The notes beneath the pieces are model-generated. The model saw only the letters and a list, made by a program, of their open reading frames with translations. It searched no databases and was not told where the DNA came from. A DNA stretch of 64,000 nt from NCBI RefSeq assembly GCF_010500815.1, contig NZ_JAAAMG010000001.1, positions 186,001 to 250,000 on the forward strand. The letters are read 5' to 3'. Origin of the DNA: Jiella pacifica (GTDB taxonomy: Bacteria; Pseudomonadota; Alphaproteobacteria; Rhizobiales; Rhizobiaceae). The position numbers and the translations under genes are program-made. This document shows positions 1-64,000 of the stretch, piece by piece (position 1 is the first letter of the stretch; every line of letters begins with the position of its first letter).

Positions 1-513
1 GCCGCCTTCCTCGCGGGCGGCGATCCAGAAGCCGACGGCGCCGCGCTTCAGGTCGAAGGTGAAGGGGGCGTAGATCGTCTCGTCGAAATCGTTGACGCCG
101 AAGATCGGCGCGCCGTGCTCGTCGGGCATGACGCCGAAGTTTTCCGGATGGACGTCGCCGAGCGCCATGACCGAGGGCATGTCGGCATCCTCGCCGACCA
201 TGTCGCGGTAGAACAGGAGGGCGGTGCCGCGGAAGAACTTGAAGAAGTCGTTCGCGAGCTCGTCGAACTTCATCCGGGCGGCATCGCTGCGCTGCTCGAT
301 GCGCTGGGCGTGGTCCTCGCGCAGGGTGGAGCGGACATGTTCGCGGCGGGCCTGGCCGGTGAGGTGCAGCGGCGGGACGAGCTGCTCGCCGGCGGCGACG
401 CGGGCCGACAGGGCACGGAACGCCTCGACGCGGCCTTCCGCCTTGCGGGACGGCTTGACCTCGACCTTTTTCGATTTCGTCGCCGGCGTCTGCTTCTTCT
501 GCCCCTTGGCCAT
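1..513 (-). CDS. DUF2252 family protein, N-terminal part (cut by window edge)
   Basis: Only the first 171 residues are inside the window; the reading frame runs off the left edge without a stop. After a Lys-rich, probably disordered start (residues 1-25) come blocks I associate with DUF2252: FKFFRGTALLFYRD at 91-104, GDVHPENFG at 119-127 and NDFDE at 141-145. The GDxHxxNFG and DFDE blocks resemble the catalytic loop and metal-binding Asp of aminoglycoside-phosphotransferase-like kinases, so an ATP-dependent phosphotransferase fold is plausible, but I know of no established substrate. The ATG at 513 is the first start and is divergent from the phosphodiesterase at 626, leaving about 110 bases for two promoters. 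Confidence 0.8.
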   Translation of the reverse strand, partial: MAKGQKKQTPATKSKKVEVKPSRKAEGRVEAFRALSARVAAGEQLVPPLHLTGQARREHVRSTLREDHAQRIEQRSDAARMKFDELANDFFKFFRGTALLFYRDMVGEDADMPSVMALGDVHPENFGVMPDEHGAPIFGVNDFDETIYAPFTFDLKRGAVGFWIAAREEGG

Positions 514-625
514 GGTCCGTCCTTCGTTGCGCTTCGATAGGGAACGCTGCGGCGGGGGTGCCGTTCCGTGATTGCTGGCGCATGCGGATGGGCGGAGCGC
601 GCAATCGACAGGAGGGGAGAGAGCC

Positions 626-1084
626 ATGCCGATCGTCGGGATCATCTCGGACACCCACGGACTGTTGCGGCCGGAAGCGCTGGCGCAGCTTGGCGGCGCG
701 GACCACATCATCCATGCCGGCGACATCGGCGCGGCGGAGATCGTGCCGCAGCTGGAGGCGATCGCGCCGGTGACGGCGATCCGCGGCAATGTCGACGGGG
801 CGAAGTGGGCGCGGGAGTTTCCCGAGACCGTTTCGGTGGAGTTGTTCGGGCGGCGGTTCTTCGTCATCCACGACCGGAACGACCTCGCCTTCGATCCGGC
901 GGCGGAGGGGTATCACGCGGTGATCTCCGGCCATTCGCACAAGCCGGGCATCGAGACACTCGGCGGGGTGATGTATCTCAACCCGGGCAGCGCGGGGCGA
1001 AGGCGGTTCAAGCTGCCGGTGACGGTGGCGACGGTGCTGGTGGAGGGGGAGGGTATGACGCCCACGATCCACGACATCGGCTAG
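626..1084 (+). CDS. YfcE/MJ0936-type metallophosphoesterase
   Basis: A 152-residue single-domain calcineurin-like phosphoesterase. The metal-binding signatures are all present in order: DTHG (9-12), HAGD (30-33), GNVD (about 55) and GHSHKPG (about 105), followed by the NPGS turn typical of this small family. Such enzymes hydrolyse phosphodiesters with a two-metal centre, usually Mn or Ni; the physiological substrate is not settled for the family. I place the start at ATG 626 because AGGAGGGGAGAG lies just upstream and the protein then begins right at the first strand, as in relatives; an open frame extends back to 572 but encodes an unlikely leader. It converges with the GGDEF gene, with only four bases between the stops. 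Confidence 0.85.
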   Translation: MPIVGIISDTHGLLRPEALAQLGGADHIIHAGDIGAAEIVPQLEAIAPVTAIRGNVDGAKWAREFPETVSVELFGRRFFVIHDRNDLAFDPAAEGYHAVISGHSHKPGIETLGGVMYLNPGSAGRRRFKLPVTVATVLVEGEGMTPTIHDIG

Positions 1085-1088
1085 TTGG

Positions 1089-2558
1089 TCAGGCCGCGAT
1101 GCTCTCTGCGCCCGGCGGATCGAGGTCCCAGATGTCCGCAAAGCCGTCGTCCGAGAGGTCGTCGCCGGCGACGGAGAAGCCGCCGCCCGCTCGCTTGGCC
1201 CGGTAGAGGGCGCGGTCGGCGCGCCGGATCATCACGTCCGGCGTTGCCGCCCTGCCGATCGCGGCGACGCCGATGCTGACGCCGACGTCGGCCTCGGCGC
1301 CGTGGATTTCGAACGGCTGGCCGATCGCCGCGATGATCGTCTCGCAGAGCGTCGCGACATGGGCGGGCGCCATGCGCGGCGTGAGGATCGCGAATTCGTC
1401 GCCGCCCAGCCGGGCGACGGTGGCCCCGTCCGGTGCGGCCTGCCGGAGCCGCGCCCCGACGGCGCGGATCAGCGCGTCGCCCGCCGGATGGCCGAGCGTG
1501 TCGTTGACCTGCTTGAAGCGGTCGAGGTCGAGCAGCATGAGGCTGGTGCCCGGGGCGCCGGCGGCGCAGGCGGAAGCGAGGCGCTCGTTGAAGCAGGCGC
1601 GGTTCGGCAGGCCGGTCAGGACGTCGTGATAGGCGAGATGGCGGGCCCGCGCCTCGCTGGCGCGAAGGGCCCGCGCGCCCTTCCGCAGGCCGGCGACCAG
1701 AACTGCGACGACCAGCAGGATGGCGAGGAGAGTGCCGAGGAGGGCGGGCGCCATGCGGGCCGTCAGGATCTGGCCGGGCAGTTGCACCTTCCAGATCAGG
1801 AAGCCGACGCTCCTGCCCTGCTTGTCGACGACACCATAGGACAATTCGTCGGCCTTCGGACTGTCCTGCCAGGAGAAGCGGGCATCCTTGAAAAGGTAAT
1901 GCTGCTGCAGTTCCTTCAGGAAGCTGCCGTCGAGATAGTGGACCGCGAGATGCAGGTAGGCGTCCTGGGGCGCCTGCCGGACCTTGGCGGTCGAGGGAAC
2001 CACCGGTTTCACACCGACCATGGCAGGGTGGCCGCCGATCACCAGGATGTCCTTGGCGCCGGGGCTTCGGTCGTCGGAACCGGTGCTTCGCCAATCGTCG
2101 GCGATGAGGGCACGGCGCACCGCGGCGATCATAGGCCGCACGACCGGCGCGATCTCCTGGTAGGTTGCCGGGTCGACGCGCTCGTTCCCGATCGTGGCGT
2201 AGATCGGTCGGTCCTGCGGGTCGAGCACGACGATCCGCTCGTGTCCGAAATACATGTTCATCCAGAGGCCGATATTGTCGTCGAGCCAATCCAGATCGAT
2301 CGGATCGCGAAGATGCAGGACGGCTTCATCCCAGGCCGTCACGCTCTCCTGGTCGCGGGCGATGCTCTGCAAGGCCTGCTGAAGCACGGAGGCGGCGAGG
2401 TTCCGATCGCGCTGGATGACGAGGTCGTTGGCCTGCCTGACGGACATTGCCAGGAGGAGGCAGGCGAGGCCGCCGATCAACAGGATCGCCAGGCCGGCGG
2501 GAACGGCAACGGCCAGCCAGCGGCGGGAGTCGGGAAGGTAGGAGCGGCGCTTCGACAT
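1089..2558 (-). CDS. CHASE4-GGDEF membrane diguanylate cyclase
   Basis: A 489-residue membrane sensor predicted to make cyclic di-GMP from two GTP. Order: membrane helix about 14-37, a periplasmic region of about 230 residues that reads as a CHASE4 sensor domain, second helix about 270-293, then a GGDEF domain (about 305-465) with intact GGDEF at 385-389 and the upstream DLDRFKQVNDTLGH block. The inhibitory product-binding site (RxxD, expected at 376-379) reads PDGA, so feedback inhibition through that site is probably absent. There is no EAL domain, unlike many rhizobial CHASE4 proteins. It ends with about 35 residues of acidic tail. It faces the phosphodiesterase gene convergently and seems to be transcribed alone. 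Confidence 0.88.
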   Translation of the reverse strand: MSKRRSYLPDSRRWLAVAVPAGLAILLIGGLACLLLAMSVRQANDLVIQRDRNLAASVLQQALQSIARDQESVTAWDEAVLHLRDPIDLDWLDDNIGLWMNMYFGHERIVVLDPQDRPIYATIGNERVDPATYQEIAPVVRPMIAAVRRALIADDWRSTGSDDRSPGAKDILVIGGHPAMVGVKPVVPSTAKVRQAPQDAYLHLAVHYLDGSFLKELQQHYLFKDARFSWQDSPKADELSYGVVDKQGRSVGFLIWKVQLPGQILTARMAPALLGTLLAILLVVAVLVAGLRKGARALRASEARARHLAYHDVLTGLPNRACFNERLASACAAGAPGTSLMLLDLDRFKQVNDTLGHPAGDALIRAVGARLRQAAPDGATVARLGGDEFAILTPRMAPAHVATLCETIIAAIGQPFEIHGAEADVGVSIGVAAIGRAATPDVMIRRADRALYRAKRAGGGFSVAGDDLSDDGFADIWDLDPPGAESIAA

Positions 2559-2750
2559 GGGTGAAGCGTGACACGGCGGCTCTTAACGACTTCGATAAGC
2601 CGGCGGGGCACTCATGCAGCAGGATGAACGAAGCGTTGTTTCGGCAGCGCAATCGTCCCGGAACCGGGATTTGCATCCGGCCGCTCCGATCGCAGACCAT
2701 GGCCCTTGCGGCGCAAGACGATCGCGGCGATGCGCCCATACGGTCCGTTG

Positions 2751-3458
2751 CTAGCGCAGGAACCCGGCGACCTGCTCGAACACCGCCTCGAACATCTCCG
2801 TCGTCAGACGGCCGGTATTGGTGTTGTAGCGCGAGCAGTGATAGCTCGAAAAGATGCGCAGACCGGCAAGATCGGTGGCGCCGGCGTGACGGAAGGGGTG
2901 GGCTGCGACGCGGCCACCAAGGGTGCGGACGGTGGAATCGTGGGCGATCTTGCCGAGGGTGACGATGGCGCGGAGGTTGGGCAGGCGGTCGATCGTCGCT
3001 GTGAGGAACGGCCGGCAGGCGTTGATCTCGGCGCCGACGGGCTTGTTCTCCGGCGGAACGCAGCGCACCGAATTGGTGATCGCCGCGCCGATCAGTTCCA
3101 GCCCGTCGTCGGGCCGGGCGGCGAAGCGGCCGTTGGCGAAGCCGTAGCGGGTCAGCGTCGCATAGAGGAGGTCGCCGGCATAGTCGCCGGTGAAGGGGCG
3201 GCCGGTGCGGTTGGCGCCGCGAAGGCCCGGGGCGAGGCCGACGACGAGGAGGCGGACGTCGTCCGGCCCTTCGGGCGGCAGGAGGCTCGGCACCGGCGCA
3301 TTGTGCCAGGACGGCTCCTTGGCGCGCCATTCGTGACGGAAAGCGGCGAGGCGGGGGCAGCGCGGGCAGTCGGGCGACGGCTCGGCGGAGGTGCCGGCGA
3401 AGGAATGAGCCGTGCCCGGATGGGCGCCAGCCATCGCCTGGGTCGTCGAGGTCGGCAT
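2751..3458 (-). CDS. Family 5 uracil-DNA glycosylase (UDGb type)
   Basis: A 235-residue base-excision repair enzyme that removes uracil and other deaminated bases from DNA. Motif 1 reads GLAPGLRGANRTGRPFTGD, close to the family 5 form, with NRTGRPFTGD intact and no catalytic Asp of the family 1 type; motif 2 reads YHCSRYNTNTGRLT, matching the YHPSxxNTxTGRLT block. Four Cys near the start and middle (CPRC at about 31-34, later Cys) fit an iron-sulfur cluster site as in families 4 and 5. The stop lies 23 bases from the NYN gene start upstream on the same strand, so the two may be co-transcribed. The 190 bases between this stop and the cyclase start hold nothing I recognise. Confidence 0.85.
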   Translation of the reverse strand: MPTSTTQAMAGAHPGTAHSFAGTSAEPSPDCPRCPRLAAFRHEWRAKEPSWHNAPVPSLLPPEGPDDVRLLVVGLAPGLRGANRTGRPFTGDYAGDLLYATLTRYGFANGRFAARPDDGLELIGAAITNSVRCVPPENKPVGAEINACRPFLTATIDRLPNLRAIVTLGKIAHDSTVRTLGGRVAAHPFRHAGATDLAGLRIFSSYHCSRYNTNTGRLTTEMFEAVFEQVAGFLR

Positions 3459-3481
3459 GGAAGCTGCTGCCCGCCTGCGGC

Positions 3482-4069
3482 TCAGTAGTCGTCGTCTTCG
3501 GTTTCCGCCTCGGCGCGGCGGGCCATGCGGGCCTCGCGCTCGGCAGGATTGCGGCCGATCTCGCCGCGCAGGGTGACGATGTCGATGAAGTGGTCGGCCT
3601 GGCGGCGCAGATCGTCGGAGACCATCGGCGGCGAAGAACTCAGTGTCGAGACGACCGAAACCTTGCGGCCCTTGCGCTGCAGAGCCTCGACCAGCGAGCG
3701 GAAATCGCCGTCGCCGGAAAACAAAACGAAGTGATCGACGGTCTCGACCAGTTCCATGGCATCGATCGCGAGTTCGATGTCCATGTTGCCCTTGATCTTG
3801 CGACGGCCGGAGGGATCGGTGAACTCCTTCGCCGGCTTGGTGACCACCCGGTAGCCGTTATAGTCGAGCCAGTCGATCAGTGGGCGGATCGAGGAGTATT
3901 CGTTGTCTTCGATCAAGGCAGTATAGTAATAGGCGCGAATGACGTAACCCTGACGCTGGAACCAGCTCAGCATCTTTTTATAGTCGATGTCGAAACCAAG
4001 ATTTTTTGACGTTGCGTAAAGATTGGCGCCGTCGATAAAAAGAGCAAGTTTTTCACGTTGATCAAACAT
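3482..4069 (-). CDS. NYN domain protein (LabA/DUF88 family)
   Basis: A 195-residue protein of the PIN-like NYN fold, which in other members acts as a metal-dependent RNase. Acidic residues expected for the active site are visible: FIDGANLY near residue 12, the GNMDIELAIDAM block near 97, and LFSGDGDF near 118. A charged tail (Arg/Glu, ending DDDY) follows. I choose ATG 4069 rather than the TTG at 4078 because homologues begin MFDxREKxALFIDG and a GCGAG sequence lies about nine bases before it. The pair NYN protein plus rpoZ-rsh is a recurrent rhizobial neighbourhood, although here rpoZ is divergent. The RNA target is unknown. Confidence 0.83.
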   Translation of the reverse strand: MFDQREKLALFIDGANLYATSKNLGFDIDYKKMLSWFQRQGYVIRAYYYTALIEDNEYSSIRPLIDWLDYNGYRVVTKPAKEFTDPSGRRKIKGNMDIELAIDAMELVETVDHFVLFSGDGDFRSLVEALQRKGRKVSVVSTLSSSPPMVSDDLRRQADHFIDIVTLRGEIGRNPAEREARMARRAEAETEDDDY

Positions 4070-4459
4070 TTTTCGCAACTCGCGTTAGAAAGCGGGGTAA
4101 AGCTGAATAGTCGGATATCGAATTCTGGCATCGGCAAGTCGATGCTTCACACGCAGCGCCCGTAGCAGGTTTGAAGGGCCGGCGGCAAGACGGCGCGCCG
4201 TCCTCTGCCGATCGGGGGGATGCACCGTATGCGGACCGATCTGCTCCCTGCTGCCTGTGCTGGCAGGGGTAGATCGCTTCGAGACCCGGCCCAGGGCGCT
4301 CCGGCACCCGGCACCGTTGCCGCTGCCGGCCCGCCGCCGACTTGTCCCGCCGCCGCCGACCGCCCCGCCAGTGAGTTCGCAGGGGTACTTGCCGCGCGCG
4401 GACGAAACGTCTATGTCCGGGTCTTCGTCACCGAATTTGACCCGTTGCAGGAGACAGGC
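4070..4459. other. Intergenic region between divergent NYN gene and rpoZ
   Basis: About 390 bases that must carry the promoters of the NYN gene (leftwards) and of rpoZ (rightwards). An open frame continues upstream of rpoZ from 4220 without a stop, but its 80 residues are Ala/Pro/Arg-rich low-complexity sequence not expected on omega. No clear consensus promoter, RNA or repeat was seen. Confidence 0.5.
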
Positions 4460-4891
4460 ATGGCCCGCGTCACCGTAGAAGATTGCGTCGACAAGGTCGA
4501 GAACCGCTTCGAGCTGGTGCTCCTTGCCAGTCACAGGGCGCGCCAGATCTCGCAAGGACAGACCATAACCATCGATCGCGACAACGACAAGAACCCCGTC
4601 GTCGCGCTGCGCGAGATCGCCGACGAGACGCTCTCGCCCGGCGATTTGAAGGAAGACCTGATCCACTCGCTGCAGAAGCACGTCGAGGTGGACGAGCCGG
4701 AGCCGCGGCCCGATCAGAGTCGCTCCGAGGAGAATCAGCGTCTCATCGCCGCGGCGAGCTCGGAGGTCCCCGCCGCCGTCGAGCCGGCGGCCGAGGATGC
4801 CGAGCCGGTGTCCTTCGACCGCATGTCGGAAGAGGATCTCCTGGCCGGCATCGAAGGTCTCGTGCCGCCCGAGAAGACCGACGATTATTGA
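4460..4891 (+). CDS. rpoZ: RNA polymerase omega subunit
   Basis: A 143-residue omega subunit. It starts [20 protein letters not shown] and continues with the SHRARQIS block and [14 protein letters not shown], the conserved core that wraps the beta-prime C-terminus and assists polymerase assembly. The acidic C-terminal extension (about 80-143), ending PPEKTDDY, is typical of alphaproteobacteria. CAGGAGA lies just before ATG 4460. Its position directly before rsh is conserved and functionally fitting, since omega forms part of a ppGpp binding site on RNA polymerase in proteobacteria. Confidence 0.97.
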
Positions 4892-4943
4892 GCCGCTGAG
4901 GCCGCCTGCCTCTAAAATGTCGGCAGGCATTGACACTATATTA

Positions 4944-4975
4944 GGGGGTGTCGTTCCGGATGGGGCGATACCCCC
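4944..4975. repeat. Inverted repeat between rpoZ and rsh
   Basis: GGGGGTGTCG at 4944-4953 pairs with CGATACCCCC at 4966-4975 (ten pairs, one of them G-T) around a 12-base loop. A TTGACA hexamer lies just upstream (4930-4935), but no good -10 sits at the usual distance. The stem is not followed by a T-run, so it looks more like a leader or partial-termination structure than a classical terminator. Confidence 0.5.
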
Positions 4976-5017
4976 TTCGTCGTTCCGTCACCAATCAAAG
5001 TCGATCGCCCCAAGCCC

Positions 5018-7231
5018 ATGATGCGGCAATACGAACTCGTCGAGAAGGTCGCGGCCTACAAGCCCGAGCTCGACGAAGCGCTTCTCAACAGAGCCTATGT
5101 CTACGCCATGCAGAAACATGGCTCGCAGAAGCGCGCCAGCGGCGATCCCTATTTCTCCCACCCGCTCGAGGTGGCGGCGATCCTCACCGACATGCATCTC
5201 GACGAGGCGACGGTGGCCGTCGCGCTCCTGCACGACACGATCGAGGACACGGACGCCACCCGCAAGGAGATCGACCAGCTGTTCGGGCCGAAGATCGGCC
5301 AGCTGGTCGAGGGCCTGACCAAGCTGAAAAAGCTCGATCTGGTGTCGAAGAAGGCGGCGCAGGCGGAGAATCTGCGCAAGCTGCTCCTGGCGATCGCTGA
5401 CGACATCCGCGTCCTCCTCGTCAAGCTCGCGGACCGGCTGCACAACATGCGCACCCTCGGGCCGATGGCGCCGGAAAAGCGCGCTCGCATCGCCCAGGAG
5501 ACGATGGACATCTATGCTCCCCTGGCCGGGCGCATGGGCATGCAGGACATGCGCGACGAACTCGAGCAGCTGTCGTTCCGCCATCTCAACCTCGATGCCT
5601 TCGAGACGATCACCGCCCGGCTTGCCGAACTGAAGGAGCGCCACGAGGGAACGATCGCCGCCATCGAGCGGGATCTCACTGCGAAGCTGAAGGAGAACGG
5701 CATCCAGGCGAGCGTCTCCGGCCGGCAGAAGACCGCCTATTCGGTGTTCTCCAAGATGCAGCGCAAGGCGCTGTCGCTGGAGCAGCTCTCCGACATCTTC
5801 GGTTTCCGGGTGATCGTCGACAGCGACGAAGCCTGCTACCGGACGCTGGGGATCGTCCACCGCACCTGGCCGATGGTGCCGGGGCGCTTCAAGGACTACA
5901 TCTCGACGCCGAAGCAGAACGACTACCGCTCGCTCCACACCACCATCGTCGGGCCGTCGCGCCAACGCGTCGAACTGCAGATCCGCACCAAGGACATGCA
6001 CGACGTCGCCGAATACGGCGTCGCCGCCCACGCCCTCTACAAGGACGGCGAGACGTCGGGCGCGGTGCATCTGTCGAAGGAATCCAATGCCTATGGCTGG
6101 CTGCGCCGGACCATCGAGCTTCTGGCATCCGGCGACAATCCGGAAGAGTTCCTCGAACACACCAAGCTCGAACTCTTCCAGGACCAGGTCTTCTGCTTCA
6201 CGCCGAAGGGGCGGCTGATCGCGCTGCCGCGTGGCGCGACACCGATCGATTTCGCCTATGCCGTTCATTCGGAGGTCGGCGACAACTGCGTCGGCTGCAA
6301 GATCGACGGCCGGATCATGCCGGTCGTCACCGAACTGGCCAATGGCGACGAGGTGGAGATCATCTGCGCCAAGGGCCAGATCCCGCCCCAGGCCTGGGAG
6401 AACATCGCCGTCACCGGCAAGGCCCGCGCGGCGATCCGGCGGGCGGCGCGCACGCAGATCCGCAAGCAGTATTCCGGCATCGGCCAGCAGATCCTCGATC
6501 GCACCTTCGCCCGGGCCGGCAAGATGTATTCGCGCGAGGCGCTGAAGCCGCTGCTCGGCAAGCTCGGCCACCGCGAGATCGAGGATGCTCTGGCCGCGGT
6601 CGGTCGCGGCGAACTGAAGCCGACGGACGTCCTGAGGGCGGCGTTCCCGGACTATCAGGAAAGCCGCGCGGCGCGCGCGGCGGAAAAGGGCGAGGACGAG
6701 GGTTGGTTCAACCTGCGCACTGCCGCCGGCATGATCTTCCGCGTGCCGGGCCGCTCCAAGGCGAAAGCGCGCACGAACGGCAGGGCCATTCCGATCCGCG
6801 GTGCCGGGGAGGACATGCCGGTGCGTTTCGGGCCCGACGGAGCCGTGCCGGGCGACCGCATCGTCGGCATCATCGACCCCGGCAAGGGGATCACCATCTA
6901 CCCGATCCAGTCGCCGGCGCTGACCGCCTACGACGACGAGCCGGACCGCTGGGTGGACGTGCGATGGGACCTCGACGAGGCGATGAGCGAACGTTTCCCG
7001 GCTCGCATCATGCTGTCGGCGAAGAACGAGCCGGGCTCGTTGGCGGAGATCGCCGAGACGATCGCCATCAACGACGCCAACATCCACAATCTTTCGATGA
7101 TCTCGACCGCGCCCGATTTCACCAAGATGGTGATCGAGCTCGAGGTCTGGGACATCCAGCATCTCACACAGACGCTCCGGCAGCTGCGTGCCAAGCCCTG
7201 CGTTGCCGACGTCACGCGCGTCAACGGCTGA
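5018..7231 (+). CDS. rsh: Bifunctional (p)ppGpp synthetase/hydrolase
   Basis: A 737-residue RelA/SpoT homologue that makes and degrades (p)ppGpp, the stringent-response alarmone. The N-terminal HD hydrolase is intact (FSHP at 46-49, HDTIEDT from 72, then RLHNMRT), so Mn-dependent hydrolysis is expected. The synthetase follows (about 235-350) with the RQKTAYSVFSKM and FGFRV blocks and EYGVAAHALYK. A TGS domain (about 385-450) and a C-terminal ACT domain (about 660-737) sense ribosome and amino-acid status. As usual in alphaproteobacteria this appears to be the one long RSH. ATG 5018 is followed by another ATG at 5021; either could serve. It is about 125 bases downstream of rpoZ. Confidence 0.96.
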   Translation: MMRQYELVEKVAAYKPELDEALLNRAYVYAMQKHGSQKRASGDPYFSHPLEVAAILTDMHLDEATVAVALLHDTIEDTDATRKEIDQLFGPKIGQLVEGLTKLKKLDLVSKKAAQAENLRKLLLAIADDIRVLLVKLADRLHNMRTLGPMAPEKRARIAQETMDIYAPLAGRMGMQDMRDELEQLSFRHLNLDAFETITARLAELKERHEGTIAAIERDLTAKLKENGIQASVSGRQKTAYSVFSKMQRKALSLEQLSDIFGFRVIVDSDEACYRTLGIVHRTWPMVPGRFKDYISTPKQNDYRSLHTTIVGPSRQRVELQIRTKDMHDVAEYGVAAHALYKDGETSGAVHLSKESNAYGWLRRTIELLASGDNPEEFLEHTKLELFQDQVFCFTPKGRLIALPRGATPIDFAYAVHSEVGDNCVGCKIDGRIMPVVTELANGDEVEIICAKGQIPPQAWENIAVTGKARAAIRRAARTQIRKQYSGIGQQILDRTFARAGKMYSREALKPLLGKLGHREIEDALAAVGRGELKPTDVLRAAFPDYQESRAARAAEKGEDEGWFNLRTAAGMIFRVPGRSKAKARTNGRAIPIRGAGEDMPVRFGPDGAVPGDRIVGIIDPGKGITIYPIQSPALTAYDDEPDRWVDVRWDLDEAMSERFPARIMLSAKNEPGSLAEIAETIAINDANIHNLSMISTAPDFTKMVIELEVWDIQHLTQTLRQLRAKPCVADVTRVNG

Positions 7232-7433
7232 TCTCTCGGGCTCGGCCGAGCGCTTTGACACGGCCCATGCAAGGTGTGACAAGATCGTGAGCGCCCGTTG
7301 GGGCACGGGGAAACTTTCGCCGCAAAGCGCTGGCTTAAGGCATCCGGGGTGGGCGGCGGCCGGCATTTCATCAAATGGATGCACGAGCGAAGCGAAGTCG
7401 TCGTCCGTTGAATTCTCTCGGAGTTGTCGAACC

Positions 7434-8087
7434 ATGTTGTTCCGGCGGCGCGTGCCCGAAGACCGTTGGGCGCGATTTCGCACTTTTCTCTGGCCGCGCC
7501 GGTCGTTCAGGCGCTCCTACCGCTATTTCGTCAAGCGGGTGATCCGTCTCGATGCCGCGCCCCATGCGGTGGCCGCCGGCTTTGCCGCGGGCGTCTTCGC
7601 CTCTTTCACCCCGTTCATCGGCTTCCATTTCCTGTTGGCTTTCGCGGTCGCCTATCTCGTCGCCGGCAACATGGCGGCCGCCGCCCTCGGGACGGCCGTG
7701 GGCAATCCGGCGACGTTTCCGTTCATCTGGGCCTCGACATACGAAATCGGGCGTCTCGTCACCGCGCGGGGACCCGCCACCGCACCGCATCCGGACACGC
7801 TGGAATCTTCGCTCTCGCCATCCAATCTCCTGGCGATCTGGGATCCGGTGGTGAAGCCGATGCTGATCGGCTCTATCCCGCTCGGACTCGTCGCCGGAGC
7901 GCTGTCCTACGTCGTCGTCCGCTCGGCCGTGAAGAGCTTTCAGGCCCACCGCCGGCGGCAGATCGCGGCGGGGCGCGAGCCCGTCGATCAGGCCGGCAAG
8001 GTGCTGGTCGAGCGCCTGGCCGCACAGCGCATGCAACAGGCTCGCAACGCCGGTGGACACGGCGCCTCGGAGCCGGACAAAGTTTAA
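7434..8087 (+). CDS. DUF2062 membrane protein
   Basis: A 217-residue inner-membrane protein. After a basic N-terminus it has the DUF2062 core: AAGFAAGVFASFTPFIGFH, then a hydrophobic helix, the GNPATFPFIW block, and another pair of hydrophobic segments about 145-170, followed by a basic cytoplasmic tail. The function of the family is unknown. The ATG at 7434 is chosen because family members begin with a short RRR-rich segment. The gene lies between rsh and lepB, a position it also holds in other rhizobia, but the acpS gene often found after it is not present here. The 200 bases upstream contain TTGACA at 7255-7260 with no convincing -10. Confidence 0.85.
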   Translation: MLFRRRVPEDRWARFRTFLWPRRSFRRSYRYFVKRVIRLDAAPHAVAAGFAAGVFASFTPFIGFHFLLAFAVAYLVAGNMAAAALGTAVGNPATFPFIWASTYEIGRLVTARGPATAPHPDTLESSLSPSNLLAIWDPVVKPMLIGSIPLGLVAGALSYVVVRSAVKSFQAHRRRQIAAGREPVDQAGKVLVERLAAQRMQQARNAGGHGASEPDKV

Positions 8088-8177
8088 CGCCGTCGCCGTT
8101 GCGGCCCGCCCGCCAACTGGTTAGAAGGCGCTCTGCGGCCGCGCCGCTCCAAGGCGAACTGACAAGAAGAGAGTGCG

Positions 8178-8912
8178 ATGGTCGACCAGGCCGAACGGAC
8201 GGACAAGGGCGGCTTCGGCGAGACCGTCAAGGTCATCATCCAGGCGCTCCTCCTCGCGCTGGTCATCCGCACCTTCCTGTTCCAGCCCTTTTCCATCCCC
8301 TCCGGGTCGATGATGCCGACGCTGCTGGTCGGCGACTATCTGTTCGTCTCGAAATGGAGCTACGGCTTCTCGAAATACTCCTTTCCGTTCTCGCCGGACG
8401 TCTTCGACGGGCGCCTGATGTCCTTCGAGCCGAACCGCGGCGACGTCGTCGTCTTCCGCAAGCCGCACGAGGAGGAGGTCGACTACATCAAGCGCCTGAT
8501 CGGCCTGCCCGGCGATCACGTGCAGGTGCGCGAGGGCATCCTCTATCTGAACGGCAAGGCGGTTCCGCGGGAATCGGCCGGCGAGTTTACCTTCGATGAC
8601 GGCACGACGGCGGAGCAGTATCGCGAGACCCTGCCCAACGGCGCCTCCTACATCACGCTCGATCTGTCGCCGAACTCGCCGGGCGACAACACCCGCGAAT
8701 TCGTCGTGCCGCCGGACCACTACTTCATGATGGGCGACAATCGCGACAACTCGCTGGATAGCCGGTTCGACGTCGGCTACGTGCCGTTCGAGAACTTCGT
8801 CGGCAAGGCGCGGGTGATTTTCTTCTCGATCAAGGACGATGTCTCGCCGCTGGAAGTCTGGCAGTGGCCGAGCGATCTGCGGCCGAGCCGCTTCTTTACA
8901 TGGCTCGGGTAA
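8178..8912 (+). CDS. lepB: Signal peptidase I
   Basis: A 244-residue inner-membrane serine protease that cleaves Sec and Tat signal peptides on the periplasmic side. One N-terminal membrane helix (about 18-38) is followed by the catalytic Ser44 in PSGSMMPTL and the general-base Lys105 in DYIKRLIGLPGD. The MMGDNRDNSLDSRF box is present near the C-terminus. AAGAAGAGAGTGCG precedes the ATG. The gene overlaps rnc by 13 bases, which suggests coupled translation in a lepB-rnc-era-recO operon. Confidence 0.96.
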   Translation: MVDQAERTDKGGFGETVKVIIQALLLALVIRTFLFQPFSIPSGSMMPTLLVGDYLFVSKWSYGFSKYSFPFSPDVFDGRLMSFEPNRGDVVVFRKPHEEEVDYIKRLIGLPGDHVQVREGILYLNGKAVPRESAGEFTFDDGTTAEQYRETLPNGASYITLDLSPNSPGDNTREFVVPPDHYFMMGDNRDNSLDSRFDVGYVPFENFVGKARVIFFSIKDDVSPLEVWQWPSDLRPSRFFTWLG

Positions 8913-9607
8913 AGCGCGAAAAGGCGCTCGACGAGCTTCAGGAGCGGATCGGCGTCCCGATCCGTGACAAGGAGCGTTTCGAGCGCGCCTTGACCCATGC
9001 GAGCCTTTCCAGCGAGGGTGGCGCGAAGAGCTACGAGCGGCTGGAATTCCTCGGCGACCGGGTGCTGGGTCTCGTCATCGCCGAGCGTCTCTTCGGGCAG
9101 TTTCCCGATGCCGACGAGGGCGAACTGTCGCTGCGGCTCAACGCGCTCGTCAGTGCCGATGCCTGCGCCGAGATCGCCGACGAGATCGGCCTGTTCGACT
9201 ATGTCCGCCAGGGCTCGGACCTGAAGAAGCTGAAGGGCGAGCGCACCAAGAACATTCGCGCCGACCTCGTCGAGTCGCTGATCGCCGCCATTTATCTCGG
9301 CGAAGGCCTCGAAACGGCGCGTGACTTCATCACCCGCCATTGGGGCGAGCGTCTCGATGCCGACGTTGTCGCGAGGCGCGACCCGAAGACGGCGCTGCAG
9401 GAATGGGCGCATCAGCGCGGTCCGGTTGCGCCGCGCTACGAGACGATCGACCGCTCGGGGCCCGACCACGAGCCGGTGTTCACCATTCGCGTCGCCGTCG
9501 ATGGCGTCGAGCCGGGCGAAGGGCAGGGCCGCTCGAAGCGGATCGCCGAGCAGGAAGCCGCCGCTGCGGTGCTGCGGCGCGAAGGAATCTGGAAGGATCA
9601 GGATTGA
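8900..9607 (+). CDS. rnc: Ribonuclease III
   Basis: A 235-residue double-strand-specific endoribonuclease that processes rRNA precursors and structured mRNAs. The signature ERLEFLGDRVL lies near residue 45, with catalytic acidic residues (Asp in GDRVL and Glu in DLVESLIAAIYL) intact. A C-terminal double-stranded-RNA-binding domain follows (about 160-232, PKTALQEWAHQRG and RSKRIAEQEAAAAVL). ATG 8900 lies inside the lepB coding end; an earlier in-frame possibility exists at 8864, but would add unrelated residues. The stop overlaps the start of era. Confidence 0.95.
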   Translation: MARVKREKALDELQERIGVPIRDKERFERALTHASLSSEGGAKSYERLEFLGDRVLGLVIAERLFGQFPDADEGELSLRLNALVSADACAEIADEIGLFDYVRQGSDLKKLKGERTKNIRADLVESLIAAIYLGEGLETARDFITRHWGERLDADVVARRDPKTALQEWAHQRGPVAPRYETIDRSGPDHEPVFTIRVAVDGVEPGEGQGRSKRIAEQEAAAAVLRREGIWKDQD

Positions 9608-10635
9608 GCGACGAGACGACCCGCGACGAGACGGATGGCGAGGAAGGTTCCCCGCACGGGACGCCGAACGAGAACTCCGGCACGGAGAGCCCCGAGAGTG
9701 CCTCCGCGGATGCGGCGGGCGTCGCCGCTGGTAGCGGGGCGGACGGGCGGCGCTCGGGCTTCGTCGCGCTGCTCGGCGCGCCGAACGCCGGCAAGTCGAC
9801 CCTCGTCAACCGGCTGGTCGGCACCAAGGTGACGATCGTCACCCACAAGGTCCAGACGACCCGTGCGCTGGTGCGCGGCATCGCCATGCATGACGGCGCC
9901 CAGATCGTCTTCGTCGACACGCCCGGCGTCTTCAAGCCGAAGCGCCGGCTCGACCGGGCGATGGTGAAGACCGCCTGGTCGGGGGCGAGGGACGCCGACG
10001 TCGTTCTGGCCATCGTCGATTCCGAGCGGGGGATCAGCGAGGACGTGGAGCAGATCCTCGACCGGCTGAAGGATCGGCCGGTGACCAAGGCGCTGCTTCT
10101 CAACAAGGTCGACCGGATCCAGCGCGACAAGCTGTTGGGCCTGACCAAGGAACTCACCGACAGGGTGGCGTTCGACCGCGTCTTCATGATCTCGGCGCTC
10201 GACGGCTCGGGCTGCGGCGACCTGATGGATTGGCTCGCCAAAGCGCTGCCCGAGGGGCCCTGGTACTATCCGGAAGACCAGGTCTCTGATCTGCCGCTGC
10301 GCCAGCTCGCCGCCGAGATCACCCGCGAGAAGCTCTATCTGCGGCTGCATCAGGAACTGCCCTATGCCAGCCATGTCGAGACCGAGCTGTGGGAGACCCG
10401 GCCCGACGGCTCGGTGCGGCTGGAGCAGACGATCTATGTCGAGCGCGACAGCCAGAAGGCGATCGTCATCGGCCACAAGGGCGAGACGATCAAGGCGATC
10501 GGCGAGGCCGCCCGCAAGGAGATCACCGAGGCGGCGGACCAGAAGGTCCATCTGTTCCTGTTCGTGAAGGTGCGCGAGAACTGGGGCGACGATCCCGAGC
10601 GCTACCGGGAAATGGGGCTCGACTACACGAGCTGA
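9604..10635 (+). CDS. era: GTPase Era
   Basis: A 343-residue GTPase that binds the 3' end of 16S rRNA and helps mature the 30S subunit. After a disordered Thr/Glu/Ser-rich leader (about 1-50) come G1 GAPNAGKST, G3 DTPG, G4 NKVD and G5 SALDGSG, then the C-terminal KH domain with VIGHKGETIKAIGEAARKEI. No ATG or GTG fits the frame near the GTPase domain; TTG 9604 overlaps the rnc stop as TTGA and is preceded by GGAAGGATCAGGA, so I take it as the start. The overlap suggests re-initiation after rnc. Confidence 0.93.
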   Translation: MSDETTRDETDGEEGSPHGTPNENSGTESPESASADAAGVAAGSGADGRRSGFVALLGAPNAGKSTLVNRLVGTKVTIVTHKVQTTRALVRGIAMHDGAQIVFVDTPGVFKPKRRLDRAMVKTAWSGARDADVVLAIVDSERGISEDVEQILDRLKDRPVTKALLLNKVDRIQRDKLLGLTKELTDRVAFDRVFMISALDGSGCGDLMDWLAKALPEGPWYYPEDQVSDLPLRQLAAEITREKLYLRLHQELPYASHVETELWETRPDGSVRLEQTIYVERDSQKAIVIGHKGETIKAIGEAARKEITEAADQKVHLFLFVKVRENWGDDPERYREMGLDYTS

Positions 10636-10719
10636 GCGGTTGCCGGCTGGTGATGGTCGCTTCGCCGGCAGGCACTTTGATGGTTCCGATCATGCCTCTC
10701 GACCCGACGGGACATATCG

Positions 10720-11457
10720 ATGGAATGGCGTGAGGAGGCGATCGTTCTCGGCGTCCGGCGCCATGGCGAGTCGAGCGTCATCGCCGAGGTGATGACGCGG
10801 TCGCGGGGGCGGCATCTGGGCATCGTGCGGGGCGGGCGATCGCGGCGCCAGCAACCGGTGCTGCAGCCGGGAAACAGCGTCGAAGCCCATTGGCGGGCGC
10901 GACTCGACGAGCACATGGGCACTTTCATCCTCGAACCGGTGACGCTCCGCGCCGCCTCGCTGATCGAGAGCGCCGCGGCGCTGAACGCCGTGCAGCTGGC
11001 GGCGGCGCATCTCCGGCTTCTGCCCGAGCGCGACCCGCATCCGCGGCTTTACGACGGGCTCGCCGTCCTCATCGAGCATCTCACGGAGCCGCAGACCGTC
11101 GCGGCCCTGATGCTGCGCTTCGAGATCGCTTTGCTCGAGGAACTGGGATTTGGCCTCGATCTCGCGCGCTGCGCAGCGACCGGTCAGACCGACGATCTCG
11201 TCTATGTCTCGCCGAAGACCGGCCGCGCCGTCAGCCGCGAGGCCGGCGCGCCCTGGCACGACAAGCTGCTCGCCCTGCCGGCTTTTCTGGCAGAGGAGGG
11301 CGGTGCCGAGGGCGCGGACGAGCTGCGCGAGGCGTTCCGCCTGACCGGTTACTTCCTCGCCCGCAACGTCTTCGGGCCGCGCGGCATCAAGGAGCCGGAG
11401 GCGCGGCACGGGCTATTGGCTGCCCTGGCGAAGGATGGCCGCCCGCCAGTCGGCTGA
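10720..11457 (+). CDS. recO: DNA repair protein RecO
   Basis: A 245-residue recombination mediator that acts with RecF/RecR to load RecA on SSB-coated DNA. The N-terminal OB-fold block reads [22 protein letters not shown] and the central helical block contains [22 protein letters not shown], the alphaproteobacterial form with one Cys left of the zinc motif. Length is normal. It closes the lepB-rnc-era-recO series, about 85 bases after era, and converges with the MFS gene (nine bases between stops). Confidence 0.93.
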
Positions 11458-11466
11458 GCCGGGGCA

Positions 11467-12696
11467 TTAAAGCGCCAGCGCCGGCCGCTCCACCGCTGTC
11501 TCCCGGATCGGCCAGTGCATTAGCGCTGCGAAGAGGCCGAGGATGACGCCGAGCCACCAGACCACGTCGTAGGTGCCGTAGATCTCGTAGAGATAGCCGC
11601 CAAGCCAGACGCCGAGGAACGAGCCGATCTGGTGCGAGAAGAACACCAGCCCGCCGAGCAGGCCGAGATATTTCGTGCCGAACATGATGGCGACGAGGGC
11701 ATTGGTCGGCGGGACGGTGGAAAGCCACAGAAGGCCCATGACGACGGCGAAGACGACGACGGTCGCGGGGGTGATCGGCGTCAGGAGGAACACCGTCACG
11801 ACGATCGAGCGGCCGATATAGATCCAGGCGAGGAAATGCGGCTTCGACACGCGCTGGCCGATGATGCCGGACGAAATCGAGCCGATGATGTTGAAGAAGC
11901 CGATCAGCGCCATGGAGATCACCGCCCATTTCGGCGCGATGCCGACATCGGCGAGGAAGGCCGGGAAATGCGCGGTGATGAAGGCGACCTGGAAGCCGCA
12001 GACGAAGAAGCCCGAGGTGAGCAGGAGGAAGCTGCGGGTTGCGAAGGCCTCGCGCAGGGCCGCACCCATGGTCTGCTCGATCTCGGGCTTGAGGTCGCGT
12101 CGGATCTGGCCGTTGCCCCTGAGGGCGAAGGAGAGCAGCGGGACGAGCAGCATGATGGCGGACAGGACGAGCAACGCGTCGGACCAGCCGTAGCTGTCGA
12201 TCAGGGCCTGCGAGAGCGGCGCGAACAGGAACATTCCGGCCGATCCCGCCGCCGTGCCGAGGCCGAAGACGAAGGAGCGCTGCTCGGCCGAGACCCGGCG
12301 GGCGAAAGCTGCCAGCACGATGCCGAAGGAGCCGGAGGCGACGCCGAGGCCGACGAGGACGCCGGAGCCGATGGTCAGGAAGAAGGGCGAGGGAGCGACG
12401 GCCGTCAGTGCCAGACCGGCGGCATAAAGGAGGCCGGAGAGGATCAGAACGCGCGCGGTGCCCCACTTGTCGGCGATGGCGCCGAAAAGCGGCTGCCCCG
12501 CGCCCCAGCAGAGGTTCTGGATGGCGATGGCGATGGCGAATTCGTCGCGGCTCCAGCCGGTGTCAATCAGCATCGGCAGCTGGAAGAAGCCGATCGCCGA
12601 GCGCGGACCGAAGGTCAGGAGCGCGATCAGGCAGCCGGCGCCGATAGCGATCAGGGCGGCGTTGTCGGGCCTGTCTCGGCTGGGAACGGCGCTCAT
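11467..12696 (-). CDS. MFS transporter, monocarboxylate/oxalate carrier-like
   Basis: A 409-residue major facilitator with about 12 membrane helices. The pattern GPRSAIGFFQLPMLID..GWSRDEFAIAIAIQNLCWG in helix 1-2 and the loop DKWGTARVLILSG fit the group that includes OxlT and monocarboxylate permeases. Substrate cannot be read from sequence. A good GAGG site precedes ATG 12696. It is divergent from panC, sharing about 200 bases that hold two CAATTG palindromes; divergence beside pantothenate genes is suggestive of a related precursor but that is only inference. Confidence 0.82.
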   Translation of the reverse strand: MSAVPSRDRPDNAALIAIGAGCLIALLTFGPRSAIGFFQLPMLIDTGWSRDEFAIAIAIQNLCWGAGQPLFGAIADKWGTARVLILSGLLYAAGLALTAVAPSPFFLTIGSGVLVGLGVASGSFGIVLAAFARRVSAEQRSFVFGLGTAAGSAGMFLFAPLSQALIDSYGWSDALLVLSAIMLLVPLLSFALRGNGQIRRDLKPEIEQTMGAALREAFATRSFLLLTSGFFVCGFQVAFITAHFPAFLADVGIAPKWAVISMALIGFFNIIGSISSGIIGQRVSKPHFLAWIYIGRSIVVTVFLLTPITPATVVVFAVVMGLLWLSTVPPTNALVAIMFGTKYLGLLGGLVFFSHQIGSFLGVWLGGYLYEIYGTYDVVWWLGVILGLFAALMHWPIRETAVERPALAL

Positions 12697-12729
12697 GACG
12701 ATCTACCTCGGGACGAACCTGACGACGCT

Positions 12730-12772
12730 GCAATTGTAGCCGTCAAAACCGCGGCGGCAAACGCGCAATTGC
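12730..12772. promoter_or_regulatory. Paired CAATTG palindromes in the MFS/panC divergent region
   Basis: GCAATTG starts at 12730 inside the near-palindrome GCTGCAATTGTAGC, and the perfect palindrome GCAATTGC lies at 12765-12772. Their centres are 35 bases apart and about 35 and 70 bases upstream of the MFS start. This looks like a pair of operator sites for one regulator, most simply acting on the MFS gene. No cognate regulator is adjacent. Confidence 0.4.
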
Positions 12773-12900
12773 GATAGGTGCCATCAGCGAATGCGATCGA
12801 TGGGCGAGCTGGATTCGAGGTCCCGCGGCCGGCTTTGCCCTTCCGCTTGGCGGCCCGAGCCGATAGAAGGCCTTCGCGACGAGGAAACGGACGAAGGCCC

Positions 12901-13749
12901 GTGGAACGATACGACACGATCGATGCGCTGCGGGCAGCGCTTGGGCGGGCGCGGCAGACGGGACGGAGTATCGGCCTCGTCCCGACCATGGGCTACCTGC
13001 ATGCCGGGCATCTGGAACTGGTGCGTCGGGCGCGGGCGGAGAACGACATCACCGTCGTTTCGATCTTCGTCAACCCGACGCAGTTCGCCCCGTCGGAGGA
13101 CTTTTCGACCTATCCCCGCGACATGGAGCGCGATCTCGCGCTTCTCGCGCAATCAGGTGTCGATGCGGTGTTCACGCCCGGCGTCGAGGAGATGTATCCG
13201 CAGCCGCTGCAGACGACGATCTCGCTGAAGCCGCTCGGGGACATCTTGATCGGCAAGGTGCGTCCGGGTCATTTCAGCGGCGTCGCGACGGTGGTCGCGA
13301 AGCTGTTCAACATCGTCCAGCCGACGCGGGCCTATTTCGGCGAGAAGGATTTCCAGCAGCTCACCGTCATCCGCCGCATGGTCGACGATCTGAACGTCCC
13401 GGTCGAGATCGTCGGCGTGCCGACGGTCCGCGAGGTGGACGGGCTGGCGATGTCGTCGCGCAACGTCCGGCTCTCGCCGCAGGATCGGCAGGCGGCGCGG
13501 GTGCTCTCGAAGGCGCTCTTCGAGGGAGCGGCGATGATCGAGGCGGGCGAGAGCGACGCGGCGGGCATCCTGGCGAAGATGACGGCGAGGATCGTCGCCG
13601 AGCCGGGCGTGACGTTGCGCTCGCTCGACATCTGCGACGCGCGCGACCTTGCCCCGGTCGAGACGATCGACCGGCCGGTGGTGGTGCTGGTGACGGCAGA
13701 GGTCGGTCCTGTGCTCCTGATCGACCAGCGCGAGGCGCGGCCGGCCTGA
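12901..13749 (+). CDS. panC: Pantothenate synthetase
   Basis: A 282-residue enzyme that joins pantoate and beta-alanine with ATP to make pantothenate, the vitamin B5 precursor of coenzyme A. The HIGH-like motif is HAGH (34-37) within [13 protein letters not shown]; the second nucleotide motif is [28 protein letters not shown] and GEKDFQQL are also typical. GTG 12901 is chosen because GAAGG lies just before it and the protein then begins like relatives; the open frame further upstream has no conserved content. panB follows 28 bases later, giving a panC-panB operon. Confidence 0.95.
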
Positions 13750-13777
13750 ACGACACCTTGGGAACGGAGGGCGGGCG

Positions 13778-14596
13778 ATGAGCGCGCAAAACCTGGCGAA
13801 GCGCCGCACGGCGCCGGAGATTCTCGCACGCAAGGGCGGCGAGCCGATCGTCTCGCTTACCGCCTACAGCGCCGCCCTGGCGCCCCTCGTCGATCCGGTG
13901 GTCGACTTCATCCTGGTCGGCGACAGTCTCGGCATGGTCGAGCACGGAATGGAGTCGACGCTCGGCGTGAGCCTCGACCTGATGATCGCCCACGGCAGGG
14001 CGGTCGTGAACTCGACGGCCGAGGCGCTGATCGTCGTCGACATGCCCTTCGGCAGCTACGAAGCTTCGCCCGAAGATGCGTTCCGGGCGGCCGCACGGGT
14101 GATGGCGGAGACGGGCTGCGGCGCGGTCAAGCTCGAAGGCGGGGCGCATATGGCGCCGACCATCGCGTTTCTTGCCGACCGCGGCATTCCGGTGATGGCG
14201 CATGTCGGGCTGACGCCCCAGGCGGTGAACGCGCTCGGCGGCTTTCGCAGTCAGGGCCACGACGCGGCGGCGCGGGAGAAGATCCTCGGCGATGCGATGG
14301 CGGTGGCCGGGGCGGGGGCCTTTGCGGTGGTGATCGAGGGGGTGGTGGAGCCGCTCGCCGAAGAGATCACCCGGACGGTCGCGATCCCGACCATCGGCAT
14401 CGGGGCGTCGGCGGCCTGCGACGGGCAGATCCTTGTCCTCAACGACATGCTGGGGCTGACGGCGCGGGTGCCGAAATTCGTCAAGCGCTATGGCGCGATC
14501 GGCGAAGCGGTCTCGGAGGCAGTGAAGGCCTATGCCGGGGAGGTGCGCGGGCGGACGTTTCCGGCCGCCGAGCACACATACAAGCCGCGGGGCTGA
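13778..14596 (+). CDS. panB: 3-methyl-2-oxobutanoate hydroxymethyltransferase
   Basis: A 272-residue ketopantoate hydroxymethyltransferase, transferring a hydroxymethyl group from 5,10-methylene-tetrahydrofolate to alpha-ketoisovalerate, the first committed step of pantothenate synthesis. Metal and substrate blocks are visible: [46 protein letters not shown], and [28 protein letters not shown] precedes the ATG. It is the last gene of the panC-panB pair and converges with the greA-like gene (26 bases between stops). Confidence 0.96.
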
Positions 14597-14622
14597 GCCG
14601 CGGGCTCCGCGCCCGCCGGCCC

Positions 14623-15087
14623 TTATTCGATCGAGACGATTTCCGCCTCGGTGGAGCCTGCCCGGACAGTGTCTCCCGCTTCCTTGCCGACGAGCTGGCG
14701 GGCGAGAGGCGACAGGTAGGAGATCAGGCCTTCCTCCGGGTCCGCCTCGTCGATCCCGACGATGCGGTAGGTCTGGACCTTGCCGTTCGGGCGCTCGATC
14801 GTCACGCTATGGCCGAACTGGACGACGTCGCTGTCGGCCTCGGGGACGATGAGCTGCGCGGTCGAGCGGCGGGCGCGCCAGTATCTGAGGTCGCGATTGA
14901 TCATCGCGACGGCGATCTTGTCGTTCGCCTCCCGCGCCGTTTCGAGCGATGCCTCGGCTTTGGCAATTTCCGCGTCGAGCATCTCGAGGCCCCGGTCGGT
15001 GACGAAGTTCGGTTCCGTCCCGAGATCGCGCTCCGGCAAGCCCTCGACCTGGTCCTCGTTCGGTTCCTTGACGAATGCGACGCTCAT
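14623..15087 (-). CDS. greA: GreA/GreB family transcription elongation factor
   Basis: A 154-residue member of the Gre family, which inserts its coiled coil into the RNA polymerase secondary channel and triggers cleavage of backtracked RNA. The N-terminal part (about 30-85) is a helical hairpin with NFVTDRGLEMLDAEI at its base and acidic residues near the tip region; the C-terminal FKBP-like part has FGHSVTIERPNGKVQTYRIVGIDEADPEEGLISYLSPLARQLVGKEAGDTV split over two blocks. It is not the most typical GreA of rhizobia, which starts differently, so this may be a second paralogue or a Gre-like regulator. GGAACGGTCG precedes the ATG. Confidence 0.75.
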   Translation of the reverse strand: MSVAFVKEPNEDQVEGLPERDLGTEPNFVTDRGLEMLDAEIAKAEASLETAREANDKIAVAMINRDLRYWRARRSTAQLIVPEADSDVVQFGHSVTIERPNGKVQTYRIVGIDEADPEEGLISYLSPLARQLVGKEAGDTVRAGSTEAEIVSIE

Positions 15088-15293
15088 CGACCGTTCCTCC
15101 CATGCAGGTCATTCTGCAACCAATGGTGACGATATAAGACGTGGAGGGCGGGCAAAACACCCGTCCCGTCGAAGCGATCGAGGCGAAGCGGGCCCTGGGG
15201 CGGCGTTGCCGGTCTGCTGACGGCGGCGTTGAGGATCGGATGGGGCCGCGGTGGTGGCATCCCGGGCGGGACGTTCGTCTGCGTTCGCGGCCG

Positions 15294-16046
15294 TCAGCCG
15301 CCGCTGCCTGTTTCGGCGAAGATCGCGGCCAGATCGATGTCGCCGAGGCGGCGGAAGGCGCCGGGCGGAAGGTCGGCGGGCAGGGCCAGGCCGCCGATCG
15401 ATTCCCGATGCAGCGCTTCGACATGGTTGCCGGCCGCCGCGAACATCCGGCGGACCTGATGGTAGCGGCCTTCATGGACTTGCAGGATCGCCTCCTGCGG
15501 GCCGAGGATCTCCAGCCTTGCCGGGGCGAGCGGCTTTTCCTCGCCCTCCAGCATCAAGGTGCCGGAGGCGAAGAGCTCGGCCTCGCCGCCGGTCAGCGGC
15601 CGGGCGAGACGGGCGCGGTAGCGCTTGGCGACATGGCGCTTCGGCGAGATGATCCGGTGCAGCAGGGCACCGTCGTCGGTCATCAGCAACAGGCCGGAGG
15701 TCTCCTTGTCGAGCCGGCCGACCGTCGAGATGGCGGGATCGCGCCGGCGCCAGCGGGTCGGCAGGAGATCGTAGACCAGCGGACCCGCCTCCTTGTGCGA
15801 GCAGGTGACGCCGAGCGGCTTGTTCAGCATCAGGGCGACGCCGGGCAACGGATCGAGGGCCTCGCCGTCGACCACCAGCCGGGTTTCTAGGTCGGGCCTC
15901 AGGGCGATCCGAGTGTCGGCCCGCAGGATCGGGGCGCCGTCGAGCAGGATGTGGCCGTTCCTGGCAAGCATCTGGATCTCGCGCCGCGAGGCGTAGCCGA
16001 GATTGGCCAAGAGCTTGTCGAGACGGGACGTCGGCGTCTTCGTCAC
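15294..16046 (-). CDS. rsuA: RsuA-family rRNA pseudouridine synthase
   Basis: A 250-residue pseudouridine synthase. An S4-like RNA-binding domain (about 5-60, RLDKLLANLGYASRREI) precedes the catalytic domain with the key block GRLDKETSGLLLMTDDG (catalytic Asp), then SPKRHVAKRYRARL and the EGRYHQVRRMFAAAGNHV block. By family it most likely modifies U516 of 16S rRNA, though RluE/F-like specificity cannot be excluded. The start is GTG 16046, which overlaps the stop of the upstream methyltransferase as GTGA; a longer open frame upstream is the shadow of that gene. Confidence 0.88.
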   Translation of the reverse strand: MTKTPTSRLDKLLANLGYASRREIQMLARNGHILLDGAPILRADTRIALRPDLETRLVVDGEALDPLPGVALMLNKPLGVTCSHKEAGPLVYDLLPTRWRRRDPAISTVGRLDKETSGLLLMTDDGALLHRIISPKRHVAKRYRARLARPLTGGEAELFASGTLMLEGEEKPLAPARLEILGPQEAILQVHEGRYHQVRRMFAAAGNHVEALHRESIGGLALPADLPPGAFRRLGDIDLAAIFAETGSGG

Positions 16047-17002
16047 TTGCGCGCCTCGAAGATCTTGTAGCCGGCCTCGTCCGCCAGCGTCGTCACGGTC
16101 CGGAACGTCGCGCGCAGCACCTCTTCGTAGGGCATGTGGCGGTTGGCGACGAGATAGAGCATGCCGGAGCGACGCAGCATCCGGCCGGCGGCGACGATGA
16201 AGGCCTGGCCGAGGCCGCGATCCTCGATCCCCTCGGCATGGAAGGGCGGATTGGAGACGACGAAGTCGAGATCGCCCAGCGCGGCCTGACGCGCGTCGGA
16301 CCACAGGAAGCGCGCGCGCTGATCGACGACGTTCACCTTCGAAGCCTCGACGGCGCGGCGGTCGATCTCGACGAGGGTGAGCGCCTCGACGCGCGGCGAT
16401 TTAAGGACGGTCAGGGACAGGATGCCGAGCCCCGCTCCGAGATCCGCGCCCTGTCCCGCGAGGGGCGGCAGATGGCGGCAGAGCAGCGAGGTGCCCGGAT
16501 CGACGCGATCCCACGAAAAGATGCCGGGCTGCGAGCGAAGGCAGGTCCCCTCCAGCGTGACGGGCGAGCCGGCCGCGATCGCCTCGGCGAGGCCGTGCGG
16601 CGCGTTCGGCTGGCGAACGGCGCAGATGCGGTGGCGGGCCTTGAAGTGCTCGGAAACCTCGCAGCCGAAGGCCTCCAGTTCGGCGCGCAGGCGTTGGCCG
16701 CCCTTGGCCTTGGGGGCCAACGCCGTCAACGAGCCGCCGGGGGTCAGCGCGCGCAGCGCATGGGCCAATACGAAGCGCCGCTCGATCGCGCCGGGAGGCG
16801 CGGCGACGACGATCTCGCTAAGCGTGCCGTCGGGCAGGTGCTCCAACGTCTCGGCGCCGGGGCGCAGCGGGGAGAGCTGCACGGCGCCCTCGGGCACGTC
16901 CGCGAGGTCGGGGGGCGGCGAGCCGTAGACGGCGCTGCGCGGCGGGGGAGAAGGATCGATCTGTGTCACCAAGTTGCCATAGCAGCTTTGGCCGGTTTTC
17001 AC
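16043..17002 (-). CDS. rsmC: RsmC/RlmG-type class I methyltransferase
   Basis: A 319-residue SAM-dependent methyltransferase. The second half carries GADLGAGLGILSL (SAM-binding loop), TLVEIDRRAVEASKVN and the catalytic NPPFH motif of guanine-N2 rRNA methyltransferases. The first half is a degenerate copy of the same fold, as in RsmC and RlmG. Substrate is therefore probably a guanine of 16S or 23S rRNA, without finer resolution. The start codon is GTG 17002. It overlaps the pseudouridine synthase by four bases, a sensible pairing of two rRNA modifiers. Confidence 0.82.
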   Translation of the reverse strand: MKTGQSCYGNLVTQIDPSPPPRSAVYGSPPPDLADVPEGAVQLSPLRPGAETLEHLPDGTLSEIVVAAPPGAIERRFVLAHALRALTPGGSLTALAPKAKGGQRLRAELEAFGCEVSEHFKARHRICAVRQPNAPHGLAEAIAAGSPVTLEGTCLRSQPGIFSWDRVDPGTSLLCRHLPPLAGQGADLGAGLGILSLTVLKSPRVEALTLVEIDRRAVEASKVNVVDQRARFLWSDARQAALGDLDFVVSNPPFHAEGIEDRGLGQAFIVAAGRMLRRSGMLYLVANRHMPYEEVLRATFRTVTTLADEAGYKIFEARK

Positions 17003-17063
17003 AGAGCGCCTGTCGCCGCCGATGGGCCGGAGCCGAATGCGCCGCGAGATTCGCCGCGCCGGC

Positions 17064-17816
17064 TCAGATCGCCCGCTGATTCACGCGCTTCGACAATTCG
17101 GCGGCCGTCTCGACGCGTTCCGAATAGCGATCGGTGAGGGCGGCCGAGCGGCCTCGCGTCATATAGGTGAACTTCGTCAGTTCCTCGCAGACGTCGACGA
17201 TCCGGGCGTAATAGGCCGACGGCTTCATCCGGCCGGCCTCGTCGAACTCGTTGAAGGCCTTCGCCACGGAGGACTGGTTGGGGATCGTCACCATCCGCAT
17301 CCAGCGGCCGAGGATGCGCAACTGGTTGACCGCGTTGAAGCTCTGGGAGCCGCCGCAGACCTGCATTACCGCCAGCGTTTTGCCCTGCGTCGGGCGGACG
17401 GCGCCTTCCGACAACGGGATCCAGTCGATCTGCGCCTTCATGATGCCGGTCATCGCCCCGTGCCGTTCCGGGCTGACCCAGACCATTCCCTCCGACCACT
17501 TCGCGAGATCGCGCAGCTCGGCGACCTTCGGATGATCGGTTCCGGCGGCGTCCGGCAGCGGCAGACCGCGCGGATCGAAGGTCTTCACCTCGCAGCCGAG
17601 GAAGGTCAGAAGCCGCCCCGCCTCCTCGGCGACGAAGCGCGAGAAGGAGCGCTCGCGCAGGGAGCCGTAGAGAGTGAGGATGCGGGGCGCATGGCCGGGA
17701 TCGCCCGGCGCCGCATAGAGCGCCGGGTCGACGGGCCGGAGGGCGCCGTCGACGAGATTGGGCAGGTCTGAAAGGGGCATGTGGGGCAAGCGATCGTTCG
17801 TTTTGATGAAGGGCAT
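17064..17816 (-). CDS. arsH: Arsenical resistance flavoprotein ArsH
   Basis: A 250-residue NADPH-dependent FMN flavoprotein. It has the FMN-binding block [21 protein letters not shown] split around residue 60, then [33 protein letters not shown] and [18 protein letters not shown], all characteristic of ArsH. The family oxidises trivalent organoarsenicals such as methylarsenite to less toxic pentavalent forms. Start choice is uncertain: ATG 17816 has a weak AGG-like site, while ATG 17780 (12 residues later) has none. It is the last gene of the arsenic operon, about 50 bases after arsC. Confidence 0.92.
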
Positions 17817-17866
17817 CTGGCCTGCCGCAGAGGTCGCACCGGTGGGGTGCGCGGCTGGCCGGCTCG

Positions 17867-18274
17867 TCAGTTGCGGGCCTGGACGACCTCGCCGTCTTCC
17901 TTGGTGAATGCACCGATCGCCGGGTTCGGCAGGATCTCCAGCACCTTTTCCGAGGGACGGCAGAGCCGGACGCCCTTGTCGGTGACGACGATCGGCCGGT
18001 TGATCAGGATGGGGTTTTCCATCATCGCCTGGAGCAGCTCCTCGTCGGAAAGCGCCGGGTCGTCGAGGCCGAGCTCGTGATAGGGCGTGCCCTTCTCGCG
18101 CAGCAGGTCGCGCGGCTTCATGCCCATCATGTCGAGAAGCTCGATCAGCGTCTCGCGGCTCGGCGGGGTCTTCAGATATTCGATCACCTGCGGCTCCTCG
18201 CCCGACTGGCGGATCATCGCCAGCGTGTTGCGCGAGGTGCCGCATTGCGGGTTGTGGTAGATCGTGACGGTCAT
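17867..18274 (-). CDS. arsC: Arsenate reductase, glutaredoxin-linked type
   Basis: A 135-residue ArsC of the thioredoxin-like fold, reducing arsenate to arsenite with glutathione and glutaredoxin. The catalytic Cys11 sits in [11 protein letters not shown]; the substrate-side blocks [12 protein letters not shown] and [14 protein letters not shown] are present. ATG 18274 follows a GAGAGCTC site. It lies 40 bases downstream of aqpS in the same operon, which also contains a second arsenate reductase of a different fold. Confidence 0.94.
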
Positions 18275-18314
18275 CGGGAGCTCTCTGTCGAGATGGTAGA
18301 TCGGGGGCGAAGGC

Positions 18315-19022
18315 TCAGTCGGCCGCACCGCGCAGCGCACCGCGGATGGTCAGCCGGGTGCCGGGATGCAGCAGCCAGCCAAATAGTGCGGTGGCGAGCA
18401 CCGCGCCAATGCATTCGGCGAGGATGAAGGCCGGAACGTCGAGCGGCCTGATGCCGGAGAAGGTGTCGGTGAAGGCCCGGGCGATGGCGACCGCCGGATT
18501 GGCGAAGCTCGTCGACGCGGTAAACCAGTAGGCGGCGGTGATGTAGAGGCCGACCAGCCAGGGGATCGCCGGGCCGTTGAACCTGAGGCCGCCGAGGATG
18601 ACGCCGACGAGGCCGAAGGTCGCGACGATCTCCGCCCACCACTGGGCGGGCCCTGTGCGCAGGTGGGCGGACAGGCCGAGGGCCGGAATTTCGAACATCA
18701 GGTGGGCGGCAACCGTGCCGGCGATGCCGCCGAGGATCTGGGCTGCGACGTAGAGGCCGGCCGAATGCCGGCCGATCGCCCCGCGGAGCAGCATCGCGAG
18801 CGTGACCGCCGGGTTGAAATGGGCGCCGGAGATCGGGCCGAGGATGGTGATCAGGACGACGAGGATCGCCCCCGTCGGCAGCGTGTTGCCGAGGAGGGCG
18901 AGGGCGGTGTCGTCTGTCAGCCGCTCGGCCATGATGCCCGAGCCGACCACCGTCGCGACGAGGAGCAATGTGCCGAGGGCCTCTGCGACGAGCCGGCGGG
19001 GAAGATCGAACTCGCGGCTCAC
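18315..19022 (-). CDS. aqpS: Aquaglyceroporin AqpS (arsenite channel)
   Basis: A 235-residue MIP family channel with six membrane helices and both half-helix motifs: NPA at 70-72 in [13 protein letters not shown] and NPA at 175-177 in [11 protein letters not shown] with Arg182 close to the filter position. In Sinorhizobium meliloti the homologous AqpS in an ars operon lets arsenite leave the cell by diffusion, taking the place of ArsB; the same role is inferred here because no ArsB or Acr3 gene is present. The start is GTG 19022, overlapping the upstream reductase stop as GTGA. Confidence 0.92.
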
Positions 19023-19549
19023 GCGACCTTGTTATCCGGATTTTCGGCGGCGCCGGTTCCGATGGCGTCGAGACGGCGCTTCAGGCTGATCTTGTCGAGG
19101 CTCCTGATCGGCAGGCTGCCGAAGATCGAGATCCGGTTGTTCATCAGGCGGAAGGTGTCGGCAAAGGCGAGGGCGCGCTCGGCCGGGGTGCCTTCTGCCT
19201 TGGCGGGGTCGGGAACGCCCCAATGGGCGCTCATCGGCTGGCCCGGCCAGACCGGGCAGGCCTCGCCCGCGGCATCGTCGCAGACGGTGAAGACGAAGTC
19301 GAGTTGCGGCGCGCCGGCCGTGCCCTCGGCGAACTCCTCCCAGGGTTTCGACCGCAGCCCCTCGACCGGAAAATTCAGCCGGCGCAACAGATCGAGCGTC
19401 AGCGGATGGATTTCGCCGCGCGGCTGGCTGCCGGCCGAAAAGGCGCGGAAGCGGGTGGAGAAGTCGCGGTTCATGATGCTTTCGGCGATGATCGAGCGGG
19501 CCGAATTGCCGGTGCACAGGAACAGGGCGTTGTAGTTTTCGTCGGCCAT
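19019..19549 (-). CDS. LMW phosphatase-type arsenate reductase
   Basis: A 176-residue protein of the low-molecular-weight tyrosine phosphatase fold. The P-loop CTGNSARS (12-19) matches the arsenate reductase form with Cys12 nucleophile, and [18 protein letters not shown] carries the further Cys residues of thioredoxin- or mycothiol-linked ArsC. The Asp-Pro general-acid loop reads [12 protein letters not shown] phosphatase role is less likely given the operon. GGGAGGAAGCC precedes ATG 19549. It is the first structural gene after arsR, about 25 bases away. Confidence 0.88.
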
Positions 19550-19574
19550 GGCTTCCTCCCTTTGGAACGATGTC

Positions 19575-19952
19575 TCAGCTGACGGTCTGGCGCCGCTTCG
19601 CTGTTTTCCCGGCATCCGGGCATCCTTCGTCGCATGACGGGAGGGCGCCGACGCCGCAGATCTCCGGATGTCCGTCGCAGCAGTCCTCGGCGAGGAAGGC
19701 GAGGAGGGCGCGCATCGCTTCGAAGCGCACGGCGTACCGAACCTGCCGGCCGTCGCGCCAGGAATGGACGAGGCCGGAGCGATCGAGGCCGGCGAGGTGA
19801 AAGCTCATCCGCGTTGGCATGATCGATAGCCGCTCGGCGATCTCGCCCGACGGCAGCCCGTTAGGCCCCGCCTTGACCAGCAGGCGAAACGCCCGGAGGC
19901 GGTCGGCATGGGCGAGGGCTGCGAGAGCGGAAACGGCGCGATGATCATCCAT
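19575..19952 (-). CDS. arsR: ArsR family arsenic-responsive repressor
   Basis: A 125-residue winged-helix repressor. The helix-turn-helix region is GLPSGEIAERLSIMPTRMSFHLAGLDRSGLV (split here by position 32-62) followed by the wing RDGRQVRYAV. The classical ELCVCDL sensor of the third helix is absent; instead five Cys cluster at the C-terminus (91, 92, 99, 107, 111), as in ArsR proteins that bind As(III) with C-terminal cysteines. ATG 19952 gives the family's usual length; there is no strong ribosome site. An inverted repeat lies 11 bases upstream and fits its own operator. Confidence 0.9.
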   Translation of the reverse strand: MDDHRAVSALAALAHADRLRAFRLLVKAGPNGLPSGEIAERLSIMPTRMSFHLAGLDRSGLVHSWRDGRQVRYAVRFEAMRALLAFLAEDCCDGHPEICGVGALPSCDEGCPDAGKTAKRRQTVS

Positions 19953-19963
19953 GGATACGAGTA

Positions 19964-19979
19964 TACAAGGATCATTGTA
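19964..19979 (-). promoter_or_regulatory. Candidate ArsR operator overlapping a -10 element
   Basis: TACAA (19964-19968) and TTGTA (19975-19979) form a perfect inverted repeat with six bases between. Read on the minus strand the outer arm is part of TACAAT, a good -10 hexamer for arsR, so a repressor bound here would block its promoter. The -35 region is weak. The position, just upstream of arsR, is what autoregulation would predict. Confidence 0.5.
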
Positions 19980-20352
19980 GAATTCAAGCCCGGACCCGAT
20001 TTTGGGGATTCGTGGCGTCGGGCTACGCGAGCCACCACGCCAACAGCAAAGGGGCCGGCACGGCCTGCGACGCTCGGGTCGGGGCGACGGTCGAGGGCGC
20101 CGCCGGACGCCGTTTGACGACGTCGGGGACCACGATCGGTGTCCCTCCCGGGGCGTGACGCGCGACACAGCGCGGCGCGATGAGCCGCGGTAGATCTGAT
20201 TCAGCAATCACCGGCGTCTGAAGCAAAGTCCCGTGCCCAGGCACCGGCTCCAGGCAGCGGGCTTGCCCGAGACACGCCGTTTTTCCGGCCGTTTCACCGA
20301 ATGCGGCCGGCCGGATCAGATTTCGTCAGCCCAATTGCAGAGGAACAGACCT
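19980..20352. other. Intergenic region between arsR and the PvcA-like gene
   Basis: About 370 bases separating the divergent arsenic operon from the isocyanide-synthase-like gene. Apart from the arsR operator at its edge I see no consensus promoter, terminator or RNA gene. Its length is unusual for this compact window, where divergent genes mostly share 90-270 bases. Confidence 0.45.
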
Positions 20353-21546
20353 ATGAACTATCTCGCACCGTCCTATATCGACGTCGGCCGTGATGGCGAG
20401 GCCATCAGCGATGCAAGGCTGAGCTTCCACGACGCATGGCCCGAGACCGATCCCAGGCTGCAGCCCCAGAAGACCCGGCCGACGGCACCGGAAGACGAGC
20501 AGATCCTCGCCGAATGCGTCCACATCCGCCGCCTGGATTGGGAGGCCTTCCAGAAGAAGACGGCCGGCAAGCCCGTTCACGAGCGCATCTTCGAGCTGAT
20601 CAATCATCGCACGATCCAGTTCAACTCCCGCAGCCGCTACGCCGAAAGCGAGATCTGGAAGGGTCGGATCAGGGAAGCCTGCGGGAAGGGCGAGCCGATC
20701 AGCATCCTGCTTCCCGTGTTCTGCGTCATCCGCAACCCGGTGAAACGGCTGCAGCTCACGGTGCCGACGACCGCCGAGGAGGTCTCGCTCCGGCACATGG
20801 CGAACATCGCCGAGATGATCCGCCAGTTGTACCCCGCGGGAGCCGTGTTCCATCTGGTCACCGACAGCACCTTCTACGGCCTGCCCTTCGGCGTGACCGC
20901 CGTCGAAGCGCTGCGCTACGTCGATCTTCTGCGTCAGATGGTCGAGACGATCGGCTGCGGCGACACCATCAAGCTCCACGACATGGCGCAGATCCTGTCC
21001 GGTCGCTTCGAGGAATTCCAGGCGAGCTTCGAGCACTGGTCCGCACGCTTCCACGACGACCCCTTCGCCGACGGCCTCAGCCCCGAGTCTCATGATGTCT
21101 GGCTCGCCAGCATGGCAGCGAGCATCAACACCGCCAAGCGCCAGCTGGGTTACGATGCGCTTCGCGAGCAGTTCGGCGGGACGGGCGCCGGGAAAGCGAC
21201 GGAAGAGCTCCATCGCCGGGCGCGGGCGGGCCTCGCCGAATACCGGGCGCTGAAGGCTGCCGCTGCTGACCTGCGCTGGGAGGAAGAATTCTTCCCCAGC
21301 GCGCTGCGCGCGACGATCCATACGAAGGGAATTCCGGTGCTCGGCCTGCGTCTCTACCCCGAGTACAAGCTCAGATCGAACCTGTTGCCCTACCATGGCA
21401 TCGGCGTCATCCGCTTCGGTCCGAAATACAAGCTGCACTACATGACGGTGGAACCCGAAATGTTCGTCTGCGGGCGCGACGAGTTCACCCGCATCACCGA
21501 TCGGGACGGCTACACCATGCACTATCTGGAAGACAGGCCCGCCTGA
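20353..21546 (+). CDS. PvcA/Dit1 (isocyanide synthase) family protein
   Basis: A 397-residue cytoplasmic protein that I read as a member of the DIT1/PvcA family, whose known members turn the amino group of Tyr or Trp into an isonitrile using ribulose 5-phosphate. Family-like blocks are: EIWKGRIREACGKGEPISIL-LPVF (101-123), RQLYPAGAVFHLVTDSTFYG (157-176), LHDMAQIL (208-215) and a C-terminal block ALRATIHTKGIPVLGLRL (317-334) followed by LPYHGIGVIRFG (345-356). The usual LPAFPxK stretch reads LPVFCVIRN here, so substrate or chemistry may differ. AGAGGAACAG precedes ATG 20353. No PvcB-type oxygenase, cytochrome P450 or NRPS gene is adjacent. Recognition is from motif pattern only. Confidence 0.7.
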   Translation: MNYLAPSYIDVGRDGEAISDARLSFHDAWPETDPRLQPQKTRPTAPEDEQILAECVHIRRLDWEAFQKKTAGKPVHERIFELINHRTIQFNSRSRYAESEIWKGRIREACGKGEPISILLPVFCVIRNPVKRLQLTVPTTAEEVSLRHMANIAEMIRQLYPAGAVFHLVTDSTFYGLPFGVTAVEALRYVDLLRQMVETIGCGDTIKLHDMAQILSGRFEEFQASFEHWSARFHDDPFADGLSPESHDVWLASMAASINTAKRQLGYDALREQFGGTGAGKATEELHRRARAGLAEYRALKAAAADLRWEEEFFPSALRATIHTKGIPVLGLRLYPEYKLRSNLLPYHGIGVIRFGPKYKLHYMTVEPEMFVCGRDEFTRITDRDGYTMHYLEDRPA

Positions 21547-21770
21547 GATAACGCCCAGAAGCCGGCGGTCAGTGCGGCCACCGGCTATCGGGCAGTGCGT
21601 CGAACGCCGGGGGGTGGCGCAGACCCGGAAGAACGATCAGCCCTGACCGGTTGATCGCGTTTTGCCGACGTATCCGGCCCCAGGTTCCTCACCTGCCCAC
21701 CGTATCGGCGTCTTTCGCATCGCTCATGCTCGACTGCACCCCGCCCAACAACTCCCGCGTCCAGTTGGTC

Positions 21771-23195
21771 CTACTCCTCGCCCGAAATATGCGGCGCCAC
21801 GTCGGGGCCGGCCATGCGGTTGTAGGCGTCGAGGGCGGCGACCTTGTAGGCCTCGGCGAGGGTGGGATAATTGAAGGTGTTCTCGACGAAATAGTCGAGC
21901 GTGCCCTTCAGGTTGAGGACGGCTTGGCCGATGTGGATCAACTCGGTGGCGCCCTCGCCGACGATGTGGCAGCCGAGCAGGCGGCGGGTCTTCAGGCTGA
22001 AGATCATCTTCAGCATGCCCTTGTCGAGGCCCATGATGTGGCCGCGCGAGGTCTCGCGGAAACGGGCGGTTCCGACCTCGTAGGGGATGTGGCGTTCGGC
22101 CACCTCGCGCTCGGTCATGCCGACCATCGACATTTCCGGCACCGAATAGATGCCGTAGGGAAAGTATTCCGGCGGCTCGACGGCGGAAAAGCCGAAGGCG
22201 TGGCAGGCGGCGACGCGGCCCTGTTCCATCGAGGTCGAGGCGAGGCTCGGAAAGCCGATGACGTCGCCGGCGGCATAGATGTGCGGCACCGCGGTCTGCA
22301 GCGTCTTGGGATCGACGGCGAGACGGCCGCGATGGTCGGTCGACAGGCCGCAGGCTTCGAGATTGAGCGCGCGGGTCGAACCCATGCGGCCGGCGGCGAA
22401 GAGCAGCATCTGCGCACGCACGTGGCCGCCGCCCTCGAACTCGATCTTGCAGTAGTCGTCCGGGGTCTTCGTCACCGTCTCGACCTTGTGGCCGAAGCGC
22501 AGGACCATGCCTGAGTCCCGCAGCTGGTAGGTGAAGTCCGACAGGAGTTCCTTGTCGAGGAAGTCGAGCATGGAATCGCGCGGCTCGATGAGCGTCACCT
22601 TCACGTCGAGGGCGTTGAAGATCGTCGCATATTCGACGCCGATGACGCCGGCGCCGATGACCGCGATCGAGCGCGGCAGGGTGGCGAGCTCGATGATCTC
22701 GTCCGAGTCGAGGACGGTCTTGCCGTCGAAGGGGATGTAGTCCGGCCGGAACGGGTGGGTGCCGGTGGCGATCAGGAAGTTGGCGCCGGTGAAATGGTGG
22801 ATGTCGCCTTCGTCGCCCGTGACCTCGATCGAATGGGCGTCGACGAAGCGCGCCTCGCCGCGCAGCACCGAGACGCGGTTGCGGGCGAACTGGTGTTCCA
22901 GCACCTCGACCTCGTGGCTGAGGGTGAGATGCAGGCGATCGCGCAGGTCGCTCGCGGTGATGTCCTTCTTGACCCGGTAGGCCCGGCCGTAGAAGCCGCG
23001 CTCGCGCCAGCCGGAGAGATTGAGAACCGTCTCGCGCAGGGTCTTCGACGGGATCGTGCCGGTATGAACTGAGACGCCGCCGACCTTCCGCCCCCGTTCG
23101 ACGACGAGGACGCTTCGCCCCAGCTTGGCGGCCTGGATGGCGGCTCGGCGGCCGGAGGGGCCTGAGCCGATGACGATGAAGTCGTAATGCTCCAC
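21771..23195 (-). CDS. sthA: Soluble pyridine nucleotide transhydrogenase
   Basis: A 474-residue FAD flavoprotein that transfers hydride between NADPH and NAD. The dinucleotide fold [17 protein letters not shown] opens the protein; the active-site region reads [17 protein letters not shown], lacking the redox Cys pair of lipoamide and glutathione reductases, which is the mark of SthA. A second nucleotide site [16 protein letters not shown] and the [17 protein letters not shown] block follow, then the dimerisation domain. GTG 23195 is preceded by CGAGGTCC. It is divergent from glutathione synthetase, both linked to cellular redox balance. Confidence 0.9.
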
Positions 23196-23461
23196 GATCG
23201 GACCTCGATTTGACGATTGTTGGTAAAGTCCGATCCCAGGTATTGCCGGAATGGCTTTTTGCAATGCAGCAAATACACCCTAACGCTTTTACGGGCCTGA
23301 CGGCCGGGATAACGGCGGCGGATCGTCGCAAGGCCACGCTGCGCTCACGGCGCAATGGGATGCGAGCGGTGACCGATCCATCAACGCGGCCGACATTGCC
23401 AGCGGTCCGGCGCGGCGCTACCACCACCGGCAACGATCACGATCTAAGCGGAGATGCCGCC
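23196..23461. other. Divergent promoter region of sthA and gshB
   Basis: A 266-base non-coding stretch between two redox genes read in opposite directions. It holds TTTGC-N6-GCAAA (23258-23273), a small inverted repeat that could be an operator, and AT-richer sequence around 23215-23280. No consensus promoter could be fixed. Confidence 0.4.
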
Positions 23462-24400
23462 ATGGCGCTCGATGTCGCCGTCCAGATGGACCACGTCTCG
23501 TCGATTTCGATCAAGGGCGATTCGACCTTCGCCATGTGCCTCGAAGCGCAGCGGCGCGGGCACTCGCTGTTCCACTATACGCCCGAGCGGCTGTCGCTGC
23601 GCGACGGCAGGGTGACGGTGCGCGGCGAGGTGATGGAACTGCGCGAGGAGGAGGGCAGCCATTTCACCCTCGGCCCTTCGGAAAAGCGCGATCTCGGCGA
23701 CTCGGACGTCGTCCTGTTGCGCCAGGATCCGCCCTTCGACATGGCCTACATCACGGCGACCCACATCCTCGAGCGGGTGCAGCCGAAGACGCTCGTGGTC
23801 AACGATCCGGCGCAGGTGCGAAATGCGCCGGAAAAGATCTTCGTCACCGAATTTCCCGACCTGATGCCCGAGACGCTGATCACCAAGGACATGGCCGAGG
23901 TGATGGAGTTCCGCGCCGAGTTCGGCGATATCATCATGAAGCCGCTCTACGGCAATGGCGGGGCGGGCGTCTTCCACATCACCCCGCAGGACCGCAACCT
24001 CACCTCGTTCTTCGAGACCTTCGGCCTGCTCTACCGTGAGCCGTTCATCGTCCAGCGCTACCTCAAGGAGGTGCGCCAGGGTGACAAGCGCATCATCCTC
24101 GTCGACGGCGAGGTCGCCGGTGCGATCAATCGGGTCCCGGCCGAGACCGACGCACGCTCCAACATGCATGTCGGCGGCGTCGCTACCGCCACCGAGCTGA
24201 CGGCGCGCGAACGGGAAATCTGCGCGCGGATCGGGCCGGCGCTGAAGGAGCGCAACCTCCTCTTCGTCGGCATCGACGTCATCGGTGGGCTGCTCACCGA
24301 GATCAACGTCACGTCGCCGACGGGCATCCGCGAGGTCTCGCGCTTCGGCGGCAACGACATCGCGGCGATGATCTGGGACGCGATCGAGGCGCGGCTCTGA
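23462..24400 (+). CDS. gshB: Glutathione synthetase
   Basis: A 312-residue ATP-grasp ligase adding glycine to gamma-glutamylcysteine. The N-terminal domain has [20 protein letters not shown] and [20 protein letters not shown]; the ATP-grasp part has [50 protein letters not shown] and the metal-binding [12 protein letters not shown] at the end. These are diagnostic of bacterial GshB. GGAGATGCC precedes ATG 23462; a longer frame to 23210 lacks homology. Confidence 0.96.
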
Positions 24401-24438
24401 GGCGACGCCGGGCCGATGCCGGCATTCTTCCGGCAGAC

Positions 24439-24483
24439 GGCGCCTTCAGTCTCCGTTCAACATGAACGGCAGATGAAGGCGCC
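24439..24483. repeat. Nested double palindrome upstream of the SH3-domain gene
   Basis: Outer arms GGCGCCTTCA (24439-24448) and TGAAGGCGCC (24474-24483) match perfectly over ten bases. Inside them a second perfect stem, CCGTTCA (24453-24459) and TGAACGG (24463-24469), closes on a three-base loop. Together they fold into one long hairpin with a small internal loop. No T-run follows, so it could end gshB transcription inefficiently, or act as a leader or operator element for the next gene. Confidence 0.6.
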
Positions 24484-24576
24484 GTTACGGAACCGTTCGG
24501 ACGCACTATGTTTTCCTGCAGTCGAAACGGTCGGGAGCCCCCGACCAGGGATTTTTCGGCAGGAGGAACACCCATC

Positions 24577-25350
24577 ATGAAGAAGACGCTTCTCGCAGCG
24601 GCGGCGCTGGCGAGCGCCGTCGCGCTCCCCGCAGGCTCTGCCCATGCCTCGGAAAAGGCCATCGCGACCACCAACGTCAATTTGCGCGCCGGGCCCTCGA
24701 CGGACTATCCGGTCGTCGACGTTCTCGTCGCCGGCGAGGGGCTGAGGGTGTTCGGCTGCCTGCAGACCCGCTCCTGGTGCGACGTGCGGTTCCGCGGCCA
24801 GCGTGGCTGGATCTCGGCCAACTACATCGCACTGACCGGCGGCAACTATTCCGGCCGTCACGACTTCGACCCCTATTCCGCGCCGGTGATCACCTTCTCG
24901 GTCGACAATTATTGGGGCGACCACTATCGCAGCCGCAACTTCTACCGCGACCGCGATCGCTTCCGGGGGCATCGGGGCCCGGATTGGGATCGTGGCGATC
25001 GCCGGGATCGCGATCATCGCGGCCCGGATCGCCACCGAGGCGACCGCGGCCCGGATCGCGATTGGGGTGACCGCGACGGCCGCGGCCCTCACCGGGGGCC
25101 TGACTACGGCGACCGCGGGCGGGATCGCGACCGTGGCGACAGGCGTCCCGATTTCCGTGATCGTGATCGTGATCGCGGGCCGGACCGCGCGGACTTCGAC
25201 CGTCCCGGCCGCGGGCCGGACCGTGGCGATTTCGACCGCCGCGGCCGTGGGGACCATGGTGACCGCAATCGCGGGGGCCGCGACCATGACCGCGGCGGCC
25301 GCGGCGGAAACGACGGCAAGCCGCCGGTCCCGCTCTATCGTGTCGACTGA
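24577..25350 (+). CDS. Secreted SH3-domain protein with Arg/Asp/Gly-rich tail
   Basis: A 257-residue exported protein. A Sec signal peptide (about 1-24, cleavage after AHA) is followed by a bacterial SH3 domain (about 27-85) starting TTNVNLRAGPSTDYPVV and ending GQRGWISANYI, usually a ligand-binding module for cell-wall or surface partners. From about 125 to 250 the sequence is almost only Arg, Asp and Gly in DRD/DRG/RGD-like repeats, so it is likely disordered and highly charged. AGGAGGAACACC gives a strong ribosome site before ATG 24577. It stands alone between a nested palindrome and a strong terminator. Function unknown. Confidence 0.82.
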   Translation: MKKTLLAAAALASAVALPAGSAHASEKAIATTNVNLRAGPSTDYPVVDVLVAGEGLRVFGCLQTRSWCDVRFRGQRGWISANYIALTGGNYSGRHDFDPYSAPVITFSVDNYWGDHYRSRNFYRDRDRFRGHRGPDWDRGDRRDRDHRGPDRHRGDRGPDRDWGDRDGRGPHRGPDYGDRGRDRDRGDRRPDFRDRDRDRGPDRADFDRPGRGPDRGDFDRRGRGDHGDRNRGGRDHDRGGRGGNDGKPPVPLYRVD

Positions 25351-25418
25351 CGGGGAAGCGGGTTCGCATGGCTGACGGAGCGGCGCCGCAGGTGCCCATG
25401 CGTCAGGAAATGCTGCGC

Positions 25419-25452
25419 CGGCGGCCGGATCGAAGATCCGGCCGCCGCTTTT
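25419..25452 (+). terminator. Rho-independent terminator after the SH3-domain gene
   Basis: Thirteen perfectly paired bases (25419-25431 with 25435-25447) around a GAA loop, followed by CTTTT. The core arm reads GGCGGCCGGATC. It lies about 70 bases after the stop codon at 25350. Confidence 0.8.
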
Positions 25453-25736
25453 GCGACTGGTCGTCCGCCACGCGCCACGGTCGCCATCCTGCGAGGGACG
25501 AGATCGTCCATCGTCTGCGGACTGATGCGGACCAGAAGCGAATTCGGCGAAAGCCGGGCGAATTTCGGTCTCCGCGGCCATTGCGAACAGCTGCACCTTG
25601 GCGCAGGCATGTCGGCTTGCTTGGAGATGGCCCGGCGCTGTGGTAAGCGGCACGTGAGCGGCCAGCCACGTACGCTTTCTCGCGCCTGGCTCCGGCCCCG
25701 CCGCCGAGCGACCATCCGCCAGAGGAGAGTGACACC
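25453..25736. other. Leader/promoter region of glyA
   Basis: About 280 bases before glyA. Short open frames exist on both strands but have no conserved features or ribosome sites. I do not recognise a riboswitch or a consensus promoter here. Confidence 0.4.
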
Positions 25737-27053
25737 ATGAGCCAGGCCCCAAGCGCCGACGCCAAGAGCGATTTCTCGGGTTTCTTCACGACCCCCATTT
25801 CTGAGAGCGATCCGGACGTCTTCTCCGCCATGGAGAAGGAGCTCGGCCGCCAGCGCCACGAAATCGAGTTGATCGCCTCGGAGAACATCGTCTCGCGCGC
25901 CGTCATGGAAGCCCAGGGCTCCGTCCTCACCAACAAATATGCCGAGGGCTATCCCGGCCGGCGCTACTATGGCGGCTGCCAGTATGTCGACATCGTCGAG
26001 GAACTGGCGATCGACCGGGTGAAGACCCTGTTCGGCTGCGAATACGCCAACGTCCAGGCCAATTCCGGCAGCCAGGCCAACCAGGCGGTGCTGCTGGCGC
26101 TGTCGAAGCCCGGCGCGACGCTGCTCGGCATGAGCCTCGATGCCGGCGGCCATCTGACCCATGGCGCCAAGCCCAACCTCTCCGGCCGCTGGTTCAACGC
26201 CGTGCAGTACGGTCTCGACACCTCGACCGGCCTGATCGACTACGACCAGGTCGAGAGCTTGGCGATCGATACCAAGCCGGAGGTGATCGTCGCCGGCGGC
26301 TCGGCCTATTCGCGGCAGATCGACTTCGCGCGCTTCCGCGCCATCGCCGACAAGGTCGGCGCCTATCTCTGGGTCGACATGGCGCATTTCGCCGGGCTCG
26401 TCGCGGCCGGCCATCATCCGAGCCCGTTCCCGCATGCCCACGTCGCCACCTCGACGACCCACAAGACCCTGCGCGGCCCGCGCGGCGGCATCGTTCTGAC
26501 CAACGACGCGGAGATCGCCAAGAAGATCAATTCCGCGATCTTCCCGGGCCTGCAGGGTGGCCCGCTGATGCATGTCATCGCCGGTAAGGCGGTGGCCTTC
26601 GGCGAGGCGCTGCAGCCGGGCTTCAAGTCCTACATCGCCGCCGTCTGCGAGAATGCCAAGGTTCTGGCCGAGACGCTGCGGGAGGGCGGCCTCGACATCG
26701 TCTCCGGCGGCACCGACACCCATCTGATGCTGGTCGACCTGCGCCCGATGAACCTCACCGGCAAGGCGTCGGAAAAGGCGCTCGGCCGGGCGAACGTCAC
26801 CTGCAACAAGAACGGCGTGCCGAACGACCCGCAGAAGCCGATGATCACGTCGGGCATTCGGCTCGGCACCCCGGCGGCGACCAGCCGCGGCTTCGGCACC
26901 GCCGAATTCCGCGAGGTCGGCAAGCTGATCCTCGAAGTGCTGGACAGCCTGCGCAAGTCCAATTCGGAGGACGGCAACCCCGAGGTCGAGGCGTCGGTGA
27001 AGGAGCGCGTCATCGCGCTGACGGACCGTTTCCCGATCTATCAGGCGATCTGA
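25737..27053 (+). CDS. glyA: Serine hydroxymethyltransferase
   Basis: A 438-residue PLP enzyme converting serine and tetrahydrofolate to glycine and 5,10-methylene-tetrahydrofolate, the main source of one-carbon units. The PLP-binding Lys is in [33 protein letters not shown] and [17 protein letters not shown] are the substrate and dimer-interface blocks; [13 protein letters not shown] precedes the Lys. AGAGGAGAG lies before the ATG. A terminator separates it from nrdR. Confidence 0.97.
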
Positions 27054-27097
27054 GCGGGCCGGGAGCTTTTCGGCCAGCCGGACCATCCTTATCTGAG

Positions 27098-27125
27098 AAG
27101 GCCGCCTTCGCGCGGCCTTTTCTTT
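27098..27125 (+). terminator. Rho-independent terminator between glyA and nrdR
   Basis: AAGGCCGC (27098-27105) pairs with GCGGCCTT (27112-27119) around a six-base loop and is followed by TTCTTT. It should end glyA transcription, leaving nrdR to its own promoter or to read-through. Confidence 0.8.
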
Positions 27126-27150
27126 GTATGAATCCAGGAGTGGGGAAACG

Positions 27151-27669
27151 ATGCGCTGTCCCTTTTGCGGCTCCCAGGACAGCCAGGTGAAGGATTCTCG
27201 CCCCGCCGAGGATGGCGCGGCGATCCGCCGGCGGCGGGTCTGCCCGGACTGTTCGGGCCGCTTCACCACTTTCGAGCGGGTGCAGTTGCGCGAACTTCAC
27301 GTCTTGAAGAAATCCGGCAAGCGGGTGCCGTTCGAGCGCGACAAGCTCGCCCGTTCGATCGAGATCGCGTTGAGGAAGCGGCCCGTCGATCCCCCGAGGG
27401 TCGAGCGGATGATTTCCGGCATCGTGCGCCGGCTCGAACAGATGGGCGAGGCCGAGGTGCGGTCGGACGTGATCGGAGCGATGGTGATGGAGGCCCTGAG
27501 AGGTCTCGACGACGTCGCCTATGTGCGCTTCGCCTCGGTCTATCGCGATTTTGCCGAGGCGAGCGACTTCGAATCGGTGATCGGCGAGTTGGCGCGGACC
27601 CACAAGGAGGCTGTGATCGCGCCGACGCCGGCCGTCTCGATAGAACCGAGTGACTCCCATGACGACTGA
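27151..27669 (+). CDS. nrdR: Transcriptional repressor NrdR
   Basis: A 172-residue ATP-cone repressor of ribonucleotide reductase genes. The N-terminal zinc ribbon has two Cys pairs, MRCPFCG and [15 protein letters not shown]; the ATP-cone starts [20 protein letters not shown] and continues to [14 protein letters not shown] 27151 is supported by CAGGAGTGGGG just upstream and by the invariant MRCPFC start. Its last 11 bases overlap ribD, so nrdR leads the riboflavin operon. Confidence 0.96.
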
Positions 27670-28807
27670 GCATCCGATCTTTTCGCCGGAACGGCCCGAG
27701 GACCGACGCTTCATGGCAGCGGCGATCCGCTATGCCATGCGCAATGTCGGCCGGACGGGAACCAATCCTTCCGTCGCCACGCTGATCGTCCGGGACGAAA
27801 GCGACGGGCGCGGGCCGCGGATCGTCGGCCGCGGCGTCACCGCCCTCGGCGGCCGGCCCCATGCCGAGGCCGGCGCCCTGGCCGAGGCGGGCGAACTGGC
27901 GCGCGGCGCGACGGCCTATGTGACGCTCGAGCCCTGCGCCCATCACGGCCGCACGCCGCCCTGCGCCGAGGCCCTCGTCAGGGCCGGCATTGCGCGCGTG
28001 GTCTCGGCCGCCGCCGATCCGGATCCGCGGGTGAACGGCAAGGGGCACGGGATGTTGCTTGCGGGCGGCGTCTCGGTCACACCGCAGGTGATGGCGGGGG
28101 AGGCGGCCCGCACGATCGAGGGCTATCTCACCCGGCACCGCCTCGGCCGGCCGGGAGTGACCCTGAAACTCGCTCTGTCGCGGGACGGGCGGATCGGCGT
28201 CCGGGGTGGCGGGCAGGTGAAGATCACCGGGCCGACCTCCGACGCCCAGACCCATCTCGTGCGGGCTCGCCACGACGCCATCCTGGTCGGCGCCGGCACC
28301 GCGCTCGAAGACGATCCGCGGCTCGACTGCCGGTTGCCGGGCTTGGGCGACCGCTCGCCGGCGCGGATCGTCCTCGATCCGCATCTGCGCACCTCGCCGG
28401 AGATGACGGTGGCACGCACCGCCCGGACCGTGCCGACGATGATCGCGACCTATCAAAGTTCCGATGCCGGACGCCGTGCCGCGCTTGCGGTGGAGGGCGT
28501 TTCCTTCGTCGCCTGCGTCCCGGATCCCGAAACCGGCCGGGTGGCGCTGCCGGAACTTCTGGAGGATCTCGCCGCGACGGGCATCACCTCGATCATGGTC
28601 GAAGGCGGGGCGACGATCGCGGCGAGCTTTCTCGACGCGTCGCTGGTCGACCGGCTGATCCTGGCCGAGGGCGCAATCGAGATCGGCGAAGACGGGCTGA
28701 AGGCGCCGATCGACGTCGATGGCGCCCGGCGGCGTTTCGACCTGTTGCGCCAGGACGTTTTCGGCGCCGACAGATGGTTCGAATTTTCTTGCGGAGACAG
28801 GCTCTGA
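27659..28807 (+). CDS. ribD: Bifunctional riboflavin deaminase/reductase RibD
   Basis: A 382-residue enzyme for the second and third steps of riboflavin synthesis from GTP. The N-terminal deaminase has the zinc site HAEAGAL plus [15 protein letters not shown]; the C-terminal NADPH-dependent reductase starts near [15 protein letters not shown] and includes [18 protein letters not shown] 27659 is chosen over GTG 27650, three codons upstream in frame. The stop TGA overlaps the start of ribE (TGATG), showing tight coupling. Confidence 0.95.
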
Positions 28808-29418
28808 TGTTCACCGGGATCGTCACCGACATCGGCCGGATCGAAGAGGTCGCGCCGCGCGAGGCGGGCAAGGCCTTCCGCGTCGCCACCGAATACGACC
28901 CCAGGGGCATCGACATCGGCGCGTCGATCGCCTGCGCCGGGGTCTGCCTCACCGTGACGGCGCTGCCCGAGCCGACGTCGAACGCTCGCTGGTTCGAGGT
29001 CGAGGCCTGGGAAGAAGCGTTGCGGCTGACCAGCGCCGGCACCTGGCAGGCGGGGACGCAGATCAATCTCGAACGGTCCCTGAAGGTCGGCGACGAACTC
29101 GGTGGCCATCTCGTCTCCGGCCATGTCGACGGCCGGGCGGAGATCGTTTCGCGCAATGACGAGGGGGAGGCGGTACGGTTTCGCCTGAGGGCGCCACAGG
29201 AGCTGAAGCAGTACATCGCCCGCAAGGGCTCCGTCTGCCTCGACGGCACGTCGCTGACGGTGAATTCGGTCGATGACGACGTCTTCGACGTCCTGCTCAT
29301 TCGGCACTCGCTCGCGGTGACGACATGGGGCGAACGGCAGCCCGGCGACGTCGTCAATCTTGAGATCGACCAGATTGCGCGCTATGCCGAGCGCCTGTTC
29401 GGTGCGCCGACCGGCTGA
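28807..29418 (+). CDS. ribE: Riboflavin synthase, alpha subunit
   Basis: A 203-residue lumazine-converting enzyme that dismutates two 6,7-dimethyl-8-ribityllumazine molecules into riboflavin. It consists of two similar beta-barrel halves: [15 protein letters not shown] with the CAGVCLTVT block, and the second GGHLVSGHVDG with SLTVNSVDDD. Length and start are exactly those of the family. GGAGACAGG lies before the ATG. It is followed by ribH after 143 bases with no recognised FMN element. Confidence 0.95.
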   Translation: MFTGIVTDIGRIEEVAPREAGKAFRVATEYDPRGIDIGASIACAGVCLTVTALPEPTSNARWFEVEAWEEALRLTSAGTWQAGTQINLERSLKVGDELGGHLVSGHVDGRAEIVSRNDEGEAVRFRLRAPQELKQYIARKGSVCLDGTSLTVNSVDDDVFDVLLIRHSLAVTTWGERQPGDVVNLEIDQIARYAERLFGAPTG

Positions 29419-29561
29419 AGCGACCGCGTCGCTTCTTTTCCGGCTCCGCGCCGCCTTCGATCTTACGCTCCACGTCGCCCAGAAGATCCGCAGATCCATC
29501 GATTGACCGGTAGACGCGCAAGAGCGTCCAGCGGCGACAAGGCCTTGAAAGGGCACATCCC

Positions 29562-30011
29562 ATGGCGGCCAAACCGCACATCCTGATCGTCGAGGCGCGC
29601 TATTACGAGCACGTCGCCGATCATCTCCTGACTGGCGCCAAGGCCGCACTCGAGGAAGTCGGCGCGACCTACGAGGTCGTCACCGTGCCGGGCGCTCTCG
29701 AAGCGCCCGCGGCAATCGTCTTCGCCCTGTCCGGCGCCGACGGCGGCGGCACGGACTACGACGGCTTCGTCGCGCTCGGCTGCGTCATTCGCGGCGAGAC
29801 GTTCCACTTCGACATCGTCGCGGGCGAATCCGCCCGGGCGCTGATGTCGCTCTCCGTCGACGAGGGCATTGCCATCGGCAACGGCATCCTCACCGTCGAG
29901 AACGAGGAACAGGCGCTGGTGCGCGCCGATCCCGACAGGAAGAACAAGGGCGGCGAGGCGGCGCGGACGGCGCTGCGCATGGTCGCCCTCCGGGACCATT
30001 TCGGAGCCTGA
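29562..30011 (+). CDS. ribH: 6,7-dimethyl-8-ribityllumazine synthase
   Basis: A 149-residue lumazine synthase that condenses the ribityl-pyrimidine with 3,4-dihydroxybutanone 4-phosphate. Typical blocks: [50 protein letters not shown] (the catalytic His is in ETFHFD) and [26 protein letters not shown] precedes the ATG. nusB starts three bases after its stop, a widely conserved pairing. Confidence 0.96.
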
Positions 30012-30013
30012 CG

Positions 30014-30526
30014 ATGGTGGAATCCGCGCAGCCGCAACGGCCGGCGGCGAAGGCCGCCAACAAGCGGGGCGCAGCGCGCCTCGCCGCCGTCCAGGCACTG
30101 TATCAGATGGAGGTCGGCGGTTCGACCTTGATGGAAACCGTCGCCGAGTACGAATCCTTCCGGCTCGGCCGGGAGATCGACGGCGAGCAGTATCGCGATG
30201 CCGATGCTGCCTGGTTTCGCGACGTCGTCTCGGGCGTCGTGCGTCAGCAGACGGCAATCGACCCGCTGATCCACAAGGCGCTGCCGACCGACTGGCCGCT
30301 CGCCCGCCTCGACACGACGTTGCGGGCGCTGATGCGCGCCGGCGTCTTCGAAATCCGTTCGCGGCTGGACGTTCCGGTCGCAGTCATCATCAACGAATAT
30401 GTCGACGTGGCGCGGGCTTTCTACACCGAGGAGGAGCCGCGGCTGGTGAACGCCGTGCTCGACCGGATCGCCAAGGAACAACGCCCCGAGGCGGGCGGAA
30501 ACGCCGCAAGGCGCGAACGGCCGTGA
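30014..30526 (+). CDS. nusB: Transcription antitermination factor NusB
   Basis: A 170-residue RNA-binding protein that forms a complex with ribosomal protein S10 (NusE) on the boxA of rRNA operons. The helical core shows [19 protein letters not shown], then [29 protein letters not shown] and the conserved [29 protein letters not shown], cut here into two blocks. The short basic N-terminus is usual. The stop overlaps a GTG start of the following transporter gene. Confidence 0.95.
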
Positions 30527-31758
30527 CCGTCGCGGCGGAGCCGGTCGGCGGATTGGGGATCAGGACCGCGCGGCGTAATGCCCTCGTCCTGGCTGCCGCC
30601 CAGGCCATCGTCGGCTCGGCCGCCCCGGTGGCGATCTCCACCGGCGGCCTCGCTGGCACCTGGCTGCTGCTCGAGGACAAGTCGCTGGCGACGCTGCCGG
30701 TCACCGGCTTCAACGTCGGCGTCGCGCTCGGTGCGCTGCCGGCGGCGGCGCTGATGCGGGCGATCGGGCGGCGGCTCGGCTTTTCCTCCGGGGCGCTGGT
30801 CGTTTCGATCGGCGGGATGCTTGCCGCCTTCGCGCTGCTGGCCCAGTCCTTCTGGTTCTTCGTCGCGTCGATGCTGCTGGTCGGCTGCGGCAACGCCTTC
30901 ACCCAGCAATATCGCTTCGCCGCGACTGACGGTGCGCCGCGCGACTATCAGGCGCGGGCGATCTCCGTCGTTTTGGCCGGCGGCATGTTCGCCGCGGTCA
31001 TCGGCCCGCAGATGGTCAACTTCACCACCGGCCTTTTCCGGCCGGCGGAATTTGCCGGCGCCTTCTTCGGCGTCTCGATCCTCGGCTTTGTCGGTGTCTT
31101 CGTGCTGTCCCGGCTGAAGGTGGTCGACGCGGCCGTGGCCGAGCCGGGCGAGGCGCCGTCCGCTCCCGCCCGCCCGCTCTCCCAGATCCTCGTCCAGCCG
31201 CGTTTCCTGACGGCGCTTCTGTGCGGCGTCGGCAGCTACGCGATGATGAGCTTCGTCATGACCGGCGCGCCGCTCGCCATCGTCGCCTGCGGCCACCCCC
31301 AGGAGATCGGCTTCTTCGGCATCCAGTGGCACGTCATGGCGATGTTCGGGCCGAGCTTCTTCACCGGTCGGCTGATCGCCCGCTATGGCAAGGAGCGGGT
31401 CATCGCGGCGGGGCTCCTGGCGCTTCTTGCCAGCTTCGGGGTGTTCCTGTCGGGCATCTCCGTCTGGCAGTTCTGGCTCGGCCTCGTTCTTCTCGGTCTC
31501 GGCTGGAACTTCGGCTTCATTGGCGCGACGGCGATGGTCGCCGACACCTACCGGCCTTCCGAGAAGGGCAAGACGCAAGGCTTTCACGATCTCGCTCTGT
31601 TCACGACCGTGGCCTTTTCCTCGTTCATGTCGGGACGGGTCTTCGTCACCAGCGGCTGGGAGACGATGAACCTCGTCGCCCTGCCGATCGCCCTCGTCTG
31701 CATGGCGGCGATCGCCCTGGAGGCGCGCCGCGCCGGCGCCCGGCTGCTTCCGGGCTGA
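30523..31758 (+). CDS. MFS transporter coupled to nusB
   Basis: A 411-residue major facilitator, about 12 helices, substrate unknown. Features: [18 protein letters not shown] in helix 1, the loop after helix 2 [15 protein letters not shown], and the second-half equivalent [14 protein letters not shown]; the motif [23 protein letters not shown] near helix 11 is shared with a subgroup of bacterial MFS proteins of unassigned function. The GTG start overlaps the nusB stop as GTGA, so it is translated as part of the riboflavin-nusB operon. A longer upstream frame is only the shadow of nusB and ribH. Confidence 0.82.
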
Positions 31759-31836
31759 CCAGGCGGAGGCGACGGGGCCGGCTGGTCCCGCCGGACCGAT
31801 CGCTGCCCTTGCATTTCCCGCCTTCACTCCCTGCGC

Positions 31837-31862
31837 TTGACGCGGCGACGCGCTCATATAAC
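31837..31862 (+). promoter_or_regulatory. Weak candidate promoter for hppA
   Basis: TTGACG (31837-31842) and TATAAC (31857-31862) are good hexamers, but only 14 bases lie between them, short of the usual 16-18. It sits about 100 bases before the hppA start, so a long leader would result. Confidence 0.3.
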
Positions 31863-31965
31863 CTCCGCTTGCCTTTGGTCGCGGGGGAGCAAGTCGGCCG
31901 GGGCTCACGAAGCCATAAAAGGGATCGTCGCCGGCCGAGCGCCTGCGACCAAGCGAGGAAACGGC

Positions 31966-34116
31966 ATGCAGACAATTCTATGGGTCGTGGCGCTGTGCGG
32001 GCTGCTGGCGCTCGTCTACGCCATGTGGGCTACACGCTCCGTTCTTGCCGCCGATCAGGGCTCGGCCCGCATGCAGGAGATCGCCGGGGCGATCCGCGAG
32101 GGCGCTCAGGCCTATCTCGCCCGGCAATATACGACCATCGCCATCGTCGGCGTCGTCGTCTTCGCGCTGACCTGGCTGCTCCTGTCTCTCTACGCCGCCG
32201 CGGGCTTTGCCATCGGCGCGATCCTGTCCGGCCTCGCCGGCTTCGTCGGCATGAACGTCTCGGTCCGGGCGAACGTCCGCACCGCCCAGGCGGCCGCCCG
32301 CTCGCTCGGCGCCGGCCTCGGCGTCGCCTTCAAGTCGGGTGCGATCACCGGCATGCTCGTCGCCGGCCTCGCGCTGCTCGGCGTCACCCTCTATTTCCTG
32401 GCGCTGACCGCCTGGTTCGGCTTCCAGCCGGCCGACCGCACGGTCATCGACGCGCTGGTCTCGCTCGGCTTCGGCGCCTCGCTGATCTCGATCTTCGCTC
32501 GCCTCGGCGGCGGCATCTTCACCAAGGGCGCCGACGTCGGCGGCGACCTCGTCGGCAAGGTCGAGGCTGGCATTCCCGAGGACGATCCGCGCAACCCGGC
32601 CACCATCGCCGACAATGTCGGCGACAATGTCGGCGATTGCGCCGGCATGGCGGCCGATCTGTTCGAGACCTATGCGGTGACCGTCGTCGCCACCATGGTG
32701 CTCGGGGCGATCTTCTTCGCCGGCTCGACCGTCATCGAGAGCGTGATGATCTATCCGCTGGCGATCTGCGGCGCCTGCATCATCACCTCGATCATCGGCA
32801 CCTTCTTCGTCCGGCTCGGCGCCAACGGCTCGATCATGGGCGCGCTCTACAAGGGCCTGTGGGTGACGACAATCCTGTCGATCGTCGGCCTCGCCGCCGC
32901 CACCTGGGCGACCGTCGGCTTCGGCGACGTCGGCCAGTCCTCGGCCGGCATCACCATCAACGGCCTCAACCTGTTCATCTGCGGCATCGTCGGCCTCGCC
33001 GTCACCGGGCTGATCGTCTGGATCACCGAGTTCTACACCGGCATCGGCTTCCGGCCGGTGCGTTCGATCTCGGAGGCCTCGGTTTCCGGCCACGGCACCA
33101 ACGTCATCCAGGGCCTTGCCGTGTCGCTCGAGGCGACGGCGCTGCCGACGATCGTCATCGTCGCCGGCATCATCTCGACCTACCAGCTCGCCGGCCTCTA
33201 CGGCACCGGCATCGCGGTCACCGCCATGCTCGGCGTCGCCGGCATGATCGTCGCCCTCGACGCCTTCGGCCCGGTGACCGACAATGCCGGCGGCATCGCC
33301 GAGATGGCGGGTCTTCCCGCCGACGTGCGCCGCTCGACCGACGCGCTCGACGCGGTCGGCAACACCACCAAGGCTGTGACCAAGGGCTATGCCATCGGCT
33401 CCGCCGGCCTCGGCGCGCTGGTGCTCTTTGCCGCCTACAACTACGACCTCCAGTACTTCGTCCAGCAGGCCGAGGCCGGCAACGGTTTCGAGTACTTCCG
33501 AGGTGTCCAGCCGGACTTCGCGCTCACCAACCCCTATGTCGTCGTCGGTCTCCTGCTCGGTGGCCTGATCCCGTTCCTGTTCGGCGGCATCGCGATGACG
33601 GCGGTCGGCCGGGCGGCGAGTTCGGTCGTCGAAGAGGTGCGCCGGCAGTTCCGCGAGAAGCCCGGCATCATGGCGGGCACCGAGCGGCCGGACTATGCAA
33701 GGGCGGTCGATCTCCTGACCAAGGCGGCGATCAAGGAGATGGTGGTGCCGTCGCTGCTGCCGGTGCTGGCACCGATCGTCGTCTACTTCGCGGTCTATCT
33801 GATCTCGGACAAAAGCCAGGCCTTCTCGGCGGTCGGCGCGATGCTGCTCGGGGTCATCGTCACCGGCATCTTCGTGGCGATCTCGATGACCTCCGGCGGC
33901 GGCGCCTGGGACAACGCCAAGAAGTCCTTCGAGGACGGCTTCGTCGATGCGGCGGGCGTGCGCCACATGAAGGGCTCCGACGCCCATAAGGCGTCCGTCA
34001 CCGGCGACACGGTGGGCGATCCCTACAAGGATACGGCGGGCCCGGCGGTGAACCCGGCGATCAAGATCACCAACATCGTGGCGCTGCTATTGCTGGCGGT
34101 GCTGGCGCATCAGTGA
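31966..34116 (+). CDS. hppA: Membrane-bound proton-pumping pyrophosphatase (K+-independent)
   Basis: A 716-residue integral membrane pyrophosphatase with about 16 helices that couples pyrophosphate hydrolysis to proton export. The pyrophosphate/Mg sites are clear: [22 protein letters not shown] (broken here at residue 180-200) and [19 protein letters not shown], plus the late [10 protein letters not shown] block. The residue deciding potassium dependence is Lys in [14 protein letters not shown]; the potassium-dependent subfamily has Ala there, so this is the K+-independent type. GAGGAAACGG precedes ATG 31966. A terminator follows directly. Confidence 0.95.
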
Positions 34117-34122
34117 TCTGGG

Positions 34123-34149
34123 AGGGGCGGCTCGGCCGCCCCTTTCTTC
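34123..34149 (+). terminator. Rho-independent terminator after hppA
   Basis: AGGGGCGGC (34123-34131) pairs perfectly with GCCGCCCCT (34135-34143) on a TCG loop, followed by TTCTTC. It begins seven bases after the hppA stop. Confidence 0.85.
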
Positions 34150-34179
34150 ATCTGCTGGCGAGCGCGGACACCCGTTCAC

Positions 34180-34926
34180 TCACGCCGCGGCGCTGGCGAG
34201 GAAGGCGGCTTCGGCGAGCGGAATGGCGGAGGGGGTGCCGACGGTGATCCAGACGCCGTCGAGCCGGACGCCGTAGAGCCGCTCGGCCTCGATCGCGCGA
34301 TCGAAGATCCGGTTCAGCGAAAAGCGTTCGGCCTTCATGCCCTCGAACAACTCCGGCTTCAGGATGGCGCCGCCGGCATAGATGAAGGGCGAGACCACCC
34401 GCTCGGGCACCCGCGAGAGCCGGCCGGTCGGATCCATCACGAAGTCGCCATTGCCGTCGTAGCCGGTGGAGTGGCGCATCTCGGCAATCAGCAGCGAGAC
34501 GTCCATCCGGGCGGAGTCCCAGAGTTCGGCGAGAAGATCGAGATTGTCCCGGTAGCCGTCGATCCAGAACGTGTCCGCGTTGAGCACGTAGAACGGATCG
34601 GTGCCGAATTCGGGCAGAGCCTTGACGATGCCGCCGCCGGAATCGAGCAGCATGTCGGTTTCGTCGGAGACGACGATCTCCATGTCCCGGCGCTTCCGCA
34701 GATGGGCGCGCATCAGATCGGCCATGTAGTGGACGTTGACGACCACCGTCTCGACGCCGTTGCGCGCCAATGCGTCGAGACCGTAGTCGATCAGGGCGCG
34801 GCCGCGGACCTCGATCAGCGGCTTGGGCATGGTGGAGGTGATCGGACGCATGCGCTTGCCGAGACCGGCGGCGAGGATCATCGCGGTCTTCGGCTTGAGG
34901 CGGGTCCTGGTCTTGGCGATCTGCAT
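34180..34926 (-). CDS. murU: Sugar-1-phosphate nucleotidyltransferase, MurU-like
   Basis: A 248-residue nucleotidyltransferase. The N-terminal NTP site is AMILAAGLGKRMRPITSTMPKPLIEV; then VVVNVHYMADLMRAHL, DSGGGIVKAL and VLNADTFWIDG with the metal-binding Asp. With AmgK-like kinase encoded immediately upstream, the best reading is N-acetylmuramate-1-phosphate uridylyltransferase (MurU), making UDP-MurNAc in the cell-wall recycling route that bypasses MurA/MurB. Other UDP- or GDP-sugar roles are possible. ATG 34926 lies seven bases after the kinase stop, so the two form one unit. Confidence 0.82.
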   Translation of the reverse strand: MQIAKTRTRLKPKTAMILAAGLGKRMRPITSTMPKPLIEVRGRALIDYGLDALARNGVETVVVNVHYMADLMRAHLRKRRDMEIVVSDETDMLLDSGGGIVKALPEFGTDPFYVLNADTFWIDGYRDNLDLLAELWDSARMDVSLLIAEMRHSTGYDGNGDFVMDPTGRLSRVPERVVSPFIYAGGAILKPELFEGMKAERFSLNRIFDRAIEAERLYGVRLDGVWITVGTPSAIPLAEAAFLASAAA

Positions 34927-34933
34927 GGTGTTT

Positions 34934-36526
34934 TCAGTCGTTCGAGCGGTAGCGCCCTGGGCCGGTCTCGTCGACGAGGCCCCAGGTGCCGTAAAGATGG
35001 CTGAGGGCGGACAGGGAGGGATGGCCCAGCGTCCGGCCGAGATATCCCTTAAGCCGCGGTATGTGACGTAGATATTGCGGCTTGCCGTCTCTTTTGAGAA
35101 GGCGGACGAAAATTCCCAGAATCTTCGATGCGCGCTGGGCGGCCATGATGGCGTAGTCGCGTTCGAAGGCGAAGGCGTCGAAGGTTGGATCCTCGGCGCG
35201 CCGGCCGGCGACATAGGCTGCCGTCAGCGCGACTTCGAGCTCGGCCGAAACGTCGACCCGCGCATCCTGGGCGAGCGAGGCGACGTCGTAGGCCGAGGGA
35301 CCGATCAGCGCGTCCTGGAAGTCGATGAGGCCGATCCTGTGCACGCCTTCGGCGTTTGGGCGATAGATCACGTTGGGCGAGTGGAAGTCGCGCAGGACGA
35401 GGCTCGTCTCTGCCTGCTCCAGTTCGTCGAAAAGGGCGTTCCAGCATTCTGCAAAGAGCGCCCGCTCGTCCTCGCTCGCCGGACGGCCGAAGGCATCCGG
35501 GATGTACCAGTCGAGCAAGAGTTCGACCTCGATCGTCATGGCGCGGCGGTCGTAGGCAGGGACGCGGTAGATGCCGGCGCCGGGAACCTGAAGCTCGCCC
35601 GGCCAGGCGACGCCATGGAAGTCGGCAAGTAAGCGGGCGGCCTCGAGATAGCGATCGGCGATCGGTCGTCGTTCCGCGTCGATGATTTGCCCGGCGCCGA
35701 GATGCTCGATCAGGAGCAGGCCCCGGTCGAGATCAGCGCGGTAGATGGCCGGCGCGGCGAAGCCTGCCTTCTTCAGCGCCGTCCCGATGGCGACGAAGGG
35801 CGTCACGTCCTCGGCGAGATGGGCAATCCGGCTGTAGGGCAGGCCGTCACGGATCGGCGGGCCGTCCGGCTGGCGCGGCGCATCCATCAGGACCAGGGTG
35901 TTCGTCCCGGCAGCGACCGTTTCGTAGCGCCGGCTCGATGCGTCGCCGAAGAAGCGCCGGCGCGGGGCGGTATCGAAGCCCGCCGCGGCGAGGAATTGGC
36001 GAATGGCCAAAGTGCGCTCGACGCGGGGCTGGGCTGCGCCGGTCGCTGCGACGACGGCGAGGCGGCCGCCATCCGCCGTCACGGACAGGTCGATGACGAT
36101 GGTCGCGGCGTCGCGGGCCTCGGCCGCGCGGTCGGGCCACTCGACGAGGACGACCCCGGCCGCGGCGGCCTCGGCGAAGCCGAGTTCGACGAGCTCCTCG
36201 CCGGAACCGAGGCGATAAAGGTCGAAATGGGCGACCGGAGGCTCGGTCTCGTAGGGCTGGACCAGCGTGTAGGTGGGCGAGGGGACTTCGAGATCCGCGT
36301 CGTCGGCGAGGGCCCGGATCAAGGCCCGGGCGAGGGTCGACTTGCCGGCGCCGAGATCGCCGGACAAGGCGACGACGTCGCCGGGCCTCGCCACCATCGC
36401 GAGGTCGACGCCGAGACGCTCCGTGGCGCTCGCGTCGGCAAGCGTCAGCCGGGCGATTTCCCTCTCCATATCGACGGCGGTGCCCAACTGTTTCGCCACA
36501 GGTTTCGCTTCGTTCTCGTCGTTCAT
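34934..36526 (-). CDS. TsaE-AmgK fusion: tRNA t6A ATPase plus cell-wall sugar kinase
   Basis: A 530-residue two-domain protein. The first part (about 15-165) is TsaE, the ATPase of tRNA threonylcarbamoyladenosine synthesis, with Walker A GDLGAGKST, then SPTYTLVQPYE and HFDLYRL. The second part (about 185-525) is an aminoglycoside-phosphotransferase-fold kinase with GDASSRRYETV near its start, VLRDFHSPNVIYR (catalytic Asp) and GLIDFQDALIGPSAYDVASL (metal Asp), as in AmgK, the anomeric MurNAc/GlcNAc kinase. Start is ATG 36526; ATG 36592 would overlap the upstream kinase by 14 bases and add a non-conserved leader. The fusion is common in this order. Confidence 0.85.
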   Translation of the reverse strand: MNDENEAKPVAKQLGTAVDMEREIARLTLADASATERLGVDLAMVARPGDVVALSGDLGAGKSTLARALIRALADDADLEVPSPTYTLVQPYETEPPVAHFDLYRLGSGEELVELGFAEAAAAGVVLVEWPDRAAEARDAATIVIDLSVTADGGRLAVVAATGAAQPRVERTLAIRQFLAAAGFDTAPRRRFFGDASSRRYETVAAGTNTLVLMDAPRQPDGPPIRDGLPYSRIAHLAEDVTPFVAIGTALKKAGFAAPAIYRADLDRGLLLIEHLGAGQIIDAERRPIADRYLEAARLLADFHGVAWPGELQVPGAGIYRVPAYDRRAMTIEVELLLDWYIPDAFGRPASEDERALFAECWNALFDELEQAETSLVLRDFHSPNVIYRPNAEGVHRIGLIDFQDALIGPSAYDVASLAQDARVDVSAELEVALTAAYVAGRRAEDPTFDAFAFERDYAIMAAQRASKILGIFVRLLKRDGKPQYLRHIPRLKGYLGRTLGHPSLSALSHLYGTWGLVDETGPGRYRSND

Positions 36527-36578
36527 GGCTTCGCCGCGTGCATCGGCGGGGCGGATGGGGGAAGCCCCGTCGCCGCGA

Positions 36579-39206
36579 TCATTCCGCGGCATCCCTGAAC
36601 CGTTCGGAGCGGCCGCTGTCCTCGTCCGGGGGGAAATTGCCGAGCGGGAAATGGCAGATCACCGCCGTGCCCGACCCCGGCATGGAGCGAACCTCGACGT
36701 GGCCATGATGCAACTCGACGAAGCTCTTGACGATGGACAGGCCGAGACCGGCGCCCGACTGTCGTCCGCCGCTCGGATCGGCCTCGAAGCGCTCGAAGAT
36801 CTTGTCGATCTGGTTCGTCGCGATGCCCGGCCCGTCGTCGGACACCTCGAAGGAGATCTGCCCGTCGCCACGCCAGGCGCGGACGCCGACGACCGAGCCG
36901 GCCGGGGCGAAATTCGCGGCGTTGGAGAGGAGGTTGAATAGGATCTGAGTCAGCCGGTGCCCGTCGGCGTTGAAGCTCGTCCCTGCATCGGCAAGATCGA
37001 TCCTGAGACTGATGTCGGCTGCCTCGAAGCGGTCCCGGACGCCGTCCACCGCCTGCTCGACGGTGCGGGCGATGTCGACCTCGGAAAGCTCCAGTTCCAT
37101 GATGCCGGCGTCGACCGTGGCGAGATCGAGAATGTCGTTGACGATGGTCAGAAGCGTCGAGGTCGAGGAAGAGATGTAGTCGAGATACTCGCTCTGGCGT
37201 TCGTTCAGCGGCCCGGTCTCGGCCGATCGGAGCAGAGCCGAAAAGCCGATGATGTTGGTCAGCGGCGAACGCAGCTCGTAGTTCACGTGCTGGACGAAAT
37301 CCGTCTTGATCTGGTTTGCCTGCTCCAGAGCGTCGTTGCGCTCGCGCAGGACCAGTTCGGCGGCACGCGCTTCCGAGATGTTGGAGAAGGTCAGCATCGT
37401 CAGACCGTTCGGCAACGGAACGATGGTGTAGTTGAAGATGCCGCCGTCGGACAGGCTGATCTCGCCGCGCAACGTGTCGCGGCCATGGTCGTCGAAGGCG
37501 GTGACCTGCTCCACGAACAGGCGCCAGCCTTGCGACAGGCCGGGCTCGGCCACGCCTCCGGGGCCGAGCGTCCGCTCCACGTTCACGTGGCAGTGATCGG
37601 GCAGCGCCTGAATCCGCGCGCCCTTCGCCAGGTGGACGGGATCGATCCCCCACATGTCGGCGAAGGCCGGGTTGGACAGCCGCATCCGCCCGTCGCTGCC
37701 GAACACGGCGACGGCTTCCGAGAGATAGTCGATGGTCTCGCGCTGCAGCCGGACCGTCGCCTTCACCTGGCTCTCGAGTTCCAGCTTCTCGGTGATGTCC
37801 TCGAACACCCAGGTGGCGCCGCCACGCGGCTGCGGCGTCGCGATGACGCGGAGCGTCCGACCGTCGGCGAGATGCCACATGTCTTCGGTCGGCTCGGTGG
37901 CGCGATAGGCGGCGAGGTCCTGCTCGCGCATCTCCGAGCGCACCAGCTTCTCGATCGGCAGGATGCCGCGGGTGCGCAGATGATCGAGCAGCGTGACATG
38001 GTCCGGCTCGGTCTCGAGATAGGCATTGGTCAGGTCGAACAGGCGCTGGAAGGCGGCGTTGTAATAGGCCAGGCGGGTCTTCTCGTCGAAGCGCGCGACG
38101 GCCGTCGCGAGCTGGTTCAGGGTCTCGGACTGGCTTTCGATCGTCTGGTGCAGCTCCATGCGGACCTGCTCGGTCTCAGAGACGTCGATGGCAAGGCCCG
38201 CCGAGCCGATCGGGCCGAGGGCCTCGACGACGTTGAAGTTGCGGCGGTCGGCCTCGACGACGGTCGAGAGCTTCGCCGTGAAGGGCCGGTTCTCGGCGAC
38301 CTGTTTGGCAACCCGCAGCCGGTCCTGGGCGCTGAGGAATTCCACCTGACGTTCGAGGACGTCGCCGACCGTCGGCGCATCGACAGCCGTCGCATAGGCG
38401 CGATTGACCCAGGTCAGCCGGCCGCTCCTGTCGCGCATCCACAGGGCGATGGGCGCCTGGTCGAATAGCTGCTGCATCGTCTCGACCTCGGCCTCGGCCC
38501 GGGCGAGGGCATTGGTCAGCTCGTCGAGGCGCTTGCGCAGGCCCTCGAGGACGGTGAACTTGACCATTGCGAGGCCGCCCGATGTGCGACCGACCGCCTC
38601 GACCACGAACTCGGCGTCGAGGTCGACGGCGATGCGGAAGGGCTTGGCATCGTCCAGAAGGGCCGCGATGGCGGCTTCGAGACGGTCAACCGCTTCGGCC
38701 GGCATCCAGTCGGCGAAGATCAGGAAGCGTTCGGGATCGCCGGGGATGCGGCCATTGCTGCCGGGCATCTGGCCGATGACCTCCGGCTGCCCGGTGCCGG
38801 CGAAGACGAGGATGCGCTCGCCACCCGCCACGAGGAGGGCCGTGCGGGCGTCCGCCCTGAGGTGTGCGTCATGGAGGAGGCCCTGAAGCTCGGCGTTTTC
38901 GCCTTGCAGGACAGCCTGCTGGCGGACCATGAAGGTCGCCGCGAGCATCACCGCGCCGATGACGAAGGCGAGGACGGAAAGGTGCAGGAGGTCGCCCTCT
39001 GAAAGCACCCCGCTCAGTTGGAAGGCGGCGCCCGGCTCGGCGGCCAGAGCGCGTTCCGGCAGGAAGATCAGCCCGACAGACTGGACGGCGAGGATCGCCA
39101 TGATGGCAGTCACGGCATTGGGCGGAGCCGCGTGTGCATTCGCCGTTTCGGAATCCGTTCGCAATCCGATGGCGCCCCCGCGCCCGGATCCGATGTCTTT
39201 CGACAT
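36579..39206 (-). CDS. divL: DivL-like PAS sensor pseudo-histidine kinase
   Basis: An 875-residue membrane protein. Two hydrophobic segments near the start (about 31-50 and 75-95) are followed by a long region with at least three PAS-like units (about 235-345, 355-475, 485-615), then a dimerisation helix and HATPase domain. In the H-box the phosphoacceptor His is replaced by Tyr643 in HVNYELRSPLTNI; the N box LFNLLSNAANFAP, G1 SDDGPGIA and G2 GAGLGLSIVK are intact. Tyr at this site is the hallmark of Caulobacter DivL, which allosterically controls CckA and hence CtrA. Position next to ahcY and tsaE is the usual one in this order. Confidence 0.88.
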   Translation of the reverse strand: MSKDIGSGRGGAIGLRTDSETANAHAAPPNAVTAIMAILAVQSVGLIFLPERALAAEPGAAFQLSGVLSEGDLLHLSVLAFVIGAVMLAATFMVRQQAVLQGENAELQGLLHDAHLRADARTALLVAGGERILVFAGTGQPEVIGQMPGSNGRIPGDPERFLIFADWMPAEAVDRLEAAIAALLDDAKPFRIAVDLDAEFVVEAVGRTSGGLAMVKFTVLEGLRKRLDELTNALARAEAEVETMQQLFDQAPIALWMRDRSGRLTWVNRAYATAVDAPTVGDVLERQVEFLSAQDRLRVAKQVAENRPFTAKLSTVVEADRRNFNVVEALGPIGSAGLAIDVSETEQVRMELHQTIESQSETLNQLATAVARFDEKTRLAYYNAAFQRLFDLTNAYLETEPDHVTLLDHLRTRGILPIEKLVRSEMREQDLAAYRATEPTEDMWHLADGRTLRVIATPQPRGGATWVFEDITEKLELESQVKATVRLQRETIDYLSEAVAVFGSDGRMRLSNPAFADMWGIDPVHLAKGARIQALPDHCHVNVERTLGPGGVAEPGLSQGWRLFVEQVTAFDDHGRDTLRGEISLSDGGIFNYTIVPLPNGLTMLTFSNISEARAAELVLRERNDALEQANQIKTDFVQHVNYELRSPLTNIIGFSALLRSAETGPLNERQSEYLDYISSSTSTLLTIVNDILDLATVDAGIMELELSEVDIARTVEQAVDGVRDRFEAADISLRIDLADAGTSFNADGHRLTQILFNLLSNAANFAPAGSVVGVRAWRGDGQISFEVSDDGPGIATNQIDKIFERFEADPSGGRQSGAGLGLSIVKSFVELHHGHVEVRSMPGSGTAVICHFPLGNFPPDEDSGRSERFRDAAE

Positions 39207-39265
39207 GTGAGCCTGTCCTCGTCTTTGCCGCCGCTATCGAGACTGAACTCAACGCGTCTCTGTCG

Positions 39266-39293
39266 AGGCTTTCTAATCCGCATCGGAAAGCCT
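39266..39293 (-). repeat. Inverted repeat and GANTC sites in the divL leader
   Basis: AGGCTTTC (39266-39273) and GAAAGCCT (39286-39293) form a perfect eight-base stem, extendable by a G-T and a C-G pair, with a 12-base loop. Two GANTC sequences (GATTC 39295-39299, GAGTC 39319-39323), the target of the CcrM methylase of this class, lie just beside it. Confidence 0.5.
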
Positions 39294-39349
39294 TGATTCG
39301 GACATATTAGCGGCTGGCGAGTCGGGCGCAATCCGTAATATTTAACTAA

Positions 39350-39395
39350 AGATAAAATGAAATGGCCCGGCGAGGCTTGCGCTTCGCCGGGCCAT
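39350..39395 (-). terminator. Rho-independent terminator after ahcY
   Basis: ATGGCCCGGCGA (39362-39373) pairs perfectly with TCGCCGGGCCAT (39384-39395); loop of ten bases. Read leftwards the stem is followed by TTTCATTTTATC. It lies about 30 bases past the ahcY stop and isolates ahcY from divL. Confidence 0.85.
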
Positions 39396-39423
39396 GTGAA
39401 TCGCCCTTGATGGGAGATGCAAA

Positions 39424-40824
39424 TCAGTAGCGGTAGTGCTCGGGCTTGTAAGGGCCCTGCTGGGTGACGCCGATATAGGCTGCCTGTTCTTCCGTGAGCT
39501 CCGACAACCTTGCGCCGAGCTTGCCGAGATGCAGGCGGGCGACCTTTTCATCGAGATGCTTGGGCAGGACGTAGACCTGGTTCTGGTACTGCTCGCCCTT
39601 GGTGAAGAGCTCGATCTGCGCCAGCGTCTGGTTGGTGAAGGACGCCGACATCACGAAGCTCGGATGGCCGGTGGCGTTGCCGAGGTTGAGCAGGCGGCCC
39701 TCGGAGAGGAGCAGCATGCGGTTGCCCTTGGCGAACTCGATCATGTCGACCTGCGGCTTGATGTTCGTCCACTTGAGGTTCTTCAGGGCTTCCACCTGAA
39801 TCTCGTTGTCGAAGTGGCCGATGTTGCCGACGATCGCCATGTCCTTCATCTCGCGCATGTGCTCGATGCGGATGACGTCCTTGTTGCCGGTGGTGGTGAT
39901 GAAGATGTCGGCCGAGGAGACGACGTCCTCGAGCTGCACCACCTCGAAGCCGTCCATCGCCGCCTGCAGGGCGCAGATCGGATCGACCTCGGTGACCTTG
40001 ACGCGGGCGCCTGCGCCCTGGAGCGAAGCGGCCGAGCCCTTGCCGACGTCGCCATAGCCGCAGACGACCGCGACCTTGCCGGCCATCATCACGTCGGTGC
40101 CGCGGCGGATGCCGTCGACCAGCGACTCCTTGCAGCCGTACTTGTTGTCGAACTTCGACTTGGTGACGCTATCGTTGACGTTGATCGCCGGGAAGGGCAG
40201 GAGGCCCTTCTTCTGCAGCTGATAGAGACGGTTGACGCCGGTGGTCGTCTCTTCGGTGACGCCCTTGATGGCATCGCGCTGCTTGGTGAAGAAGCCCGGC
40301 GTCTCGGCCATGCGCTTCTTGATCTGGGCGAAGAGGATGGTCTCTTCCTCGCTGCCCGGGTTGGACAGGACGTCCTCGCCGGCCTCGGCGCGGGCGCCGG
40401 TCAGGATGTACATCGTGGCGTCGCCGCCATCGTCGAGGATCATGTTCGACGGCTGGCCGTCCGGCCACTGGAAGATCTTGTCGGTGTAGGTCCAGTATTC
40501 CTCAAGGGTCTCGCCCTTGATCGCGAAGACCGGGACGCCGGCGGCGGCGATCGCGGCGGCGGCATGGTCCTGGGTCGAGAAGATGTTGCAGGAGGCCCAG
40601 CGGACCTCGGCGCCGAGCGCCGTCAGCGTCTCGATGAGAACGCCGGTCTGGATCGTCATGTGCAGCGAGCCGGTGATCCGGGCGCCCTTCAGCGGCTTGT
40701 CGGCGCCGAACTCCTCGCGGCAGGCCATCAGGCCCGGCATCTCGGTCTCGGCGATGTCGAGTTCCTTGCGGCCGTAATCGGCGAGGGCAATGTCCTTGAC
40801 GATGTAATCGGTCTGTTCGCTCAT
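39424..40824 (-). CDS. ahcY: S-adenosylhomocysteinase
   Basis: A 466-residue NAD-dependent hydrolase that splits S-adenosylhomocysteine into adenosine and homocysteine, clearing the product of all SAM methyltransferases. Recognisable blocks: [29 protein letters not shown], the NAD fold [29 protein letters not shown] and [10 protein letters not shown]; the C-terminus ends KPEHYRY as in most orthologues. GAAGGGAG precedes ATG 40824. Upstream sequence holds an AT-rich inverted repeat that may be its operator. Confidence 0.97.
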
Positions 40825-40928
40825 GGTGGGGAACTCCCTTCCTTGATGTGGATGATGAAACTGGGCGCGGATCGGACCCGAGCGTTGGCGCTGGCTTTAG
40901 CAGGCGAGACACAGAGCCACAAGGGGAT

Positions 40929-40944
40929 ATAAACATTTGTTTAT
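40929..40944. promoter_or_regulatory. AT-rich inverted repeat upstream of ahcY
   Basis: ATAAAC (40929-40934) and GTTTAT (40939-40944) form a perfect inverted repeat with four bases between, about 105 bases upstream of ahcY in otherwise GC-rich DNA. The form is like operators of ArsR/SmtB-type regulators, some of which (SahR, SamR) control the SAM cycle in proteobacteria; that link is inference. It is divergent from the secreted protein gene at 41068, which it could also serve. Confidence 0.45.
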
Positions 40945-41067
40945 GTCTTGATCGGATTTTCTGCGTTGGGAATCCGTCGGCGGGCAGGATAGGATTGGCC
41001 GGTGTCACAGGAGAGTAACGCCGGTCCGAAGCGTCGCTGAGAACGCCGGCCGGTTGGGAGGATGACG

Positions 41068-43053
41068 ATGACCGGAAAGTTCGCCGCGCTGTCGTTCGCG
41101 TTGGCGGCTGCGACCCTGTCCGTCGCGGCGCCGGCCACGGCCCAGACGACCCTGCAGCAGAACCGCGTCGCCGACGATCCGGCGGGACTGGCCGACCTCG
41201 TCCTGCCCTATACGCCCTATCTCTTCGACTTCGCCGTCACCTCGATGCGCAGCTTCGCCGAGATCACCTATAACGGCCGGCGCTACGATCCGATCACCCG
41301 CTCGCTGGTCGTGACCGGGCTCGAAGTGGACCGGGACAGCGTCCATTTCCGGGTCGGCCAGATGCGCATCGCCGCCGATCAGATGATCCTCGACGACGTG
41401 GCCGTCGACACGGGCGGCCTGCCGCTCGATCCGACGACGCGCGAGGTCCTTGACAGGCTCGGCAAGAAGATCGTCGTCGGCAGCCTGACCGTCGGCCTCG
41501 ATCTCGACGCCCCGCGTGCGGACTACGTCGTGCAGGCGACGGCGCGCCTCGACGGCATCGGCGCCTTCGATCTTGAAGCCGATCTGAGGGGGTTCCACTT
41601 TCTCGCGCCACTGGACCGGATCGACGGCGAACCGGGCAGCGGCCGGCCGGAAATTCGTGGGCGGCTCGCCTCGGCTGACGTCGCCTTTACCGACATGGGG
41701 CTCGTGCCAGCGCTCTACGAGGTGCTGGGCCGGCAGCAGGGGCTGAGCCCGCAGGCTGCACGGAGCGCGGCCGCCGTCATCGCCGGCGCGGCGATCGCCG
41801 GCATGTTCGCCGATCTGCCGGGCGGCGCCACGCCCGCCTTGCAGCAGAAGGCGCGTGACTGGTCGGCGGCAGTGCAGGCCTTCCTGAAGGATTCCGGCCG
41901 ACTACGGGTGGTTTTCCGCCCCGCCGAGCCGTTCGACCTCGCCAGGCTCACCGACGGCGTCGCGGATGCCAAGGACATCGAGGATCTCGATCCTGAGGTC
42001 GTCGACGGGCAGACGGTGGCGCAGACGCTTCTGTCTCCGCAGGCGCTCCAACTCGCCTCGGACGCGCCGCTCGGCGAGGTGCTGGCGCTGGCCGAGACAT
42101 TGCTGAAGGGGCGGGGCACGCCGCAGAATGCCGGCCGGGCGCTGGAAATGATCATGCCGGCGGCAATGGACGGCAACCGGACCGCGGTGGCGCTGCTCGC
42201 CGAGGCGATCGCCATGAACCCCTATGTGGCGATCGCCCAGGAGAAGCTGGCGCCGACATACGTCTCCCTCGATCTGGCGCTTGCCGAGGGGCTCGCCTTC
42301 GCCGCCGAGAGCCTTGATGCGATCGGCCGGCGCCTCAGTCCGGCCGAGATCGTCGGCGCGGAGGACGAGGCGGTGGCGACCTGGCGACGGACGCCCGTCG
42401 GGCAGCGCCAGCGGGCGAGCGAGATCGAGGCGTTCCGGACCCGCGACTGGGGGACGATCCGCCGCTTCGCCTATGCCTATTACGAAGGCGCGGAGATGCC
42501 GCGTAACATCATGCGAGCCTATGGCTGGGCCTCGATCGCGGCGGCCGGCGGCGACCGTGTCGCAGCAAGGCTTCGCGACGAACTCACCCGTGCGGCCGGC
42601 AGCGGCAAGCTGGTGCTGCCCCTCGATCGGGCTCGTAAGGCGACCGACGATCTGTGGGTGCTGATCCTCGGCGGCGACGAACCGGCGCAGCCGGCCGAAG
42701 CGGGCGCGTCGGCGGACGGTGGCGCGGCGCCGCCTGCCGAGGGCGGCGGCGAGGCCGGAGGAGCAGCCGACGGCAACGATCCCGGCGCCGCGACCGGCGA
42801 TTCCGGCCAGCCGGGTGCGCCGAGCGAGGAGCGGGGCGATGCCGGCCCGGTCGCCCCACTGCCGAGCGGTGGCGTGAGCCCGGAGGCAGGCCCCACCGGC
42901 GGCTCGATCACGACACCTCCGTCGGAGCCGTCGCGGGCGGGCGACAGCAGCAGCAGCTCGGGCGAGGCCACCGAGCCTTCGTCGCGGCCCCCGGGCGGCG
43001 ACGGAGAGCGCGAAACGGCCTTTGCCGAGAGTATTCCCGCGCGCTCGAGGTGA
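41068..43053 (+). CDS. Large secreted protein with Sel1-like end and disordered tail
   Basis: A 661-residue exported protein without assigned function. A signal peptide (about 1-27, ending ATAQ) is followed by a long region (30-260) of alternating beta-like sequence (for example [20 protein letters not shown]), a helical region with one Sel1-like motif ([18 protein letters not shown], about 470-487) and a Gly/Ala/Pro/Ser-rich tail from about 530 to the end that looks disordered. The start is ATG 41068, six bases after GGGAGG; ATG 41062 is directly adjacent to that site and less likely. It stands between ahcY (divergent) and rplU, with no operon partner. Confidence 0.8.
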
Positions 43054-43105
43054 CGCTGCTGCGGGAGGACTTTGTCTCCGAGACACCTTGCACGGCGCTC
43101 GAGCC

Positions 43106-43134
43106 TTGACCTCTTTCGCGCCGGTCACTATAGC
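43106..43134 (+). promoter_or_regulatory. Sigma-70-type promoter of rplU-rpmA
   Basis: TTGACC (43106-43111), 17 bases, then TATAGC (43129-43134): the best housekeeping promoter visible in the window. Transcription would start near 43141, giving a leader of about 115 bases before rplU. Confidence 0.75.
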
Positions 43135-43255
43135 ATCGCCGATCTATAGGGATTGGTCCGTCCATGGCCCATTCGCCTTATCCTGCAACCGACTGAACAA
43201 GAAGACGGCCCGCGCCAATTCAGGTACGAGAGCCTGTCTGACGAACGGAGAAAAA

Positions 43256-43870
43256 ATGTTCGCAGTCATCAAAACCGGCGGCAAGCAGTATCGCGTCGCC
43301 CCGGAAGACAAGTTCACCATCGAGCGCGTGGCCGGCGAGGCCGGCGACCTCGTGACCTTCAAGGAGGTGCTGATGGTCGGCTCCTCCATCGGTGCTCCCT
43401 TCGTCGAGGGTGCGACCGTGGCGGCCGAGATCGTCGAGCAGACCCGCGGCAAGAAGGTCATCTCCTTCAAGAAGCGTCGCCGGCAGAACTCCAAGCGCAC
43501 CCGCGGCCATCGCCAGGACCTGACGATGATCCGGGTCACCGAGATCCTCACCGACGGCAAGGCGCCGTCTGGCAAGGCGAAGGCCGCTGCCAAGCCGGCG
43601 AAGGAAGAGATCGCTGAGGCCGCCGACGTGACCGAGATCGTCGTCAAGCCGATGTTCGAGGCGCCAGCCGGCGAGGCCGACAAGCTGACGACCATCAAGG
43701 GTGTCGGTCCGGCCGCCGAGAAGCAGCTGAATGCGCAGGGCATCACCACCTTCGCGCAGATCGCCGCGTTCACCGATGCGGACATCGAGAAGATCGACGC
43801 CGCAATGCCGTTCAGCGCCGCGCAGATCGGCGACTGGCGCGAGCAGGCCAAGGCTCTCGCTGCCGAATAG
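43256..43870 (+). CDS. rplU: 50S ribosomal protein L21 with helix-hairpin-helix extension
   Basis: A 204-residue L21. The first 100 residues are the normal protein ([14 protein letters not shown], then [25 protein letters not shown]). After an Ala/Lys linker comes an added domain (about 140-204) with [21 protein letters not shown], a helix-hairpin-helix of the kind that binds nucleic acid. The extension is known from rhizobial L21 proteins; its role is not established. GGAG lies seven bases before ATG 43256. rpmA follows after 78 bases. Confidence 0.95.
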
Positions 43871-43948
43871 GCGCGGGCATCGAAGACGCAAGTTTCACCG
43901 GGTCCTCTCGAAGGATCCGCTGCCTGAACAGGGCAAGGAGATAGAACG

Positions 43949-44218
<270 letters not shown>

Positions 44219-44223
44219 CCGGA

Positions 44224-44266
44224 GCTTCTGAGCGCCGGTGGTTCATCAACCCGGCGCTCCAGAAGC
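44224..44266 (+). repeat. Long stem-loop directly after rpmA
   Basis: GCTTCTGAGCGCCGG (44224-44238) pairs with the 16-base CCGGCGCTCCAGAAGC (44251-44266), leaving one bulged C; loop of 12 bases. It begins five bases after the rpmA stop and precedes the terminator, so it probably protects the mRNA 3' end or assists termination. Confidence 0.65.
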
Positions 44267-44291
44267 CAGCAGGCATCGCCTGACGGATCGA

Positions 44292-44330
44292 GCGAAAGGG
44301 GAGATGGGTCGCCGTCTCCCCTTTTCGCTT
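44292..44330 (+). terminator. Rho-independent terminator of rplU-rpmA
   Basis: GCGAAAGGGGAGA (44292-44304) pairs with TCTCCCCTTTTCGC (44315-44328) with one bulged base. The A-tract and T-tract around the GC core are typical. It lies immediately before the ribosome site of the next gene. Confidence 0.75.
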
Positions 44331-44348
44331 GAGAGGAAGGACCATGCG

Positions 44349-44936
44349 ATGACCGAAGAGATGACGGAGGAGCGGAGTCCCCGGACGGGGCCGACGCGCA
44401 CGATCGTCACACCGAGGCTGAGGCTGCGGCCGACGAGCCTCGGCGATGCCGATGCGATCGCCGCGCTGCTCGACGACCACGACGTGGTCAAGATGCTGTC
44501 GCGGGTGCCTTGGCCGTACACGATCGAGGACGCGGAGAGCTTCATCCGGGACCGGAGCGATGAGACGGTCTTCGCCATTTGCCTCAAGTCCGGCGGCGAA
44601 ATAGTCGGTCTCTGCGGCATAAGGTGCGATGCGAACCGACCGATGAGGGGCGAACTCGGCTACTGGATCGGCCGGCCGCACTGGGGCAACGGCTATGCCA
44701 CCGAGGCGGCGCATGCGGCGATCGACTACGGCTTCACCGCCCTTGGCCTCGACGAGATATCCGCCCATTGCCGGGTGATCAACGAGGCCTCGCGCAAGGT
44801 CATCTGGAAGTGCGGTTTCCGTTTCATCGGCAGCGGCATGATCGATACCGTCGCTTCGGGGCGCGTCGCTTCTGAGATCTTCAGCCTCGACCGCAACTGC
44901 TGGCGGTCGCTGAAGACCTGGGGCGAGGCGCGATGA
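44349..44936 (+). CDS. GNAT acetyltransferase, RimJ-like
   Basis: A 195-residue N-acetyltransferase of the RimJ/RimL subgroup. After TPRLRLRPTSLGDADAIAALL it shows the acetyl-CoA block ELGYWIGRPHWGNGYATEAAHAAIDYGF (around 103-130, quoted in part) and CRVINEASRKVIWKCGFRFIG. Members acetylate N-termini of ribosomal proteins or small amines; the position beside L21/L27 makes a ribosomal target attractive but unproven. GAGAGGAAGG stands before ATG 44349. It overlaps the next gene by four bases. Confidence 0.85.
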   Translation: MTEEMTEERSPRTGPTRTIVTPRLRLRPTSLGDADAIAALLDDHDVVKMLSRVPWPYTIEDAESFIRDRSDETVFAICLKSGGEIVGLCGIRCDANRPMRGELGYWIGRPHWGNGYATEAAHAAIDYGFTALGLDEISAHCRVINEASRKVIWKCGFRFIGSGMIDTVASGRVASEIFSLDRNCWRSLKTWGEAR

Positions 44937-45568
44937 GCCGTCCCGGCGCTCGGCAAAATGGCTGGCGGCGCGGCTGGATCGCGGCGGGCGCCGGCCTGCT
45001 GGCCGTCGCCGGGGTGGGAGCTGTGGTTTCGGCCGACCATTTCCGTGATCCCGACACCTGGCCGCCCGACCGTTCGGCGGCGCAGGCGGAGGGAGCCTTG
45101 TCGCTCCCCGAATTCTTCGACGGGAGCGCGACCTCGTCCGGGACGATCACCACGGCGCTGATCTTCGACGAAGCGTTCACCGCCACCTTCGCCGGAACGG
45201 CCTCCGGAAACGGGTTGCAGCTGGACGAGCGGTTCGAATTCGACGACGGGTCGCGTCTTCAACGGTGGGATCTGGCGCGGCTTGCGGACGGGACCTATCG
45301 TGGCACCGTCAGAACCGAGCTTTCCGACGGCACGCTGGCGCCGGCGGTGCCCGTTGCGGGCTGGACCTTTGCGGATGGCGTCGTCCTTGCCTATGACGGT
45401 TATGCGCCAGGCGGAGGACACACGCTCCTCGGCTTTCGCCACGTGATGCGGCCGCTCGAGACCGGCAACGTCCGGAACCGGGTGACGATCTCGAAATTCG
45501 GGGTGGCGATCGCCTCGGCCGACGTCACCTTCCGCCGCGGCGGAGGTCCAGCCGGGCAGGGAGCATGA
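44933..45568 (+). CDS. DUF3833 family exported protein
   Basis: A 211-residue protein with one N-terminal membrane helix or uncleaved signal (about 13-35) and a beta-rich domain. The blocks LPEFFDGSATSSGTITTAL, LDERFEFDDGSRLQRWDL and the late NRVTISKFGVAIASADVTF match DUF3833 as I know it, a family of periplasmic or lipid-linked proteins of unknown function. There is no lipobox. The ATG overlaps the GNAT stop as ATGA, so the two are co-translated. Confidence 0.72.
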   Translation: MSRPGARQNGWRRGWIAAGAGLLAVAGVGAVVSADHFRDPDTWPPDRSAAQAEGALSLPEFFDGSATSSGTITTALIFDEAFTATFAGTASGNGLQLDERFEFDDGSRLQRWDLARLADGTYRGTVRTELSDGTLAPAVPVAGWTFADGVVLAYDGYAPGGGHTLLGFRHVMRPLETGNVRNRVTISKFGVAIASADVTFRRGGGPAGQGA

Positions 45569-45600
45569 CGGTCGGACACTGGGATCGACCGTCGATTTAG

Positions 45601-47942
<2,342 letters not shown>

Positions 47943-47954
47943 AGAGAAGCCGAC

Positions 47955-49238
47955 ATGCTCGACAAGACCGACGTCGAAAGCTCCGTCGAGGCCGTCATGG
48001 CCGACATCGGGCGCCGCGCCCGTGCCGCTGCCCGCAAGCTTGCCGTGGCGCCGCGCAAGCAGAAGGACACGGCGCTGGTCGCCATGGCCGATGCCGTGAA
48101 TGCGGCGATCCCGGCGATCCTCGAGGCGAACGAGAAGGATGTCGCGCGCGCCCAGGAGAGCGGCATGACGGCGGCCTTCGTCGACCGCCTGACGCTGAAC
48201 CCCGCGCGGATCATCGCGATGTCCGAGGGCCTGCGGGCGATCGCCGAACTCGCCGATCCCGTCGGCGAGACGATCTCCGCCTGGGAGCGGCCGAACGGGC
48301 TGAAGATCGAGCGGGTCAGGACGCCGCTCGGCGTCGTCGGCGTCATCTATGAGAGCCGTCCGAACGTCACCGCCGATGCCGGCGCACTCTGCCTCAAGGC
48401 CGGTAACGCCGTGATCCTGCGCGGCGGTTCGGATTCGGCAAACTCCTCGCGGGCGATCCATGCGGCGCTCGCCGAGGGCCTGCGCGCCGCAGGCCTGCCG
48501 GAGGATGCGATCCAGATCGTGCCGACGACGGACCGGGCGGCCGTCGGCGAAATGCTGAAGGGGCTTTCGGGCAATCTCGACGTGATCGTGCCGCGCGGCG
48601 GCAAGTCGCTCGTCGCCCGCGTCCAGGACGAGGCGCGGGTGCCGGTCTTCGCCCATCTCGAAGGCATCTGCCACGTCTATGTCGACCGCTCGGCGGATCT
48701 TTCCATGGCCGTCGACGTCACGGCCAACGCCAAGATGCGGCGGACCGGCATCTGCGGGTCGGCGGAAACGCTGCTGGTCGACCGGGCGGCGGCGGCGACC
48801 CATCTTGCGCCGATTCTCGTAGAGCTCGCGGCGAGGGGCTGCGAGATTCGTGCGACGGACGAGGTGCGGGCGCTGTATCCGGCAGCGCATGTCGCCGACG
48901 AGGCGGACTTTTCCACTGAATATCTCGACGCCATCATTTCGGTTGCTCTCGTTGACGGGGTGGAGGGGGCGATCGACCATATCGAGGGTCATTCCTCCCA
49001 CCACACCGAGGCGATCCTCGCCGAGGACGCCGCTGCGGTGGAAGTCTTCATGAACGGCATCGATTCGGCGATCCTCATCCACAACGCCTCGACCCAGTTC
49101 GCCGACGGCGGCGAATTCGGCATGGGCGGGGAGATCGGCATCGCCACCGGCAAGATGCATGCCCGCGGCCCGGTCGGCGTCGAGCAGCTGACGAGCTTCA
49201 ACTACCGCGTCCGCGGCAGCGGCCAGATCCGGCCTTGA
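47955..49238 (+). CDS. proA: Gamma-glutamyl phosphate reductase
   Basis: A 427-residue NADPH-dependent aldehyde-dehydrogenase-fold enzyme, second step of proline synthesis. Seen: [21 protein letters not shown] split at the Pro, [27 protein letters not shown], and the catalytic Cys in [28 protein letters not shown] precedes the ATG. The stop overlaps a TTG that starts the nadD frame. Confidence 0.96.
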
Positions 49239-49912
49239 CACGGAAAGGAGGGACTGCGCGGGAGGACGCGCGGCTCGCCGGGCCATTCGACGCGGCAACG
49301 GCGGGTTCGGCGTTGTCGATCCCGCCCGGCAACGGCCAGATGACGGTCGGCCTGTTCGGAGGCTCGTTCAATCCGCCGCATGACGGCCACCGCCTGGTGG
49401 CGGAAACGGCGCAGAAGCGCCTCGGCCTCAGCCGCATCTGGTGGATCGTCACGCCGGGCAATCCGCTGAAGAGCCATGACGGCCTCGCCGCCCTCGGCGA
49501 ACGGGTGGAGATGGTCCGAAAGTTTGCCGCGCCCGCCCGGGCCGACGTGACCGCCTTCGAGGCGCGCTACAAGGTGCGCTTTACCGCCGACACGCTGGCT
49601 CTGGTCATGCGCCGCCGGCCGGCCATGCGGGTCGTCTGGGTGATGGGGGCCGACAGCATGGCCACCTTCCATCGCTGGCAGGAATGGCAGAAAATCGCCG
49701 AGACGGTGCCGATCGTCGTCGTCGACAGGCCGGGCAAGACCTTCGCCGCGCTGTCCTCGCCCTTCGCCCACCGGTACGATTTTGCACGGGTTCCCCAGGA
49801 AGAGGCAAGAATCCTGCCCTATCGTCAGGCGCCGGCCTGGACCTTCCTGTTCGGGCCGCGAAGCGCCACGTCCTCGACACGCCTGCGTGCAGAAGCGTCG
49901 GCGCCGTCTTGA
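49235..49912 (+). CDS. nadD: Nicotinate-nucleotide adenylyltransferase
   Basis: Up to 225 residues. NadD adenylates nicotinate mononucleotide in NAD synthesis. The nucleotidyltransferase core has [14 protein letters not shown] (HxGH motif), [31 protein letters not shown] and the final SSTRLRAE (ISSTxxR) motif. The start is uncertain: TTG 49235 overlaps the proA stop (TTGA), TTG 49313 keeps the conserved IPPG stretch, and ATG 49340 gives the minimal 190-residue core; no strong ribosome site marks any of them. Confidence 0.9.
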
Positions 49913-49927
49913 AACGGACATGGAACA

Positions 49928-50413
49928 TTGCCTACATTTACCGTGCCGGGACCATCAGGGTGCCGGCAAGTTGGCCCCAGGAAAGGGAAAACAACTCTGA
50001 GACAAGCGGCTCAAGCGAAGGAGGTCTTCACGACGGCTCCTTCTGAAGCGCCCACGACCGACATTTCGGCCGGGGGAAACGCCATCGACCTCGTGATGCA
50101 GAGTCTCCAGGACTCCAAGGGCGAGGACATCGTCTCCATCGATCTCAACGGCAAGTCGGCCCTCGCTGACTACATGGTGGTCGTCTCCGGACGCTCCAAT
50201 CGCCATGTCATGGCCATAGCCGACCATCTTCTTCGTCATCTCAAGGAGAATGGTCTCGGCACCGCCAGGGTCGAAGGGCTGCAGAACGGCGACTGGGTGC
50301 TGATCGATTCGGGCGACATCATCGTCCACATCTTCCGCCCGGAAATCCGCAGCTTCTACAACATCGAGAAGATGTGGACCGTCGGCGACGCCGGAGACGC
50401 GACGATCCATTGA
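49928..50413 (+). CDS. rsfS: Ribosomal silencing factor RsfS
   Basis: A protein of up to 161 residues binding L14 of the 50S subunit and preventing subunit joining. The conserved core runs from about 50: DLVMQSLQDSKGEDIVSIDL, SALADYMVVVSGRSNRHVMAIAD, GDWVLIDSGDIIVHIFRPEIR and FYNIEKMW, each seen in full. The start is unclear. No ATG occurs before the core; candidates are TTG 49928, GTG 49943, and CTG 49997, the last lying behind a strong AGGAAAGGG. nadD-rsfS-rlmH is a conserved order. Confidence 0.9.
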   Translation: MPTFTVPGPSGCRQVGPRKGKTTLRQAAQAKEVFTTAPSEAPTTDISAGGNAIDLVMQSLQDSKGEDIVSIDLNGKSALADYMVVVSGRSNRHVMAIADHLLRHLKENGLGTARVEGLQNGDWVLIDSGDIIVHIFRPEIRSFYNIEKMWTVGDAGDATIH

Positions 50414-50465
50414 TCGTCGCGAACAACGATCGGATGCGGATCGGCCCGCCCGGGGGGCGCGGCCG

Positions 50466-50948
50466 ATGCGGGTGACGATTGCCGCCGTCGGAAAGATGAA
50501 GCGGGGCCCGGAGCAGGACCTCGTCGGGCGCTATCTCGACCGGCTGGCCAAAACCGGCGGGCAGGTCGGGCTCGACTTCCGCGATGTGCGGGAGACGATA
50601 GAGTCGCGCCATTCGAGCGTCGCCGAACGACGCCGTGAGGAAGCTGCGAAGCTCGCCGAGGGCCTCGATCCGGACGGGGCGCGCATCGTCTTCGACGAGC
50701 GGGGCGACACCCTCTCGTCGGAGGAGTTTGCCGCGTTCCTTGCGCAGCTGCGCGACGCCGGCCGGCGCGAGGCCTGTTTCGTACTCGGCGGGCCGGACGG
50801 CCACGATCCGGACTTCACCCGCTCGGCCGAGAAGTGCCTGTCATTCGGCAGGATGACATTTCCGCACCAGATCGCCCGGATCATACTGGCCGAACAACTG
50901 TACCGGGCGGTCACGATCCTGTCGGGCCATCCCTATCACCGCGCCTGA
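50466..50948 (+). CDS. rlmH: 23S rRNA pseudouridine-1915 N3-methyltransferase RlmH
   Basis: A 160-residue SPOUT methyltransferase acting on helix 69 of 23S rRNA in assembled ribosomes. It begins MRVTIAAVGKMKRGPEQDLV and has LDPDGARIVFDERGDTLSSEEFA, CFVLGGPDGH (SAM-binding knot) and LSFGRMTFPHQIARIILAEQLYRA, ending in HPYHRA as in all orthologues. GGGGGGCGCGG-type sequence precedes the ATG without a clean ribosome site. Confidence 0.95.
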   Translation: MRVTIAAVGKMKRGPEQDLVGRYLDRLAKTGGQVGLDFRDVRETIESRHSSVAERRREEAAKLAEGLDPDGARIVFDERGDTLSSEEFAAFLAQLRDAGRREACFVLGGPDGHDPDFTRSAEKCLSFGRMTFPHQIARIILAEQLYRAVTILSGHPYHRA

Positions 50949-51310
50949 AACCCACATGCGGCAGGCAGCTGCGGCGCGGCCGTGCCGGTTTCGGGCGCCT
51001 GTCCGCGCGAGGCTGGACCTGCCGCGGACGCCGCTACTCACGGCTGTGAAGGGTCGCCTCGGCCCAGCGGTGTCGCGCTTCGATCACAGGCGCTCGTTCC
51101 CGAACCGTGCTATCAGGATCGTTCGGACGGTCGTCGTTCTTCTCGGCTGGGAGGCGAGCCGGACGACCGTTTCCGCGGGCGGGCGTCGCCGCGGCCAGGC
51201 CATGGTTGATGGATTGTTAACGGCCTGATTCTATCGTCGCCGGATCGAGCACAGGGCGAAGTGGCGTGAGGGCAGGAGCAAACAGCGACGGAGGCATCGA
51301 GGGCGTTTCG
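50949..51310. other. Region between rlmH and envC
   Basis: About 360 bases. A weak promoter can be drawn (TTGATG 51206-51211, 17 bases, TTCTAT 51229-51234) with a GANTC methylation sequence (51227-51231) overlapping its -10. Short open frames here have no conserved content. Confidence 0.4.
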
Positions 51311-53056
51311 GTGTACCGGATCGCCGTCCGGCGTGCCTTGTCGCGGGTCGGAGCGCTGTTGCTCGCCTGTTCGCTGGTGCCGGGAGCAACCGCTGCCAGC
51401 CCGGCGCTGGACGAGACGACCGTCGCAGCGATCGGCCCGGCCCCGGGCTTCGTAGCGGGCGGGGCAAACCCGCCGTCTGCGAGCGCGATCGAGGCACGGC
51501 GCGAAAAAACCACGGCCGAACTCGCGGTTCTCGCCTCCCGGATCGAACTCTCCGAGGCGACCATCCGATCCCTCGACGAGGAGATCGTCGCGATCGCAGC
51601 CGACCGCGACAAGCTGACGGCGGCTCTGCAGAAGGCGAGCGACGCCCAGCGCAAGATCAGCGGCGAGCTTCAGGAGACCGAAGGGCGGCTGACGGCCCTG
51701 GGCGCCGAGGAAGACGGGATCCGCGCCTCGCTCGCCGCCCGTCGCGACGTCCTTGCCGAAGTCCTGGCCGCACTGGAGCGGATGGGCGCCAAGCCGCCGC
51801 CGGCACTCCTGGTGCGGCCGCGCGATGCGCTGGGCGCTGTGCGCAGCTCCATCCTTCTCGGCGCGGTGGTTCCGACGATGCGCAAGGAAACCCAGGCGCT
51901 GGTCGCGGATCTGGAAAGCCTTGCGGCCGTCAAGGCCTCGATCGTCACGGAGAAGGACCGTTTCGCGGCCCAGATCAAGCAGCATCGCGAGGAGGAAGCC
52001 CGTCTCGACCGGCTGTTCGAGGAGAAGCGCAAGCTCGAAGCCGCCAACCGGGAGCGACGCCGCGCCGAGGCCGCACGCGCCGACGAACTCGCGGGTAAGG
52101 CGGAAGATCTGAAGGACCTCATCGCCGCGCTGCAGGCCGAAGCCGACGCCGCACGGGCTCGCGAGATCGCGCAGCGCGAGGCCGAGGCACGGCGGCTCGC
52201 CGAAGAACGGCGGCGCGAGGCGGAGGCGAGGCGTGAGGCGGCGGCCGCCCGCGAGCGGCTGGCGCTGGAGCGCCAAAAGGAGAGCGCCGAAAAGGCGGGC
52301 CGGGTGGTTGCTTCGGGCAACGAGCAGTCGGTCGATGAGGCGACAGCCGAACCGACAGAGCCGGCATCGAGCGTACCCGCACCGGACACTTCGACGCCGG
52401 CGACGACGGATGTTGCGTCTCAGGAAGCCGCCCCCGCCACCGTGGCACCACCGGACGGACAGGCTGAAACGGGCGCAGGGGAAGCGGCCGACGAGGCGGA
52501 CGCGGGAGCGACCAGGCTCGCCGCGCTCGAGGAAAAATCGGCCCCCGAAGAGGAGTACGACATCGCCGCTTTGAGAAACAACACGGCGTTACTGGAGCCG
52601 GCCGCCGCATTTTCGACACTCAAGGCTCGTTTGTCGAAACCCGTGCTAGGACGACAGATCATCGGATTCGGCGAGAAGGACGACATCGGTCGGTCGTCGA
52701 CGGGAGTTTCCTTCGCGTCCCGCGCAGGCGATGTCGTGGTTGCGCCGGCCGACAGCCGGGTGCTCTATGCGGGTATCTTTCGCTCCTACGGCGAACTCTT
52801 GATCCTCGACGCGGGGGATGGCTATCATATCGTCTTGGCCGGTATGGATCGCATCGACGTATCGAGTGGTCAGTTCGTCTCGGCAGGGGAGCCGGTTGCG
52901 TTGATGGGCGCGCAGCGGGTGGCAAGTGTTCAGGTGGCGGAATTCGGTGCAGCCGAGCCCGCCCTCTACGTCGAATTTCGCAAGGACGGGAAGCCGGTCG
53001 ATCCGAGCCCGTGGTGGACGCAAGAACCCTCTGGAAGGACGAGGAATGATTCGTAA
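51311..53056 (+). CDS. envC: EnvC-like murein hydrolase activator, degenerate LytM domain
   Basis: A 581-residue exported protein. Signal peptide about 1-29; long coiled coil about 45-310, very rich in Glu, Arg and Ala; Pro/Thr/Ala linker about 320-420; C-terminal LytM (M23) domain about 455-570. The zinc ligands of true peptidases are missing: the first His-Asp pair reads STGVSFA and the final HxH reads LYVEF, as in EnvC, which activates amidases rather than cutting peptidoglycan. GTG 51311 follows GGAGG and GAGGG sites; GTG 51266 is an alternative giving 15 more residues. It overlaps ctpA by 11 bases. Confidence 0.87.
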   Translation: MYRIAVRRALSRVGALLLACSLVPGATAASPALDETTVAAIGPAPGFVAGGANPPSASAIEARREKTTAELAVLASRIELSEATIRSLDEEIVAIAADRDKLTAALQKASDAQRKISGELQETEGRLTALGAEEDGIRASLAARRDVLAEVLAALERMGAKPPPALLVRPRDALGAVRSSILLGAVVPTMRKETQALVADLESLAAVKASIVTEKDRFAAQIKQHREEEARLDRLFEEKRKLEAANRERRRAEAARADELAGKAEDLKDLIAALQAEADAARAREIAQREAEARRLAEERRREAEARREAAAARERLALERQKESAEKAGRVVASGNEQSVDEATAEPTEPASSVPAPDTSTPATTDVASQEAAPATVAPPDGQAETGAGEAADEADAGATRLAALEEKSAPEEEYDIAALRNNTALLEPAAAFSTLKARLSKPVLGRQIIGFGEKDDIGRSSTGVSFASRAGDVVVAPADSRVLYAGIFRSYGELLILDAGDGYHIVLAGMDRIDVSSGQFVSAGEPVALMGAQRVASVQVAEFGAAEPALYVEFRKDGKPVDPSPWWTQEPSGRTRNDS

Positions 53057-54416
53057 GCTTTCGATACTTTTCGCGGGTGTGCTGATGGGCGCCACGGCTA
53101 TGACCGTGGTCAGCCAGAGCCCGGGCGTGGCCAATGCTGCCGGGTCCGACACCTATCGGCAGCTTGCGATCTTCGGGGACGTCTTCGAGCGGGTTCGCGC
53201 GCAATATGTCGACCAGCCCGATGACCAGAAGCTGGTCGAGACGGCGATCAACGGCATGCTCACCTCGCTCGATCCGCATTCGAGCTACATGAATGCCAAG
53301 GAAGCCGCCGAGATGCGGACCGAGACCCGCGGCCAGTTCGGCGGCCTCGGCATCGAGGTGACCATGCAGGACGAACTGGTCAAGGTCGTCTCGCCCTTCG
53401 AGGGGACGCCCGCCGACAAGGCCGGCGTGCTGGCCGGCGACCTCATCGCCGAGATCAACGGCGAGCAGGTCCGCGGCCTGACGCTCGGCGAGGCCGTCGA
53501 CAAGATGAAGGGCGACATCGGCACCTCGGTGGCGCTGACGATCATTCGCGAGGGCGCCACCAAGCCGGTGCGCCTGACGCTGACGCGCGCCGAGATCAAG
53601 GTTCCGTCGGTGCGCCACTCGGTCGAAGGCGACGTCGGCTACATCAAGCTCCTGAAGTTCAACGAGCAGACCACCATTGGCCTCGAGGACGCCATCGCCG
53701 ACATCCGGGAGAAGGTCGGCGAGGACAAGCTCAAGGGCTTCGTCGTCGATCTGCGCCGCAATCCCGGCGGTCTGCTCGACGAGGCGGTGTCGGTCTCGGA
53801 CGCCTTCCTCGAAAATGGCGAAATCGTCTCCACTCGCGGCCGCAACCCGGAAGAGACCCGCCGCTACAACGCCCGGAGCGGTGACGACATCGACGGCAAG
53901 CCGCTGGTCGTGCTCGTCAACGGCGGTTCGGCCTCGGCCTCGGAGATCGTCGCCGGCGCCCTGCAGGACCAGCGCCGTGCAACCGTCGTCGGCACCAGGT
54001 CCTTCGGCAAGGGTTCGGTGCAGACGATCATTCCGCTCGGCCAGAACGGTGCGCTGCGGCTGACGACGGCGCTTTACTACACGCCCTCGGGCAGCTCGAT
54101 CCAGGGCCGCGGCATCAATCCCGACATCGTCGTCGAGCAGCCGCTGCCGCAGGAAATCCGCGAGCAGATGGGCCTCGACGCCGAGGACGAACTCGCCCGC
54201 GGCGAATCCTCCCTGCGCGGCCACATCCAGGGCCAGGAGGAGACCGACGAAGGCTCCGGCTCGCTCGACTACGTGCCGCCTGAAAAGAAGGACGATCTGC
54301 AGCTGCAATATGCGATCGACCTTTTGAACGGCACGAAGACCAACGCCATGTTCCCGCCGAAGCGCGAAGCGAGCGTCCAGACCGGTGGCGACACCGAGAC
54401 CAACGCCAAGAACTGA
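53046..54416 (+). CDS. ctpA: C-terminal processing peptidase (S41)
   Basis: A 456-residue periplasmic serine protease. Signal peptide about 1-32 (cleavage after ANA); a PDZ domain about 85-185 with GGLGIEVTMQDELVKVVSPF and GVLAGDLIAEING; the S41 core with catalytic Ser in NGGSASASEIVAGAL and Lys in GTRSFGKGSVQT. The C-terminal extension is acidic. GGAAGGACGAGGA precedes ATG 53046. EnvC-CtpA pairing recurs in alphaproteobacteria and links proteolysis to cell separation. A terminator follows. Confidence 0.94.
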   Translation: MIRKLSILFAGVLMGATAMTVVSQSPGVANAAGSDTYRQLAIFGDVFERVRAQYVDQPDDQKLVETAINGMLTSLDPHSSYMNAKEAAEMRTETRGQFGGLGIEVTMQDELVKVVSPFEGTPADKAGVLAGDLIAEINGEQVRGLTLGEAVDKMKGDIGTSVALTIIREGATKPVRLTLTRAEIKVPSVRHSVEGDVGYIKLLKFNEQTTIGLEDAIADIREKVGEDKLKGFVVDLRRNPGGLLDEAVSVSDAFLENGEIVSTRGRNPEETRRYNARSGDDIDGKPLVVLVNGGSASASEIVAGALQDQRRATVVGTRSFGKGSVQTIIPLGQNGALRLTTALYYTPSGSSIQGRGINPDIVVEQPLPQEIREQMGLDAEDELARGESSLRGHIQGQEETDEGSGSLDYVPPEKKDDLQLQYAIDLLNGTKTNAMFPPKREASVQTGGDTETNAKN

Positions 54417-54426
54417 CCCGGTTCAC

Positions 54427-54444
54427 GGGCGGCAGCTGCCGCCC
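54427..54444. repeat. Perfect 18-base palindrome after ctpA
   Basis: GGGCGGCAGCTGCCGCCC is its own reverse complement. It lies ten bases after the ctpA stop and 17 bases before the terminator stem, and may help termination or be an operator-like site. Confidence 0.55.
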
Positions 54445-54460
54445 AGTCGTGACGATATAG

Positions 54461-54490
54461 AAGCCCGGCCGCTCAGCGGCCGGGCTTTTT
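54461..54490 (+). terminator. Rho-independent terminator after ctpA
   Basis: AAGCCCGGCCGC (54461-54472) and GCGGCCGGGCTT (54476-54487) pair perfectly around TCA, followed by further T bases. It is one of the strongest terminators in the window. Confidence 0.9.
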
Positions 54491-54553
54491 CATGATCGCG
54501 TTTGCAACGGACTGGCGAGCCCCGCGAAAGCTTGAAGCGCTACTCGTTGCGGC

Positions 54554-55705
54554 ATGTCCATCGAAGGTGAACTCTATCGGCCCCTGGGGCTCGACCGACG
54601 TCAGCGGCGCAAGATCCCGCGGCTGCCCTCGGCGGGCTCTCTCCTCGTCGTCGCGGGTGCTGTGGCGATCGTGTGGGGGTCGACCGAGGTGGCCCTTCAC
54701 GGCCATGGGGCGCGGCGCGACGTCGACTTATTGGCCCGGCCCGCCGCCAGTGAGCCAGCGACGGCATCGAGCGAGGCGACGGTCCCGGTCGTCGCCAAAC
54801 CTCTGCCGAAGCCTTCCGGTCCGACGATCATCAGCCCCGACGCTCGCACCGGGCATGTCGTCTTCCGCGTTGAGGACGCGAACGATTATCGCCAGTCGCC
54901 GATGATGGCGCACATGCCGGATCCGGCCCTCGTCGAAGACAGCCAGTTCGGCCCACTGCCCGTACGAGCGGCCGACGGGCGGCGGCCGTTCGACGTCTAT
55001 CGTGGCGCTTCGAGCGGCAAGCCCGCGACGCGCATCGCCATCGTCGTCGGCGGGCTCGGCATCAGCCAGACCGGCAGCATGGAAGCCGTCGAGAAGTTTC
55101 CAGCCGGCGTCACGCTCGGCTTTTCTCCGGCAGGCAACAGCCTCGATCGCTGGATGCAGGCGGCGCGGCGCGGCGGCCACGAACTCCTCCTGCAGGCGCC
55201 GCTCGAACCCGTCGGCTATCCGACCGTCGATCCGGGCGAGAACACGCTGACCGTCGCTGAGGCGGCGGCAGGAGACTTCGCGGCCCTCTACGCTTCGCTC
55301 GGCAAGATCACCAACTATGTCGGCGTGATGAACTACATGGGGGCGCGCTTCACCGGCGAGCCATCGGCGATGGATCCGTTCATCGCCGAACTCGGCCGCC
55401 GCGGCCTGATGTATCTCGACGACGGCTCGTCGGCCCGCTCGCTCGGCAAGGACACGGCGCTCACCGCCGGTGTTCCCACGGCGGCGGCGAACGTGCTGCT
55501 CGACGAGAGCCAGGATCCGGCCGCCGTCACCAAGCAGCTCGACATGCTGGAGAAGGTCGCGCGGGCGCAAGGCTCGGCGATCGGCGTCGCCTCGGCATTC
55601 GACCAGTCGATCGCCGCGATCGCCGCCTGGATCCCGGCAGCGGAACAGCGCGGGATCGAGATCGTCCCGGTCTCGGCGCTCGCTTACGATCCCGAGGAGC
55701 GCTGA
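54554..55705 (+). CDS. Divergent polysaccharide deacetylase family protein
   Basis: A 383-residue protein with one N-terminal membrane helix (about 26-46), a Ser/Pro/Ala linker and a C-terminal NodB-like barrel starting RIAIVVGGLGISQTGSMEAV. Family blocks seen: VTLGFSPAGNSLDRWMQAARRGGHELLLQAPLEP and NYVGVMNYMGARFTGEPSAM, then GLMYLDDGSSARSL (given in pieces). The divergent family (formerly DUF610) is placed next to envC-ctpA in many proteobacteria, implying a role in envelope or septal peptidoglycan metabolism, but activity is unproven. The nudix gene rppH that often follows is absent. Confidence 0.86.
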   Translation: MSIEGELYRPLGLDRRQRRKIPRLPSAGSLLVVAGAVAIVWGSTEVALHGHGARRDVDLLARPAASEPATASSEATVPVVAKPLPKPSGPTIISPDARTGHVVFRVEDANDYRQSPMMAHMPDPALVEDSQFGPLPVRAADGRRPFDVYRGASSGKPATRIAIVVGGLGISQTGSMEAVEKFPAGVTLGFSPAGNSLDRWMQAARRGGHELLLQAPLEPVGYPTVDPGENTLTVAEAAAGDFAALYASLGKITNYVGVMNYMGARFTGEPSAMDPFIAELGRRGLMYLDDGSSARSLGKDTALTAGVPTAAANVLLDESQDPAAVTKQLDMLEKVARAQGSAIGVASAFDQSIAAIAAWIPAAEQRGIEIVPVSALAYDPEER

Positions 55706-55759
55706 CGGCCGAAGGGCCTTTCGGCGGCGCTCATGTCCGTGGCCGCATGGGCGCTCGCC

Positions 55760-57665
<1,906 letters not shown>

Positions 57666-57666
<1 letters not shown>

Positions 57667-58388
57667 CAATTGCCCTCCATCCGGTTCTCGAACAGCGTCG
57701 AGCGGCGGCCGCGCAGGACGATGTCGAACTTGTAGGCCCTGGCGTCCATCGGCACGGTGTTGGCCATGTCGAGCGGCGCGATCAGCCGCTCGATGGCCGC
57801 CTTGTCGGGAATGGTCGCGACAATCGGACACAGCCAGATCAACGGGTCGCCCTCGAAATACATCTGGGTGATCAGCCGCTGGGCGAAGCCATGGCCGAAG
57901 ATCGAGAAGTGGATATGCGCCGGTCGCCAGTCGTTGGGCCCGTTCGGCCAGGGATAGGGGCCGGGCTTGATGGTGCGGAATCGGTAGGAGCCGTCGGGCC
58001 CGGAGATCGTCCGGCCGCAGCCGCCGAAATTCGGATCGAGCGGCGCGAGATAGGTCTCCTTTTTGTGACGGTAGCGGCCGCCGGCATTGGCCTGCCAGAC
58101 CTCGATGAGGGCGCCGGGCACCGGGCGGGCATCCTCGTCGAGGACACGGCCGTGGACGATGATGCGTTGGCCGATCGGTTCGCCGTCCTTGGCGAAGTTC
58201 CGGATCATGTCGTCGTCGAGGGGCCCGAGGGTCTCGTGGCCGAACACCGGGCCGGTCATTTCGGAGAGGGTATTGTCGAGCGCGATCAGCGGCTTCTGGG
58301 GCGAGCGCGTGATGCTGGTCTTGTAGCCCGGATCATAGGCCGGCGGATGCCAGCGCCGGTCCCTTTGATAGAAGGATCCTCCGCTCAT
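57666..58388 (-). CDS. pcaH: Protocatechuate 3,4-dioxygenase, beta subunit
   Basis: A 240-residue catalytic subunit opening the protocatechuate ring between the two hydroxyls. The four Fe(III) ligands can be placed by spacing: Tyr106 (GGRYRHK), Tyr145 (PGPYPW), His158 and His160 (AHIHF). Other blocks: [11 protein letters not shown] and [22 protein letters not shown] precedes ATG 58388, which overlaps the pcaC stop as ATGA. Confidence 0.96.
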
Positions 58389-58792
58389 CGAACGCCTCCC
58401 TGGCTTTCCTCGTCCATTTCGCCGAAGACCCGCTTGGCGATCTTCAGCGCGTGGTTGGCGGCCGGAACGCCAGCATAGACCGCGACGTGCATCAGCGCCT
58501 CGACCACGTCCTCGCGGCTGGCGCCGGTGTTGACCGTCGCCCGAAGATGCATCGCGAATTCCTCGTGCTGGCCGAGCCCGGCGAGCAGCGCGATCGTCAC
58601 GATGGACCGTTCGCGATGGCTGAAATGCGGCCGCGACCAGACCGTCCCCCAGGCCCCTTCGGTGATGAAAGTCTGGAAGTCTCGGTCGATAGGCGTCGTT
58701 GCTGCCAGGGCGCGGTCGACATGGGCGTCGCCCAGTACGGCACGGCGCGTCGCCAGCCCTTCTGCGTAGCGATCCTCTGATCGTTGAGACAT
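58385..58792 (-). CDS. pcaC: 4-carboxymuconolactone decarboxylase
   Basis: A 135-residue helical decarboxylase of the AhpD-like fold acting after the dioxygenase and cycloisomerase. Blocks: [51 protein letters not shown] and [16 protein letters not shown]. First gene of the leftward pcaC-pcaH-pcaG-pobA run. pcaB and pcaD, needed for the complete branch, are not in the window. Confidence 0.93.
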
Positions 58793-58836
58793 GCTGTTCC
58801 AATCTCCTCCGGGCCGGCAATATGAAAGTGCGGAAA

Positions 58837-58885
58837 AGTCATGTAAAATGAATTAGACGCCCGAATAACATGACTGTAGAGTTAT
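58837..58885. promoter_or_regulatory. Overlapping inverted repeats in the pcaC/pcaQ divergent region
   Basis: AGTCATG (58837-58843) and CATGACT (58869-58875) match perfectly, 25 bases apart. ATAAC (58865-58869) and GTTAT (58881-58885), 11 bases apart, form a second repeat with the T-N11-A form of LysR sites and run into the pcaQ start codon. Both are placed where PcaQ should act on the pca operon and on itself. Confidence 0.5.
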
Positions 58886-59807
58886 GGAAATTGATCGCAG
58901 AATCAAGATTCGCCATTTGCGTACATTCGTCGAAGTTGCACGCAGCGCCAGTGTCGGAAGGGCCGCGGAACTGATGCATGTCTCCCAGCCGGCGGTTTCC
59001 AAGACGCTGGCGGAACTGGAATCGGTACTCGGCGCGCGGCTGATGGAACGCAATCGCAGCGGGGTCTCCCTGACGCCTGTCGGCCAGATGTTTCACGCCT
59101 ATGCAAGTTCCAGCCTGGCGGCGCTGCGGCAAGGGATCGAGGGGGTTTCCGAGACGCTTGCGGCCGGAGGACTGCGCCTCTCGATCGGCGCCTTGCCGTC
59201 GGTCGCCGCGCGCATCGTTCCAGACTCGGCGGTGGAGATGGGCCGCGTCGCACCGGAAGTTGGGCTCGCAATCGTAACTGGACCGAATGGTTATCTTCTC
59301 TCGGAGCTTGCAAGCGGCGCCGTCGACCTCGTCATCGGCCGGCTTGGAAATCCCGAGGTGATGGAGGGCCACAGCTTCTCGCAATTGTATTCCGAGCGGA
59401 TCTCGCTGGTGGTGCGGCCGGGCCACCCGCTGGTCGGGCGCAGCGACGTCGCTGCCATCGCCGACTATCCGATCGTCTTTCCGAACCGCGACGCGGCGAT
59501 CCGGACTTTGGCCGAGCAGTTCTTCATCGCCCAGGGGATCCGCCGGGTCGGCCACCGCATCGAAACCGTCGCGGAGACCTTCGGCCGCGCCTATGTGCGC
59601 AAGACCGACGCGGTGTGGGTGATCTCCTCCGGCGTGGTGGCGCTCGACGTCGCCGAAGGCATGCTGGTCGAACTGCCGATCGCCATGCGCGAGACCCTCG
59701 GCCCGGTCGGCCTCACCCTGCGGGGGGAGGGCGATCCCTCACCGGCGCTGCGCATGTTCATCGAGGCGGTGCGGCGGACCGTCGCGCGGCTCGAACTGGC
59801 AAGCTGA
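58884..59807 (+). CDS. pcaQ: LysR-type regulator PcaQ
   Basis: A 307-residue LysR regulator. The winged helix is IRHLRTFVEVARSASVGRAAELMHVSQPAVSKTLAELE (residues 9-46), followed by an effector domain (about 90-300). In rhizobia PcaQ activates pca genes in response to pathway intermediates such as beta-carboxy-muconate; divergent placement against pcaC supports the name. GTAGAG lies before ATG 58884. Specificity is inferred from context and N-terminal resemblance. Confidence 0.9.
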   Translation: MEIDRRIKIRHLRTFVEVARSASVGRAAELMHVSQPAVSKTLAELESVLGARLMERNRSGVSLTPVGQMFHAYASSSLAALRQGIEGVSETLAAGGLRLSIGALPSVAARIVPDSAVEMGRVAPEVGLAIVTGPNGYLLSELASGAVDLVIGRLGNPEVMEGHSFSQLYSERISLVVRPGHPLVGRSDVAAIADYPIVFPNRDAAIRTLAEQFFIAQGIRRVGHRIETVAETFGRAYVRKTDAVWVISSGVVALDVAEGMLVELPIAMRETLGPVGLTLRGEGDPSPALRMFIEAVRRTVARLELAS

Positions 59808-59853
59808 GCCGGGGCCGCCGTCCACGCAGCCGAGGCGCGGTATCGCTCGTCGC

Positions 59854-59870
59854 TTAACCCAAGGTTAACC
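59854..59870 (+). promoter_or_regulatory. Perfect CtrA-type box upstream of the lipoprotein gene
   Basis: TTAACCCAAGGTTAACC fits TTAA-N7-TTAAC, the consensus of the cell-cycle regulator CtrA, with no mismatch. It lies 35 bases before the lipoprotein start. The same sequence is also an inverted repeat (TTAACC-N3-GGTTAA), close to the published PcaQ site form of S. meliloti except for one base less of spacing, so a PcaQ role cannot be excluded. Confidence 0.5.
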
Positions 59871-59904
59871 ATAAAGCTGGAAAGTCGCCGTCAGGAGGCC
59901 CTCG

Positions 59905-60543
59905 ATGGCGGCGCGTTCACTCTTCGTCGGGATATCGATCGCTGCGGCGCTGGGCACGGCCGGCTGTGCCGCCCGGCCGACGACCTGCTACGTCACCTTG
60001 AGCGTCGGCGGGGAGCCGACCGCCGAGGCCTGCGAGACGGGCCCCGTCCTCATCGTGCGCCCGATCACCGAGACCAACGCCGCCTTTTACGTCCCACCCT
60101 ACGTTCTTGGCGCGCTGTCCTACGAGGGCTTCGTCGCACCGCCCGAACCGCAGGCGGACGAGGACGGCGCGGCGGAAGACGGGGCAGGCGAGGTTCGACG
60201 AGTTCGAGAGGGCGAGGACGGGCCGCCGGCGCCGAACGCCGCTTCCGCATTGAGGGACGCGTTGATCGGCGAGGCATTCCTGATGCCGCTGGCGAGCGAC
60301 CCGGTCATCCCGATGTCCGATGCGTTCGCCCCGGCGATGTCCGGGCAGCCTGCGGCGCCTCCCGTCGAGATCGAGACAAGCGTTGCGCCGGCAGATGACG
60401 ACGCGAGGCTCGCCCGGCTGCCGCTCGGCGCCGCGCCGCCCAACCGCATCGCTCCGGAGCATCCGCGGATCGACGGCGAGGTGCGCTATCGCAGGCCCTA
60501 TGAGGGCGTGCCTGGAATGCCTATTTCGCCGGATCTTCTATGA
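59905..60543 (+). CDS. Predicted lipoprotein, unknown family
   Basis: A 212-residue exported protein. The signal sequence ends with the lipobox LGTAGC (Cys21), so it should be lipid-anchored. A short beta-like part (ARPTTCYVTLSVGGEPTAEA, about 22-42) is followed by an acidic, Pro/Ala-rich and probably disordered stretch. I know no family. CAGGAGGCC precedes ATG 59905 and a CtrA-type box lies further upstream. Its 3' end overlaps the convergent gene by 23 bases. Confidence 0.75.
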   Translation: MAARSLFVGISIAAALGTAGCAARPTTCYVTLSVGGEPTAEACETGPVLIVRPITETNAAFYVPPYVLGALSYEGFVAPPEPQADEDGAAEDGAGEVRRVREGEDGPPAPNAASALRDALIGEAFLMPLASDPVIPMSDAFAPAMSGQPAAPPVEIETSVAPADDDARLARLPLGAAPPNRIAPEHPRIDGEVRYRRPYEGVPGMPISPDLL

Positions 60544-60937
60544 GCAGCGGCGTGCCGTCGACCAGGACGTGGCCGGGCCGAAGGGTCTGCACGACCTTCG
60601 GAGGCTTGCGCCCCGGCGCTGCGTCGACGACGATCTGGCCCTTGCGGACGTCGAAGCTGTAGTTGACCCCATTGCAGACGACCGGCGTTCCGAACGGTCC
60701 TTCCGAGAAGGAATCGAGGTTGATCGTCCGGCAGTCGCCGATGGGGGTCGAACCTCGCTTGCCCGTTGCGAGATCGATGACGATCGCATTGAGCCGGTAG
60801 CCGCCCGAAATCTCGGCAAACTCGAAGGCGGTCTCGAAGCGCGGCAGGTCGCCGGGCGGCGGAGCTGGGTCCTGCGCCGGCGAGTCGGAGAATGGGATGG
60901 CGATGGCTCCGGCGAGAAAGACGGTCTGCAGCAGCAT
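60521..60937 (-). CDS. Small exported protein, unknown
   Basis: A 138-residue protein with an N-terminal signal peptide (about 1-23, ending SPAQ) and a beta-rich remainder with two Cys (CRTIN and VVCNG) that could form a disulfide. ATG 60937 is chosen because GGGAGGAAACC stands before it; the upstream frame adds 33 unlikely residues. No family recognised. It overlaps the convergent lipoprotein gene. Confidence 0.7.
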   Translation of the reverse strand: MLLQTVFLAGAIAIPFSDSPAQDPAPPPGDLPRFETAFEFAEISGGYRLNAIVIDLATGKRGSTPIGDCRTINLDSFSEGPFGTPVVCNGVNYSFDVRKGQIVVDAAPGRKPPKVVQTLRPGHVLVDGTPLLIEDPAK

Positions 60938-61191
60938 CGCGGGTTTCCTCCCATGCGGATTGACGGTTGCTTCAGCCCGGCCGCCTGATCCTGCCCGGCT
61001 GAGACCCGCCGAGCGAAATCGACGATCGCGTTTCATGTCCGGCTGCCGAGGTGTCCGAAATTACCGAGGGCAGGACGCCGCAATCGAAACTCTGCCCGGT
61101 ACTTTCTGGCAGCGGGCGCCGGCGCCGAATTCGGCACCCTTGTTCCCCGGGCCGTCGGGCATCATGACCTGTGGCCGTGTCATCGTGAAGA

Positions 61192-61220
61192 GCGGGGGAA
61201 AACGGTTCATCCTCCCCCGC
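61192..61220 (-). terminator. Stem-loop after the 99-residue exported protein gene
   Basis: GCGGGGGA (61192-61199) pairs with TCCCCCGC (61213-61220) around 13 bases, starting 14 bases past the stop codon at 61234. No T-run follows on the minus strand, so termination is likely but not certain. Confidence 0.5.
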
Positions 61221-61233
61221 CCGATTCAGCTGC

Positions 61234-61533
61234 TTAGCAGGGGACCAGGGTGTAGTGGTCCTGTTCGACGAGCTTCTTGGTCGTAATGTACACAGCCGGG
61301 TTGCGGCGGTGATAGATGGTTGCACCGTCGGTGATGTCGCCTTCCCACGACGTACCCGAGTGCTGAACCAGCTTGCCGCGGGTGTTGTACTTGTAGAGGG
61401 AAGGGACGTATTCGACGAGGTAGCACTTGGCGCCCCGTTCATCGACTTCTTTCTTGTACCACTTGGCATCGGCGGTCCCCGCGAAGGAGACTGCGCCGGC
61501 AGCGGCGATCAGCGTGAGCAGCACTTTGCGCAT
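61234..61533 (-). CDS. Small secreted protein, unknown
   Basis: A 99-residue protein with a clear signal peptide (about 1-23, cleavage after ADA) and a compact mature part of about 75 residues rich in Tyr, Lys and Thr, with Cys at CYLVEY and at the very end (VPC), possibly a disulfide. CGGAGGCG precedes ATG 61533. The base composition of gene and upstream DNA is less GC-rich than the neighbours. No family recognised. Confidence 0.72.
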   Translation of the reverse strand: MRKVLLTLIAAAGAVSFAGTADAKWYKKEVDERGAKCYLVEYVPSLYKYNTRGKLVQHSGTSWEGDITDGATIYHRRNPAVYITTKKLVEQDHYTLVPC

Positions 61534-62356
61534 GAGAATAAACGCCTCCGTGTTCGATGTTGCGCAAGGGAAGCATTAAAGGTCTGTAAAGAAAGATCAA
61601 TACATTATCGGGATTCAGCCAGGAAAAAGCGCGATTCGCCGGTTTATGTTTCATTTCGGCACGAGCACTGTCCGATTTTGGCTCATGTCCTCGCGTCAGA
61701 TCTCATATCGATACTCGCCTTTTGCGGCGTCGCGGGAGATTTCGAGGACTACTGCTGGCCTTGACCCCAGGAAATGCGGCGCGCCGTGATTGCAGAAAAA
61801 TGCGGGTGGACGTCGAGCCGGCCGAAGGCGCAGCTGCTGCGCGTCGGCGAGATCTTCGCTCGTCGACCCGGGTTTCCAGAGGCTTGAGGTGATGGCGAGC
61901 CGTTCGCGGATGTTGCGATGCGGCACAGCGATCACACCGGCGTAGCAGCACCGCTCCATGGGGATTTGATGATACAATCTTGGAGGGAAAAAATTCTGCC
62001 CTCATCGGGCAAGCGGGATATTGTGATCTTACGGAGGGGAATCCGGCCTCGCTCCACGGCGATCTGCAGCCTGCTGGCGCGTAAGGCGGCGCCGCAAGAG
62101 CGGCGTCGGAATCCGGAAGCCCCCGGGACATGGCCGTGGCCGAGAACGGCGCGAGAACAGCAAGTGCAGCCTGCCGGAGCGAACCGACAGCCGCCGATGC
62201 GCGTCTGCGGGGCCCATCCGTGCCGATACCCAGCGGGTGGATGCCTCAGCGGCCTTGCCGCGAGGTTTCAGTTGGCATGGGCCGAGACGGGCATTCCGCT
62301 CCCGCCGGTCCGCCGGAGCTTCGGGGCAACGCCAACCGAGCGTCTGAACCGAACCG
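61534..62356. other. Gene-poor stretch of about 820 bases
   Basis: No convincing gene on either strand: open frames of up to about 150 codons exist, but their translations are low-complexity Arg/Ala/Pro sequence without ribosome sites. The first 200 bases are AT-richer and contain TTAA-N7-TAAA (61576-61590), a one-mismatch CtrA-type box about 43 bases upstream of the small secreted protein gene. I see no RNA gene, repeat or mobile-element trace. Confidence 0.55.
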
Positions 62357-63490
62357 TCATTCCTTGACGAGAATGGTCTCGCACACCTCGATGCCGAAGC
62401 CGGTCAGGCCGACATAGGCGCGCTCGTGGGTGGCGAGGACGGCGATCGAGGAGACGCCGAGATCGCGCAGGATCTGCGCGCCGATGCCTACTTCCCGCCA
62501 GCGCTGGCGGCGGATCCGGGCGCTGAGATGCCGTTCGCCGTCGGCAACCGGTTCGTCTCCTGCAGCCGGCCTCGCCTCGAGGTCGTCGATCTGCGGCGAG
62601 CGCAACAGCATCACGACGCCCTGGCCGCTCGCCTTGATCTTCTCAACCGCGACGTCGACCCAGCTTCGTCCGCCGCCGACCAGCGACAGCATGTCGAGAA
62701 CCGGCTGCTCGCGATGGATGCGGGTCGGAACCTGGTTGCGTCCGCGGACCTCGCCATGGACGAAGACGACGTGCTGGATGTCGTCGAAGGGCGTCTCATA
62801 GATGCGGATCTTGCCCGGCAGACCGGCGAGGGAAAAGTCCTCCTCGCGAACGCAGGTGACGAAGGACTCCCGGCGGATGCGATAGGAGATGAGGTCTTCG
62901 ATCGAAATGATCTTCAGCCCGTGCTCGCGGGCGAAGGGGACAAGCTCCGGCAGGCGCTTGACGGTGCCGTCGTCGTTGACGACCTCGGCGAGGACGCCGG
63001 CGGGCTCGAGGCCGGCGAGGCGGGCGAGATCGATTCCGGCCTCGGTGTGGCCGGAGCGGGTGAGGACGCCGCCTTCGCGGCCGATCAGCGGGAAGATGTG
63101 GCCGGGGCGCAGGAAGTCGCTGGGAGCGCAGTTGGTGTTGGCGAGAGCACGGCAAGTGTTGGCGCGTTCCTCGGCGGCGATGCCCGTGGTCATGCCGACC
63201 TTATAGTCGACCGAGACGGTGAAGGCGGTGCGCATCGGATCGAGATTGTTGGCGACCATCGGCGGCAGATTGAGCGTCTCGGCGCGCTGGCCGGTCATCG
63301 GAACGCAGATGATGCCGCTGGTGTGGCGGATCATGAAGGCCATCTTCTCCGCCGTCGCCTTGGACGCGGCCATGATCAGGTCGCCCTCGTTCTCGCGATC
63401 GGTGTCGTCGACGACGACGACGAGTTCACCTTCGGCGATGGCAGCGATCGCGTCTTCGATGGAATCGAGAGTGAGATCATGATCGGTCAT
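62357..63490 (-). CDS. ribB: 3,4-dihydroxy-2-butanone 4-phosphate synthase with degenerate GTP cyclohydrolase domain
   Basis: A 377-residue two-domain protein. The RibB domain (1-205) is complete: DDTDRENEGDLIMAA, TSGIICVPMTG, RPGHIFPLIGREGGVLTRSGHTEA (catalytic residues, quoted in part). The second domain (about 210-375) has the GTP cyclohydrolase II fold but lacks the zinc Cys cluster (the HSeCxxGD and RCDCG blocks read VHGEVRGRN with no Cys) and the RGIGL stretch, so it should not have cyclohydrolase activity. Such RibBX proteins are known in alphaproteobacteria. ATG 63490 begins at the usual position. Confidence 0.9.
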   Translation of the reverse strand: MTDHDLTLDSIEDAIAAIAEGELVVVVDDTDRENEGDLIMAASKATAEKMAFMIRHTSGIICVPMTGQRAETLNLPPMVANNLDPMRTAFTVSVDYKVGMTTGIAAEERANTCRALANTNCAPSDFLRPGHIFPLIGREGGVLTRSGHTEAGIDLARLAGLEPAGVLAEVVNDDGTVKRLPELVPFAREHGLKIISIEDLISYRIRRESFVTCVREEDFSLAGLPGKIRIYETPFDDIQHVVFVHGEVRGRNQVPTRIHREQPVLDMLSLVGGGRSWVDVAVEKIKASGQGVVMLLRSPQIDDLEARPAAGDEPVADGERHLSARIRRQRWREVGIGAQILRDLGVSSIAVLATHERAYVGLTGFGIEVCETILVKE

Positions 63491-63604
63491 GGTCGGTCCT
63501 GTCGGTGAGGCTGCGCTGGCGCGGGGTTGGCTCGAGAGCAATGAGGCTGGCCGGCATTTACGGCGGCAGGCCGGCAATGATCAATAAGCGGCGCTTGCCG
63601 CTCG

Positions 63605-64000
63605 CTATCCCCGGCCACGATAGGGCGGGACGCCCTGGTCCGGCAGGTAGACGCCCTCGGGTACCGGGCCGGTCTGCCAGAAGACGTCGATCGGGATGCC
63701 GCCGCGCGGATACCAGTAGCCGCCGATCCGCAGCCACAGCGGCTTCGTCGCTTTGACGATACGGCGGGCGATCATGACGGTGCAGTCCTCGTGGAAGGCG
63801 CCGTGATTGCGGAAGCTGGTCAGGAAGAGTTTCAGCGACTTCGATTCGACCAGCCGGGCGTCGGGCGCGTAGTCGATGACGATGTGGGCGAAGTCCGGCT
63901 GGCCGGTGACCGGGCAGAGCGAGGTGAATTCCGGGCAGGTGAAGCGGACGATCGCGGGGGTACCGGCGCCGCGGGCGTAGGGGACGGTTTCTAGGACGGC
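63605..64000 (-). CDS. queF: NADPH-dependent preQ0 reductase QueF (5' end outside window)
   Basis: The C-terminal 131 residues of QueF, which reduces 7-cyano-7-deazaguanine to preQ1 in queuosine synthesis. The catalytic Cys lies in [14 protein letters not shown] and the substrate/NADPH block is [22 protein letters not shown], followed by the short unimodular-type C-terminus ending PPYRGRG. The start lies beyond the right edge. It is upstream of ribB on the same strand, 114 bases away. Confidence 0.93.

Follow-up and report, generated by a model that had tools for sequence, protein, structure and literature searches.

Isocyanide Synthases and Related Systems

Isocyanide synthases (ICS) have been studied mainly in gene clusters that also encode tailoring enzymes. 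According to PMC7949033, the known members of the family attach a carbon of ribulose-5-phosphate to the nitrogen of the amino group of L-tryptophan or L-tyrosine. The position of yeast Dit1 is disputed, its loss being not rescued by PvcA (PMC7345447), and a paper of 2026 reports a stable isonitrile made by a fungus that encodes a Dit1-like protein (PMC13005658). The patchy spread of the family is described in PMC5974471 and PMC10153163, and the latter text mentions standalone ICS genes as existing and not yet fully elucidated.

The gene considered here lies at positions 20353..21546 of the forward strand of the window, which is the whole stretch of 64,000 nucleotides of Jiella pacifica DNA that was analysed. 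Its product shares with PvcA and IsnA, the L-Tyr or L-Trp isonitrile synthases (PDB entries 3e59, 9dh4 and 9dhm), the superfamily, the order of the sequence blocks and the positions LPxF, NxxK, E, GA, D, RxxIH, G and PxH. In contrast to these enzymes, it has CVIRNPVKR for FPxKSPN, IHTK for IHPQ and TDS for SDG, its matched part starts only at about residue 76–106, it scores far below the PvcA equivalog cut-off, and the gene has no oxygenase in its scanned neighbourhood. Fungal Dit1, connected with formyl-tyrosine or isocyano-tyrosine and compared here by description only, is likewise a single-domain protein with the same Pfam domain; it is paired with the P450 Dit2, as PMC10153163 states, whereas no P450 was found in the scanned neighbourhood of the window gene. 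The homologue on plasmid pNP7-7 of Moraxella osloensis has the same signature motifs at 31–35% identity and differs in being interrupted by IS5 and in having downstream transporter genes, of the MFS and (as a partial gene) EamA types. The ScoE-type non-heme iron isonitrile enzymes are alike only in the proposed product class: their mechanism is different and involves a single glycine adduct and iron/2-oxoglutarate (2OG), according to PMC7949033, whereas PF05141 is the only Pfam match of the window protein at E <= 0.01. No description of the subfamily was found in the titles and abstract beginnings of the best matches of a literature search, the coverage of which excludes most subscription journals.

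Gene and Protein

The open reading frame starts with ATG at 20353, is preceded by a Shine–Dalgarno sequence AGAGGA at 20339..20344 (+), ends with TGA at 21546 and encodes 397 amino acids; AGGA was found ahead of the start in all seven loci. The sequence-only reading had assigned the protein to the DIT1/PvcA family by several blocks, and all of them were found in the translation, which contains RIREACGKGEPISILLP, YPAGAVFHLVTDS, IHTKGIPVLGLRL, PYHGIGV and LPVFCVIRN. The family membership was borne out by the profile search, in which PF05141 (DIT1_PvcA) gave 53 bits against a gathering score of 26.4 (E 4.5e-14, best stretch at residues 106–220). This was the only Pfam family matched by the window protein at E <= 0.01, and at the same limit it was matched by 7/7 orthologues. 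The assignment stands at the superfamily level, but not at the level of PvcA, where the NCBIfam equivalog TyIsonSynPvcA gave 29.5 bits, below its cut-off of 600. Among sequences of the PDB, the best match was 3e59 (PvcA; E 5.8e-7), followed by the isonitrile synthases 9dh4 and 9dhm; these three of the four matches are of the PvcA/IsnA type, and the fourth had E 0.18. The genome itself contains no second match to the protein (E <= 0.001) and no other match to PF05141.

All seven orthologues have open frames free of inner stops, and the pairwise dN/dS values were 0.08–0.26 in 21/21 pairs (a simple counting method, with some dS above 1), therefore the protein is under constraint. It is extremely improbable, in our opinion, that the gene is a remnant of an earlier biosynthetic cluster, inactive or in decay, as might be thought from the absence of a common neighbour in five of the seven loci, the patchy spread and the Moraxella copy split by IS5: besides the intact frames and the low dN/dS values, the promoter module is kept in six of the seven carriers, which speaks against decay.

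AlphaFold models obtained with only seven similar sequences as input had a mean pLDDT of 44.0 (45.6 for a trimmed version), and their confident parts were limited to portions of the region around residues 60–210. In a Foldseek search with the first model, all 8 matches at E <= 0.001 were PvcA or PIsnA chains, with query TM-scores of 0.28–0.31 at a pLDDT of 44. This result supports a predicted isocyanide-synthase fold, short of proof. No paper was found in a literature search on the name PIsnA. Neither a missing DIT1_PvcA match nor a different fold, the two outcomes named in the sequence-only reading as speaking against the assignment, did arise, the fold part of this statement coming from a low-confidence model.

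Subfamily Signature

The orthologues were compared with ten canonical ICS proteins, three of them from the sampled genomes and the others from seven of 13 matched plasmid records, one (L050) being N-terminally incomplete. The word "canonical" means here that a protein scores or aligns as PvcA-like; it was classed by sequence, and chemistry was not part of the criterion. The hhalign comparison gave a probability of 98.2 and E 6.1e-14 over residues 76–396, with a less sure alignment in the middle part (about residues 210–310). Inside the aligned stretch, 70 columns were near-invariant in the canonical set (at least 90% one residue); 24 of them are identical in all seven orthologues, 39 are different, another 5 vary among the orthologues, and the remaining 2 coincide with gaps.

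The residues retained in 7/7 orthologues include K131, E142, G163, A164, D171, Y189, R263, R319, H323, P346 and H348 along with others, and the positions of the conserved RxxIH and PxH motifs (R319, I322-H323, P346 and H348) are present throughout. The canonical residues K67, S68, P69, G76, D80, G113, D118, R233, S234, W237, K262, W274 and W278 are replaced, and canonical Q256 corresponds to K325 of the subfamily. In terms of motifs, the lysine of FPxK, the aspartate of PD, the glycine of SDG and the tryptophan of TPWH are lost. The choice of catalytic residues among the conserved ones would be provisional, as it is drawn from the alignment.

One change is found at codons 120–132 (20710..20748, +), where the subfamily signature LPVFCVIRNPVKR, invariant in 7/7 orthologues, stands for LP[AG]FPxKSPNxxKV; the columns of canonical Lys67, Ser68 and Pro69 are replaced here, and Lys73 is retained as K131. 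The canonical LP[AG]FPxKSPN motif is absent, and LPVFCVIRN is read in its place in all seven orthologues. Also invariant across the seven is LPVFCVIRNPVKRLQLTVPT. Three further sites bear the mark of the subfamily: Asp-Ser at codons 171–172 (20863..20868, +; 7/7) for canonical Asp-Gly; IHTK at codons 322–325 (21316..21327, +; 7/7) for canonical IHPQ, with the histidine kept, glutamine changed to lysine and IHQK in Moraxella; and PYHG at codons 346–349 (21388..21399, +) for canonical PWH[GSA]. The Moraxella copy, at about 31% identity, reads IPIFCVIGN where the orthologues have LPVFCVIRN, and carries IPIFCVIGNRAKR at the position of the whole signature. Its two pieces, which were searched apart, retain QFNSRxR, P-I-FCVI-x-N-xx-KR, AEExSL, DSxFY, RATIHxK, LGLRxYPEYK and LLPYHG. 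The alteration of LPAFPxK to LPVFCVIRN, noticed earlier in the single window protein, was thus confirmed; given the invariance in seven orthologues and the retention in Moraxella, it is a fixed feature of the subfamily and not a sporadic one.

The heavy turnover of canonical conserved positions could be expected of a non-catalytic member of the superfamily, such as a protein of sensing or ligand binding built on the ICS fold. We consider such a function very improbable, as the motifs contain many charged or histidine residues that do not vary among the seven proteins, and several of these recur in the Moraxella pieces.

In the tree, the 7 orthologues separate from the 10 canonical ICS proteins with support of 100/98, the branch being very long and saturated, so that the tree is informative on the depth of the clade and not on its exact placement. 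The best reading of the sequence comparisons is that the subfamily would represent a deep clade of its own within the ICS superfamily, rare and travelling, of an enzyme kind already known.

Distribution and Probable Mobility

Orthologues were found in 4/10 genomes of the genus Jiella, including that of the window, and in 3/45 genomes of Roseibium (the genus of G653), which makes 3/87 genomes of its family. Wider samples added little to these: 4/397 genomes of the order matched, all of them carriers counted already; 2/385 genomes of the class were the own genome and one with a weak distant match (L011); and 3/398 genomes of the phylum were two carriers and one with a canonical ICS. The six orthologous loci (L005–L010), obtained by scanning contigs, encode proteins with 77–88% identity over nearly the full length. 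PF05141 was matched above its cut-off in 5/398 genomes of the phylum, two of which are carriers of the subfamily, and in none of the 14 control genomes. The plasmid search for the gene gave one record only, pNP7-7 of Moraxella osloensis (NZ_CP024450.1), where the copy of about 31–35% identity is split by IS5 (L012, 6759–8795). No match was found among 50,697 phage records (E <= 1e-5), and scans of viral contigs, each with two short peptide patterns, gave none for this gene and none for canonical ICS. Two additional superfamily-like proteins, strongly divergent and with motifs of a different kind (WGKGxxF..., GWAACKNK...), are encoded at L023 (G130:C115) and L011 (G129:C184); the former scores under the PF05141 cut-off, the latter is merely a weak match to the window protein, and both may perhaps represent other uncharted branches.

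The surroundings of the gene differ in all seven loci, and between the loci outside the window a few weak matches (27–33%) link other flanking ORFs. As was shown by blastn, the DNA common to the Jiella loci begins some 200 nt ahead of the ATG, in or close to the palindrome described below, and extends to about the stop codon; L005 and L006 have two additional short matches. When Roseibium loci were compared, the common DNA was in most cases limited to the gene; in addition, L009 and L010 have a separate match upstream, and L008 and L010 have the HAD gene in common. Mobility by recombination may be supposed. Transposon ends and a tRNA site were considered as marks of transfer and rejected: there is no tRNA within 15000–27000 of the window, and the repeats around the gene are short, chance-like and not convincing. 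In L008 (394–9573, Rhodobacterales bacterium BW5), the gene adjoins ORFs that, judging from their translations, seem to be of the bacteriochlorophyll and carotenoid kind.

Upstream Region

The palindrome GTGACGCGCGACACA (20155..20169, +) is a probable operator, and its pattern GTGWYGYNNGACACA is present upstream of the gene in six of the seven carriers, L008 being the one locus that lacks it. In scans of whole genomes, G000 and G007 had a single match each to the pattern, both times at the ICS-like gene. Over seven genomes there were 20 matches, 6 of them at this gene, against 2 matches of the reversed control pattern; in five genomes the pattern misses this gene or also occurs elsewhere.

A −10-like element TAGATCT (20191..20197, +; pattern TA[CG]AT[CG]T) stands at a constant spacing to the palindrome, 36 nt from the palindrome start in the four Jiella loci and 37 nt in two of Roseibium, and was not seen in L008. 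The distance from this element to the ATG is variable (102 to 163 nt), and L009 exceeds L010 by 57 nt in this respect. A sigma-70 consensus scan did not list a promoter at TAGATCT. Provided that the −10-like element is correctly assigned, the centre of the palindrome falls near −41.5. Class II activators bind near −41.5, and the arrangement of these elements suggests that the gene may be regulated by an activator at the palindrome. A riboswitch or another known RNA in the leader was rejected, as a search of 17000–24500 against Rfam gave no match at E <= 1.

Candidate Partners

Neither a P450 nor a 2OG-dioxygenase nor an NRPS was found among 26 window proteins, the gene product itself included, encoded at 8178–31755 (Pfam, E limits 0.01 and 1e-10); in the other loci, selected neighbours were scanned for families. 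The claim that the gene is an orphan, with no oxygenase, P450, NRPS or transporter nearby, thus held for the enzymes but not for the transporters: MFS proteins are encoded at 11467–12696 (−) and 30523–31758 (+), about 8–9 kb off, and the arsenic operon itself includes a gene for a MIP channel. Similarly, the gene stands alone in the window, but a HAD hydrolase gene is next to it in two of the three Roseibium loci, one of which also has a gene for an EamA transporter. No biosynthetic partner is common to the seven loci.

The HAD genes are situated 89 nt (L008) and 76 nt (L010) downstream and are mutually 58% identical. They resemble phosphoglycolate phosphatase, with a score below the equivalog cut-off of NCBIfam (161 vs 180). 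At E <= 1e-40, this gene was found in 2 of 20 genomes (7 carriers and 13 non-carriers), both times beside the ICS-like gene, and no match at this limit was found in Roseibium G780 or in any of the four Jiella carriers. The EamA gene is downstream in L010, and the Moraxella copy is followed by an MFS gene and a partial or short EamA gene. As a partner, EamA is a weak candidate and was rejected: homologues at E <= 1e-40 occur in 3/7 carriers, namely in all three Roseibium and in none of the four Jiella, and in 4/13 non-carriers.

Possible Chemistry

By analogy with the described enzymes, the protein would be a stand-alone enzyme of the ICS superfamily, most likely working like PvcA and IsnA. An amine, probably that of an amino acid, would be condensed with a carbonyl carbon of a pentulose phosphate, the adduct would be fragmented, and the carbon left on the nitrogen would form an isonitrile or, on hydration of the latter, an N-formyl amine. 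The gene would move with its own promoter and operator as a cassette, usually without common partners. The amine substrate, the sugar-phosphate reaction and the isonitrile or formamide end product are all supposed here from what is described for related enzymes. Taken as a whole, the reading of a deep clade of the superfamily, transferred as gene and promoter and forming an isonitrile or N-formyl metabolite by adding a carbon from a sugar phosphate to an amine, seems to us somewhat favoured by the data.

As 39 of the 70 canonical columns are different, the chemistry of PvcA is not to be assumed. The loss of the first lysine with the second one kept, the new lysine of IHxK and the changed aromatic columns suggest a different amine or a different break-up of the adduct, and in view of the changed lysines and aromatic columns neither the substrate nor the complete mechanism of PvcA should be taken for granted. 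It is possible, with a lower probability, that the same fold serves a changed chemistry, either as a Dit1-like maker of an N-formyl compound or in another reaction of an amine with a sugar phosphate (imine formation, an Amadori-type reaction or C–C cleavage), the HAD protein clearing a phosphorylated by-product. The exchange of the FPxK lysine for that of IHxK is consistent with such a change, as is the HAD-type gene, found close downstream in two of three Roseibium loci and absent from the 18 other genomes at E <= 1e-40; a debated precedent is given by Dit1, not replaced by PvcA in yeast, and by the isonitrile reported from the fungus that encodes a Dit1-like protein (PMC7345447; PMC13005658). 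However, the canonical histidine, arginine, aspartate and glutamate and one lysine are retained, and five of the seven carriers, including that of the window, have no HAD gene at E <= 1e-40.

A more detailed scheme is rather doubtful: a travelling one-gene cassette, in which the catalytic lysine would have shifted from FPxK to IHxK, a changed break-up of the adduct would yield a new product (an isonitrile, an N-formyl compound or one derived from the sugar), the HAD phosphatase would be optional, and a dedicated activator site would occur nowhere else in this genome.

Whatever the product, this is a small testable system, with one gene, one product and no pathway to rebuild. The clade could widen the known substrate range of the isocyanide-synthase reaction, help to settle which conserved residues of ICS matter, and inform the debate on whether Dit1-type enzymes give isonitriles or formamides.

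Arsenic Genes and the Variable Site

In the window, the genes follow in the order arsH-arsC-MIP-LMWP arsC-arsR, the ICS-like gene, a sthA-like gene and gshB, where the name sthA was read from a pyridine-nucleotide-disulphide oxidoreductase. The called start of arsR (19952) and that of the gene (20353) are divergent and stand 400 bases apart, in agreement with the divergent region described in the sequence-only reading. The neighbours were compared over 10 kb on each side of the gene with six orthologous loci of ±10 kb: among 23 called genes of the window, only the ICS-like gene has matches there (tblastn, E <= 1e-5), and the ars genes of the window have a match in none of the six.

In the three other Jiella carriers (G006, G007 and G009), the ICS-like gene and sthA are on different contigs. 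In G002, G004, G007, G008 and G009, the ars genes stand beside sthA, and the gap of 1.2–3.8 kb is filled by other genes, which were named from their translations: G002 has an M78-like peptidase/repressor-like gene, with an NCBIfam match below the cut-off; G004 has a large sensor-like ORF together with an AraC-type regulator; and there are aldo-keto-reductase-like and LysR-like genes in G007, membrane-protein ORFs in G008 and a fasciclin-like ORF in G009. The contig of G003 stops 1.1 kb from sthA, and G001, G005 and G006 were viewed in short loci only. The interval from arsR to sthA (19953–21770 of the window; L061 and L063–L066) is differently filled in each of the five relatives. Since other genes fill this gap and the ICS-like gene occurs elsewhere, the ars side borders a variable site that is occupied by chance, and the arsenic neighbours of the ICS-like gene are probably a coincidence. 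An arsenic operon bordering a variable site calls for caution in inferring function from neighbours.

The link to the adjacent ars genes, put forward earlier as speculation, was therefore rejected, since no window neighbour recurs in the six loci and five relatives carry other genes in the gap. It is hardly conceivable that the gene is a functional member of the arsenic operon, concerned with the handling of metals or metalloids: only the position of the two divergent starts speaks for it, whereas in G007 and G009 the gene and the ars-gap-sthA arrangement are on separate contigs and the upstream palindrome moves with the gene and not with ars.

Some other features of these regions may be mentioned. 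In L058, from a relative that has no ICS-like gene, an ORF at 491–982 (−) adjoining arsR encodes, judging from its translation, an M78/ImmA-like peptidase, and its match to the NCBIfam spr1629 family is far below the cut-off. The ars operon of the window contains two kinds of arsenate-reductase-like genes, at 17867–18274 (−) and 19019–19549 (−); the glutaredoxin-type ArsC scores above its cut-off and the LMW-phosphatase-type protein below that of thioredoxin-type ArsC. Downstream of gshB, the gene at 24577–25350 (+) encodes a protein that has an SH3 domain, a probable signal peptide and a long repetitive tail rich in Arg, Asp and Gly.
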